Shown here piece after piece: positions 1 to 49,323 of a DNA stretch of 49,323 nucleotides; the stretch's first letter is position 1; the number at the start of each line of letters is the position of its first letter. The position numbers and the translations under genes are program-made. This DNA is from Acidobacteriota bacterium. Its GTDB lineage: Bacteria; Acidobacteriota; Vicinamibacteria; Vicinamibacterales; CAVVIG01. Where the stretch lies: positions 1-49,323 of the forward strand of contig JAGWRA010000123.1 in the NCBI GenBank assembly GCA_028876655.1, in the 5' to 3' direction. The notes below the pieces were generated by a model, which saw nothing but the letters and a program-made list of their open reading frames with translations, ran no database searches and was not told the origin of the DNA.

Positions 1-158
1 CGTCATGCGGGATGCCACGGAGAGCGGCACCGCTGCCGGTCGCAAGGTCCGGAGCGTGAGCGGCGGCAACGCATGGGGGCGTCATGCGGGATGCCACGGA
101 GAGCGGCACCGCTGCCGGTCGCAAGGTCCGGAGCGTGAGCGACGGCGACGCATGGGGG
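1..158. repeat. Direct tandem repeat, 79-bp period, two copies visible (1-79 and 80-158); array probably continues left of the window
   Basis: Copies 1-79 and 80-158 differ at only 2 positions (cggcggcaac vs cgacggcgac); the last copy is capped by the palindrome GCATGGGGGTGGGGCCCCATGC (150-171). Confidence 0.9.
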
Positions 159-171
159 TGGGGCCCCATGC
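150..171. repeat. REP-like palindrome GCATGGGG-GTGGGG-CCCCATGC
   Basis: 8-bp perfect inverted arms with a 6-nt loop; identical 22-mer in reverse complement at 34134-34155. Confidence 0.85.
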
Positions 172-204
172 GAACTGAGGAATGAGTACACAGGAGTCAT
201 CTGC

Positions 205-1428
205 ATGAACCGCATTGTCCTGGCCTACTCCGGTGGGCTCGATACTTCCGTGGCGATCCCCTGGCTGGCCGAGCAGTTCGGCGCCGAGGTGGTTGCCGTC
301 ACCATGGACCTGGGCCAGGGCAAGGAGCTCGACGCCGTGCGCGAGCGGGCGCTGGCGACGGGCGCCGTGCGGGCCCACGTGCTGGACGTCCGCGAGGAGT
401 TCGCGCGCGACTACCTCCTGCCGGCCCTGAAGGCCGACGCCATCTACGAGGACCGCTACCCGCTGGCGACGGCGCTCGGGCGGCCGCTCATCGCGCGGAA
501 GCTGGTGGAGATCGCCGAGATGGAGCAGGCGACGGCCATCGCGCACGGCTGCACGGGCAAGGGGAACGATCAGGTGCGGCTCGACGTCTCGACGCGCGCG
601 CTGAACCCGACGCTGAAGGTCATCGCGCCGGCGCGCATCTGGACGATGAACCGGCCCGACGAGATCGAGTACGCGCGCAAGCGTGGCATCCCGGTGCCGG
701 CGACGATCGACAGCCCCTACAGCACCGACTCGAACCTCTGGGGCCGCTCGATCGAGTGCGGCGTGCTGGAGGATCCCTGGAGCGAGCCGCCCGAGGAGAT
801 CTACGCGCTGACGAAGTCGCCCGCGGCCTGCCCCGACACCCCGGCGTACGTGGAGATCGACTTCGCGCAGGGGGTGCCGGTGCGGATCAACGGCGTCGAC
901 ATGCCGCTCATCGAGCTCATCGAGGCGCTCGGGTCGATCGCCGGCAGCCACGGCGTCGGCCGGATCGACATGGTGGAGAACCGGCTGGTCGGCATCAAGT
1001 CGCGCGAGATCTACGAGGCGCCGGCGGCCGTCGTCCTGCACGCCGCGCATCGCGAACTGCAGAAGCTGGTCTCGCCGCGCGACATGGACCGCCTGGCGCG
1101 CGACCTCAGCGTGCGCTACGCCGATCTCGTGTACAACGGCCTCTGGTTCACGCCGATGCGCGAGGCGCTCGACGCCTTCTTCGCGCAGGTGCAGACGCGT
1201 GTCACCGGCACGATCCGCCTGAAGCTGTTCAAGGGCGACTGCCACGTCGTCGGCCGGAAGTCGCCGATGGCGCTCTACGAGCACGCGCTGGCGACCTACG
1301 ACGCCGGCGACCTGTTCGATCACAAGGCGGCCGAGGGCTTCATCTCGCTGTTCGGCCTGCCGGTCGAGCTGTCGGCGCGGCGCGTGCCGATTGCGCGGAC
1401 GCCGGCCCCGGTCGCGCAGGAGGGCTGA
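205..1428 (+). CDS. argG: Argininosuccinate synthase
   Basis: MNRIVLAYSGGLDTSVAIPWL N-terminal PP-loop motif, AHGCTGKGNDQVR, full-length collinear family match. Confidence 0.97.
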   Translation: MNRIVLAYSGGLDTSVAIPWLAEQFGAEVVAVTMDLGQGKELDAVRERALATGAVRAHVLDVREEFARDYLLPALKADAIYEDRYPLATALGRPLIARKLVEIAEMEQATAIAHGCTGKGNDQVRLDVSTRALNPTLKVIAPARIWTMNRPDEIEYARKRGIPVPATIDSPYSTDSNLWGRSIECGVLEDPWSEPPEEIYALTKSPAACPDTPAYVEIDFAQGVPVRINGVDMPLIELIEALGSIAGSHGVGRIDMVENRLVGIKSREIYEAPAAVVLHAAHRELQKLVSPRDMDRLARDLSVRYADLVYNGLWFTPMREALDAFFAQVQTRVTGTIRLKLFKGDCHVVGRKSPMALYEHALATYDAGDLFDHKAAEGFISLFGLPVELSARRVPIARTPAPVAQEG

Positions 1429-2822
1429 TGGCGGCGCTCTGGTCGGGGCGGTTCGACGCGGAACCGGATCGCGCGACGTTCGAGTTCGGCGCGTCGTTCC
1501 GCTTCGACCGGCGCCTGTTCGAGGACGACGTGACGGGCAGCCTGGCCTGGGTCGAGGCGCTCGCCGCGGCCGGCGTGCTGAGCGAGGCCGAGCGGGCCGC
1601 GCTCGCCGGCGCGCTCACGGCGATCCGCGATCGCGGCCGGCAGGACCCCGCCTTCGTCGACGGGGCCGACGAGGACGTCCACACGTTCGTCGAGCGGCTC
1701 GTCGTCGAGATGGTCGGCGAGGCCGGGAAGCGCCTGCACACGGGCCGCTCGCGCAACGAGCAGGTGTCGCTCGACCTCCGGCTGTACCTGCGGCGGCGGA
1801 TCCCGGCGCTGCGTGCCGCGCTCGTCCGGCTGGCGGCGGCGCTGGCCGACCAGGCGGATCGCGCCGGCGGCGCGCTGATGCCCTCCTACACCCACCTGCG
1901 GCCGGCGCAGCCGATCCTGGTGGCCCACTTCTTCCTCGCCCACGCGGCCGCGCTGCGGCGCGACGACGAGCGGCTGGCCGCGGCCGCGCGCGAAGCCGAC
2001 GCCCTGCCGCTCGGGTCGGGGGCCGTGGCCGGCACCCGCTACGCCATCGACGTCGAGGCGCTGGCGGCGCGGCTCGGCTTCTCGACGGTCGTCCTCAACA
2101 GCCTCGACGCCTCCTCCGATCGCGACTTCGTCCTGTCGTTCCTCCAGGCGGCGGCCGTCACGATGGTGCACCTGAGCCGGCTCGCCGAGGATCTGATCAT
2201 CTTCTGCAGCGACGAGTTCCATTTCTTCGAGCTGTCGGATGCCTTGAGCACCGGCAGCAGCATGATGCCGCAGAAGAAGAACCCCGATCCCCTGGAACTC
2301 GTGCGCGGGAAGGCGGGACGGGTCACCGGCCACCTCGTCGCCCTGCTCACGACCGTGAAGGGGCTGCCGAGCGGGTACGACAAGGATCTCCAGGAGGACA
2401 AGGAGGGCGTGTTCGACAGCGAGGACACGCTCGCCGGGTCGCTCGCCGCGATGACGATGGTCGTCGCGCAGCTCACGCTCGATCGCGCGCGGGCCGAGCG
2501 GGCGGCGTCGGGCCTGCTGCTGGCCACCGACGTGGCCGACTACCTGGTCGGCCGCGGCATGCCGTTCCGGCGGGCGCACGAAGTGGTCGGCGGCCTCGTC
2601 CGCCGGCTGGTCGCCGAGGGGCGATCGTTCGACAGCCTCACGCTCGACGAATGGCGGAGCGCCAGCGAACTGTTCGACGAGGACATCGCCGCGCAGATCA
2701 CGCCGGCGGCGTCGGTGCGCGGCAAGCGGACGCCGCAGTCGACGGCGCCCGAGGCGGTGGCGGCGGCACGCGCCGGGCTGCGCGAGTGGATCGCGGCGAG
2801 GCGGGACGAGCCCGGGGACTGA
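1428..2822 (+). CDS. argH: Argininosuccinate lyase
   Basis: MAALWSGRF...; signature GSSMMPQKKNPDPLEL; ATG overlaps the argG stop (TGATG). Confidence 0.97.
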   Translation: MAALWSGRFDAEPDRATFEFGASFRFDRRLFEDDVTGSLAWVEALAAAGVLSEAERAALAGALTAIRDRGRQDPAFVDGADEDVHTFVERLVVEMVGEAGKRLHTGRSRNEQVSLDLRLYLRRRIPALRAALVRLAAALADQADRAGGALMPSYTHLRPAQPILVAHFFLAHAAALRRDDERLAAAAREADALPLGSGAVAGTRYAIDVEALAARLGFSTVVLNSLDASSDRDFVLSFLQAAAVTMVHLSRLAEDLIIFCSDEFHFFELSDALSTGSSMMPQKKNPDPLELVRGKAGRVTGHLVALLTTVKGLPSGYDKDLQEDKEGVFDSEDTLAGSLAAMTMVVAQLTLDRARAERAASGLLLATDVADYLVGRGMPFRRAHEVVGGLVRRLVAEGRSFDSLTLDEWRSASELFDEDIAAQITPAASVRGKRTPQSTAPEAVAAARAGLREWIAARRDEPGD

Positions 2823-2926
2823 CGCCCCGGGATCCGTGTTGCACCGGTCTGCACGGCTCTGCTAAGATTCCCGTACCTTCTCGACTTTCCTTCCCGCCGC
2901 GAGAGAGGCCCGTTCGGGAGTATTCG

Positions 2927-3658
2927 ATGCAACAGCGCCAGCTTCGGCTTGGTGATATCCTCGACGATTATTGTCCGCGCGAGCGCCGTGTCACGAACCA
3001 CGCCGTCGTGGCCATGGTCGGCGAGAACGTCAAGCAGACCCGCTGCACCACCTGCGAAACCGAACACGAATACCGCGGGGCGCGGGTCCCGCCGCAGCGC
3101 AAGCGCAAGGAGACGGTGGCGGCACTCGCGGCGCAGGTCGCTGCCGGCGCACCGCGCCCGGTGGTCCGGCCGGCCGCGGCGACCGTGGGCCCGGAGGAGG
3201 CGCCGGCGCTGGCGGCCGACGCAGCCGCCGAGGCGCCCGGAGACGACCGTCCGGGGGCGGTCCCGCCGGCCGCACCGCCGGAGTCCGGTGCCGCCATGGA
3301 CGCTCAGGCGGCGCTCGAAGAGGAAAGCCGGGTGCACCGCCAGCTCATTCGTGCCACCCTGCCGCGTCCCGAAGGCCAGACCCAGACCCGCCCTCTTCCC
3401 GAGTTCACCATCCGCCAGTCACCGACCGGTCCCGCAACGTTCCGTCCGTCGGGCAACGGCGGCTTCCGGCCGCAGCGCGGGGGCACACGTCCGTCCGGCG
3501 GGGCGCATGCCGGCCAGGGGCGGCATGGCGCGGGCCGTCCCGGTGGTCACGGGGCGTCGTCGGGCCGTCGCGCCGATCGCGCCCATCAGCCGGGTGGGCC
3601 GTCCCGGCACTCGCACGCCGGCCCGATGGCGCGCCAGGGCAAGAAGCGCTCGAAGTAG
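2927..3658 (+). CDS. Hypothetical protein, putative zinc-ribbon N-terminus with Arg/Gly/His-rich C-terminal tail
   Basis: MQQRQLRLGDILDDYCPRERRVTNHAVVAMVGENVKQTRCTTCETEHEY...; Cys pairs then a basic low-complexity tail ending GKKRSK. Confidence 0.75.
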   Translation: MQQRQLRLGDILDDYCPRERRVTNHAVVAMVGENVKQTRCTTCETEHEYRGARVPPQRKRKETVAALAAQVAAGAPRPVVRPAAATVGPEEAPALAADAAAEAPGDDRPGAVPPAAPPESGAAMDAQAALEEESRVHRQLIRATLPRPEGQTQTRPLPEFTIRQSPTGPATFRPSGNGGFRPQRGGTRPSGGAHAGQGRHGAGRPGGHGASSGRRADRAHQPGGPSRHSHAGPMARQGKKRSK

Positions 3659-3712
3659 CGCACCACGGGCTCCCGTTCCGTCCCGCAGACTCCGTCGACT
3701 CCATCGAGCACG

Positions 3713-4489
3713 ATGATGACTGATCTCGCAGGCAAACACGGCCTCGTCGTCGGCGTGGCCAACAAGCGATCCCTCTCGTGGGCCATCGCCCAGGCGGCGG
3801 GTCAGGCCGGAGCCCGCCTGGCCGTCACCTATCAGGGCGAACGGCTCGAGGAGAACGTCCGCAAGCTCGCCGACCAGCTCCAGTCCCCGCTGGTGCTGCC
3901 GTGCGACGTCACCGACGATGCGCAGATCGCCGCCGTGTTCGAGGCGATCGATCGCGAGTTCGGCGGCCTCGACTTCGTCGTCCACGGGGCCGCGTTCGCG
4001 CCGCAGGGCGAACTGCTGAATCCGTTCGTCGAGACGTCGCGCGAGGGGTTCCGGACGGCGCTCGAGGTGAGCGCGTACTCCCTGATCGCGCTGGCGCGGC
4101 AGGCGCGTCCCCTGATGGAGCGCCGTGGCGGCGGGAGCATCGTGACGCTGACCTATCTGGGCAGCATCCGCGTCCTGCCGAACTACAACGTGATGGGGGT
4201 GGCGAAGGCGGCGCTGGAGGCGGGGGTCCGGTATCTGGCGAGCGATCTCGGCCCCTCCAACATCCGCGTGAACGCGATTTCAGCGGGCCCGGTGAAGACG
4301 CTCGCCGCGGCCGGCATTCCCGGCCTGTCTGGGTTCCTGCAGGCGTATCGCGAGCGCGCGCCGCTGCGGCGGGGCATCGACGCCGCCGAAGTGGCCGACA
4401 CGGCGATGTACCTGATCGGCCCCGCCGGCCGGGGCATGACGGGTGAGGTGCTGTTTGTCGACGCCGGCTATCACGTCATGGGGGTCTGA
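3713..4489 (+). CDS. fabI: Enoyl-[acyl-carrier-protein] reductase (NADH), SDR family
   Basis: GLVVGVANKRSLSWAIAQ..., LTYLGSIRVLPNYNVMGVAKAALE, typical FabI features. Confidence 0.95.
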   Translation: MMTDLAGKHGLVVGVANKRSLSWAIAQAAGQAGARLAVTYQGERLEENVRKLADQLQSPLVLPCDVTDDAQIAAVFEAIDREFGGLDFVVHGAAFAPQGELLNPFVETSREGFRTALEVSAYSLIALARQARPLMERRGGGSIVTLTYLGSIRVLPNYNVMGVAKAALEAGVRYLASDLGPSNIRVNAISAGPVKTLAAAGIPGLSGFLQAYRERAPLRRGIDAAEVADTAMYLIGPAGRGMTGEVLFVDAGYHVMGV

Positions 4490-4829
4490 ACGCCGCGCGC
4501 GCGCCGGCCGGCCGCTGGTGGCGCTGGCCCTGGTGGTGGCCGCCCTGGCCGCCGGCGGCTGCATGCGGCCGCCCTCGCAGGCGATCGACGACGCGACCCT
4601 GCTGGTGCGGGTGAAGACCGCGCTCCTGAACGACCCGACGATCGGCGCGATGCGGATCGAGGTCGACGTGAATCTCGGTGTCGTGCGGCTGTCGGGAGCC
4701 GTGCCGTCCGAACAGGACATCGAGCGGGCCGTCGGCCTGGCCCGCCAGGTGGCCGGCGTCCGCGACGTGCACTCGACGATCCAGATCGTGCCCGGCAGCG
4801 CTACCCCCACTCCTCCATCCGGATCCTGA
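4443..4829 (+). CDS. BON-domain putative lipoprotein (true start probably downstream of 4489)
   Basis: Lipobox LAAGGC then DDATLLVRVKTALLNDPTIGAMRIEVDVNLGVVRLSGAV...; ORF start overlaps fabI, so the start is uncertain. Confidence 0.7.
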   Translation: MRCCLSTPAITSWGSERRARAGRPLVALALVVAALAAGGCMRPPSQAIDDATLLVRVKTALLNDPTIGAMRIEVDVNLGVVRLSGAVPSEQDIERAVGLARQVAGVRDVHSTIQIVPGSATPTPPSGS

Positions 4830-5505
4830 TCGGCGCGACGCCGAGCCCGGTCAGGATCGGCGGAAGCGTCTCGATCAATCCCGGCGGCCCGCACAGGAAG
4901 CAGAGCGTCTCCGGGGCGTGGACCAGCCCCGCCAGCGCCTCCCGATCGATCCGTCCGCGCGCACGCGTCCAGCCCTCCGGCATCTCGCGCGTCACCGTCT
5001 GGTGCAGCTCGATCCGGCCCCGCGCCGCCAGCGCGCGCAGTTCGTCCTCGTAGGCGAACTCCGCCGGCGTGCGCGCGCTGTACAGCAGGCTGACGTCGAG
5101 TCCCGGCTGCGTCGCGAGCACGTGCCGCAGCATCGACCGCAGGGGGGCGATGCCGGTCCCGCCGGCGATGAACAGGACGGCCCGCTCCATCGGGTGATCC
5201 GGGAACCGGAACGATCCGATCGGGCCCTCGACGTCGATGAGGCTGCCCGGGTCGACGCCGAGATGGTCCGGCAGCGTCCCGTCCTCCTCGGTCTGCACGA
5301 GCAGCTCCAGGCAGCCGGTCTGCCGCACGTCTTCCGGCGCGACGGCAATCGAGTAGGGCCGCCGCGGGCCGCCGTGGCGCCCGGCGAGCACGGCCTGGCC
5401 CGCCTGGAAGGGAAAGCGGTGGTGCGCGAGATCGATCCGGAGGATCCGGGCGCGCGGTGTGGCGGCGACGCTCTCGCGGAGCCGCAGGGTGAGCAGGTCG
5501 GGCAC
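4801..5505 (-). CDS. Ferredoxin-NADP reductase-like FAD/NAD(P)-binding oxidoreductase
   Basis: RPYSIAVAP, FIAGGTGIAPLRSML, CGPPGLIETLPPIL motifs; converges with the BON gene (29-bp overlap of 3' ends). Confidence 0.88.
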   Translation of the reverse strand: MPDLLTLRLRESVAATPRARILRIDLAHHRFPFQAGQAVLAGRHGGPRRPYSIAVAPEDVRQTGCLELLVQTEEDGTLPDHLGVDPGSLIDVEGPIGSFRFPDHPMERAVLFIAGGTGIAPLRSMLRHVLATQPGLDVSLLYSARTPAEFAYEDELRALAARGRIELHQTVTREMPEGWTRARGRIDREALAGLVHAPETLCFLCGPPGLIETLPPILTGLGVAPIRIRMEEWG

Positions 5506-5606
5506 GGATGGTCCGTTGCAGGCGGCCGGGCGGACGCCCGGCGGAGCCGCTCTATCCTACAACGCGTGACGGAGGACTGTCGCGTCCGGACGGGACGCGT
5601 GGGACG

Positions 5607-8144
5607 TCAGGACAGGCCCGAGGCGGCGCGCTCCAGTTTCGGACCGGCGCCGTCGGCGGCGGGCTCGCCGATCTCCACGGCGGCTGCCGTGTCGCCGCCG
5701 GCCCCAGCCGGCCGGGAGTCGCCGGTCCGCTTGCGGCGCGCCTTGTCGCGGTACATCCGGCCGTCGGCCGTGGCGAGCAGCATCTCGTACACCTCGCCGT
5801 CGTGCGGGAAGACGGCCGCCCCGACGCTCATGCCGAGCGGCAGGCGCCGGCCGGGCCGCACGTCGAACTCCATGTCCTCGACGGCCTTCTGCAGTTCGAC
5901 CCGCTTGCGCTCGGCCTCGTCGGCGCCGCAGCCCGACAGCACGACGATGAACTCGTCGCCGGCGTAGCGCACGCAGATGTCGTAGGGCCGGATGGCGGTC
6001 CGCAGCACGCCGGCCACGGCGCGCAGCGCCCGGTCGCCGGTGTGGTGGCCGTAGGTGTCGTTGATCTCCTTGAAGTTGTCGAGGTCCATGACGAGCAGCG
6101 AGACCTCGGACTTCAGGCGCTCGGCGCGGGCGAGCTCGCGCGACAGGTGCATGAACATGAACCGCATGTTCGGCAGGCCGGTCAGCGGGTCGGTGAGCGA
6201 GTCCTCCTGCGTCTGCTCGAAGACGATCGAGTTGTAGATGACGGCGGCCGCCTGCTCGCAGATGCGGTCCAGCAGCCGGCGGTGGTCGTCGGTGTAGATG
6301 CCCGCAGTGGTGTGATAGACGGCCAGCGTGCCGATCAGCCGCTCGTTGAAGACGAGCGGGCAGACGAGCGCCGCCTGCAGCGCGGTCGCGGTCGCCGTGA
6401 CGCCCGAGGTCGCCTCGAGGTCGGCGGCCGGCCGGCCGTTCACCAGCGGCCGGCGGTTGCGGCCGACCCAGCCGACCAGCCCGTGGCCGGCCCGCACGTT
6501 GATCTGCTGGACGATGTCGGCGTCGACGCCGGTGGCGAAGCGGCACTGCAGCGCCTGCGTCTCCTCCTTGAAGAGGAACAGCGCGCAGCAGGAGAAGGGG
6601 ACGATGTTGCTCAGCTTCGACGAGATCAGCGACATCGTGTCCGAGACGCCGAGACTGCTGCCGAGCGCCTGCGCCAGCTCGTACAGGGCGTACAGTTCGC
6701 GGTGGGCCAGTGCGATGTCGTCGAAGACGTTCTTGGTCGGCGGCAGCACCGGCGGGTTCGCGTCGCCCAGGAAGCCCGCGGCCGGCCGCGCCGTGTCCGA
6801 GTGCCCGGCCTCGAGGCTCAGGCGCCGCGACGGCTCCTGCGCCGCCTCTGCCTCGGCGTTCAGCTGCGGGTAGAGCTCGATGAACTTCCGTACGAGCGTC
6901 GGATCGAGTGCGCGGCCCGCCTCCTGCCGCAACAGACCGATGGTGGCCTCGAAGGTCATCGCCTTGTGGTACGGCCGTTCCGACATGAGCGCGTCGAAGT
7001 AGTCGACCACGGCGAGGATCCGCGCGCCGAGCGGGATCTGCTCCGCGGCGAGCCCCGCGGGGTAGCCCTTGCCGTCCCACCGTTCGTGGTGGCTGAGGAT
7101 GAGCGGCGCCACCGGGTACGGGAAGGGGACGGCCCCGATGATCTCCGCCCCGACCTGCGGATGGATGCGGATCTTCTGGAACTCCTCCTGCGTGAGCGGG
7201 CCCGGCTTCGAGAGGATGTGCTCCGGCACCGCCAGCTTGCCGATGTCGTGCAGCAGGGCGGCCGTCTTCACGCCCTGGATCTCGTTCTCCGGCATCCCCA
7301 TCGCCCGCGCCAGCCCGGCCGCGTACGACTGCACCCGGCGGATGTGCGTCTGGGCGGTCTGGTCCTTCGCATCGATGGCGAGCGCGAGGGCCTCGATCGT
7401 CGCCAGGTGGAGATCGGAGATCTGGCGGACGTGCCGCTGCTCGTCCTCGACCCGCGCGAGGTAGACCTTGTAGGTCCGGTAGGTGAGATAGAGCGGGGCC
7501 ACCGCGAGCGGCGCCAGCCAGAAGGTCGACCGATCGATGACCGCCGACGCGATGGCCGCCGCGCCCGCGCCCACGAAGTAGCTCGGCGCGCTCCAGAGGA
7601 AGTTCTCGTTCCAGACCTTCAGCGGCGACTGGCGGGTGGAGAGGCCGATGGCGCTCGCGACGAGCGCCGTGTTCAGCACGAAGTAGGTCGTCGCCGCGCC
7701 GACCAGCGGCCGCGCCAGGTCGATCGACGAGCCCGCCAGGTGCCCGGGCACGCCCCCCAGCCACGCGTAGACCACGCCGGCCGCCTGCACGGTGATGACG
7801 AGCGCCGCCATGCTGAACAGCGTCCGGTACGCCGGGTTGCGATCCTTCATCCGGAAGGAGCACTGCGTCCAGGCGCTGACCGCCGCCACGAGCATCGTCT
7901 GGTCGGGCCCGAGCAGCAGCAGCGAGGCGAAGTCGACCGCATAGGACACCGACATCGTCGAGCCGCTGCGATCGAGCGGCAGATTCACCTTAAGCGCGGA
8001 GGTGAGCGACGACAGCACGAGCATCGTGAGGAAGAGCAGCGGGGCGGGGAAGGAGAGATGGAGCGAACGGATCACCAGCAGGACGGCGCCGAGCGTGATG
8101 CCGGCGGCAACGTAGATCCTGGCGGCGATCGGAAGGCTCTTCAT
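5607..8144 (-). CDS. Membrane-anchored HD-GYP + GAF + GGDEF cyclic-di-GMP signalling protein
   Basis: HDIGKLAVPEHIL...HHERWDGKGYPAGL (HD-GYP), GAF-like segment, RYAGDEFIVVLSG (GGDEF); multiple N-terminal TM segments. Start assigned to MKSLPIAAR. Confidence 0.92.
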   Translation of the reverse strand: MKSLPIAARIYVAAGITLGAVLLVIRSLHLSFPAPLLFLTMLVLSSLTSALKVNLPLDRSGSTMSVSYAVDFASLLLLGPDQTMLVAAVSAWTQCSFRMKDRNPAYRTLFSMAALVITVQAAGVVYAWLGGVPGHLAGSSIDLARPLVGAATTYFVLNTALVASAIGLSTRQSPLKVWNENFLWSAPSYFVGAGAAAIASAVIDRSTFWLAPLAVAPLYLTYRTYKVYLARVEDEQRHVRQISDLHLATIEALALAIDAKDQTAQTHIRRVQSYAAGLARAMGMPENEIQGVKTAALLHDIGKLAVPEHILSKPGPLTQEEFQKIRIHPQVGAEIIGAVPFPYPVAPLILSHHERWDGKGYPAGLAAEQIPLGARILAVVDYFDALMSERPYHKAMTFEATIGLLRQEAGRALDPTLVRKFIELYPQLNAEAEAAQEPSRRLSLEAGHSDTARPAAGFLGDANPPVLPPTKNVFDDIALAHRELYALYELAQALGSSLGVSDTMSLISSKLSNIVPFSCCALFLFKEETQALQCRFATGVDADIVQQINVRAGHGLVGWVGRNRRPLVNGRPAADLEATSGVTATATALQAALVCPLVFNERLIGTLAVYHTTAGIYTDDHRRLLDRICEQAAAVIYNSIVFEQTQEDSLTDPLTGLPNMRFMFMHLSRELARAERLKSEVSLLVMDLDNFKEINDTYGHHTGDRALRAVAGVLRTAIRPYDICVRYAGDEFIVVLSGCGADEAERKRVELQKAVEDMEFDVRPGRRLPLGMSVGAAVFPHDGEVYEMLLATADGRMYRDKARRKRTGDSRPAGAGGDTAAAVEIGEPAADGAGPKLERAASGLS

Positions 8145-8636
8145 GCCCTGCTGTTCGCGTCGGGAGGTGGCAGTGTCCTGTCCGGCTACCTCTCGGGAGC
8201 CGGTGAGCCCGGCGAAGCTGATTCCGATTGAACTGACATGATATGACAATGCCGGTAGCCCGGCCAGCAAAATCGTCCGTACCGTCCGGTCGCCGCCTGC
8301 CCGCCCCGCCTGGCCCCGTCCTTGTGGTTACTCCTGCAAACTACTCTCCAAATTGCAGTTATTTCACTTTTGTTATTTCCGGCCTGCGTAGCTGCCGGGC
8401 GGTCCCGGTCGGCCCTGTCGCATGACCATTATGTCATATTGAGTCATGCCGAGCGCCGCCACGGCCCGGCAAGGTTCCGTCCCGAGGGCCGGTGCCACCT
8501 GATCGACGGACCGGCTGCCCCCATTCAGCCAGCCTGTGAAAAGATGCTAAGCTACACGCAATTTGTTGGGGCTTTCCCGATCATCGCTACGAGTTCTGGA
8601 CCCTCGTCCGTTCTGCGCCTCGAGTAGGAGTCTTCC

Positions 8637-9779
8637 GTGCCTCATCGCGCCCCCGGCTCATCCGGCCGTACCCGCCAGCAGCACCTGTCCGGCAAACCGA
8701 TTTCCTGCTATCGGCCGCGCGGCAGTGCCGAGATCCGTCATCTGATTGACGAAGGGTTCCAGGCGTTCAATGCCGCCCGGCTGTCGGAGGCGTCGCAGAT
8801 CTTCGCGTCGAAGATGCTGGACCCGGCCAACGACACGACGATCGGGCTGACCATCGCCGGCGCCATGACGCCGGCCGGGCTGGGCGGCTGCGTGATCGAG
8901 CTGATGGATCGGGGGCTCGTCGACTTCGTCATCAGCACCGGCGCGAACCTGTATCACGACCTGCACTACGCGCTGAACTTCACGCTGCGCCGCGGCTCGC
9001 CGTTCGTCGACGACGTGGAGCTGTACGAGCAGGGCGTGATCCGGATCTACGACGTGCTGTTCCCGGCCGACGTGCTGCTCGAGACCGACAGCTACATCCG
9101 CGACTTCCTCGTGCGCGAGCGGCTGAGCGGGCCGATGTCGACGGCCGAGTTCCACTACCGCCTCGGCCGCGATCTGATGGCGCAGCGCCCGGGCTGCGAG
9201 GAATACTCGGTGGTGGCCCGCGCCGCGGCGGCGGGCGTCCCCATCTACACCTCGTCGCCCGGCGACAGCTCGATCGGCATGAACGTGGCCTACCACGAGC
9301 TGATGAACGGCGGCACGTTCATGATCGATCCGAACCGCGACGTCAACGAGATCTGCGCCATCGTCCTGGCGGGGAAGCAGAACGGCTGCGTGATCCTCGG
9401 CGGCGGCTCCCCGAAGAACTTCTACCTGCAGGCGCAGCCGACGCTCTGGGAGGTCTACGGCATTCCCAAGGGCGGCAACGACTACTTCATCCAGATCACG
9501 ACCGACCAGGTCGTCTGGGGCGGGCTGTCGGGCGCGACGCCGGCCGAGGCGGTGAGCTGGGGCAAGGTGAATCCCGGCGTGTTGCCCGACACGGTCGTGG
9601 CCTACTGCGACTCGACCATCGCGTTTCCGCTGATGTGCGAGTACGCCATCGGCTCGCCGCATGGGCGCCGGACGCGCAAGGAACTGATGCACAAGCGCGA
9701 GGCGCTGGTGGCCGACCTGCTGCGGCAGGCAAAGGCGGCGCAGGCCACCCGCCAGCCCGCCGGCTCGACGAGGTCGTAA
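8637..9779 (+). CDS. Deoxyhypusine synthase family protein (bacterial DHS-like)
   Basis: NDTTIGLTIAGAMTPAGLGGCV, TGANLYHDLHYAL, EAVSWGK (catalytic-Lys region); GTG start preceded by TAGGAG. Confidence 0.9.
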   Translation: MPHRAPGSSGRTRQQHLSGKPISCYRPRGSAEIRHLIDEGFQAFNAARLSEASQIFASKMLDPANDTTIGLTIAGAMTPAGLGGCVIELMDRGLVDFVISTGANLYHDLHYALNFTLRRGSPFVDDVELYEQGVIRIYDVLFPADVLLETDSYIRDFLVRERLSGPMSTAEFHYRLGRDLMAQRPGCEEYSVVARAAAAGVPIYTSSPGDSSIGMNVAYHELMNGGTFMIDPNRDVNEICAIVLAGKQNGCVILGGGSPKNFYLQAQPTLWEVYGIPKGGNDYFIQITTDQVVWGGLSGATPAEAVSWGKVNPGVLPDTVVAYCDSTIAFPLMCEYAIGSPHGRRTRKELMHKREALVADLLRQAKAAQATRQPAGSTRS

Positions 9780-9822
9780 CGGCCGGCCGGGGTTCGGGGC
9801 GGAGCCCCGACGAGGAGGTGCG

Positions 9823-10260
9823 ATGGGCACGTTGTCGTCCGAGCTCGCTCCGCATGCCGGTCGCGTGGCCGGCCGGCCGCGTCTCTACGCCGACGCGAAC
9901 CTCCCGGCCCGGCTGGTCGACTTCATGCGGCAGCGCCTCGACTGGGACGTGCTGTTCGTCGTGGAGGAAGACGACCTGCGGCGGGCCTCCGACACGCACC
10001 ACTACCAGCTGGCGCGCCAGTTGCGGCGCACGCTGCTCACGCTCGACCGCGATTACCTCGACGACCGCCGCTTCCCGCCCGACCAGAGCGGCGGCGTGCT
10101 CGTGCTGTGGGCCCCGAACGAGCCGGCCTACCACCGGCTGCTGACGCGGCTCGACGTCGCCTTCTTCCGTGATGGGGAGGCGGACGGCGTCGCGCTTCCG
10201 CTCGCCGGCCGCAAGCTTCATCTCCACAACGACTGGACGCCGCAGCCGACGCACGCCTGA
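9823..10260 (+). CDS. DUF5615-like (PIN-like) protein
   Basis: LYADANLPARLVDFMRQRLDWDVLFVVEEDD...LLTLDRDYLDDRRFP pattern of DUF5615. Confidence 0.7.
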   Translation: MGTLSSELAPHAGRVAGRPRLYADANLPARLVDFMRQRLDWDVLFVVEEDDLRRASDTHHYQLARQLRRTLLTLDRDYLDDRRFPPDQSGGVLVLWAPNEPAYHRLLTRLDVAFFRDGEADGVALPLAGRKLHLHNDWTPQPTHA

Positions 10261-10290
10261 CGGGACGCGCCGCGCCGCGCGTGAGCACCC

Positions 10291-11526
10291 ATGCGCATCC
10301 TCACGGGAGCGACCATCGTCCTGCCGGACCGCCTCGTGTCAGGCGGGTCGGTGGTGATCGACGGCGAGCGGATCGTCGAGGTCCGCGAACAGCCCGTGCC
10401 CCGGGATGGCGTCCACGAGCACGTCGCGCTCCCCTCCGGCGGCTGGATCGTGCCGGGGCTGATTGACGTGCACGTGCACGGCGCCGGTGGGTTCGACACG
10501 CTGGGGCCGCCGGGATCGGTGGCCGGCCTCGCGGCCCGGCTGCCGCGTCACGGTGTCACGGCGTTCTGTCCGACGACGGTCGCCTGCCCGCCGGGCCCGC
10601 TGGAGCAGTTCCTGACGGAGGTGGCGGCGCTGCGGGCGGGACCGCCATCGCCCGGTTCGGCGCGCGTGCTCCCCGCCCATCTCGAGAGCAACTTCCTGGC
10701 TCCTGCCTTCCGGGGCGCGCAACCCGCCGCCTGTCTGCGCACGGCCGCCGGCTGCTTCACGGCTGCGGGCGGCCTGCGCACCGCCCGGTTTCCGATGGCA
10801 GATCGCGCCGGTGATTTCGACGGGGTCGACGTGCTGCACGTCGTGGATCGCTGGCGGCCCGCCGTCGGGATCGTCACGCTCGCCCCCGAACTGGAGGGCG
10901 GCCTCGCCCTCGTGGCGTGGCTGGTCTCGCGCGGTCATCGCGTCGCGCTCGGCCACTCGGGGGCGCTGTTCGACGAAGCGCGCGCGGCGATCGGCGCCGG
11001 TGCGCGCCACGCGACGCACCTGTTCAACCGGATGCCGCCGCTCGGCCATCGCGAACCAGGACTGGCCGGGGCCGTGCTGGCCGACGAGGCGGTGGCGGCC
11101 GAAGTGATTGGCGACGGCGTCCACCTGCATCCGGCGGCCATCCGGCTGACCGTGGCGGCCAAGGGGACGGCGCGGGTCATGGCGGTGAGCGATGGCACGG
11201 CCGTGGCCGGCCGGCCCGACGGCGCCCGGGGGCAGCTCGGCGGTGAGCCCATTACCGTGGCCGGCGGCGCGGCGCGCCTTGACGATGGCACGCTGGCCGG
11301 CAGCGCCGCGACGCTCGATCGGGTCTTCCGGACGCTGGTCCAGGCCGTGGGGCTGACGCCGGTCGAGGCGGCCGCCCTGTGCGCCACGACCCCCGCGCGC
11401 GAGCTGGGCCTGCGGGATCAGGGCGAAATCGGCCCTGGCCGGCTGGCGGATCTGGTGCTGCTGGATGCGGACTTCCGGGCCCGGTGGACCTGGATTGGCG
11501 GCGCGCCGGCGTGGCCGGGTGCGTGA
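10291..11526 (+). CDS. nagA: N-acetylglucosamine-6-phosphate deacetylase
   Basis: GLIDVHVHGAGGFDT, VTLAPE, ATHLFNRMPPLGHREPGL. Confidence 0.92.
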   Translation: MRILTGATIVLPDRLVSGGSVVIDGERIVEVREQPVPRDGVHEHVALPSGGWIVPGLIDVHVHGAGGFDTLGPPGSVAGLAARLPRHGVTAFCPTTVACPPGPLEQFLTEVAALRAGPPSPGSARVLPAHLESNFLAPAFRGAQPAACLRTAAGCFTAAGGLRTARFPMADRAGDFDGVDVLHVVDRWRPAVGIVTLAPELEGGLALVAWLVSRGHRVALGHSGALFDEARAAIGAGARHATHLFNRMPPLGHREPGLAGAVLADEAVAAEVIGDGVHLHPAAIRLTVAAKGTARVMAVSDGTAVAGRPDGARGQLGGEPITVAGGAARLDDGTLAGSAATLDRVFRTLVQAVGLTPVEAAALCATTPARELGLRDQGEIGPGRLADLVLLDADFRARWTWIGGAPAWPGA

Positions 11527-11571
11527 ACCTTTTCGCCCGGTTTCCCGTCGAAGGCAAGCGGAGGGACTGCC

Positions 11572-12456
11572 ATGTCGATGTCGCGATTCGCCCGGGTTGC
11601 CGCCGGAGTGCTGTGGCTCGCCGCCGGTCTGGCGCCGCTCGCCCACGCGGACAGCCGGTACGTCACGCGCGAGGACAAGACGTTCACCGTGAGCGGGACG
11701 CCGGAAGTCACGTTGAACACGTTCGACGGCCACATCCAGGTGCGGACCTGGGACAAGGGGCAGGTGCAGGTCACCATCGAACGGCGCGCCTCGACCGAGG
11801 CGGAGGCGAAGGCCATCGAGGTCGACGCCCGTCAGGACGGCAATCGCGTGACCGTGCAGGTCCGCAAGCCGTCGGGCGACTGGTTCAGCTGGTTCGGCCG
11901 CTCGCGCAGCGCCAGCCTCATCGTCAACGTCCCGCGCAGCACCACGCTGTCGGCGGGGACCGGTGACGGCGGCATCGACGTCGCCGGGGTTGCCGGCGCG
12001 GTCTCGGTCCACAGCGGCGACGGCAGCATCGACGTGCACGACGTGAAGGGCGATCTCGACGCGACGACGGGCGACGGCTCGATCCGGATCGACGGCCTGG
12101 AAGGGGCGTTGCGCGCCCGGTCGGGTGATGGCAGCGTCCATGCCAGCGGCAAGGTGTCGGCCGTGCAGGTCCGGAGCGGCGACGGGTCGGTCGCGGTCAC
12201 GGCCGAGCCGGGCAGCACGATGGTGTCCGACTGGAGCGTGGCCACGGGCGACGGGTCGATTACGCTGGCGCTGCCGGCCGACTTCAGCGCCGAGGTCGAC
12301 GCCCACACGGGCGACGGCTCGGTCTCGCTGAACGGCCTGGCGCTCAAGGTGAGCGGCACCATCAAGCGGGACACCATCCGCGGCACGCTCGGATCGGGCG
12401 GGCACCAGTTGACGCTCCGTTCGGGCGACGGTTCGATCACGCTGAACAGCCGGTAG
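11572..12456 (+). CDS. Secreted DUF4097-type repeat protein (beta-helix like)
   Basis: Signal peptide, then multiple GDGSI/GDGSV repeats. Confidence 0.8.
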   Translation: MSMSRFARVAAGVLWLAAGLAPLAHADSRYVTREDKTFTVSGTPEVTLNTFDGHIQVRTWDKGQVQVTIERRASTEAEAKAIEVDARQDGNRVTVQVRKPSGDWFSWFGRSRSASLIVNVPRSTTLSAGTGDGGIDVAGVAGAVSVHSGDGSIDVHDVKGDLDATTGDGSIRIDGLEGALRARSGDGSVHASGKVSAVQVRSGDGSVAVTAEPGSTMVSDWSVATGDGSITLALPADFSAEVDAHTGDGSVSLNGLALKVSGTIKRDTIRGTLGSGGHQLTLRSGDGSITLNSR

Positions 12457-12522
12457 GGGAGCCCCCGTCTCCGGGCGTCGGTCGGTCTCCGGTCTTCAGT
12501 CCCCGGTCTTCGGTCTTGAGGA

Positions 12523-12558
12523 GGGCCGCCACACAGGCTGAGCGAGCCTGGGCGGCCC
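12523..12558. terminator. Bidirectional terminator-like hairpin between convergent genes
   Basis: GGGCCGCC-acac-AGGCT-gagcg-AGCCT-g-GGCGGCCC. Confidence 0.7.
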
Positions 12559-12621
12559 ACGTCCTCCTGATCTCCTGACCCTCCTGTCAGCGAGTCTCCT
12601 GCCCTCCTGATCTCCTGTGAA

Positions 12622-13311
12622 CTATCGCGGGGGTGGCGTCGCGTAGATCGTCGGATCGGGCAGGCCCGCCTCGTGGAAGGCATCGTGGCGCTCGCGGCAC
12701 TTGCTGCAGCGGCCGCAGTGCCCCCCGCCTTCCGGACTCATGCAGGACAGCGTCAGGTCGAAGGGGACACCGAGCTCGCGTCCGATCAGGATCACGTCGC
12801 TCTTGTGCCGGTCGGCGAACGGGGCATCGATGGTCAGCGGGTGGGCGAGGCCGAGCGACAGCGTCCGCGCCATCGAGGCGAAGAAGTCGGGCGTGGCGTC
12901 CGGGAACGGATTGCCGGCGAGCGGGCCGATGACGATCCGATGCAGTCCGAGCTGCGCGCAGAGGACGCCGGCCTTGGCGAGCAGCACGATGTTGCGGCCG
13001 GCGAGATAGACGTCCTCGTCCGGCGTGTCGTACGCCGGCGGCGTCCCCTGCACGGCCCAGTGCGAGGACGTGTAGACGTCGCGCATGCTGAAGGCGAGCC
13101 GCGCCAGCGCCTTCACCCGTCCGGCCAGCGGCGGAGCGGCCAGCAGGCGATCGACGATGGCCAGCTCGTCGTCTTCCCAGGCGAGTCCCACGCTGACGTA
13201 GACGGGCTGGACGGCCTGGTGCGCGGCCTCGCGGGCCAGCAGGACGGCGCTGTCGAGCCCGCCCGAGAGCAGGACCGCGGTCGGCGGCACGCCGGAGGGG
13301 GCGGAGGGCAT
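12622..13311 (-). CDS. queC: 7-cyano-7-deazaguanine synthase-like (QueC/ExsB family)
   Basis: AVLLSGGLDSAVLL PP-loop; C-terminal CGRCSKCRERHDAF zinc site. Confidence 0.88.
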   Translation of the reverse strand: MPSAPSGVPPTAVLLSGGLDSAVLLAREAAHQAVQPVYVSVGLAWEDDELAIVDRLLAAPPLAGRVKALARLAFSMRDVYTSSHWAVQGTPPAYDTPDEDVYLAGRNIVLLAKAGVLCAQLGLHRIVIGPLAGNPFPDATPDFFASMARTLSLGLAHPLTIDAPFADRHKSDVILIGRELGVPFDLTLSCMSPEGGGHCGRCSKCRERHDAFHEAGLPDPTIYATPPPR

Positions 13312-13352
13312 CGCCTGCTATTCTATCCGGCCTTCAGGGATACAATCGGGTC

Positions 13353-13763
13353 ATGTACTCAGTCACCAAGCGGATTGAATTCTGTTACGGCCATCGCCTG
13401 CTCGATTACGACGGCGTCTGCAAGCATCCCCACGGGCACAACGCCTCGGCGGAGATCGAGGTCCGCACCGACTCGCTCGATCTGCGGAACATGGTCTGCG
13501 ACTTCAGCGACATCAAGCGCGTCGTGAAGGGGTGGATCGATCGCGAGCTCGATCACAAGATGATCCTGCGGCACGACGATCCGCTGCTCGGCCCGCTGCG
13601 GTCCCTCGGCGAGCCCGTCTACGTGCTCGACAGCAACCCCACCGTCGAGCGGATCGCGCGCCTCATCTTCGACTATGCGAAGGAGCAGGGGTTCCCGGTG
13701 GTCGCGGTGCGGGTCTGGGAGACCCCCACGTCGTTCGCGACGTACGGGGGCACGGCGTCATGA
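13353..13763 (+). CDS. queD: 6-carboxy-5,6,7,8-tetrahydropterin synthase
   Basis: FCYGHRL...CKHPHGHNASAEI...DFSDIKRVVKGWIDRELDHK. Confidence 0.93.
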   Translation: MYSVTKRIEFCYGHRLLDYDGVCKHPHGHNASAEIEVRTDSLDLRNMVCDFSDIKRVVKGWIDRELDHKMILRHDDPLLGPLRSLGEPVYVLDSNPTVERIARLIFDYAKEQGFPVVAVRVWETPTSFATYGGTAS

Positions 13764-14431
13764 GCACGGCGCCCCCGCCGGTCCGCCTGCTCGTCTTCGA
13801 CCTCGACGGGACCCTCGTCGACTCGCGCGGCGACCTCGCCGGCGCGGCCAACGAGCTGCTGCAGCAGTGCGGCGCGCCGCCGCTCGACGAAGCGGCGGTC
13901 GGCCGGATGGTCGGGGAAGGAGCGTCGGTGCTCGTGCAGCGGGTGTGCGCGGCGGCCGGCCTGGCCGAGCCGGCCGATGCGCTGGCGCGCTTCCTCGCGC
14001 TGTACGGCCGGCGGCTGCTGCGGCTCACGCGGCCCTACGACGGGATCCAGGATCTCCTCACGCGCCTCGACGGCCAGCTGCCGATGGCCGTCCTCACCAA
14101 CAAGCCGACCGATCCGGCCGATCGCCTGCTGGCGGGGCTCGGGCTGCGCCGCCACTTCCGCTTCGTGATCGGCGGCGACGGACCGTTCGCGCGGAAGCCG
14201 GATCCGGAGGGGCTGGTTGCGCTGATGGCCGAGTGGGAAGTGGACGCCGCCTCGACAATCCTCGTCGGCGACTCGCCGATCGACCTGCGGACCGCGCGAC
14301 AGGCCGGTGCGCGGATCTGCCTCGCCCGCTACGGCTTCGGCTTCGGCAACTTTACTCCCGGCGAACTGAACGACGACGCCTGGGTGATCGACACGCCCCT
14401 CGACCTCCTGGCGCACCTCGGGCTCGCCTGA
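13760..14431 (+). CDS. gph: Phosphoglycolate phosphatase-like HAD hydrolase
   Basis: LLVFDLDGTLVDSRGDLAGAAN, LTNKPTDPA, ILVGDSPIDLRTARQAG. Confidence 0.88.
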   Translation: MSTAPPPVRLLVFDLDGTLVDSRGDLAGAANELLQQCGAPPLDEAAVGRMVGEGASVLVQRVCAAAGLAEPADALARFLALYGRRLLRLTRPYDGIQDLLTRLDGQLPMAVLTNKPTDPADRLLAGLGLRRHFRFVIGGDGPFARKPDPEGLVALMAEWEVDAASTILVGDSPIDLRTARQAGARICLARYGFGFGNFTPGELNDDAWVIDTPLDLLAHLGLA

Positions 14432-14653
14432 ATCCGCGCGGCGGCGTCCGCCGGGCATCCGAGACATCCCCCGTTTCAAGCTCAGGTGTAGCCGTCCGAT
14501 CCCTGCCCCGGGGCTGTCGGATCTTGGAACACTGCGACGAGGGGGCCTGTAAGCCTTCGATACAGCGCGGTCGAGCTGGCAGCGCGGCTGAGCTTGAAAT
14601 CCCGAAGGATTCCGCGGCAAGCTGACGCCCTCGCACCCCGCGCCGCTGGCACC

Positions 14654-15169
14654 ATGATTGCGGTAGCAGCGGCTGCAGAACAGGGGTCGCTCGTGTTGCA
14701 GAAGCAGGTGTCCGTGGCTGGCTCGAACGGCAACGAATCGGTGACCGCCGGGGCGAGGACCAAGGTCGCCGTCCATCAGGGCGCTCCTGTGGTGCTCGTG
14801 GTCGACGACTATTCCGACGCCCGCGAGATGTACGGCGAGTACCTGCGCTTTGCCGGGTTCGAGGTGCTGGAGGCGGCCACGGGGGTCGAGGCCGTCGAGT
14901 GCGCGATTGCGCGCCGGCCCGACATCATCCTGATGGACCTCTCGCTGCCCGTGATGGACGGCTGCGAAGCGACCCGGCGGCTGAAGGCCGACGGGCGCAC
15001 GTCGCGCATTCCCGTCGTCGCGCTCACCGGCCACGCGCTGGCCGGCTATTCCGATCGCGCCCGGAAGGCCGGCTGCGACGCCTTTCTCGCCAAGCCCTGC
15101 CTGCCGGAAGATCTCGTCGTCGAGATCAACCGGATGCTCGCCGGGCCTCCCACCGCCTGGCACAGCTGA
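14654..15169 (+). CDS. Single-domain response regulator (CheY-like receiver)
   Basis: VVLVVDDYSDAREMYGEYL, DIILMDLSLPVMDGCEATRRLK, FLAKPCLPEDL. Confidence 0.9.
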   Translation: MIAVAAAAEQGSLVLQKQVSVAGSNGNESVTAGARTKVAVHQGAPVVLVVDDYSDAREMYGEYLRFAGFEVLEAATGVEAVECAIARRPDIILMDLSLPVMDGCEATRRLKADGRTSRIPVVALTGHALAGYSDRARKAGCDAFLAKPCLPEDLVVEINRMLAGPPTAWHS

Positions 15170-15212
15170 GACCCGGGCGCCGAGCGCCGGAGCCCTGGCA
15201 AGACTCCCCCAA

Positions 15213-15899
15213 TCACGCCGTCGCCTTGTCCACCAGCAGGTTGGCGGCCGCGCGCGTGCCGATGGTGATCGTGCGCCCGTCGCGCGTTCGCAGTTGCACC
15301 GCGTCGGCGGCCGCGTCCCGCCGCTCGACCTCGATCGTCTGCCCGGGCTTCAAATCGTGGCCTTCGATGAACCGCAGGAACTCCGGATCCTGGTTCACCA
15401 CGCGCGCGACCACGAGTGAGGTCGCCAGCGGGCAGGTCAGCAGGCTGTCGAAGTGCCGGTGGCGGATCTCGCCCTCGGGGCCGGGGATGGGATCGCCGTG
15501 GGGGTCGACGTCCGGGCGGCCGAGCATGTCGTCCATCCGTTCGATCAAGCGGTCCGAGACGACGTGTTCGAGCTGTTCGGCTTCCTCGTGCACGTCGGTC
15601 CAGTTCATGCCCATGACCTGGACGAGGAAGAGCTCGACGAGCCGGTGGCGCCGCAGGACGAGGGCGGCCAGCTTCTCGCCGGCGGCCGTCAGCCGCACGC
15701 CGTTGTAGGGTTCGTACTCCACCAGCCCCGATTCGGAGAGGGCCTTCACCATCGTGGTGGCCGATCCGGGCGTGACGCCGAGCGCGGCGGCGAGCTGTCC
15801 CATCTGCACCAGCCGCTGGCTGGGTGGCAGCAGCATCTGGGCCTGGTAGATCGCCTTCAGGTAGTTCTCGACCGTACTCGAGGGGAGCATCGAGGGCAT
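15213..15899 (-). CDS. DtxR/MntR-family metal-dependent transcriptional repressor
   Basis: STVENYLKAIYQAQ..., HTH region, VHEEAEQLEHVVSDRLIERMD, C-terminal FeoA-like domain. Confidence 0.92.
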   Translation of the reverse strand: MPSMLPSSTVENYLKAIYQAQMLLPPSQRLVQMGQLAAALGVTPGSATTMVKALSESGLVEYEPYNGVRLTAAGEKLAALVLRRHRLVELFLVQVMGMNWTDVHEEAEQLEHVVSDRLIERMDDMLGRPDVDPHGDPIPGPEGEIRHRHFDSLLTCPLATSLVVARVVNQDPEFLRFIEGHDLKPGQTIEVERRDAAADAVQLRTRDGRTITIGTRAAANLLVDKATA

Positions 15900-15965
15900 T
15901 CTAGCGTTTTTCCCCCGAACCGCCGATGATGGAGCCGGCGGTCGCGGCGCGGCCGCCGGCAGACC

Positions 15966-16730
15966 ATGTCGCTGCGCGAATCCCTCTCGACGCCCGATGC
16001 GAAGGCCCGCTACGTGCGGCGCCTGTTCGGCACGATCGCGGGCCGGTACGACCTCATCACCGTGCTGCTGTCCTACGGGCGCGATCGGGCGTGGAAGCGG
16101 CGGCTGGCAGGGATGGCCGAGGTGCGGCCGGGCGCGCAGGCCCTCGATCTCGCCTGCGGCACGGGCGACATCACGTTCGATCTCGTCCGCCGGGGCGCGC
16201 GGGCGATCGGCCTGGACATCACGTCGCGCATGATCGATCTGGCGCGCGCGAAGGTGACGGCCGGACGCGCACCTGCCGCAGCCGGCTTCCTCGTCGGCGA
16301 CATGATGGCATTGCCGTTCGGCGACGGTTCGTTCGATCTGGTCACGGCGGGGTACGGCCTGCGGAACGTGCCGGACCTCGACGGGGCGCTCGATGAAATC
16401 CGCCGGGTCCTGACACCCGGCGGCCTGTTCCTGTCGCTCGACTTCGATCGGCCGCCCGGCCGGCTGCTGCGCGTCACCTACCTGGCGTACCTGACCATCG
16501 TCGGATCCCTCGTCGGCCTGGTCCTGCACGGCGATCCCGATACCTATCGCTACATCGCCGAGTCGCTGCGACGGTATCCGGGAGCCGAAGCCGTCGCCGG
16601 CAAGCTGCGCGATCGCGGCTTCACCAACGCCCGGGTCGTGCCGGTGCTGGGCGGCCTGATGGCGATTCACGTGGCGCGGGTGGGTGGCCCCGTTCCTGCG
16701 CCGCCTGCTGGCGCTGCAGGTCCTGCCTGA
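15966..16730 (+). CDS. ubiE: UbiE/MenG-family demethylmenaquinone methyltransferase; C-terminal ~15 aa appears to read into a pseudogene remnant
   Basis: ALDLACGTGDITFDL, GYGLRNVPDLDGALDEIRRVLTPGG; expected end near MAIHVARV. Confidence 0.9.
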   Translation: MSLRESLSTPDAKARYVRRLFGTIAGRYDLITVLLSYGRDRAWKRRLAGMAEVRPGAQALDLACGTGDITFDLVRRGARAIGLDITSRMIDLARAKVTAGRAPAAAGFLVGDMMALPFGDGSFDLVTAGYGLRNVPDLDGALDEIRRVLTPGGLFLSLDFDRPPGRLLRVTYLAYLTIVGSLVGLVLHGDPDTYRYIAESLRRYPGAEAVAGKLRDRGFTNARVVPVLGGLMAIHVARVGGPVPAPPAGAAGPA

Positions 16731-16896
16731 AGGCGCGCTCCGCGCCGTCCACGTACGCCTGATAGCCGGCTGGATCGGCGCGAGCCCGGGAAGACGTCGC
16801 ACGGCAGCGCGTGCAGGACGCGGAACGAACGCTCGAAGTCCGCCGCGATGCCGGGATAGCTCTCGTCGCCCACCAGCCGATAGCCCTGCAGCGCTC
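16684..16896 (-). pseudogene. C-terminal remnant of a subclass B3 metallo-beta-lactamase, internally deleted/frameshifted
   Basis: Minus strand: QGYRLVGDESYPGIAADFERSFRVLHALPCDVFPG, then in another frame ADPAGYQAYVDGAERAFRQDLQRQQAAQ; the segment usually joining these two B3 MBL motifs is missing. Confidence 0.8.
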
Positions 16897-16911
16897 CTTG
16901 ACTGCACGGGC

Positions 16912-16936
16912 CCGTCGCCGGGCCGGGCGGCGACGG
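16912..16936 (-). terminator. Hairpin directly after the stop of the downstream minus-strand hypothetical gene
   Basis: CCGTCGCCG-ggccggg-CGGCGACGG, 9-bp perfect stem adjoining the stop codon at 16937. Confidence 0.55.
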
Positions 16937-17371
16937 CTACCGCGCGACGAATCGCGCGATTTCCGGGAGGAGGAACTCGAGCAGTGCCTCGTCGCCGATC
17001 TCCGCGATCGGCGTCCCCTCGCACACCGGACGCTCGTGGCTCTGGACGCGGCGGCCGCGCTCGTAGCTGACGTGGCACTGGACGACGGGCGTCTGGCCCT
17101 CGGTGTCGAGCGTCAGCTCGAGAAAGTTCTGCGCCGTACGGTCGGACGAGAGCCGCACGCTGCCGGCCGGCGTGGCGACGGTGAACGGATAGCCCTCCAC
17201 TTTCAGCACGTTCGCCAGTTGCCGCAGGACGGGGATCGCCACGCCGTTCAGGAACGTCCCGTAGGCCTCCTCGGCCTCCTGCACGCGGACGCGCCGCTCG
17301 GCCGCGGCCCGCTTCGATTGTTCGATCACTTCCTGCAGCCGGCGGCGGACGTCGGACACTTCCATGAACAA
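16937..17371 (-). CDS. Conserved hypothetical protein
   Basis: MFMEVSDVRRRLQEVIEQSKRAAAERRVRVQEAEEAYGTFLNGVAIPVLRQLANVLKVEGYPF...; coding-like composition. Confidence 0.7.
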   Translation of the reverse strand: MFMEVSDVRRRLQEVIEQSKRAAAERRVRVQEAEEAYGTFLNGVAIPVLRQLANVLKVEGYPFTVATPAGSVRLSSDRTAQNFLELTLDTEGQTPVVQCHVSYERGRRVQSHERPVCEGTPIAEIGDEALLEFLLPEIARFVAR

Positions 17372-17405
17372 GCCTCGTTTCGATGCGCGCGCCCCGCGGG
17401 CGGTT

Positions 17406-18617
17406 TCAGATCACGCCCTCGTGCCGCAGCCGCGCCAGCGCGGCGGCATCGAGGCCGGCGTCCTCCGTCAGGACGCGATCGGTGTGCTGGCCGAGGACCG
17501 GCGGCGCTTCCCGCACCGAGCCCGGCGTCTCCGACAGCTTGATCGGGACGCCCAGCAGCCGCAGCGGACCGGCCGTCAGGTGCTCGACCGCCGCCACCAT
17601 CGACCGCTCGGCGAGCTGCGGATCGGTGAAGACCTCGTGCAGGTCGCGCACCGATCCGGCCGGCACGCCGGCCGCGCCGAAGGCGTCGAGCCACTCCTGC
17701 CGCGACCGCTCTCGCAGCCGCTTCGCGAGGATCGGCCGCAGCGTCTCGTAGTTCACGACCCTGTCGCGGTTCCTCGCGAACTGCGGGTCGTCGATGAGCG
17801 CGTCGAGACCGGCGGCCGTGCAGAACGTCCGCCAGAGCGAGTCGTTGCCGACCGCCACGACGAGGGCGCCGTCGGCGGCCTCGAACGTCTCGTAGGGGAC
17901 GATCGTCGGATGCCGGTTGCCCACCCGCCCCGGCGCCCGGCCGGTGGCGAAGTAGGTGGCGGCCTGGTAGCTGAGCAGCGCCGCCACCGAGTCGAGCATG
18001 CCGACGTCGATGTACTGGCCGAGCCCCGTCCGCTCGCGCGCGAACAGCGCCAGCGTGATCCCCTGCGCGGCGAACAGGCCGGTGACGATGTCCGAGATGG
18101 CGACGCCGAGCCGGTACGGCGGACCGTCGGCCGCCCCCGTGATGCTCATGAGCCCGCCTTCGGCCTGCATGATGGCGTCGTAGCCGGGCCCGTTGCGGCG
18201 CGGGCCGGTCTGGCCGAATCCCGAGATGGAACAATAGACCAGCCGGGGATGGCGCTCCCGGAGGTCGTCGTAGGCGAGGCCGAGCTTCGCCAGCGTCCCG
18301 GGCCGGAAGTTCTCCACCAGCACGTCGGCGCGCGCGATCAGGGCGTCGAGGACGGCTCGCCCCTCGGGCTGCTTGAAGTCGAGCGTCACGCTCTCCTTGT
18401 TCCGGTTGATACTGAGGAAATACGCGCTCTCGCCCTCGACGAACGGCGGACCCCAGGCCCGCGTGTCGTCGCCCCGGCCGGGCCGCTCGATCTTGATGAC
18501 GCGGGCCCCCATGTCGCCCAGCAGCATCGTGCAGTACGGGCCGGACAGGACACGCGTGAGATCCAGGACGGTCAGTCCGGCCAGCGGACCGGACGGGGGA
18601 GCGACTTCCACAGTCAT
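17406..18617 (-). CDS. CaiB/BaiF-family CoA-transferase
   Basis: LAGLTVLDLTRVLSGPYCTMLLGDMGARVIKIERPGRGDDTR; SGFGQTGP. Confidence 0.95.
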   Translation of the reverse strand: MTVEVAPPSGPLAGLTVLDLTRVLSGPYCTMLLGDMGARVIKIERPGRGDDTRAWGPPFVEGESAYFLSINRNKESVTLDFKQPEGRAVLDALIARADVLVENFRPGTLAKLGLAYDDLRERHPRLVYCSISGFGQTGPRRNGPGYDAIMQAEGGLMSITGAADGPPYRLGVAISDIVTGLFAAQGITLALFARERTGLGQYIDVGMLDSVAALLSYQAATYFATGRAPGRVGNRHPTIVPYETFEAADGALVVAVGNDSLWRTFCTAAGLDALIDDPQFARNRDRVVNYETLRPILAKRLRERSRQEWLDAFGAAGVPAGSVRDLHEVFTDPQLAERSMVAAVEHLTAGPLRLLGVPIKLSETPGSVREAPPVLGQHTDRVLTEDAGLDAAALARLRHEGVI

Positions 18618-18649
18618 CGCAGGATAATTGTAGGCGGAAAGGAGACGGG

Positions 18650-18934
18650 ATGCGTGAGATCCGGGTCTACGCAGGATCCAGTTGACGCAGCTGCGAACAG
18701 GTGAGGGAGTTCCTCTCACGTGCAGGCGTCGCGTTCACGGTGCGCCTCGTGGACGAAGACGACACGGCCTACGACGAGCTGATCGCGCTCGGCTTCCGCA
18801 GCGTGCCGGTCACGCTGATCGGTGACCGGGTCATCAGGGGGTACGATCCGGACGCATTGGCGGAGGCGCTGAGGGAGACGGCCCCCGCCCCACCGTCACC
18901 ACATCCGCCAGCAGGGCGTACGCCGTCTGCGTGA
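18650..18934 (+). CDS. Glutaredoxin-like protein with in-frame TGA at 18683-18685, candidate selenoprotein (UxxC)
   Basis: ATG 18650 preceded by AAAGGAGACGGG; reads MREIRVYAGSS-[TGA]-RSCEQVREFLSRAGVAFTVRLVDEDDTAYDELIALGFRSVPVTLIGDRVIRGYDPDAL. TGA replaces the first Cys of CxxC. Confidence 0.75.
18691..18725 (+). promoter_or_regulatory. Putative bacterial SECIS-like stem-loop
   Basis: Upper stem GTGAGGG/CTCTCAC with loop AGUUC (18708-18712, G in second position), lower stem CTGC/GCAG; loop begins 22 nt after the TGA. Confidence 0.6.
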
Positions 18935-19937
18935 GGCTGGAGTCGCGCTGCACGATCGCGAACCGCCCGAGCAGGTCGGTGTCGATCTCGAGCGCGTTCT
19001 CGCCCCCCCGCAGGCCGGCGAGCAGGTCGGCCGCGGGCAGTTCCTCTGGCGCGACGCGGGTCTCGATCGTGCCGCCGCGGCGGGTGGCCGAGCAGACCAG
19101 CTTGATCCGGTGCCCGCCCGCCGCTGCCGCCTCGACCGCGGCGCGCGCGACGCCGCCGATGCCGGTGCGGCGCACGTCGTGCGGCGTGAGGCCGGCGCCC
19201 ATCAGCACGTTGGCGAGCGCCGCGGTCTTCGCCGCGGCATCCCAGCCGTCGACGTCCAGCGAGGCGTCCGCCTCGGCAATGCCCGCCGCCTGCATCTCGG
19301 CCAGGGCCTGCTCGAACCCGCGCCCCTCTTCCATCGCCGTCAGGATGTAGTTGGTCGTGCTGTTGATCACCCCGCGGAAGCCGTACACGGTGACGACCGG
19401 CATCGTCTCGCGCGCGAGGTTGAAGACGGGGATGCCGTCCATCACCGCGCCCTCGAACAGGAAGCGGCGGCCGGCCCGATCGGCCGCCGCCTTCAGCGTG
19501 TCGTACGCGAAGGCCACCGGCCCCTTGTTGGCCGTCACCACGTGCGCCCCGGCCGCCAGCGCCGCCTGCACGTGATCGATCGCGGGCCGCCCGCGTGCGA
19601 TGTCCAGCACCGTGGTCTCGACGACGATCAGGCGACCCTCGGCGGCGGCCGGGTTGTCGCGCGCCGCGTCGCGGATCAGGGCGAGCGCGTCGGCGGCCGG
19701 CGCGACGTCCGCGAGCGTCTCGAGCCGGTGGCCGCCTTCGACCGCCGCGAGCGCGGCCGCCGGGTCGAGGCCCGCCGGTGCCGTCGCCCGCACGCAGCCA
19801 CTGCGCCGCGTCGCGACGCCCGCGAGCCGCACCGTCAGCCCTTCCTCCTGCGCGAGCCGGTCCGCCCGCTCGCCGAGCAGGCGCACGAACCGCCGGCCCA
19901 CGTGACCGAAGCCGAGCAGCAGGAGATCGAGGGTCAT
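18834..19937 (-). CDS. hom: Homoserine dehydrogenase
   Basis: LLLLGFGHVGRRFVRLL, GAHVVTANKGPVAFAYD, GVINSTTNYILTAMEEG. Confidence 0.93.
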   Translation of the reverse strand: MTLDLLLLGFGHVGRRFVRLLGERADRLAQEEGLTVRLAGVATRRSGCVRATAPAGLDPAAALAAVEGGHRLETLADVAPAADALALIRDAARDNPAAAEGRLIVVETTVLDIARGRPAIDHVQAALAAGAHVVTANKGPVAFAYDTLKAAADRAGRRFLFEGAVMDGIPVFNLARETMPVVTVYGFRGVINSTTNYILTAMEEGRGFEQALAEMQAAGIAEADASLDVDGWDAAAKTAALANVLMGAGLTPHDVRRTGIGGVARAAVEAAAAGGHRIKLVCSATRRGGTIETRVAPEELPAADLLAGLRGGENALEIDTDLLGRFAIVQRDSSLTQTAYALLADVVTVGRGPSPSAPPPMRPDRTP

Positions 19938-21070
19938 GCGCCTGCGGTCAGATCACCGAGGAGGTCGGCCATCAGGCCGAGCCCCTTCTCGAGGTGCGCG
20001 GTCTCGTCGCCGAAGCCGATCCGCAGGTGGCCGTCCATGCCGAAGTGATCGCCCGGCACCACCAGCACGCTCTTCTCGTCCCTCAGACGGTTCACGAGCG
20101 TCGTCGAATTGATGTCGTGGTGGTAGCGGACGTAGACGATCGCGCCGGCCTCGGGCGGCACGTAGCTGAAGAGCGCGCGCCGCGCGGAGAGCCAGCGGTC
20201 GATCACCGTCCAGTTCGTCCGGAGGATCCCGCGCGTCCGCTCCAGCAGCTGCGCGCGGCGCCCGGCCTGCAGCGCGATCCGCGCGAGGTAGTCACTGAGC
20301 GCGCCCGGGCAGATCGTCGTGTAGTCGTGGCGGGCCCAGAGCGAGGCGATGAGGTCGGGCGGCGCCACGATCCACCCGATCCGCAGCCCCGGCAGCCCGT
20401 AGGCCTTCGAGAGCCCGCTCGTGATGATGACCCGCTCGTAGCGCCCCCAGGCCGACGCGGTCTCGTGACCATCGCGCTCGGCGCCCCGGTACACCTCGTC
20501 GGCCATCACCCAGATGCCGTGCGGCGCGGCCAGCGCGCAGATGGCGTCCAGCTCGGTGTCGTGGAGGCGCGCGCCGGTGGGATTGTTCGGATTGCAGAGC
20601 AGGATGAGGCGCGTGCGCGGCGTGATCAGCCGCTTCAGCGCGTCGAGATCCACCGCCCAGCGATCGTGGCCGCCGTCGACGAGCCGCAGCGGCCACTCGC
20701 GCACCGTCGCGCCGAAGCTGCGCGCCAGCCCCCAGGTCTGCATGTAGTTCGGCACCATCAGGATGACTTCGTCGCCCGGCTCCACCAGTCGCCAGGTGAC
20801 CAGCAGGTTCGCCTCCGACCCGCCGTTGGTCACCTCGATGTGATCCACCGTCGCCCCCGGGTACTGCTGCGCGACGAGCTCGCGCAGCGCCACCGTCCCG
20901 TTCGACTGCGTGTAGCCGAGGCGCTGCGACAGCAGCGCCCGCACCGCCGCCTCGCCTCCGACCAGGTCCTCGAGCCGCAGCGGATGCACGCCGCTCTCCG
21001 AGAGGTTGTAGGAAACGAGGTTCTCCCAGGTGGACTGCATCCGCTCCATGTCGAACTGTTCGAGCTGCAT
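19934..21070 (-). CDS. Class I/II PLP-dependent aminotransferase
   Basis: LILLCNPNNPTGA, MADEVYRG, SGLSKAYGLPGLRIGW. Confidence 0.93.
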   Translation of the reverse strand: MQLEQFDMERMQSTWENLVSYNLSESGVHPLRLEDLVGGEAAVRALLSQRLGYTQSNGTVALRELVAQQYPGATVDHIEVTNGGSEANLLVTWRLVEPGDEVILMVPNYMQTWGLARSFGATVREWPLRLVDGGHDRWAVDLDALKRLITPRTRLILLCNPNNPTGARLHDTELDAICALAAPHGIWVMADEVYRGAERDGHETASAWGRYERVIITSGLSKAYGLPGLRIGWIVAPPDLIASLWARHDYTTICPGALSDYLARIALQAGRRAQLLERTRGILRTNWTVIDRWLSARRALFSYVPPEAGAIVYVRYHHDINSTTLVNRLRDEKSVLVVPGDHFGMDGHLRIGFGDETAHLEKGLGLMADLLGDLTAGA

Positions 21071-21230
21071 CGGACCTCCGGCGGGACAGGGATGGCGCCG
21101 GGCGCGGCTGGCCGCGCCCCGGCAACCCTTGAGTCTATCCGAAGCGCGCGGCCGCGTGAACTCCTCCGGCGGCGGGCTGCTCTATACTGCGAAGAGGCCC
21201 GACCGCCAGGGCCGGCAGGGAGGGATCGTC

Positions 21231-21968
21231 ATGCAAATCCAGGGACGCGCGCTGGTGCTCCTCACCGCGCTGGGGACGCTCGCCGGCGTGCCGGCGGCCG
21301 GCGCACAGGTCCGGACGCCGGTGCTGCCAGTCCCGGCCATGGGGACGACGGTCGTCGCCACCGGCGATGCCACCGTCCGCCACGCGCCCGACCGCGCGTT
21401 CGTCACCCTCGCCGTCGAGTCCCGCGCCCCGCGGCCGGCCGACGCTCAGCAGGCGAACGCCGCCGTCATGACGCGCGTGCAGCAGAAGCTCGAAGCCCTC
21501 GGCCTGCCGAAGTCGGCCATCGAGACGACGGCGTACGACCTCCAGCAGGAGGCCGACTACGAGAACGGCAAGCGGATCCCGAAGGATTTCCTGGCGACCA
21601 ACGCCATCCAGGTCACCGTCGACGATCTCGGCCGGGTCGGGACCGTCATCGACACCGCCGTGGGCGCCGGCGCCACGAACGTGCGGGGCGTCCGGTTCGA
21701 TCTGAAGGATCGGAGCGGGGTCGAGCGGGAAGCGCTGCGGCAGGCGGTTGCCGACGCGAAGCTGAACGCCGAGGCCCTGGCGTCCGGTGCCGGCATGACG
21801 CTGGATCGGATCGTCCGGATCGACTCGACCGGCGCCGTGTCGACGCCGCGGCCGGTCAACACGGCTCTGCTCCGCGCCGCGCCCGAGGCGGCGCCGACGC
21901 CGATTGCGCCGGGCGACCTCGAGATCCACGCACACGTCACGCTGACGGCGGTGCTGAAGCAGGACTAG
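21231..21968 (+). CDS. SIMPL/DUF541-domain periplasmic protein
   Basis: Signal peptide; VVATGDATVRHAPDRAFVTLAVESRA..., YDLQQEADYENGKRIPKDFLATNAIQV. Confidence 0.88.
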   Translation: MQIQGRALVLLTALGTLAGVPAAGAQVRTPVLPVPAMGTTVVATGDATVRHAPDRAFVTLAVESRAPRPADAQQANAAVMTRVQQKLEALGLPKSAIETTAYDLQQEADYENGKRIPKDFLATNAIQVTVDDLGRVGTVIDTAVGAGATNVRGVRFDLKDRSGVEREALRQAVADAKLNAEALASGAGMTLDRIVRIDSTGAVSTPRPVNTALLRAAPEAAPTPIAPGDLEIHAHVTLTAVLKQD

Positions 21969-22585
21969 CCGACGAGCGCCGCCTTGACGGCGAGCAGCAG
22001 GTAGCCGGCCGCAATGGCGATGAGCGTCCCCCGCTCGCTGAACAGCGTGTCCCGCCACGAGTAGATCGCGCGCGTCGACAGCGCCCCGCCCAGCCGCGAC
22101 AGCCGGAGCCTCCAGCGCGGCACCCGCGTGAGATAGTCCCGGTACTCCGGCCCCATCCGCGAGACCAGTAGCGTCTCCTCCCAGCGCACGATGGCGTGGT
22201 ACTCGAGCCCGAGCAGCAGCAGGACGATCGGCGCCAGCCACAGCAGGCCCGCGCTCACCGTGAAGCCGAGCCAGATCCCGATGTTGCCGACGTAGAGGGG
22301 ATTGCGGACGAGGTGGAACGGACCGCTGTCGACCAGTGCCCCGGTGCGGCCGCTGCGCGTCCGCGAGATGACGCCGATGTGCCGCACGCCCCAGATGCGC
22401 AGCCCTTCGCCAGCGGCCACGAGCAGGGGGCCGGCGAGCCGGGTCAGCCAGACCAGCTGGGACTGGCGCCAGGTCACCGCCAGCAGGGCCACGACGATCG
22501 GCAGCGGCAGCCACGATCGCCGGGTGAACAGCCATCCCCCGGCCCGTATCCACCCGGATGTGCCGGGATCCGTCTGTTCCACCAT
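21965..22585 (-). CDS. Isoprenylcysteine carboxyl methyltransferase (ICMT)-family membrane protein
   Basis: GPFHLVRNPLYVGNIGIWLGF and EETLLVSRMGPEYRDYLTRVPRW. Confidence 0.85.
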   Translation of the reverse strand: MVEQTDPGTSGWIRAGGWLFTRRSWLPLPIVVALLAVTWRQSQLVWLTRLAGPLLVAAGEGLRIWGVRHIGVISRTRSGRTGALVDSGPFHLVRNPLYVGNIGIWLGFTVSAGLLWLAPIVLLLLGLEYHAIVRWEETLLVSRMGPEYRDYLTRVPRWRLRLSRLGGALSTRAIYSWRDTLFSERGTLIAIAAGYLLLAVKAALVG

Positions 22586-22687
22586 CGCGTCCAGAGAGTA
22601 TACCCGCCCCCGGTCGTGCCGCCCGGCGGCGCGGGCCAGCCACCGATGAGGCGGCGGGATGCTGCTTGCACAGGCTCCGGCGGCTGG

Positions 22688-22720
22688 TATAAAGTCGGAC
22701 TAGATTGGTCGTATATCGGG
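22688..22720 (+). promoter_or_regulatory. Rrf2/IscR-type operator overlapping the cysM promoter
   Basis: TATAAAGTCGGACTAGATTGGTCGTATATC; same-register match to 25710-25740; -35 TTGCAC at 22666-22671, -10 TATAAA at 22688-22693. Confidence 0.65.
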
Positions 22721-22730
22721 ATCGGGATAC

Positions 22731-23735
22731 GTGGATATGACAGAGCTGGCGACCGGGACTCTGGCGGACGCGGGACAGGTGTCCGGGGCCTCGGCAGCGG
22801 AATCGCTGCTCGAGCTGATTGGCAACACGCCCCTGCTGCGCCTGCGTCCGTTCGAGCAGGGGCTGGGCGCCGTCGAGATCTACGCCAAGGCGGAGTGGAA
22901 GAACCCCGGCGGGTCGGTGAAGGACCGGGCGGCCTGGCGGATGATCCGCGATGCGGAGGCCGACGGCCGGCTGGTCCCCGGCGGCCGGACGGTCCTGGAC
23001 GCGACGTCGGGGAACACGGGGATCGCCTACGCGATGATCGGGGCGGCGCGCGGGTACGCGGTGCGCCTCTGTCTGCCGGCCAATGCGAGCCCCGAGCGCC
23101 AGCGCATCCTCCGGGCCTACGGCGCGGACATCGTCCTGACCAGTCCGCTCGAGGGGACCGACGGGGCCATCCGCGAGGCGCGGCGGCTGTACGCGGCCGA
23201 TCCGGATCGCTACTTCTACCCGGACCAGTACAACAACGACTCGAACTGGCGGGCGCACTACGACACGACCGGGCCGGAGATCATCCGGCAGACGGGCGGG
23301 CGCGTCACGCACTTCGTCGCGGGCCTGGGCACGGGCGGCACCTTCACGGGCGTGGGGCGCCGGTTGCGCGACTGGAACCCGCGGATCCAGCTCGTGTCGT
23401 TCCAGCCCGACTCGCCGTTCCACGGGCTCGAGGGGTTGAAGCACATGGAGACGGCGATCGTGCCGGGCATCTACGATCCGGCGCTGGCCGACCGCGACCT
23501 CGGCGTCGGCACCGAGGAGGCGTATCGCCTGGTCCGGCGGCTGGCGCGCGAGGCCGGCCTGCTGGTCGGCATCTCGAGCGGCGCGGCGCTGGCGGCGTCG
23601 CTGCAGGTCGCGCGCGAGTTGCACGGGCGCCCCGCGGTCATCGTCACCGTCTTTCCCGACGGCGCGGAGAAGTACCTCACGGATCGGCTGTGGGACGAGG
23701 ACGGGGCCGGCGCCCGGGAGGCGACCGATGTCTGA
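22731..23735 (+). CDS. cysM: Cysteine synthase (CysM-like PLP enzyme)
   Basis: LLELIGNTPLLRL, KNPGGSVKDRAAWRMI, DATSGNTGIAYAMIGAARGY. Confidence 0.93.
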   Translation: MDMTELATGTLADAGQVSGASAAESLLELIGNTPLLRLRPFEQGLGAVEIYAKAEWKNPGGSVKDRAAWRMIRDAEADGRLVPGGRTVLDATSGNTGIAYAMIGAARGYAVRLCLPANASPERQRILRAYGADIVLTSPLEGTDGAIREARRLYAADPDRYFYPDQYNNDSNWRAHYDTTGPEIIRQTGGRVTHFVAGLGTGGTFTGVGRRLRDWNPRIQLVSFQPDSPFHGLEGLKHMETAIVPGIYDPALADRDLGVGTEEAYRLVRRLAREAGLLVGISSGAALAASLQVARELHGRPAVIVTVFPDGAEKYLTDRLWDEDGAGAREATDV

Positions 23736-24192
23736 TCACGCGCTGACCCTGCCGGCCGGAGCGGCGGCGGCGATCCGGGCGCACGGGAGCGAGACGTATC
23801 CGCACGAATGCTGCGGTGCGCTCATCGGCCGCGACGGCGCGGTCGTCGAGGCCTGGCCGCTGCCCAACACCACGGAGGAAGGGCCGCGGCGGCGCTTCCT
23901 GGTGCGGCCCGGCGACTACCGGGCGGCCGAGCAGCGGGCGGCGGCGCTCGGCGCGGAGCTGCTGGGGTTCTATCACTCACATCCCGACCACCCGGCCCGG
24001 CCGTCCCAGTACGACCTCGATCACGCATGGCCCTTCTTCGCCTACGTGATCGTCTCCGTGCAGCAGGGGCAGCCGGCCGACATGACCGTCTGGTGGCTGC
24101 GGGAGGACCGGTCGGCGTTCGAGGCGGGCTCGCTGATCGAGGAACGCGGGGAACCGGTGTCGCCGGAGGCGGCGCCGGCGGGCCCGCGATGA
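23728..24192 (+). CDS. mec: JAMM/MPN+ metallopeptidase (Mec+-like)
   Basis: HECCGALIG... and YHSHPDHPARPSQYD (HxH-x-S-x2-D). Confidence 0.9.
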   Translation: MSDHALTLPAGAAAAIRAHGSETYPHECCGALIGRDGAVVEAWPLPNTTEEGPRRRFLVRPGDYRAAEQRAAALGAELLGFYHSHPDHPARPSQYDLDHAWPFFAYVIVSVQQGQPADMTVWWLREDRSAFEAGSLIEERGEPVSPEAAPAGPR

Positions 24193-24211
24193 CGTCCGTC
24201 CTGGAGAAGAC

Positions 24212-25672
<1,461 letters not shown>

Positions 25673-25709
25673 GACGGGGTGCGCGTTGACCGGCTCGTCG
25701 GGGCGGCGC

Positions 25710-25740
25710 TAAACTGGGACTGTCCCGGTCGTATTTCAGC
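25710..25740 (+). promoter_or_regulatory. Rrf2/IscR-type operator in the promoter of the rrf2-iscS operon
   Basis: TAAACTGGGACTGTCCCGGTCGTATTTC aligns without gaps with 22690-22717; -35 TTGACC 25686-25691, -10 TAAACT 25710-25715. Confidence 0.65.
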
Positions 25741-25784
25741 AGCCGCAGGCGGACCGTGCCCGACGGGCCGGCCGACCGCACCTT

Positions 25785-26240
25785 ATGCTCAGGTTCTCCA
25801 AGAAGGCCGACTACGCCCTCATCGCGATGAAGCATCTGGCCCTGCGCGGCGAGCAGGCGACCAGCGCGCGCGAGATTGCCGAGCAGTACGGCATTCCCGT
25901 CGAGCTGATGGCCAAGGTGCTGCAGCGGCTGGCGCGCCGCGGCCTGCTGGTGTCGAGCCAGGGGACGCGCGGCGGCTACAAGCTGTCGCGATCGCCGCGG
26001 CTGATGTCGGTCGCCGACGTCATCCAAGCGATCGACGGTCCCGTCACGGTCACGGCCTGCTCGACGGCCGACGAGAAGTGCGAGCAGTACGCGACCTGCA
26101 ACGTGCGGGATCCCCTCTGGCGCATCAAGGAACGGATCGTGATGGCGCTCGGCACCTGCTCGATCGCCGAGCTGGCCACCGACCCCCCGGCGCCGCCCGC
26201 CGCCGCCGGCCACGCCGCCACCTGGCACACGCCGGTCTGA
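25785..26240 (+). CDS. Rrf2/IscR-family transcriptional regulator
   Basis: [20 protein letters not shown]...GGYKLSR...; three-Cys motif [14 protein letters not shown]. Confidence 0.94.
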
Positions 26241-26250
26241 TCCCGGCCGG

Positions 26251-27402
26251 ATGAACGTTCCCGTCTACCTCGATTACCACGCCACCACCCCCGTCGACCC
26301 GCGCGTCGTCGAGGCGATGCTCCCGTACTTCACGACCACGTTCGGCAACCCGTCGAGCCGCAGCCATCCCTTCGGCTGGGCGGCCGACGAGGCCGTGGAA
26401 CGGGCACGCCAGCAGGTGGCGGACCTCCTCGGCGCGAAGCTGCGCGAGATCGTCTTCACGAGCGGCGCCACCGAGTCCAACAACCTGGCGATCCGGGGCG
26501 TCGCGGCGTTGAAGGGGCGCGGACACATCATCACGGCCGCCACCGAGCACAAGGCGGTGCTCGATCCCTGCCGGCGCCTCGAGCAGGAGGGCTTCCGCGT
26601 CACGTACCTGACGGTGGGTCCCGACGGGCTGGTCGATCCGGCGGCGGTCGAGCGCGCGATCGCGGAGGACACGATCCTCATCTCGATCATGGCCGCCAAC
26701 AACGAGATCGGCGTCCTCCAGCCGCTCGCGGCGATCGGCCGCATCGCCCGGGCGCGCGGGGTGGTGGTCCATACCGACGCCGTGCAGGCGGCCGGCAAGG
26801 TGCCGTTCGACGTGCGGGCGCTCGGCGTCGATCTCGCGTCGGTGACCGCTCACAAGCTGTACGGCCCGAAAGGCGTGGGTGCGCTGTACGTCCGGCGCGG
26901 CAGCCCGCGCCTGGACCTGGTCCCGCTCTGCGACGGTGGCGGGCAGGAACGCGGCCTGCGTCCCGGCACGCTCAACGTCCCCGGCATCGTCGGGTTCGGC
27001 CGGGCCGCGGAGATCGCGCGGCTCGAGATGGCGGCCGAGGCGGAGCGGATGCGCGGCCAGCGCGATCGGCTGCTCGACGGGCTGCGTGATCGTGTCGGCC
27101 ACCTGCGCGTGAACGGATCGCTGACCGAGCGGTTGCCGAACAACCTGAATGTCGCCTTCCCGGGCGTGGAAGGCGAAGCGCTGCAGCTCGGGCTGAAGGA
27201 CGTGGCCGTGTCGTCCGGTTCCGCCTGCACGTCGGCCAGCATCGAGCCGTCGCACGTGCTGAAGGCGCTCGGCCTGCCAGACGACCTGGCGCGCGCCTCC
27301 CTCCGGTTCGGTCTCGGCCGCTTCACCACCGACGAGGAGATTGCGTTTGCCACCGAAGCGGTCGCGACACTGGTCACGCGCCTGCGGCAGCGCCTCCCTT
27401 GA
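26251..27402 (+). CDS. iscS: Cysteine desulfurase (IscS/NifS family)
   Basis: [45 protein letters not shown]-like [23 protein letters not shown]. Confidence 0.95.
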
Positions 27403-27433
27403 GCCGCCGGTCTCCCTGTGAGACGATGGCCCT

Positions 27434-27853
27434 GTGCCGGCTGCCAGGGTTTCGGGCTGGACGTTCGGGCTCGTCTGCCTGGCTGGGCTGATGGCAGGTT
27501 CCACGGCTGCGGCCCAGCCGCCGTCGGGCTCGTCGGCGCCGAGTCGCACGGAGGCGGCTCAGGACCCGTTCGCCACCGAGAAGGTCCCGTACTCGATCGC
27601 CCGCATCGCCAGGGCGCTCGAGACCCCGCCGCCGAAGGACCGCCTGCACCTCGATTTCCACGTGGTCGTCATGGGGCAGGCGCCGCCGCCCGCGCTCTTC
27701 ACCGGCTTCGACCTCCAGAACGGCCCCGTGCCGTTCGGCGCCCCCACCCAGCAGCAGTTCCTGGACGTCGTCACGCCGGAGGCGTTCAAGGCGCCGGCCA
27801 TCCCGCTGGGCGGCGTGTTCAAGTGGCTGATCGACAAGGCCCGCAAGCACTGA
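27434..27853 (+). CDS. Hypothetical secreted protein
   Basis: Signal-peptide-like N-terminus (FGLVCLAGLMAGSTAAAQ); no family recognised. Confidence 0.6.
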   Translation: MPAARVSGWTFGLVCLAGLMAGSTAAAQPPSGSSAPSRTEAAQDPFATEKVPYSIARIARALETPPPKDRLHLDFHVVVMGQAPPPALFTGFDLQNGPVPFGAPTQQQFLDVVTPEAFKAPAIPLGGVFKWLIDKARKH

Positions 27854-27917
27854 GCGGCACCGGCCGGCGGGGCTGTGGTACACTTCGTCGGATGCGCGGC
27901 CTCCGTTCCGGTCATCC

Positions 27918-28763
27918 ATGGCCGCGCCGATCAGTCTCATGAAAATCGCCATCGCCCACAGCCCTGATTCCGACGACGCCTTCATGTTCTACGGCCTGGC
28001 CAGCGGCCAGGTGCCGTCCGCCCCGTTCGAGATCGAGCACGTGCTCTCCGACATCGAGACGCTGAATCGTGCCGCGTTCGAGGGGAAGTACGAGGTCACG
28101 GCCGTCTCGTTCAACGCCTACACGCGGCTGACCGACAAGTACCTGCTGCTGCCGCACGGCGCCAGCATGGGCGATCGCTACGGCCCGATTGTCGTGGCGC
28201 GCCGCGACGGTCCCTCCTCGCTGAAGGGGACGACGGTGGCGATCCCGGGCGAGTTGACGACGGCGTTCCTCGCGCTGCGCATGTACGACCCCGCGGTGCA
28301 GTACACGGTGATGCCGTTCGATCAGATCCAGGAGGCCGTGCGCGACGGCCAGGTGGCGGCCGGGCTGCTCATCCACGAAGGCCAGCTGACCTACGCGGAC
28401 GATGGGCTGAAGAAGATCGTCGATCTGGGCGAGTGGTGGGCCGATCTCACCGGCGGGCTGCCGCTGCCGCTCGGCGGCAACGTCATCCGCCGCGACCTCG
28501 GGCCCGGGACGATCGCGAAGGTGTCGCGGCTGCTGCACGACAGCATCGCCTACGCGCTGAACCATCGGCAGGAGGCGGTCGACTACGCGATGCAGTTCGG
28601 GCGCGGTCTCGACCGCGGCAAGACCGACCGGTTCGTCGGGATGTACGTGAATGAGTTGACGCTCGACTACGGCGAGCGCGGGCGGACGGCCGTGCAGCGG
28701 CTGTTCGACGAAGCGTACGCGAAGCAGTTGATCCCGAAGCCGCTGAAGGCCGAGTTCGTCTGA
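27918..28763 (+). CDS. mqnD: MqnD-like (1,4-dihydroxy-6-naphthoate synthase family) protein
   Basis: IAHSPDSDDAFMFYGL..., YEVTAVSFNAYTRLTDKYLLLPHGASMGDRYGPIVVAR, GGLPLPLGGNVIRRDL. Confidence 0.82.
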   Translation: MAAPISLMKIAIAHSPDSDDAFMFYGLASGQVPSAPFEIEHVLSDIETLNRAAFEGKYEVTAVSFNAYTRLTDKYLLLPHGASMGDRYGPIVVARRDGPSSLKGTTVAIPGELTTAFLALRMYDPAVQYTVMPFDQIQEAVRDGQVAAGLLIHEGQLTYADDGLKKIVDLGEWWADLTGGLPLPLGGNVIRRDLGPGTIAKVSRLLHDSIAYALNHRQEAVDYAMQFGRGLDRGKTDRFVGMYVNELTLDYGERGRTAVQRLFDEAYAKQLIPKPLKAEFV

Positions 28764-28777
28764 CGCGCGTCAACGCG

Positions 28778-28857
28778 CAGCACTGACAACTCAGCACTCA
28801 GCACTGAAAACTCAGAACTGCGAACTGACAACTGCGAACTGACGACTGAGAACTCAC
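28778..28857. repeat. Degenerate low-complexity intergenic repeat (ACTCAGCACT / GAACTGACAACT words)
   Basis: cactgacaactcagcactcagcactgaaaactcagaactgcgaactgacaactgcgaactgacgactgagaactcact. Confidence 0.8.
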
Positions 28858-30593
28858 TTCCTGTCCTCTGAATCGTAGAGCGTCACGATCGGATTCGTCC
28901 ACGCGTGCCGCGGCCGGCCGTCGAGCAGGCCGAGCGTCTTCTGGCCCGGGAACCGGCTCCGGAACTCCTGCTCCTCGAATCCCTCCAGCAGCAGGTAGGG
29001 GTGAAGGCCGCGCGCCTGCAGCGCGGCCAGCGCCTTGTCCAGGTCCTGCGGCTCCAGCCAGTCCCAGCGCAGCGTCCATCGGTGGGCGTACAGGCGGATG
29101 CTGCACGACTCCTGCATGCTGAGGAAGACGGCGTTGGGCGGCGTCAGCCGGGCGAGGTCCTCGCCGACGGTCACGTAGTGCCGCTCCTGTACGTGCAGGC
29201 GGAACACGCCGCGGTCGGCAGCCATGAGCCCCTCGTAGCAGCCGGCGGCCACCACGACGAGCAGCAGGAGGACCGCGCCTGGCACCGGGCCGGCCCGGCG
29301 GAGCAGCTGCTGGATTCCGCCGCTCGCCAGCACGAGCAGCAGCGGCAGCCCCGGGAGCAGGTACCGCAGGTACCACCACGCACCGAAGGGGAGGAAGACG
29401 AGATAGGACCCGAGCAACAGGGCCAGGAACAGGCCGAGACCGGCCCGCACGTTCGACTGCTGCAACGGGCCGTGGGGCCGTGATGCGCGCCACAGGAACG
29501 GCAGGACCGCGGCGGCCACGAGCGGCGTCTCGGTCTCGACGAGCCATCGCGAGTAGCTCGCGAGGTTCGGCAGGATGTGCGACAGCGCGTACAGGTTGCC
29601 GAGCGCGCCGTAACCTGATCGCCACGGCGCCCCGTACGCCTCCAGGTTGAACCAGGCCACCACCACGACACCGGGCAGCGTCCCGGCGGCGAGCCAGAGC
29701 AGCGTGCGCCAGGCGTCGCGGGTGAACCAGGCCTGGCCCGCCTCGCGCGGCCAGGTGAGGAGCGCGAGCGGCAGCACGAGGGGCGCGAGGTTCGGGCGGA
29801 TGGCGATTGCCAGCCCCGCGGCGAGCCCGGCAGCGGCCGGCCGGCGCAGGAGGGCGAAGACGAGCGCGAGCGTCCAGGCCGCGGCGGCGGGCACGTCGCT
29901 CATCGGAGAGACGAGCTGATAGAGGAACGCCGGGCTGAGTGCCAGCAGCAGCGCCGCCACGAGCCCGGTCGTTTCGTCGAACAGCAGGCTGCCGAGCAGG
30001 AATGTCAGGCCGACGGCCAGGCCACCGGCCAGCGGGACGACGGCGTAGGTGCCCTGCGGCCCCGCGACGGCGGTGGCCGCGGCCATCAGCAGCGGCAGCC
30101 CCGGCGGATACTTCGGCGCGGTCGTGTACGGAGCCGGGCCGGTCGTGGCGCCGAGCGGCGTGAAGGTCCAGTCGAGGTTCGACCAGTGCAGGCCCTTCGC
30201 CACCGACTGCTGATCGAAGACGAGGGCGCCGCGCAGCCAGTCGTGCGCCTGCGTCACGTAGCCGCAGGAATCGTCCCCCCCAGCTGCGAAGGTCCCCCAG
30301 TGCCAGGCCGCCGCGACGGTCAGCCCCACCAGGAGCAGCGCCAGCGCCCACCGCCTGCGCAGGAAGGCGCGGCTCATGCGGGCGAGATCCGACGGGACGG
30401 TCCGGAAGAAGAGCGCGAGATAGAGACCCAGTGCCAGCAGGCCAAGCAGCAGCGGCCTTCCGGCGTCGTGCAGGGAGAGCCGGATCGGTCCGACCGTCAG
30501 GGTGCCGCCGCCCGTGTGGGTGATGGCGAGCGCCGTGGCGAGGGCGAGCGCCGCCAGGCCCGGCAGCCCTCGCCGCGCGAGACGGATCCACAT
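28854..30593 (-). CDS. Multi-pass membrane glycosyltransferase-like protein (GT39/ArnT-like)
   Basis: Many TM segments; PKYPPGLPLLMA, FLPFGAWWYLRYLLPGLPLLLVL. Confidence 0.75.
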   Translation of the reverse strand: MWIRLARRGLPGLAALALATALAITHTGGGTLTVGPIRLSLHDAGRPLLLGLLALGLYLALFFRTVPSDLARMSRAFLRRRWALALLLVGLTVAAAWHWGTFAAGGDDSCGYVTQAHDWLRGALVFDQQSVAKGLHWSNLDWTFTPLGATTGPAPYTTAPKYPPGLPLLMAAATAVAGPQGTYAVVPLAGGLAVGLTFLLGSLLFDETTGLVAALLLALSPAFLYQLVSPMSDVPAAAAWTLALVFALLRRPAAAGLAAGLAIAIRPNLAPLVLPLALLTWPREAGQAWFTRDAWRTLLWLAAGTLPGVVVVAWFNLEAYGAPWRSGYGALGNLYALSHILPNLASYSRWLVETETPLVAAAVLPFLWRASRPHGPLQQSNVRAGLGLFLALLLGSYLVFLPFGAWWYLRYLLPGLPLLLVLASGGIQQLLRRAGPVPGAVLLLLVVVAAGCYEGLMAADRGVFRLHVQERHYVTVGEDLARLTPPNAVFLSMQESCSIRLYAHRWTLRWDWLEPQDLDKALAALQARGLHPYLLLEGFEEQEFRSRFPGQKTLGLLDGRPRHAWTNPIVTLYDSEDRK

Positions 30594-30626
30594 GCTGCGA
30601 GTTCCTCCGCTGAGACCGTGGCCGCG

Positions 30627-31472
30627 CTACCGGCCGTCCGGGTCGAGCCGCTCCGCCGGGGCCAGCTCCGGGGGGACGTCCAGCCCGAAGGTGCGGGCGA
30701 ACAGCGCGTGCAGCTGGCGCACCCCTTCACCCAGGCTGGCCGGGCCGGGCTGGAGAATGTAGGTCGACTTTACCTCGAAGATCCGCCCGGCTTTCACGGC
30801 GCTGACGTGCTGCCACCCGGCGCGGCCCGCGATGGCGGACTTCCGGACCTTCTTGCCGCACCACGACGCCACGATGATCTCCGGATCGCGCGCCGCGACC
30901 GTGCCGGCCGCGACGATCCGATCCTTGCCGAGCCGCGCCTGCTTCAGCTCGGGGAAGATCGGATCGCCGCCAGCGACGGCGACGAGTTCTTCGACCCACT
31001 CGATGCCGGTGATGAGCGGCTCGTCCCACTCTTCGAAGAAGACACGCGGCCGGTGCGGGAAGCGCCGCGCCGAGGCGCGCACGGCCTCGAGGCCGTCTTC
31101 GAACGACGCGGCCAGGGCTTCGGCGCGATCCGCGCACCCGATCAGGCCGCCGAGCATCCGGATCATCTGGAGAATCTCCGCGATGCTGCGCTGGTTGAAC
31201 GTGAAGACCGGCAGGCCGCGCCGGATCAGGTCGGCGGCGATGTCGGCCTGGAGATCCGAGAAGGCGAGCACCAGGTCGGGCTTCAGCGCTTCGATCTTCT
31301 CGATCCGCGCGTGGATAAAGGCGGAGACCCGCGGCTTCTGCCGCGCCTCCGGCGGCCGCGCGGTGTAGCCCGACACGCCGACGATCCGGTCGCCCGCGCC
31401 CAGCAGGTACAGCGTCTCGGTCGTCTCCTCGGTGAGGCAGACGATGCGCTGGGGGTAGGTGGCGTCGATCAT
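30627..31472 (-). CDS. Cobalamin-binding/BtuF-like protein without a recognisable signal peptide
   Basis: RIVCLTEETTETLYLLGAGDRIVGVSGYTARPPEARQKPRVSAF...IEALKPDLVLAFSDLQ. Confidence 0.85.
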   Translation of the reverse strand: MIDATYPQRIVCLTEETTETLYLLGAGDRIVGVSGYTARPPEARQKPRVSAFIHARIEKIEALKPDLVLAFSDLQADIAADLIRRGLPVFTFNQRSIAEILQMIRMLGGLIGCADRAEALAASFEDGLEAVRASARRFPHRPRVFFEEWDEPLITGIEWVEELVAVAGGDPIFPELKQARLGKDRIVAAGTVAARDPEIIVASWCGKKVRKSAIAGRAGWQHVSAVKAGRIFEVKSTYILQPGPASLGEGVRQLHALFARTFGLDVPPELAPAERLDPDGR

Positions 31473-32158
31473 GCGTGCGCCTCGGCGCGGCGCGGGAGGA
31501 GGTCGGCGAAGACGAAACCGTCGCGCTCGACCACGTCACCCGGATCGATGGCAATCGGTTCGGAGAACATCGGACCGTCGTAGGCGAACGAATGGAACTC
31601 CCCCCGCTCGCCGCACGGATCCACCGCGTCGCCGATCTCGGCGAGGAGCGCCGCGTCGAACTCGCGCCCGGCGAAGCGGCGGTCGAGGACCCGCGGATCG
31701 ACCGTGGTGAGCCGCGCGCGCAGGCCGCCGGCGATCATCTCACGCGCCAGCGTGGCCGTCGGGCGCAGCCACAGCGGGAAGACCGGCGTCAGGCCGCTGC
31801 CGGCCAGCTTCTGCTCGCGGTACGCCCGGATGTCCTCCAGGAACAGGTCGCCGAACGCCATGTGCGTATAGCCGTCGGCGACCGCGCGGCGGGTCGCCGC
31901 GGCCATCCGGCGCTCGTACTCCTCGTTGGAGCAGGGCCACGGCAAGGGCACTTCGATGAGCGGGAGGCCGGCGGCCCCCGCCTGGGCCTGCAGCAGTTCG
32001 CGCCGGACGGCGTGCATGGCGACGCGTCCGAACGCTTCGTTCGTGGTCGTCAGCAGCGCCCCGATGTTCCACGCGCCGCTCTGCCGCAGGACGTGGAGCA
32101 TCCAGGCGCTGTCCTTGCCGCTGGACCAGGAGACGAGGAGGCGAGGGAGTGTGCTCAT
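31469..32158 (-). CDS. Dph6-like (diphthine-ammonia ligase family) ATP pyrophosphatase
   Basis: LLVSWSSGKDSAWMLHVLR, AFGDLFLEDIRAYREQKL, C-terminal DPCGERGEFHSFAYDGPMF. Confidence 0.88.
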   Translation of the reverse strand: MSTLPRLLVSWSSGKDSAWMLHVLRQSGAWNIGALLTTTNEAFGRVAMHAVRRELLQAQAGAAGLPLIEVPLPWPCSNEEYERRMAAATRRAVADGYTHMAFGDLFLEDIRAYREQKLAGSGLTPVFPLWLRPTATLAREMIAGGLRARLTTVDPRVLDRRFAGREFDAALLAEIGDAVDPCGERGEFHSFAYDGPMFSEPIAIDPGDVVERDGFVFADLLPRRAEAHA

Positions 32159-33087
32159 TTGCCGGCGAACGCTCCAGGATGCAGCGCGCGCGCCATCCGT
32201 TCGATCCCTTCGGCGATGCGCGGGCCCGGGACGACGAGGTCGTCGCCCACCAGCAGGTGCACGGCGTGATCGCGAACGGCCGGCACGGCCCCGAGGACGT
32301 TCCAGACCGCGAGTTCGTGCGCCATGTCCCCGGGCGACATCGGCTGGCCGTAGTGCAGCTCGAGGATGACCTGCGGTGCCCGGGCGATCACCGTCTCGGA
32401 CGAAATCTGCACCGACTGCCGCTTCACGTCGGCGAAGACGTTGTCGCCGCCGGCCGCCGCGAGCATGTCGTTCAGGAAGCCGACGCCGCCGCTCGCGTAG
32501 ATGTCGCGCAGGGCGAAGGCCGCCCGCTGGAAGACGAGCAGCGTGCGCGGCCGCGGCCGGCCCGCCACGGCGGCCTTCACGGCGTCGATCCGGCGCGAGA
32601 TCCGGGCATCCAGCGCCGCGGCGCCGGATGCGCTGCCGACGCGCGCGCCGAGCGACCGGATCGTCGCGAGCACGTCGGCGAGACTCGCGCCGTTGACGAA
32701 CGTGTAGACCGGAATCCCCGCCTGCCCGAGTTGCCGGCGCAGGTCGTCCTGCGTCGCGTAGACGACGACCAGGTCGGGATGCAGCTCGAAGATCCGCTCC
32801 AGGTCCGGGTCGATGAGCGCGCCGACGCGCGGGAGCCGATCCACCTGCGGCGGGAAGCGATCGTAGCTGCTGACGCCGACGAGGCGCGGGCCGGCCCCCA
32901 TGGCGAACAGCATCTCGGTGGCCGCGGGCACCAGCGAGACGATCCGCGCCGGGCGCTGGCTCGTGGATGGCGCGGCCCGCACCGAGGCGCGCGGCCGGGC
33001 GGTTGTCACCCAGGCGAGGCTGAGCAGGGCGGCAGCGAGGGCCAGGCCGGTGAGGCAGTGCCGCGACGAGGGGTGGGCGCGGCTCAC
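32155..33087 (-). CDS. btuF: Cobalamin ABC transporter substrate-binding protein
   Basis: Hydrophobic signal segment; RIVSLVPAATEMLFAMGAGPRLVGVSSYDRFP; GTG start overlapping the btuC stop. Confidence 0.87.
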   Translation of the reverse strand: MSRAHPSSRHCLTGLALAAALLSLAWVTTARPRASVRAAPSTSQRPARIVSLVPAATEMLFAMGAGPRLVGVSSYDRFPPQVDRLPRVGALIDPDLERIFELHPDLVVVYATQDDLRRQLGQAGIPVYTFVNGASLADVLATIRSLGARVGSASGAAALDARISRRIDAVKAAVAGRPRPRTLLVFQRAAFALRDIYASGGVGFLNDMLAAAGGDNVFADVKRQSVQISSETVIARAPQVILELHYGQPMSPGDMAHELAVWNVLGAVPAVRDHAVHLLVGDDLVVPGPRIAEGIERMARALHPGAFAGK

Positions 33088-34112
33088 ACCCGTCCCTCCG
33101 CGCGGCGCAGCAGCAGCCAGAGGAAGAACGGGCCGCCCAGAACCGCCGTGATGATGCCGACCGGCAGCTCGAGCGGCGTGAAGGCGGTCCGCGCGACCAG
33201 ATCGCAGGCGACCAGGAACATCGCGCCGAAGCAGGCCGAGGCCGGCAGCACCAGGCGGTGGTCGGGGCCGACGATCAGGCGGACGAGGTGTGGGACGATG
33301 ATGCCGACAAAGCCGATCGGGCCGGCCAGGGCGACGGCGGCGCCGGTGGCGAGCGACGCGCTGACGAGCGCGAGCCGCTGCGCCCGGACGACGTCGACGC
33401 CACGGGCCGCGGCGGCCTCGGTGCCGAGGCTGAGCAGGTTCAGCGGCCGTGGCAGCAGGGCGAAGGCGACGAGCGCAAGCAAGACCAGCGGCGCGGCCGC
33501 GGCAATCGGCGCATAGCCCGCCACGTCGAGATCGCCCATCAGCCAGCGCACCGTCCGGAACGTCTGCGTGAAGTCGGCGAGGTACTGGACGAACAGGATC
33601 AGCGCGGCGAAGAAGGCGTTCAGCGTGACGCCCGCCAGCAGCAGGACGTTGGTCGAGAGCCCCTGCCGCCGCGCGGTGGACAGCAGGTAGACGATCAGCA
33701 GGCCGCCGGCCGCGCCGGCGAAGCTGGCGAGCGGCACGGCCGTCAGGCCGGCCACGTGCAGCTGCAGGTCGAACGTGATGGCGATGATCGCGCCGAGCGC
33801 GGCGCCGGCCGACACGCCGAGCGTGTCGGGGCTGGCCAGCGGATTGCGCAGCAGCGCCTGAAAGACGACGCCCGAGGTGGCGAGGGCGCAGCCGACCAGG
33901 GCAGCCGCCAGGACGCGCGGGAGGCGCGCGATGAAGAAGATCTGGGCGTCGGCGTTCTGCGCGAACGGGATGGTGCGATCGAAGACGCGCGCCAGGCTCA
34001 GCCGGCTCGGGCCCACGAGCGGCGCGAGCACGATGGTCGCGACGGCCGCCGTGCCGAAGACGAGCAGCGTGATCAGCAGGCGCCGGCGGATGGCGGGGAC
34101 GGGTCCGGTCAC
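33084..34112 (-). CDS. btuC: Cobalamin/iron-type ABC transporter permease (FecCD family)
   Basis: SLARVFDRTIPFAQNADAQIFFIARLPRVLAAALVGCALATSGVVFQALLRNPLASPDTLGVSAGAALGA. Start placed downstream of the REP element. Confidence 0.9.
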   Translation of the reverse strand: MTGPVPAIRRRLLITLLVFGTAAVATIVLAPLVGPSRLSLARVFDRTIPFAQNADAQIFFIARLPRVLAAALVGCALATSGVVFQALLRNPLASPDTLGVSAGAALGAIIAITFDLQLHVAGLTAVPLASFAGAAGGLLIVYLLSTARRQGLSTNVLLLAGVTLNAFFAALILFVQYLADFTQTFRTVRWLMGDLDVAGYAPIAAAAPLVLLALVAFALLPRPLNLLSLGTEAAAARGVDVVRAQRLALVSASLATGAAVALAGPIGFVGIIVPHLVRLIVGPDHRLVLPASACFGAMFLVACDLVARTAFTPLELPVGIITAVLGGPFFLWLLLRRAEGRV

Positions 34113-34133
34113 GACGTCTGCATTTCTCTCTGC

Positions 34134-34178
34134 GCATGGGGCCCCACCCCCATGCGCTGCCGTCGCTGACGCTCCGGA
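34134..34178 (-). repeat. REP-like palindromic repeat, second copy (homologous to 127-171)
   Basis: gcatggggccccacccccatgcgctgccgtcgctgacgctccgga = reverse complement of tccggagcgtcagcgacggcagcgcatgggggtggggccccatgc. Confidence 0.85.
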
Positions 34179-34203
34179 TCCTGCCGCCACCGTTCGGCTG
34201 CTT

Positions 34204-34998
34204 TCATCGCACGTCCGCCCGGGCGATCGGCGTCACGGTGAGGTGCCGGGCCGCCTCGTGGAACCGGACGTCGGCGTCCACGCCGTAGAGCGCGCGGATC
34301 GTGGCCGGCGTCAGGACGTCGGCCGTGCCGCCCGCGGCGAGGACCCGGCCGCGTGAGAGCAGCACGAGCTGGCGGCAGAGGCTGCCGGCAAAGTTCAGGT
34401 CGTGCGTGGAGAGGACGATCGTCAGCCCGTGCTCGCGGTTCAGCGTGGCGAGCAGCGTGGCGATGTCCAGCTGCGCGCCGATGTCGAGCGAGGCCGTCGG
34501 CTCGTCGAGCAGCAGGATGTCGGGCGCCTGCGCCAGCGCGCTCGCGATGGCGACGCGCTGCCGCTCGCCGCCGCTGAGCGTGGCGAACCGGCGCCCGGCG
34601 AAGGCGTCGGTGCGGGTGGCGGCCAGCGCGGCGTGCGCCGCCGCCAGGTCGTCGGCCTTCTCGAGCTCGAACGGCCCGAGATGCGGATAGCGGCCCATCA
34701 GGACGACTTCCAGCACCGTGTAGTCGAACGCGGCGACCGTGTCCTGCGGGACGAAGGCGATGCGGCGCGCCAGCTCGCGCCGCGAGCGGGAGGCGAGCGC
34801 GACGCCGTCGAGCGTTACCGATCCCGCCGACGGCGCCAGCATCCCCGTCAGCACCTTCAGCAGCGTCGTCTTGCCCGAGCCGTTCGGGCCGAGGATGCCG
34901 ATGAGATCGCCGCGGCGGGCGCGCAGGCTCACGTCGCCGAGGACGCGGGCGCCTGCCGGGCCGGCGTACGAGAAGGAGACGTCAGTGGCGGCGAGCAC
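34204..34998 (-). CDS. btuD: Cobalamin ABC transporter ATP-binding protein
   Basis: GILGPNGSGKTTLLKVLTG, LSGGERQRVAIASALAQAPDILLLDEPTASLD. Confidence 0.92.
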   Translation of the reverse strand: MLAATDVSFSYAGPAGARVLGDVSLRARRGDLIGILGPNGSGKTTLLKVLTGMLAPSAGSVTLDGVALASRSRRELARRIAFVPQDTVAAFDYTVLEVVLMGRYPHLGPFELEKADDLAAAHAALAATRTDAFAGRRFATLSGGERQRVAIASALAQAPDILLLDEPTASLDIGAQLDIATLLATLNREHGLTIVLSTHDLNFAGSLCRQLVLLSRGRVLAAGGTADVLTPATIRALYGVDADVRFHEAARHLTVTPIARADVR

Positions 34999-35117
34999 GG
35001 GAGGGCTCCGTGGCCGCAGTGGCGAATTGAAGGGTCATCCGGCCTCCCTCCGGCGTGTCCACGCGCCGGGTCTCCGCGTTCGCCGGGCGAACGGGAGGGA
35101 AGAGTTGAGGACGAACC

Positions 35118-35345
35118 CCTGGCGATCAGGTTTCCTGACTCGCGGATCGTCGCGCAACGTCGCGCGCCTTCCCATGTCCGCGGAGGACACAGTGGCGGGA
35201 TCGCCCGATGTGGAGCGATCCATGACGGGGCTGCGAGCAGCCGCCGCCGGGACGTGCGCTCCCCGCTTACAGTGGCGGGACCGTGTGGGTCTTTCACCCA
35301 CTTCGCGTGGCCGCCGGGGTGCGCGTCGGTTGTCACGCGGAGTAT
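35118..35345 (-). ncRNA. Cobalamin (B12) riboswitch upstream of btuD
   Basis: Minus strand: GGGTGAAAGACCCACACGGTCCCGCCACTGTAAGCGGGGAGC...CCGCCACTGTGTCC...CATGGGAAGGCG...GATCCGCGAGTCAGGAAACCTG. Confidence 0.9.
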
Positions 35346-35575
35346 AGCATGCGGGATCGGCCCGGCCGGCGGGGCAGCCGGGCGCGGCGGGCGGAGCGGG
35401 CGCGGAAGCGGGGTGGACGGGACGGTTTCGCGGACGTCACGGGGCGGGTGGCTGTGCTATACTCGAACACGGTCAAACTCCATCTGGCGATAGCGTGCGC
35501 CGGAAGGCGTGATGGGGTTTGACATTTTCGTGTCTCGACTTTGAGAAAATTTTCACAAGCGACGCAAGCTGCCTC

Positions 35576-36703
35576 ATGCATCTTCCGCTGCTCACTGAGT
35601 TCGAGAAAGCGCACCTGTCGGAGCGCCAGCCGCTGCCCGAGCGGTACCGCGGGCTGAGCGACGAGGAGCTCGACGGCCGCATTGCGGCTGCCCGTGCCGC
35701 CCTCGGCCGCCGCGTCGTCATCCTCGGCCACCACTACCAGCGCGACGAGGTCATCAAGTTCGCCGACTACACCGGCGACTCGTACAAGCTGGCCCGGCAG
35801 ATCGCCGAGCGGCCCGAGGCCGAGACGATCGTCTTCTGCGGCGTCCACTTCATGGCGGAGAGCGCCGACGTCCTGCGCGCCGAGCACCAGCAGGTGATCC
35901 TGCCGGACCTGGCGGCGGGCTGCTCGATGGCCGACATGGTGGCGCCCGATCAGATCGAGCTGTGCTGGACCGAGCTCGCGCAGATGGGCATCAGCGACGT
36001 GCTGCCCATCACCTACATCAACTCGGCGGCGGCCATCAAGGCGTTCTGCGGCGAGCACGGCGGCCTGGTCTGCACCTCGTCGAACGCGAAGGGGGCGATG
36101 CGGTGGGCCTGGGAACGGGCCGGCAAGATCCTGTTCGTCCCCGACCAGCACCTCGGCCGCAACGTGGCGTATCAGCTCGGTGTGCCGCTCGACGAGATGG
36201 TCGTGTGGGACCCGAACGAGATCTGGGGCGGGCTCGAGCCCGACGAGGTGCGGCGCGCCCGCATCATCCTGTGGAAGGGGCACTGCTCGGTCCACACGCG
36301 CTTCACGCCCCGCCAGATCGCGCAGGTGCGCGCCCAGCACCCCGGCGTGCGCGTCATCGTCCATCCCGAAGTGCCGTGGGAGGTCGTCCAGGCGGCCGAC
36401 GCCTGCGGCTCGACCGAATTCATCATCCGCGAGGTGTCGCAGAGTCCGGTCGGCTCGGTGTGGGCCGTCGGCACGGAAGTCCACCTCGTGAACCGGCTCG
36501 CGCGCCAGCTCGAGCCGGATCGGACGGTGCTCTCGCTCGACCAGTTCGGCTGCCTCTGCTCGACGATGTTCCGCGTCTCGCCGAACCACCTGCTGTGGGT
36601 GCTCGAGGGGCTGCTCGACGGGGAGGTCCACAACCGGATCGTCGTCCCCGCGGAGCAGAAGGCCTGGACGCGCGTCGCCCTCGAGCGGATGCTGGCGATT
36701 TAG
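35576..36703 (+). CDS. nadA: Quinolinate synthase A
   Basis: VVILGHHYQRDEVIKFADYTGDSYKLAR, VCTSSNA, CLCSTMFRVSPNHLLWVLE. Confidence 0.95.
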   Translation: MHLPLLTEFEKAHLSERQPLPERYRGLSDEELDGRIAAARAALGRRVVILGHHYQRDEVIKFADYTGDSYKLARQIAERPEAETIVFCGVHFMAESADVLRAEHQQVILPDLAAGCSMADMVAPDQIELCWTELAQMGISDVLPITYINSAAAIKAFCGEHGGLVCTSSNAKGAMRWAWERAGKILFVPDQHLGRNVAYQLGVPLDEMVVWDPNEIWGGLEPDEVRRARIILWKGHCSVHTRFTPRQIAQVRAQHPGVRVIVHPEVPWEVVQAADACGSTEFIIREVSQSPVGSVWAVGTEVHLVNRLARQLEPDRTVLSLDQFGCLCSTMFRVSPNHLLWVLEGLLDGEVHNRIVVPAEQKAWTRVALERMLAI

Positions 36704-36814
36704 GGACGTCGGCACTACCCCCGCAATACCACCGGATGGCCGGCGTGCGCTTGCCGCGAGCCGCCGTCCGGAAGTACGATCGACAGGTTGCAATCAACGA
36801 GAGGAGGGTCGTTC

Positions 36815-37420
<606 letters not shown>

Positions 37421-37437
37421 CGCCGCGCAGGCACTGA

Positions 37438-37477
37438 GGAATGAGGAATGAGGAGTCTGTCACTCATTCCTCATTCC
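37438..37477. terminator. Perfect 15-bp inverted repeat, terminator-like, between convergent sodB and moeA
   Basis: GGAATGAGGAATGAG-gagtctgtca-CTCATTCCTCATTCC. Confidence 0.75.
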
Positions 37478-37516
37478 GACTCAAAACCGTAGCCCGAAGC
37501 CCGTGGCCCGCCAGCG

Positions 37517-38740
37517 TCAGAACAGCTTCACCTCCACCACCTCTCCCGCCTCGACCACTTCCACCTCGGCCGCAATCTCGATGTAGCCGTCCGCACGCGA
37601 CATGCTCGTGATGTCGCCCGACGCCTTGAACGCCGGCTCGGCCTTGCCGTCGGCCAGCCGCACGGTGAAGAACTGGTAGCGGCCCGGCACCGACGCGATC
37701 CGCCGCGCCAGCGGCACCTGCACGATTGTCGGCCGGTGCGGCGGGAGCCGTGCCAGGCGCCGCAGGAAGGGGACGAGCAGCACGTAACCGTTCGACAGGC
37801 AGGAGGTCGGATAACCGGGCATGCCGAAGATCGGCTTGCCGCCGACCAGCCCGAACGCGGTCGGCTTGCCGGGCTTCACGGCGATGCCGTGGAAGATGAC
37901 GTCGCCGGTCGCCTTGATGGCGTCGAGGATGAGGTCGCGCTCGCCGACCGAGCTGCCGCCCGAGAAGACGACGATGTCTTCCTGCAGGCAGCGGTCGAGG
38001 GCGGTGAGGAGATCCTCGAGCGTGTCCTTCGCCGTGTGGTACGCGACGGGGACGCCGCCGTGCGCCGCGACGATCGTGGAAAGGGTGTAGCGGTTGACGT
38101 CGTAGATCTGGCCCGGCGCGAGCGACCGGCCCGGCTCGACGATCTCGTTGCCGGTCGAGAGGATGGCGACGCGGGGCCGGTCGAAGACCTCGACCTCGCG
38201 GGCGCCGACGGCAGCGAGCGCGCCGACGCGGCTCGGGTGCAGGAAGTCGCCGTGGCTCACGACCACCTGGCCGGCGGTCAGGTCGGCACCGCGGCGGCCG
38301 ATGTTCTGGCCCGCGTGGGCCGGCACGAAGATCTGGACGCCGCCGGCGTCGTCGCGGTCCGTCTCCTCGACCATGACGACGGCGTCGGCGCCGTCCGGCA
38401 TCGGCGCGCCGGTGGCGATCTCGACGCAGTGGCCGTGCGAGACGCGGACCGACGGCATCTGGCCGGTGAAGACCGTCTCGGTGCGGAGCAGGCGCTTCGG
38501 GGTCTCCCGGGAGGCGCCGGCCGTGTCGGCGGCGAGGACGGCGTAGCCGTCCATCGCGGCGCGGTCGAAGGGAGGGACGTCGGCCGGCGCGGTGACGTCG
38601 CGGGCGGCCACGCGGCCGCCGGCTTCGTCGAGCGGCACGCGCAGGCTCCGTTCGATCGGCACGACGGCTGCGTCGAGCTTCGCGCGCGCCTCGCCGAGGG
38701 AGATGATGTGGTCGAGCGGCTGCATCTGAGACCGAGTCAT
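37517..38740 (-). CDS. moeA: Molybdopterin molybdenumtransferase
   Basis: PPFDRAAMDGYAVLA, ILSTGNEIVEPG, VFSGGSSVGERDL, FGMPGYPTSCL. Confidence 0.94.
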   Translation of the reverse strand: MTRSQMQPLDHIISLGEARAKLDAAVVPIERSLRVPLDEAGGRVAARDVTAPADVPPFDRAAMDGYAVLAADTAGASRETPKRLLRTETVFTGQMPSVRVSHGHCVEIATGAPMPDGADAVVMVEETDRDDAGGVQIFVPAHAGQNIGRRGADLTAGQVVVSHGDFLHPSRVGALAAVGAREVEVFDRPRVAILSTGNEIVEPGRSLAPGQIYDVNRYTLSTIVAAHGGVPVAYHTAKDTLEDLLTALDRCLQEDIVVFSGGSSVGERDLILDAIKATGDVIFHGIAVKPGKPTAFGLVGGKPIFGMPGYPTSCLSNGYVLLVPFLRRLARLPPHRPTIVQVPLARRIASVPGRYQFFTVRLADGKAEPAFKASGDITSMSRADGYIEIAAEVEVVEAGEVVEVKLF

Positions 38741-38926
38741 TGTTTGTCCTCCGCTCGGCATAGCCTTCGGCGAAGTTCTCGCCTCACGCGGCTCGCGCCG
38801 TGGCGTCGCTTGAATGGCGGGGACCCCTGCACCCCGCCAAGCTCGCTTCGTTACGCTCGCGCTTCGTCGCTCGCTCCACTACGCTCGCCCGCATCCCTGG
38901 TGCGATGTGAGACAGGGTATGTGCTG

Positions 38927-39475
38927 TCAGCGCGAGACCTCCCGCACCATGTGTGCAAGCTCGGGGAGGATCAATTTGGTCATGGCCAGGCGGACGGCGT
39001 GTTCCGAGCCGGGGAGTGCGATCAGGATCCGGTTGCCGGCCGCGCCGGCGAAGGCCCGGCTCATCATCGCGGCGGCGCCGATCTCCTGGTAGCTGAGCAT
39101 CCGGAACAGTTCGCCGAAGCCGTCGAGCCGCTTGGTCACCAGCGAGACCAGGGCTTCGTAGGTGCTGTCGCGCGACGTGATGCCGGTGCCGCCGGTCGTG
39201 ATGACCACCTGCACGCCGGGTGCGGCAAGCTGCGCCTCGACCGTCCGCCGGACGTCGGCCGGCTCGTCGCGGACCAGGGCGCGGCCGGTGACACGGTGGC
39301 CGTGCGCCTCGAGGCGCTCGACGATGGCCCGGCCGCCGGTGTCGGTGGCTTCCGTGCGGGTGTCGCTGATCGTCAGGACGAAGCAGGCGACGCTCGCGGG
39401 GGCCGTGGCCCGGTGTTCGACGTGGGCCGCGCGAGGCCCCGGGGCCTGAGGCGTGGGGCCGGTGGAGTCGCCCAT
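38927..39475 (-). CDS. moaB: Molybdenum cofactor biosynthesis protein MoaB/MogA family
   Basis: FVLTISDTRTEATDTGG, VVITTGGTGITSRDSTYEAL, ALPGSEHAVRLAM. Confidence 0.92.
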   Translation of the reverse strand: MGDSTGPTPQAPGPRAAHVEHRATAPASVACFVLTISDTRTEATDTGGRAIVERLEAHGHRVTGRALVRDEPADVRRTVEAQLAAPGVQVVITTGGTGITSRDSTYEALVSLVTKRLDGFGELFRMLSYQEIGAAAMMSRAFAGAAGNRILIALPGSEHAVRLAMTKLILPELAHMVREVSR

Positions 39476-39557
39476 GAGTCGATTATATGGGGGGAACGCG
39501 GCCGGCGGTGGACGGGCGGCGGGGGAGTGGTGGCGGAGGGAACGGCCGTGATAGAAT

Positions 39558-39596
39558 CGGTGTTTGCGGTGGCCCGGGAACGGGCCACCGACACCG
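39558..39596 (+). other. Long hairpin in the predicted 5' leader of pre-tRNA-Arg, GGAA (GNRA) tetraloop
   Basis: CGGTGT-ttgc-GGTGGCCCG-GGAA-CGGGCCACC-g-ACACCG; directly after -10-like TAGAAT (39552-39557). Confidence 0.6.
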
Positions 39597-39603
39597 ACCT
39601 CAC

Positions 39604-39680
39604 GCGCCCTTAGCTCAGTTGGATAGAGCGTCTGGCTACGAACCAGGAGGTCGCAGGTTCGAGTCCTGCAGGGCGCGCCA
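39604..39680 (+). tRNA. tRNA-Arg (anticodon ACG), CCA encoded
   Basis: gcgccct...ctggctACGaaccag...ggttcgagtcc...agggcgcgcca; acceptor stem GCGCCCT/AGGGCGC. Confidence 0.95.
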
Positions 39681-39686
39681 TTCCTT

Positions 39687-40922
39687 TCAACGACTTAGCG
39701 CACCCGCCTCGTCTGGCTGGTGAACAATAGTGAACAATTCCCTCCCGACTTTCTCGGCCGCCGCGCGCACCGACCCATCGAGCACCTGCGTGTAGACGTT
39801 CAACGTCGTGTCGACGTTGGTGTGCCCCATCAGTTGCGCGACGATCTTGGCGGGCACCCCCTTGTCATGGGACCAGGACGAATAGGTGCGGCGGAACGTG
39901 AGCCAGGTGGCGTGCGGCATCTGCAGCCGCTCGCAGGCGGGAAAGACCACCCGACGCAACACGTTGTTCGGCGACAGGACTGTCGCCGACCGCGTCGAAA
40001 ACACCAACGCATCGGCGTCGGTCGTCGCGGCCCGTCGCTTCCATTCCGCGAGCAACGTCAGAGCGCTCTTCGAGAGGGGCACCTGACGCAAGCTGGCTCG
40101 CGTCTTCGGTGTATCGAATTTGCCATCGTACACGGCTTCTCGCACCGTCAGCGTTCGTGTGCGCTCATCGATATCCCGCCAGCGGAGCGCGAACAGCTCG
40201 CCACGCCGCAGGCCAGACAGGATCGCCAGCCCGACGACGGCACGGCCCAGTGGCGGCAGCGCCGTCAGCAGTTCCGCCGCTTGCGCCCGGGTCAGCGCCC
40301 ATTTCGGCCGCACCGTCGTGAGTTTCGGCAATTCCACGCCGCGCGCCGGATTGTCCTGTAGATGCCCCCACTTCACCGCCGTTCGAAGAACCGCGCTCAG
40401 CACATCGTGAATGTGGTCGATGGACTTGGGCGCGTACCCTTCCCGCGTAAGGTGAGCGATGTACACCTGGATCTCCTGTCGCGAGATCTCCGACACCGCC
40501 CTGTCGCCGAACCGCGGCAACAGGTGCTTCTTGAGCATGAACCGCCGATGCTTTTGTGTCGAGTGCTTGTACATGGGCAGAACCGATGCCTGCCATTCGT
40601 TTGCTAACGTGCGAAATGACACCCGCGATCGCGTCGGTCTCTTGCTTCCCGACGCTGCAGCGATCTTGCCGATCAGCACGTCGAGCGCCTCTTGGCGTGA
40701 GACCGCTCCGAGCGCCTCGTAGCGTAGCGCCTTCCTTACCGCACCATCGGGAGCGATCTCCAGCTCCCGCCAGCGGATCGCCCACCCCCTTCCTCGCCGG
40801 AGCAAACAACCGCTGCCGTACTGCCGCTTTTTCCGAGCCATACGAGAGATACCCTTTCTTCTCGTTGGCTCTTCGTGGTCTAGCTCAATCGCCATTGTAG
40901 CTCGCGCTGGTAACGGGCTCAT
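39687..40922 (-). CDS. int: Tyrosine recombinase/integrase adjacent to tRNA-Arg
   Basis: LAILSGLRRGELFALRWRDID; RRTYSSWSHDKGVPAKIVAQLMGHTNVDTTLNVYTQ. Confidence 0.93.
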   Translation of the reverse strand: MSPLPARATMAIELDHEEPTRRKGISRMARKKRQYGSGCLLRRGRGWAIRWRELEIAPDGAVRKALRYEALGAVSRQEALDVLIGKIAAASGSKRPTRSRVSFRTLANEWQASVLPMYKHSTQKHRRFMLKKHLLPRFGDRAVSEISRQEIQVYIAHLTREGYAPKSIDHIHDVLSAVLRTAVKWGHLQDNPARGVELPKLTTVRPKWALTRAQAAELLTALPPLGRAVVGLAILSGLRRGELFALRWRDIDERTRTLTVREAVYDGKFDTPKTRASLRQVPLSKSALTLLAEWKRRAATTDADALVFSTRSATVLSPNNVLRRVVFPACERLQMPHATWLTFRRTYSSWSHDKGVPAKIVAQLMGHTNVDTTLNVYTQVLDGSVRAAAEKVGRELFTIVHQPDEAGALSR

Positions 40923-41197
40923 GGGGTTCTGGATTCTCTGGCGAGAAACGCACGAACGGCACGCGGGTCGAAACGCACGTACTTACCGAGCTTGATGTGG
41001 GGCAGATACTCGGGCCGGTGTCGGCCCCTGATCCGGGTATGTTCGTAGACCCAGCTCTTGCTGACCTTGAGCCACGCCGCGACCTCGTCAACGGTGAGGA
41101 GCTCTTCCAGTTGACCGATGCTGCCGTCGGCGGGCCCGCGGCTCGGGGTTACGGGAGCGAAGCTTGTTGTGGGCCGGATGTCGCTGATTGTCACTGA
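40919..41197 (-). CDS. Excisionase-like HTH (HTH_17/MerR-like) DNA-binding protein; start uncertain
   Basis: LTVDEVAAWLKVSKSWVYEHTRIRGRHRPEYLPHIKLGKYVRFDPRAVRAFLA. Confidence 0.75.
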   Translation of the reverse strand, partial: SVTISDIRPTTSFAPVTPSRGPADGSIGQLEELLTVDEVAAWLKVSKSWVYEHTRIRGRHRPEYLPHIKLGKYVRFDPRAVRAFLARESRTP

Positions 41198-41402
41198 ACA
41201 CCTCGATTGCCAAAATTTGCTCGCATTGGGGTTCAAGACGATTGCGCCGGTGGTTCCGGACGCCACGGAAGTGGCCTCGCACTCATACTTTTTGTACCGA
41301 GGGAGGGCGAGTTCGTGAATCCACTCCTGCGCGTTCGCGTCGGCGATCGGCTCCAGGATGGACGTGTGAGCCGTGGTTGACCTCCCGCATGCGACGATCC
41401 CC

Positions 41403-41499
41403 GCCGCTCCGACAAGAGCCCGAAGGAGGAAGGGCGCAGGGCGGGTCAAGGCCGCGCCAGCGGCGAGCGGAGCGAACGAAGCCTTGACGCGCCTGAGCC
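41403..41499 (-). repeat. ~98-bp repeat, copy 1 (inverted relative to 42303-42400)
   Basis: RC gctcaggcgcgtcaaggcttcgttcgctccgctcgccgctggcgcggccttgacccgccctgcgcccttcctc... aligns without gaps to copy 2. Confidence 0.8.
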
Positions 41500-42302
41500 C
41501 TTCCACAGACTTCTCCTGGCGGAGCGGCGAGTGCCGAATCCCGAGTCGCGCCATTTCGAGACTCCTGGCCTGCGCAGCATCGGGGTGAGCGGTCGGAGCG
41601 CTGAGGTGTCCCGGAACCCTTCGTCGTTCAGGGAGCCGTGGCGTCCTCCATTGCCCACGATGAGGAGATCGCGCGCACGCATGCCGTCACGCCGCGCGAG
41701 GACCACGCCGCCAGTCACCGGCGTGAGCCGGCGCGGCGGGGCGATGCGATGTGATGAAAAGGCCGTGTGAGGATGTGCCCACAGGGCAGGAAAGCCAGGG
41801 TCAGTGGACCGTGGCGAGAAGGCAACCGGCGGCGCGGTCGCGCGCGTGAGAGGCCCGACCTGCCAAAGGGGTGCGTTGACTGAGTTGCATCAGTCTCCGC
41901 ACGTATCCCTAACGGGTGCCGTTCACGTGGACCTGAGCAACCCGTGATTGATCGCGCTGGAGGCGATGGCGGGCCGCTTCGCAGGGCGCGTGAAACGCGG
42001 GCGTACCGTTGGTCGGGCGGGCGCGAGATCCATTCCCGGTGAGCCGTCTGCGCGCTGACAGTCGACACACTTAGCCCCCGTCATTGGTGGCTCCGTGCGA
42101 CGTGCCCTGAGGGCGACGGGTTGGAACGAGGCTCCACGGCGGGCGACGCGGAGGGGTGGTCAGGACGACCACGGCGAAGACACCTCCAAAATAGGCCTGT
42201 TGACCCGGACTGTCAAATAGAGAATATGGCCGGGCAGAAGCCATGCTCCCAAGCGAGCGATGTTTCCTGTTCCGCCTGCTCCCTTGGAACCATCCTGCGG
42301 AC

Positions 42303-42400
42303 GTGCTCGGACGCGTCAAGGCGTCGTTCGCGTGGCTCACCGCTGACGCGGCCGTGACCCGCCCTGCGCCCTTCCTCTCTCAGGCGATTGCCGGAGCGGC
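42303..42400 (+). repeat. ~98-bp repeat, copy 2
   Basis: gctcggacgcgtcaaggcgtcgttcgcgtggctcaccgctgacgcggccgtgacccgccctgcgcccttcctc... Confidence 0.8.
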
Positions 42401-42628
42401 GAACAATGGTGAAATCGGCGCTCAAGCTTGCCTTCGGGTGAGCAAGGGCCGTCCACGGAACATCCAGGACAATGACGTCCAGCGCAAACGTCGCAATGAT
42501 CGCGGTTCCGCGCGACTTCACGGCTCGTTCGGCGTCGCCCCGTTCCTCAGTCGAAGCGCGCCCAAATCGTCGGCGGCAGGTCCCGGAAAATCTGCGGCCT
42601 TGCGATTCCCAGGCGCCGAGAGTCCGAG

Positions 42629-42658
42629 TTGACTTCCCCCGCATCCGGCGCGTAGAGT
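42629..42658 (+). promoter_or_regulatory. Putative sigma70-type promoter
   Basis: TTGACT (42629-42634), 18-bp spacer, TAGAGT (42653-42658). Confidence 0.5.
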
Positions 42659-42727
42659 GGAAGACCAGTGATGTTTACGGACTCGCTCAACCTCCGCGCC
42701 ACGCGTCTGCCGGTCGGTACGACCGGG

Positions 42728-42787
42728 ATGGCGATGTGTCGCTGTTGTTGTTGGCGGCGAGCGAGCCTGTTGGGTGTTGATGTGTAG
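42728..42787 (+). CDS. Putative poly-cysteine leader peptide MAMCRCCCWRRASLLGVDV
   Basis: 19-codon ORF with four Cys in five codons (TGT CGC TGT TGT TGT), upstream of tandem hairpins and the sulfur-monooxygenase-like operon. No strong RBS seen. Confidence 0.55.
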   Translation: MAMCRCCCWRRASLLGVDV

Positions 42788-42820
42788 CTGAATCGTCTTC
42801 TTACAATCCGACACCGATCC

Positions 42821-42852
42821 ACGGCCGCTCGCGCACCTGCCCGGGCGGCCGT
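42821..42852 (+). promoter_or_regulatory. Leader hairpin 1 (attenuator component or first terminator)
   Basis: ACGGCCGCTCG-cgcacctgcc-CGGGCGGCCGT, 11-bp stem with one G-U. Confidence 0.7.
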
Positions 42853-42869
42853 TGCTGTTTCTGCGTAAA

Positions 42870-42898
42870 GGCCGTCTGAGTGCCGGGCGGCCTTTTTT
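42870..42898 (+). terminator. Rho-independent terminator in the leader of the ATP-grasp/LLM/OYE operon
   Basis: GGCCG-tctgagtgccggg-CGGCC-TTTTTT, 55 nt before the first CDS of the operon. Confidence 0.75.
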
Positions 42899-42952
42899 GT
42901 TGTCCCGCGCCGGGAGGTTCCGCGCGGACCAGCGCGCCAGGAGCAGCACAGG

Positions 42953-43912
42953 ATGACCGCACGTTCGCGTCCCATCGGCATCTATTACGAACACCCCGAC
43001 TGGTTCAAGCCGCTCTTCGCCGAGCTGGATCGCCGCGGTATGCCCTACGTCCGCGTGGACGCCCGCGCGCATCGCTACGAGGTCGCCGATCGCGACCGGG
43101 ATTTCGGGCTCGTGTTCAACCGGATGAGCCCGTCGGCGTATCTCCGCGGTCACGGTCACGGCATCTTCTACACGCTCAACTATCTCGAGCACCTCGAACG
43201 GATCGGCACGCGGGTCGTCAACGGCCGCCACGCGTTCACGGTCGAGACCTCCAAGGCCCGGCAACTCGAACTGCTCGAGTCGCTCGGGCTGCCGTATCCC
43301 CGGGCGCACATCATCAACCACGCGCGTCAGGCCCCCGAGGCGGCGCGGACGCTCCGCTTCCCGGTGGTCGTCAAGGCGAACATCGGCGGCAGCGGCGCGG
43401 GCATCGTCCGCTACGACTCGCTGGCGGCGCTCGACCAGGCAGTCGCAGACGACGAGATCGATCTGGGGATCGACCAGACCGCGCTCGTCCAGGAGTTCGT
43501 GTCCGCCCGGGGCGGCCACATCACGCGCGTGGAGGTGCTGGGCGGCCGTTACCTCTACGCGATCAACGTCTACAGCAGCGGTGAAAGCTTCAATCTCTGC
43601 CCGGCGGACATCTGCCAGACCATCGGCGGAGTGGAGCTGGCGCGCGGCGCCTGTCCGGTGGACGCGCCGAAGAATGGCATGCGCGTGGAGGGCTACGTGC
43701 CGCCGGGCGAGGTGATCGCGGCCGTGGAGCGGATCATGGCAGCGGCGCAGATCGACGTCGGCGGCGTCGAGTACATGGTCGACGACCGCGACGGCCGCCT
43801 GCTGTATTACGACATCAATGCCTTGTCGAATTTCGTCGCCGACGGCCCGCGCGTCGTCGGATTCGATCCCTTCGTGAAGCTGGTGGATTATCTGGAACAG
43901 GAGTGGGCGTGA
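42953..43912 (+). CDS. ATP-grasp (RimK-like) ligase
   Basis: FPVVVKANIGGSGAGIVRYDS, ALVQEFVSARGGHITRVEVLGGRYLYAINVY, GGVEYMVDDRDGRLLYYDINALSNF; RBS CAGGAG upstream. Confidence 0.87.
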   Translation: MTARSRPIGIYYEHPDWFKPLFAELDRRGMPYVRVDARAHRYEVADRDRDFGLVFNRMSPSAYLRGHGHGIFYTLNYLEHLERIGTRVVNGRHAFTVETSKARQLELLESLGLPYPRAHIINHARQAPEAARTLRFPVVVKANIGGSGAGIVRYDSLAALDQAVADDEIDLGIDQTALVQEFVSARGGHITRVEVLGGRYLYAINVYSSGESFNLCPADICQTIGGVELARGACPVDAPKNGMRVEGYVPPGEVIAAVERIMAAAQIDVGGVEYMVDDRDGRLLYYDINALSNFVADGPRVVGFDPFVKLVDYLEQEWA

Positions 43913-45006
43913 TGCGATACGGATACTGGTTGCCGGTCTTCGGCGGATGGCTGCGAAACGTGGAGAACGAGCAGATGGAGGCGAGCTGGGACTACGTTCG
44001 CTACCTCGCGATGCGCAGCGAGACGCTCGGGTTCGACCTCACGCTGATCGCCGAACTGAACCTCAACGACATCAAGGGCGCTGGCGCGCCCGCGCTGGAT
44101 GCCTGGTCGACGGCCGCGGCGCTTGCGGCGGTGACGCGGCGACTCGAGCTGATGGTCGCCGTGCGGCCGACCTTCCACGAGCCGGCTCTGTTCGCGAGGC
44201 AGGCGGCGAACATCGATCGGATCAGCGGCGGCCGGCTGTCGCTGAACGTCGTCTCGGCCTGGTGGGCGGACGAAGCGCGGCAGTACGGCATTGCGTTCGA
44301 TCGGCACGATGATCGCTACCGCCGGACGGCCGAGTGGCTGGAGGTCGTCGACGGCCTCTGGCATCACGAGCGGTTCACCTTCACCGGCCAGTACTACCGG
44401 ACGGAGGAGGCCGTCGTCGAACCGAAGCCGCTGTCGCGACCCCGGCCGACGATCTACGCGGGCGGCGAATCCGAGGCGGCGAAGACGATGATCGCGGCGC
44501 GGTGCGACGCCTACGTGATGCACGGGGATCCTCCGGATCGGATTGGGCCGAAGGTCACCGACATGCAGCAGCGGCGCGCGCAGGCCGGCCAGGCGCCGAT
44601 GACCTACGGCATGGCAGCCTACGTCATCCTGCGCGAGACGGAGCGCGAGGCCCGCGAGGAGCTGCAGCGGATCACCAACGTGCACGAGTACGCGGCCGGC
44701 TATCACAACTACCAGCAGTGGCTGGCCAACACGAAGCTCGAGCAGCAGGTGTCGCTCGAGGACTACTCCGTCTCGAATCGAGGGCTGCGTGCCGGACTGG
44801 TCGGCACGCACGAGCAGGTCGCCGAGCGGATTGACGCGTTCAGGCGCGCCGGCATCGACCTGCTGCTGCTGCAGTGCAGCCCGCAGGTGGAGGAGATGGA
44901 TCGATTCGCGAGCACGATCATCGCCAGCGAGCGGCCGCACGGGTCCGGCGCGTGGGCCATCGGGCAACCGCGGGCGCCCGTGTCGTCGGAGAACGCGGCC
45001 CAGTGA
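43912..45006 (+). CDS. LLM-class flavin-dependent monooxygenase (SsuD/SfnG-like)
   Basis: MRYGYWLPVFGGWLRN..., LELMVAVRPTFHEPALFARQAANIDRISGGRLSLNVVSAWW, PTIYAGGESEAAK. Confidence 0.9.
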   Translation: MRYGYWLPVFGGWLRNVENEQMEASWDYVRYLAMRSETLGFDLTLIAELNLNDIKGAGAPALDAWSTAAALAAVTRRLELMVAVRPTFHEPALFARQAANIDRISGGRLSLNVVSAWWADEARQYGIAFDRHDDRYRRTAEWLEVVDGLWHHERFTFTGQYYRTEEAVVEPKPLSRPRPTIYAGGESEAAKTMIAARCDAYVMHGDPPDRIGPKVTDMQQRRAQAGQAPMTYGMAAYVILRETEREAREELQRITNVHEYAAGYHNYQQWLANTKLEQQVSLEDYSVSNRGLRAGLVGTHEQVAERIDAFRRAGIDLLLLQCSPQVEEMDRFASTIIASERPHGSGAWAIGQPRAPVSSENAAQ

Positions 45007-46109
45007 GCGCGAACCCTGCGGCGGGCGGGTTGTTCCGGCCGGGCATCCTGTCCCGCTTCACGGTGCCGCACCGGATCGTGATGGCGCCGCTGACGCGCAA
45101 CCGGGCCGGCGCCGACGGGGTGCCCTCGGTGCTCGCGGTGGACTACTACGCGCAACGGGCCTCGGCCGCGCTCATCGTCAGCGAGTCGACCTCCGTGTCG
45201 GCCTCCGGGGTCGGCTATCCCCGAACGCCGGCTCTCTTCACGGACGCCCAGGTCGAGGGATGGCGGGTCGTCACTGAGGCCGTGCACGGCCGTGGCGGCC
45301 GCATCTTCGCGCAGTTGTGCCACAACGGTCGCGTGTCCCATCCGTCGTTTCACGCGGGCGTGTTGCCGGTCGCTCCGTCGGCGATCGCACCGCCGGGGCA
45401 GGCGATGACCACGGAGGGACTGCAGCCGTTTCGCGTGCCGCGCGCCCTGACAGCGGCCGAAGTGGAAGGGACGGTGGAGCAGTTCGCCGCCGCCGCGTCG
45501 AGAGCGATGGCGGCCGGATTCGATGGCGTGGAGATCCACGGCGCCAGTGGCTTCCTGGTCGACCAGTTCCTGAGGGACGGATCGAATCGGCGGACGGACC
45601 GCTACGGTGGGTCGATCGAGAAGCGAGCCAGGTTCCTGCTGGACGTCGTCGAAGCGGTGGGCGAGCGGTGCGGGTTCGACCGGGTCGGCGTCCGCCTGTC
45701 GCCGCTCAGTCACGTGAACGGCATGTTCGACTCGACGCCCTGGGAGACGTTCGCGTTCGCTGCCGCGACGTTGAACACCGCCGGCCTGGCCTATCTGCAC
45801 CTGATGCGGCGAAACGACGCGGCCGGCACGCCGCAGCACTTCCGCATCGAGAACCTGCGCCGGTACTACCGCGGCGTGCTCGTGATGAACGGCGGCTACG
45901 ACCGCGCGAGCGGCGACGAGGCGATCCGGACGGGCGAGGTCGACTTCATCTCGTACGGCACGGCGTTTCTCGCCAATCCGGATCTGCCCGAGCGGTTGCG
46001 GCGGGGCGCCCCGCTGAATGCACCTGACAAGGCGACGTTCTACACGGGCGGTGCGCGCGGATATCTGGACTATCCGGCGCTGGCGCACGACACCTCACCG
46101 GGCGGCTGA
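45003..46109 (+). CDS. Old Yellow Enzyme-family NADH:flavin oxidoreductase
   Basis: VMAPLTRNRAG, AQLCHNGRVSHPSF, GVEIHGASGFLVDQFLRDGSNRRTDRYGGSIEKRARFLLDVV; GTG start overlaps the previous stop. Confidence 0.93.
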   Translation: MSANPAAGGLFRPGILSRFTVPHRIVMAPLTRNRAGADGVPSVLAVDYYAQRASAALIVSESTSVSASGVGYPRTPALFTDAQVEGWRVVTEAVHGRGGRIFAQLCHNGRVSHPSFHAGVLPVAPSAIAPPGQAMTTEGLQPFRVPRALTAAEVEGTVEQFAAAASRAMAAGFDGVEIHGASGFLVDQFLRDGSNRRTDRYGGSIEKRARFLLDVVEAVGERCGFDRVGVRLSPLSHVNGMFDSTPWETFAFAAATLNTAGLAYLHLMRRNDAAGTPQHFRIENLRRYYRGVLVMNGGYDRASGDEAIRTGEVDFISYGTAFLANPDLPERLRRGAPLNAPDKATFYTGGARGYLDYPALAHDTSPGG

Positions 46110-46428
46110 GTCCTGCTTCGTCCGGCCCCCGTCCATCCCCGTCCGTGCAGCGGGCGTCCCGCCGCCTTGCCGGTCAGCCGCCCGTGCGCGAACTCCAGTT
46201 GCCCGTTCACCAGGACGTCCTCGATGCCCGTCGACCGGGCATCGGGCCGCTGGTGCGTCGACATGTCCTTCACGGTCGCAGGATTGAACACGGTGATGTC
46301 TGCGTAGAACCCAGGCTTCAGCAGGCCGCGGTCGGCGAGGTGCTCGCGCTGGGCCGGCAGCGACGTCATCTTGCGAATCGCCTCGCTCAGCGGCACGAGG
46401 TGGCGTTCGCGCACGAAGCCGCGCCATG
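46070..46428 (-). pseudogene. C-terminal fragment of a D-aminoacylase/N-acyl-D-amino-acid deacylase-type amidohydrolase
   Basis: RGFVRERHLVPLSEAIRKMTSLPAQREHLADRGLLKPGFYADITVFNPATVKD; N-terminus replaced by IS sequence. Confidence 0.8.
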
Positions 46429-46690
46429 TCTGGATCAACGGCTTCGTCGAGCGCCTGCAGAAGACCATCCTGCACGAGCACGGGCGCATTGCGTTCCGCC
46501 GACAGTACTTCACCAGCCGGCGATCGCTGCAGGGCTCGCTGGACGGCTTTCTGCAGTTCTACAACTACGAACGGACGCATCGAGGCTACCGTCTTCGCGG
46601 CCGGACGCCCGCCACCGTCTTTCACGGCGCGGTCGTCGCATGAACCCGTGGTGGAAAGTGTCAACACCTTTACGAAACTGGACACACTGG
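46429..46690 (+). mobile_element. IS481-family remnant: transposase C-terminus (ORF to 46643) plus probable right end
   Basis: WINGFVERLQKTILHEHGRIAFRRQYFTSRRSLQGSLDGFLQFYNYERTHRGYRLRGRTPATVFHG; followed by TGTCAACACCTTTACGAAACTGGACAC. Confidence 0.82.
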
Positions 46691-46784
46691 ACACGATCGT
46701 CTCCAGAAACGGTTTGAATACCGGTAGCGTTGAGATGTTCGGCGCGAACCCGAGCACCGGTGGCGCCGAGTGTGCTAGTATCGC

Positions 46785-46975
46785 ACCTTGCCTTGGGTGC
46801 CCACGAGGGCGTAACAGGGAAGTCCGGTGAAAATCCGGCGCGGTCCCGCCACTGTGAGTGAAGGCGCGTCGCTTCGATAAGCCACTCGACACATCAGTCG
46901 GGGAAGGCGAAGCGGCCGGCGAACGGGTCAGCCCGTCCGCTCCTTTCCGAGCCAGGAGACCTACCCAGGGGTTCT
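46785..46975 (+). ncRNA. Cobalamin (B12) riboswitch upstream of TonB receptor
   Basis: gtaacagggaagtccggtgaaaatccggcgcggtcccgccactgtgagtg...gccactcgacac...ggggaaggcgaag...gagccaggagacctacc. Confidence 0.95.
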
Positions 46976-47095
46976 GCGGTCGACCTTCTGCGACGACAGA
47001 AGGTGTGCACTGGAACCTTCGGCCTCCGGCCGTCCTTCCACGCGCCCTGCTGTCGCCGACGTCGGTTTGCCGCTTCGCCCGCGGAGGCCGACATC

Positions 47096-49323
47096 ATGCT
47101 GCGCACGCTCCTGTTACGTTCTGTTTTTCGTTTCCTTTCGACCCTCGTTGTTACCTCGTTGTTCTTCCCGCTGGCCGCTGCCCAGGCTGCGTCAGCACCA
47201 TCCATCAGCGGCGCCGTGCTCGATTCGCTTGGCGCGCGTGTGCCAGGCGCGGCCGTCACGCTGTTGAACCACGGGCAGCGTGTCGCGGACGTGGTGTCGG
47301 ATCCGACGGGGGCCTTCGCCTTTCAAGCCGTCAAGGAAGGACGGTATCAGCTCTCCGTCCGCGCCCGCGGATTCGCGTCGCGGACGGTCGATCCCTTCTT
47401 CATCGCCGCCGGTGCCCGCCTCGTCATCAACGTGACCCTGCAGGCCGGACTGCAGGAGCACGTCGTGGTGACCGCCGCCGCGGATGCCGTCCCCTCGTCG
47501 CAGGTCGGTGCGTCGGTCACCGTCATCGACCACGACACACTCCGCACCCTCGCCACGCCCGACGTGCTCGAGGCGCTTCGGCTGGTCCCGGGACTGAACG
47601 TCGTGCAGACAGGCCCGCGCGGAGGCACGACGTCGGTCTCCGTGCGCGGCGGTGAATCGGACTTCAATAAGGTCCTGATCGACGGCGTACCCGCGAACGA
47701 CATCGGCGGCGCGTTCGATTTCTCAGACCTGACGACCACCGGCGTGGACCGCGTCGAGGTGCTCCGCGATCCGAACAGCGTGTTGTACGGCAGCGATGCG
47801 CTGACGGGCGTCATCAGCGTGGCAACCGAGCGCGGGCACACCAGGATCCCCGAACTGTCGGCCGCCATCGATGGCGGGACATTCGGCACGCTGCGGCAGG
47901 ATCTGTCGCTTGGCGGCGCGGTTGGCCGGCTGGACTACTTTTCAGCCTTCTCGCACCTCGACACCGACAATCAGGTGCCGAACAACGCCTATCACAACAA
48001 CACGTTCGCGGGTCGCTATGGCTGGGCCGTCGGCAGCGGGACCGACTTGAGCGTGACCGTGCGGCACACGGGCAGCCGATACGGCAGCCCCAACGCCATT
48101 GATCTGTATGGGATCCCGGACGATTCCTCGCAGAGGGCCGACGCGACGTACGTGGGTGCCACGCTGCAGTCACAGCTCACGCCCCGCTGGCAGACAACCT
48201 TGCGCTTCGCATCGATGGACGAGGGGTATCACAGCGTCAATCCGTCACCCACCGGTCAGCCGTTCGACCCCTTCGGCTACGGCGCGAATTATCTGGGGCA
48301 CGTCGTCACGATCGAGGGCGCCAACGGATACTCGGTGACGGGCCAGGCCATCCTCGACTACGGCGGCACGTATCCCGAGCTGTACGACGCCGGGACGACC
48401 CGCCAATCGGGCTACGCGCAGGCGAGCGGTCACCTCACCCACTGGCTGGATCTCGCGGTCGGCACCCGCATCGAGCACGAAGCGGGCTCGAGCGCGTACC
48501 AGGGGGTACGCTCGGCGGCCGATCGCACCAATGCCGGTGCGTTCGCCGAGGTTCGGACGACGCGGCATCGGGTATTCGCGAGCGCTGGCCTGGGATACGA
48601 CCACGACGCGATCTTCAAGTCGGCGGTGACCCCGCGGGTGTCCGTGGCCGTCTACCTGCGCGAACCGTCGTCGACAGCGGCGTTCGGCGCGACGAAGCTC
48701 AGCTTCAACGCCGGCACCGGCATCAAGGCGCCGAGCGTCGCCCAGGAATTGTCGTCACTCGACGCGCTCGTCCAGGGGCTTCCGGCCGGTTCGCGACCCG
48801 TGGGCGCGGCCGAACTGTCGCCGATCGGTCCCGAGCGCAGCCGCAGTTTCGACGTCGGCCTCGAGCAGGGGTTCTGGGGAGGCCGGGCGCGGGTCCGGAT
48901 CTCGTACTTCCGTAACCGGTTCTCGGACCTGATCGAGTACGTCAGCGCGAGCGTCCTGCCGCAACTCGGTATTCCTGCCGCTGTCGCCGCCGCGACCGGA
49001 TACGGCGCGTACGTGAACTCGTCGTCCTACTGGGCACACGGCGTCGAGCTGTCGGGCGAGGTGGCGGTCGGGCCGTTCGTCCGGATCCAGGGTTCGTACA
49101 CGCACCTGCGGGCGGTGGTCACCCGATCGTTCGCCAGTAGCGCGCTCGCACCGGCGTACAACCCGGCGTTTCCCGACATCCCGATCGGCGCCTACGGTCC
49201 CCTGGTGGGCGCCGCCCCGTTCCGCCGGCCGGCCAATACAGGAAGCCTGCTGGTCATGCTGACGAAGGATCGGTTGCAGCTGGCGCTGGCAGGCGACTTC
49301 GTCGGCAAGTCCGACGACAGCAC
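47096..49323 (+). CDS. btuB: TonB-dependent receptor, probable vitamin B12 transporter (BtuB-like), 3' end beyond window
   Basis: MLRTLLLRSVFRFLSTLVVTSLFFPLAAAQAASAPSISGAVLDSLGARVPGAAVTLL...VPGLNVVQTGPRGGTTSVSVRGGESDFNKVLIDGVPANDIGG...; open to the window edge and missing from the ORF track. Confidence 0.9.
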   Translation, partial: MLRTLLLRSVFRFLSTLVVTSLFFPLAAAQAASAPSISGAVLDSLGARVPGAAVTLLNHGQRVADVVSDPTGAFAFQAVKEGRYQLSVRARGFASRTVDPFFIAAGARLVINVTLQAGLQEHVVVTAAADAVPSSQVGASVTVIDHDTLRTLATPDVLEALRLVPGLNVVQTGPRGGTTSVSVRGGESDFNKVLIDGVPANDIGGAFDFSDLTTTGVDRVEVLRDPNSVLYGSDALTGVISVATERGHTRIPELSAAIDGGTFGTLRQDLSLGGAVGRLDYFSAFSHLDTDNQVPNNAYHNNTFAGRYGWAVGSGTDLSVTVRHTGSRYGSPNAIDLYGIPDDSSQRADATYVGATLQSQLTPRWQTTLRFASMDEGYHSVNPSPTGQPFDPFGYGANYLGHVVTIEGANGYSVTGQAILDYGGTYPELYDAGTTRQSGYAQASGHLTHWLDLAVGTRIEHEAGSSAYQGVRSAADRTNAGAFAEVRTTRHRVFASAGLGYDHDAIFKSAVTPRVSVAVYLREPSSTAAFGATKLSFNAGTGIKAPSVAQELSSLDALVQGLPAGSRPVGAAELSPIGPERSRSFDVGLEQGFWGGRARVRISYFRNRFSDLIEYVSASVLPQLGIPAAVAAATGYGAYVNSSSYWAHGVELSGEVAVGPFVRIQGSYTHLRAVVTRSFASSALAPAYNPAFPDIPIGAYGPLVGAAPFRRPANTGSLLVMLTKDRLQLALAGDFVGKSDDS

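Follow-up and report, generated by a model that had tools for sequence, protein, structure and literature searches.

The grxU locus and its gene neighborhood

The window analyzed here is the whole of a 49,323-nucleotide stretch of acidobacterial DNA (contig C70), taken from an assembly of 4.19 Mb in 281 contigs that is ~97% complete. It contains a short candidate selenocysteine (Sec)-glutaredoxin gene, for which we coin the name grxU; this gene and its flanking features are listed in Table 1. The TGA at codon 12 is the sole internal stop of the open reading frame, and reading through it joins MREIRVYAGSS to RSCEQVREFLSRAGV. The resulting frame matches the Pfam Glutaredoxin domain (PF00462) over residues 6-62 (E = 2.6e-11; score 44 bits, cut-off 22.9). 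A first-pass annotation made from the DNA letters had proposed a frame at 18650-18934 with its ATG start, AAAGGAG ribosome-binding site and in-frame TGA; direct reading found these correct and placed them, the TGC cysteine codon and the terminal stop at the positions in Table 1. Its further claim, that the single in-frame stop falls on the first cysteine of a CxxC motif, was borne out by a UxxC motif with cysteine at +3.

Table 1. Features of the grxU locus (window positions).
Feature	Position	Strand	Remarks
Class III CoA-transferase, divergent neighbor	17406..18617	-	ATG at 18617; Pfam CoA_transf_3, E 2.7e-143 from residue 46; beside grxU in most family loci
Ribosome-binding site AAAGGAG	18638..18644	+	5 nt upstream of ATG 18650; direct reading
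grxU, predicted Sec-glutaredoxin gene	18650..18934	+	94 residues, U at 12 (translation with TGA = U); stop TGA 18932-18934
TGA, putative selenocysteine codon 12, first position of U-R-S-C	18683..18685	+	TGA in 26/26 members; aligned with the Sec-replacing Cys of 7c10
TGC, resolving Cys codon	18692..18694	+	Cys in 26/26 members
SECIS-like hairpin	18701..18719	+	7-bp stem 18701-18707/18713-18719, loop 18708-18712; all cells paired; rare-codon constraint
Homoserine dehydrogenase, convergent neighbor	18834..19937	-	Pfam Homoserine_dh, E 3.7e-46; 3' end antisense over grxU; conserved beside grxU
PLP-dependent aminotransferase	19934..21070	-	Pfam Aminotran_1_2, E 4e-44; conserved near grxU

In most family loci grxU lies between the gene for a class III CoA-transferase and those for a homoserine dehydrogenase and a PLP aminotransferase. 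The start of the divergent CoA-transferase is 32 bp from grxU in the window; a longer mechanical reading frame for this neighbor extends to 18719 and overlaps grxU, and its first ~43 residues are mostly unconserved. Three loci (L054, L056 and L069) have grxU co-oriented with its neighbor genes, so that the local orientation has changed while the position has been kept. Two syntenic loci are without grxU: ~31 bp separate homoserine dehydrogenase and CoA-transferase in one (L083, in a genome with no selD match), and ~75 bp lie between the two matches in the other (L084, in a genome with no selA match). At a third locus, in a sel-positive genome (L082), ~1 kb lies between these two genes and contains no grxU match. 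Most of the tested relatives that lack grxU are also without a close homoserine dehydrogenase homologue. This pattern hints at a functional link between grxU and the homoserine dehydrogenase, although shared descent may explain it.

Two other multidomain open reading frames of the window were noted. A 621-aa frame at 15213-17078 (-) carries a DtxR/MntR-type repressor and a FeoA domain in its C-terminal third; no Pfam family matches its N-terminal 400 residues, which are partly matched in L066-L068, and the frame possibly joins a transporter to its regulator. At 24212-25672 (+), ThiS, ThiF and rhodanese (sulfur carrier, activating enzyme and rhodanese) are joined in one frame.

Conservation of the TGA codon and the stem-loop

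A search of 60 relatives identified a close grxU homologue with an active-site TGA in 20 genomes, all 20 with cysteine at +3; the regular expression used for collection left the first position free and demanded the cysteine. These homologues and the named loci together gave a family of 26 distinct sequences from Vicinamibacterales-type Acidobacteriota, in which the first active-site codon is TGA without exception (26/26) and the cysteine at +3 is encoded by TGC in 25 members and by TGT in the remaining one. The named relatives with grxU are all Acidobacteriota MAGs ('gp6', Vicinamibacterales, Luteitalea; one is titled Terriglobia). As every collected member has TGA at the same codon, a chance occurrence is excluded, and its recurrence in assemblies of more than 20 different genomes makes sequencing error untenable. 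Distant homologues in the phylum include TGA forms as well as forms with cysteine (TGC or TGT) at the Sec column (L076, L079 and L081); Sec and Cys thus alternate at the active-site column, as is expected of a selenoprotein. The alternative envisaged at the first pass, random stops among the homologues of close relatives, was not what these sequences contained.

Several further sequences were observed alongside the family. One additional copy beyond the 26 (L021) has CGA in place of TGA and a frame broken near the 3' end, with the hairpin kept; its genome (G058) has selA, selB and tRNA-Sec, and L021 is apparently a decaying selenoprotein gene. Another genome (G047) has two grxU copies (L020 and L026) on two contigs, with a GERGERGER repeat inserted before the last strand, possibly strain variants that were binned together. 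Other Acidobacteriota (L028, L029, L075 and L080) have a second family of glutaredoxin-like genes, more distantly related, with the motif SQPGUxxC and an in-frame TGA.

The hairpin of the window begins 15 nt past the TGA and has the stem GTGAGGG/CTCTCAC. The first-pass annotation had described this upper stem, with an AGUUC (AGTTC in the DNA) loop 22 nt after the TGA, together with a lower stem CTGC/GCAG. The positions of the upper stem-loop are correct and it forms in 26/26 members, with pairing in 100% of cells (alignment A2, columns 19-25 with 31-37); the lower stem is less well supported, being kept in 67% of cells across the family, and the conserved element is therefore the upper stem-loop. 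The stem has one pair with a compensatory A-U to G-C change (window and L019); of the other pairs, two vary on one side and four are invariant, as is the GU in the loop. Bacterial SECIS elements are expected to carry a guanosine in a small apical loop (PMC1088965), and the grxU hairpin presents such a loop just 3' of the TGA.

Covariation in the stem is modest, with its one compensatory pair, and a control with slid versions gives similar covariation scores; the main RNA-level evidence is for this reason a test of codon usage. In a genome of ~70% GC, the stem is written with CTT in 24/26 members, TCA in 25/26, AAA for 17/24 lysines and TTT for 15/17 phenylalanines, compared with 4/82, 0/23, 4/28 and 9/58, respectively, downstream of the stem in the same genes (Fisher P = 9e-18, 4e-13, 4e-5 and 6e-8; the sequences are related, and these values overstate their independence). 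When the peptides were re-encoded in 2000 runs with codons drawn according to background usage, the full 7-bp stem formed in a mean of 0.07 of 26 sequences and a maximum of 2, against 26/26 observed. The stem codons are thus strongly indicated to be under RNA-level constraint. An Rfam search of 18600-18950 gave no match at the gathering score and no SECIS family. The single-sequence folding energy of the window hairpin is not significant (z = -1.6), so the RNA case rests on the family.

Selenocysteine machinery and the reading of the TGA

All four components of the Sec pathway sought at the suggestion of the first-pass annotation are encoded in the same assembly. The tRNA-Sec (G000:C47:7453-7549) scores 60.6 bits against a cut-off of 47, with anticodon TCA assigned by ARAGORN, and family searches identified selA on C60 (543 bits, cut-off 268), selB on C67 (331 bits, cut-off 242) and selD on C251 (343 bits, cut-off 125). 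This selD (L098, G000:C251:64700-65900) itself has an in-frame TGA at the catalytic position (CAGUASK), which indicates that the genome uses Sec elsewhere too. A potential hairpin, CGCTCAG-GTT-CTGAGCG, follows the SelD TGA in the window genome; it was recognized by eye, and the 60-nt segment has a different minimum-energy fold. Most SelD genes of the relatives likewise have an in-frame TGA at this position. Among the 60 relatives, grxU is present in 20/49 with a selA match and 0/11 without one (Fisher P = 0.007). Points against the Sec reading are the absence of grxU from 29/49 selA-positive relatives, the CGA of L021, the lack of an Rfam SECIS match and the non-significant folding energy of the single sequence.

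These data bear on three other readings of the locus. If a cysteine codon had decayed or been misread to TGA, the gene might start at GTG 18701 or be no gene at all; the mechanical frame is indeed interrupted, and the related copy L021 looks degraded. However, the same TGA stands in 26/26 members from many independent assemblies, with coding intact on both sides, and the stem codons are constrained at the RNA level. The family-wide conservation of the TGA refutes a pseudogene or an error, and we regard either as exceedingly improbable. Slightly less remote, though still very improbable, is that the TGA encodes another residue, through general reassignment of UGA (e.g. to Trp) or selenium-free readthrough. 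In-frame TGA codons in several family genes and in SelD would fit this, but TGA terminates most family genes, including that of the window, and so is not a general sense codon; moreover, the TGA lies in the catalytic Cys column, and the genome has tRNA-Sec, SelA, SelB and SelD.

SECIS-dependent decoding of UGA is conditional on selenium supply, and with the CoA-transferase start so close to grxU, the TGA and hairpin could act mainly as a regulatory switch, a stop unless selenium is plentiful, that controls the neighboring gene. Against this, the residues that follow the TGA are conserved and the protein is predicted to form a complete redoxin fold, which argues that full-length translation has been selected; there is very little chance that such a switch is the main role of these elements. 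Taken together, the presence of the sel genes and the conservation of TGA and stem-loop in all 26 members support the original proposal of Sec insertion over random decay. On this sequence evidence, the TGA of grxU is almost certainly read as selenocysteine.

Predicted fold, proposed mechanism and relation to known systems

AlphaFold2, run on the family alignment, predicted a thioredoxin-like order of elements with a pLDDT of 90.8. The best solved structural matches to this model are an Archaeoglobus glutaredoxin and the dithiol form of cGrx1 (7c10, TM-score 0.85 by query), and by sequence, too, 7c10 ranks first among solved proteins (profile E = 2.5e-20). In its native form, cGrx1 of Clostridium oremlandii is a selenoprotein; its active site is U(or C)PXC, and Sec was changed to Cys for structure determination (PMC7642778). 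The Cys that replaces Sec in 7c10 aligns with U12 of the grxU protein.

We consider it very highly probable that the window genome encodes a UxxC Sec-glutaredoxin whose UGA codon 12 is read with the help of Sec-tRNA(UCA), SelB and the in-gene hairpin and which would work by selenolate chemistry. Sec-tRNA(UCA), delivered by SelB, would decode the UGA, with SelB binding the hairpin just downstream. From the motif and the precedent of cGrx1, the U12 selenolate would then attack a disulfide or oxidized substrate and the cysteine at +3 (C15) would resolve the intermediate, after which a reductase would recycle the enzyme. NrdH receives its electrons from thioredoxin reductase. A thioredoxin reductase scores above its cut-off in the window genome, and the GSH-S_ATP domain of glutathione synthetase was not found in a search with that one family of an incomplete assembly; on these grounds NrdH-like reduction of the grxU product by thioredoxin reductase appears likelier than reduction by glutathione. 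A broader proposal seems doubtful on present evidence: that grxU defines a Sec-redoxin subfamily specific to Vicinamibacterales-type Acidobacteriota, with no close Cys form found in the order, which disappears when Sec synthesis is lost, depends on thioredoxin reductase and not on glutathione for its reduction, and serves a specific partner in the aminotransferase/homoserine dehydrogenase/class III CoA-transferase cluster. If true, this would make it a new functional subtype of Sec-glutaredoxin.

Sec-glutaredoxins with a UxxC motif were described in 2005-2006 (PMC1088965, PMC1794560) and are listed in a 2026 review (PMC13188914), according to which the species known to have them are limited in number; one, that of C. 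oremlandii, has been studied experimentally. In the papers searched, we found no report of this protein from Acidobacteriota. The kind of protein (Sec-glutaredoxin, UxxC, PF00462) is thus already known, and grxU joins it as a new member, spread across its lineage and fixed in its gene neighborhood. It brings a Sec-glutaredoxin to the Vicinamibacterales-type Acidobacteriota, soil bacteria that are widespread and mostly uncultured, and indicates that much of this order has kept Sec decoding. Standard ORF calling either shortens these genes or overlooks them. The 26 members form a clean SECIS set with strong codon-level constraint that can be used to test bacterial SECIS finders, and the fixed neighborhood offers a testable lead to the physiological partner of the grxU product.

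Comparison with curated families placed grxU outside several related groups. Its product scores below the NCBIfam curated cut-offs for NrdH (TIGR02194; 49.3 bits vs 85.75), YruB-type glutaredoxin (TIGR02196; 56.9 vs 88.55), the UXX-star families (NF041212, 28.3 vs 66 bits; NF047338, 19.8 vs 97 bits) and Grx3, and these assignments were rejected. The NrdH and YruB-type glutaredoxins are, like the grxU product, small single-domain redoxins, and the NrdH structures 4hs1, 4fiw and 1h75 match its model; unlike it, both are typically Cys proteins. The UXX-star (seleno)proteins are glutaredoxin-like with Sec at the equivalent site, whereas the grxU family retains the second Cys.

The closest characterized relative, C. 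oremlandii (OhILAs) cGrx1 (PDB 7c10, 7c12, 7c13), shares the glutaredoxin fold and Sec at the aligned site, with an identity of ~38%. It comes from a Firmicute, where its partner is a Sec-MsrA. The window genome has one MsrA match, which is without an in-frame TGA, and a corresponding partnership for grxU was rejected. The reductant described for cGrx1 is GSH, whereas the GSH-S_ATP search of the grxU genome gave no match. With the bacterial Sec-glutaredoxin family (PF00462; representative WP_010943784.1 in PMC13188914 and PMC9312934), compared by motif and domain, grxU has the Pfam domain and UxxC motif in common; that family is known from limited species, while the grxU branch belongs to Acidobacteriota and has its own fixed gene neighborhood.
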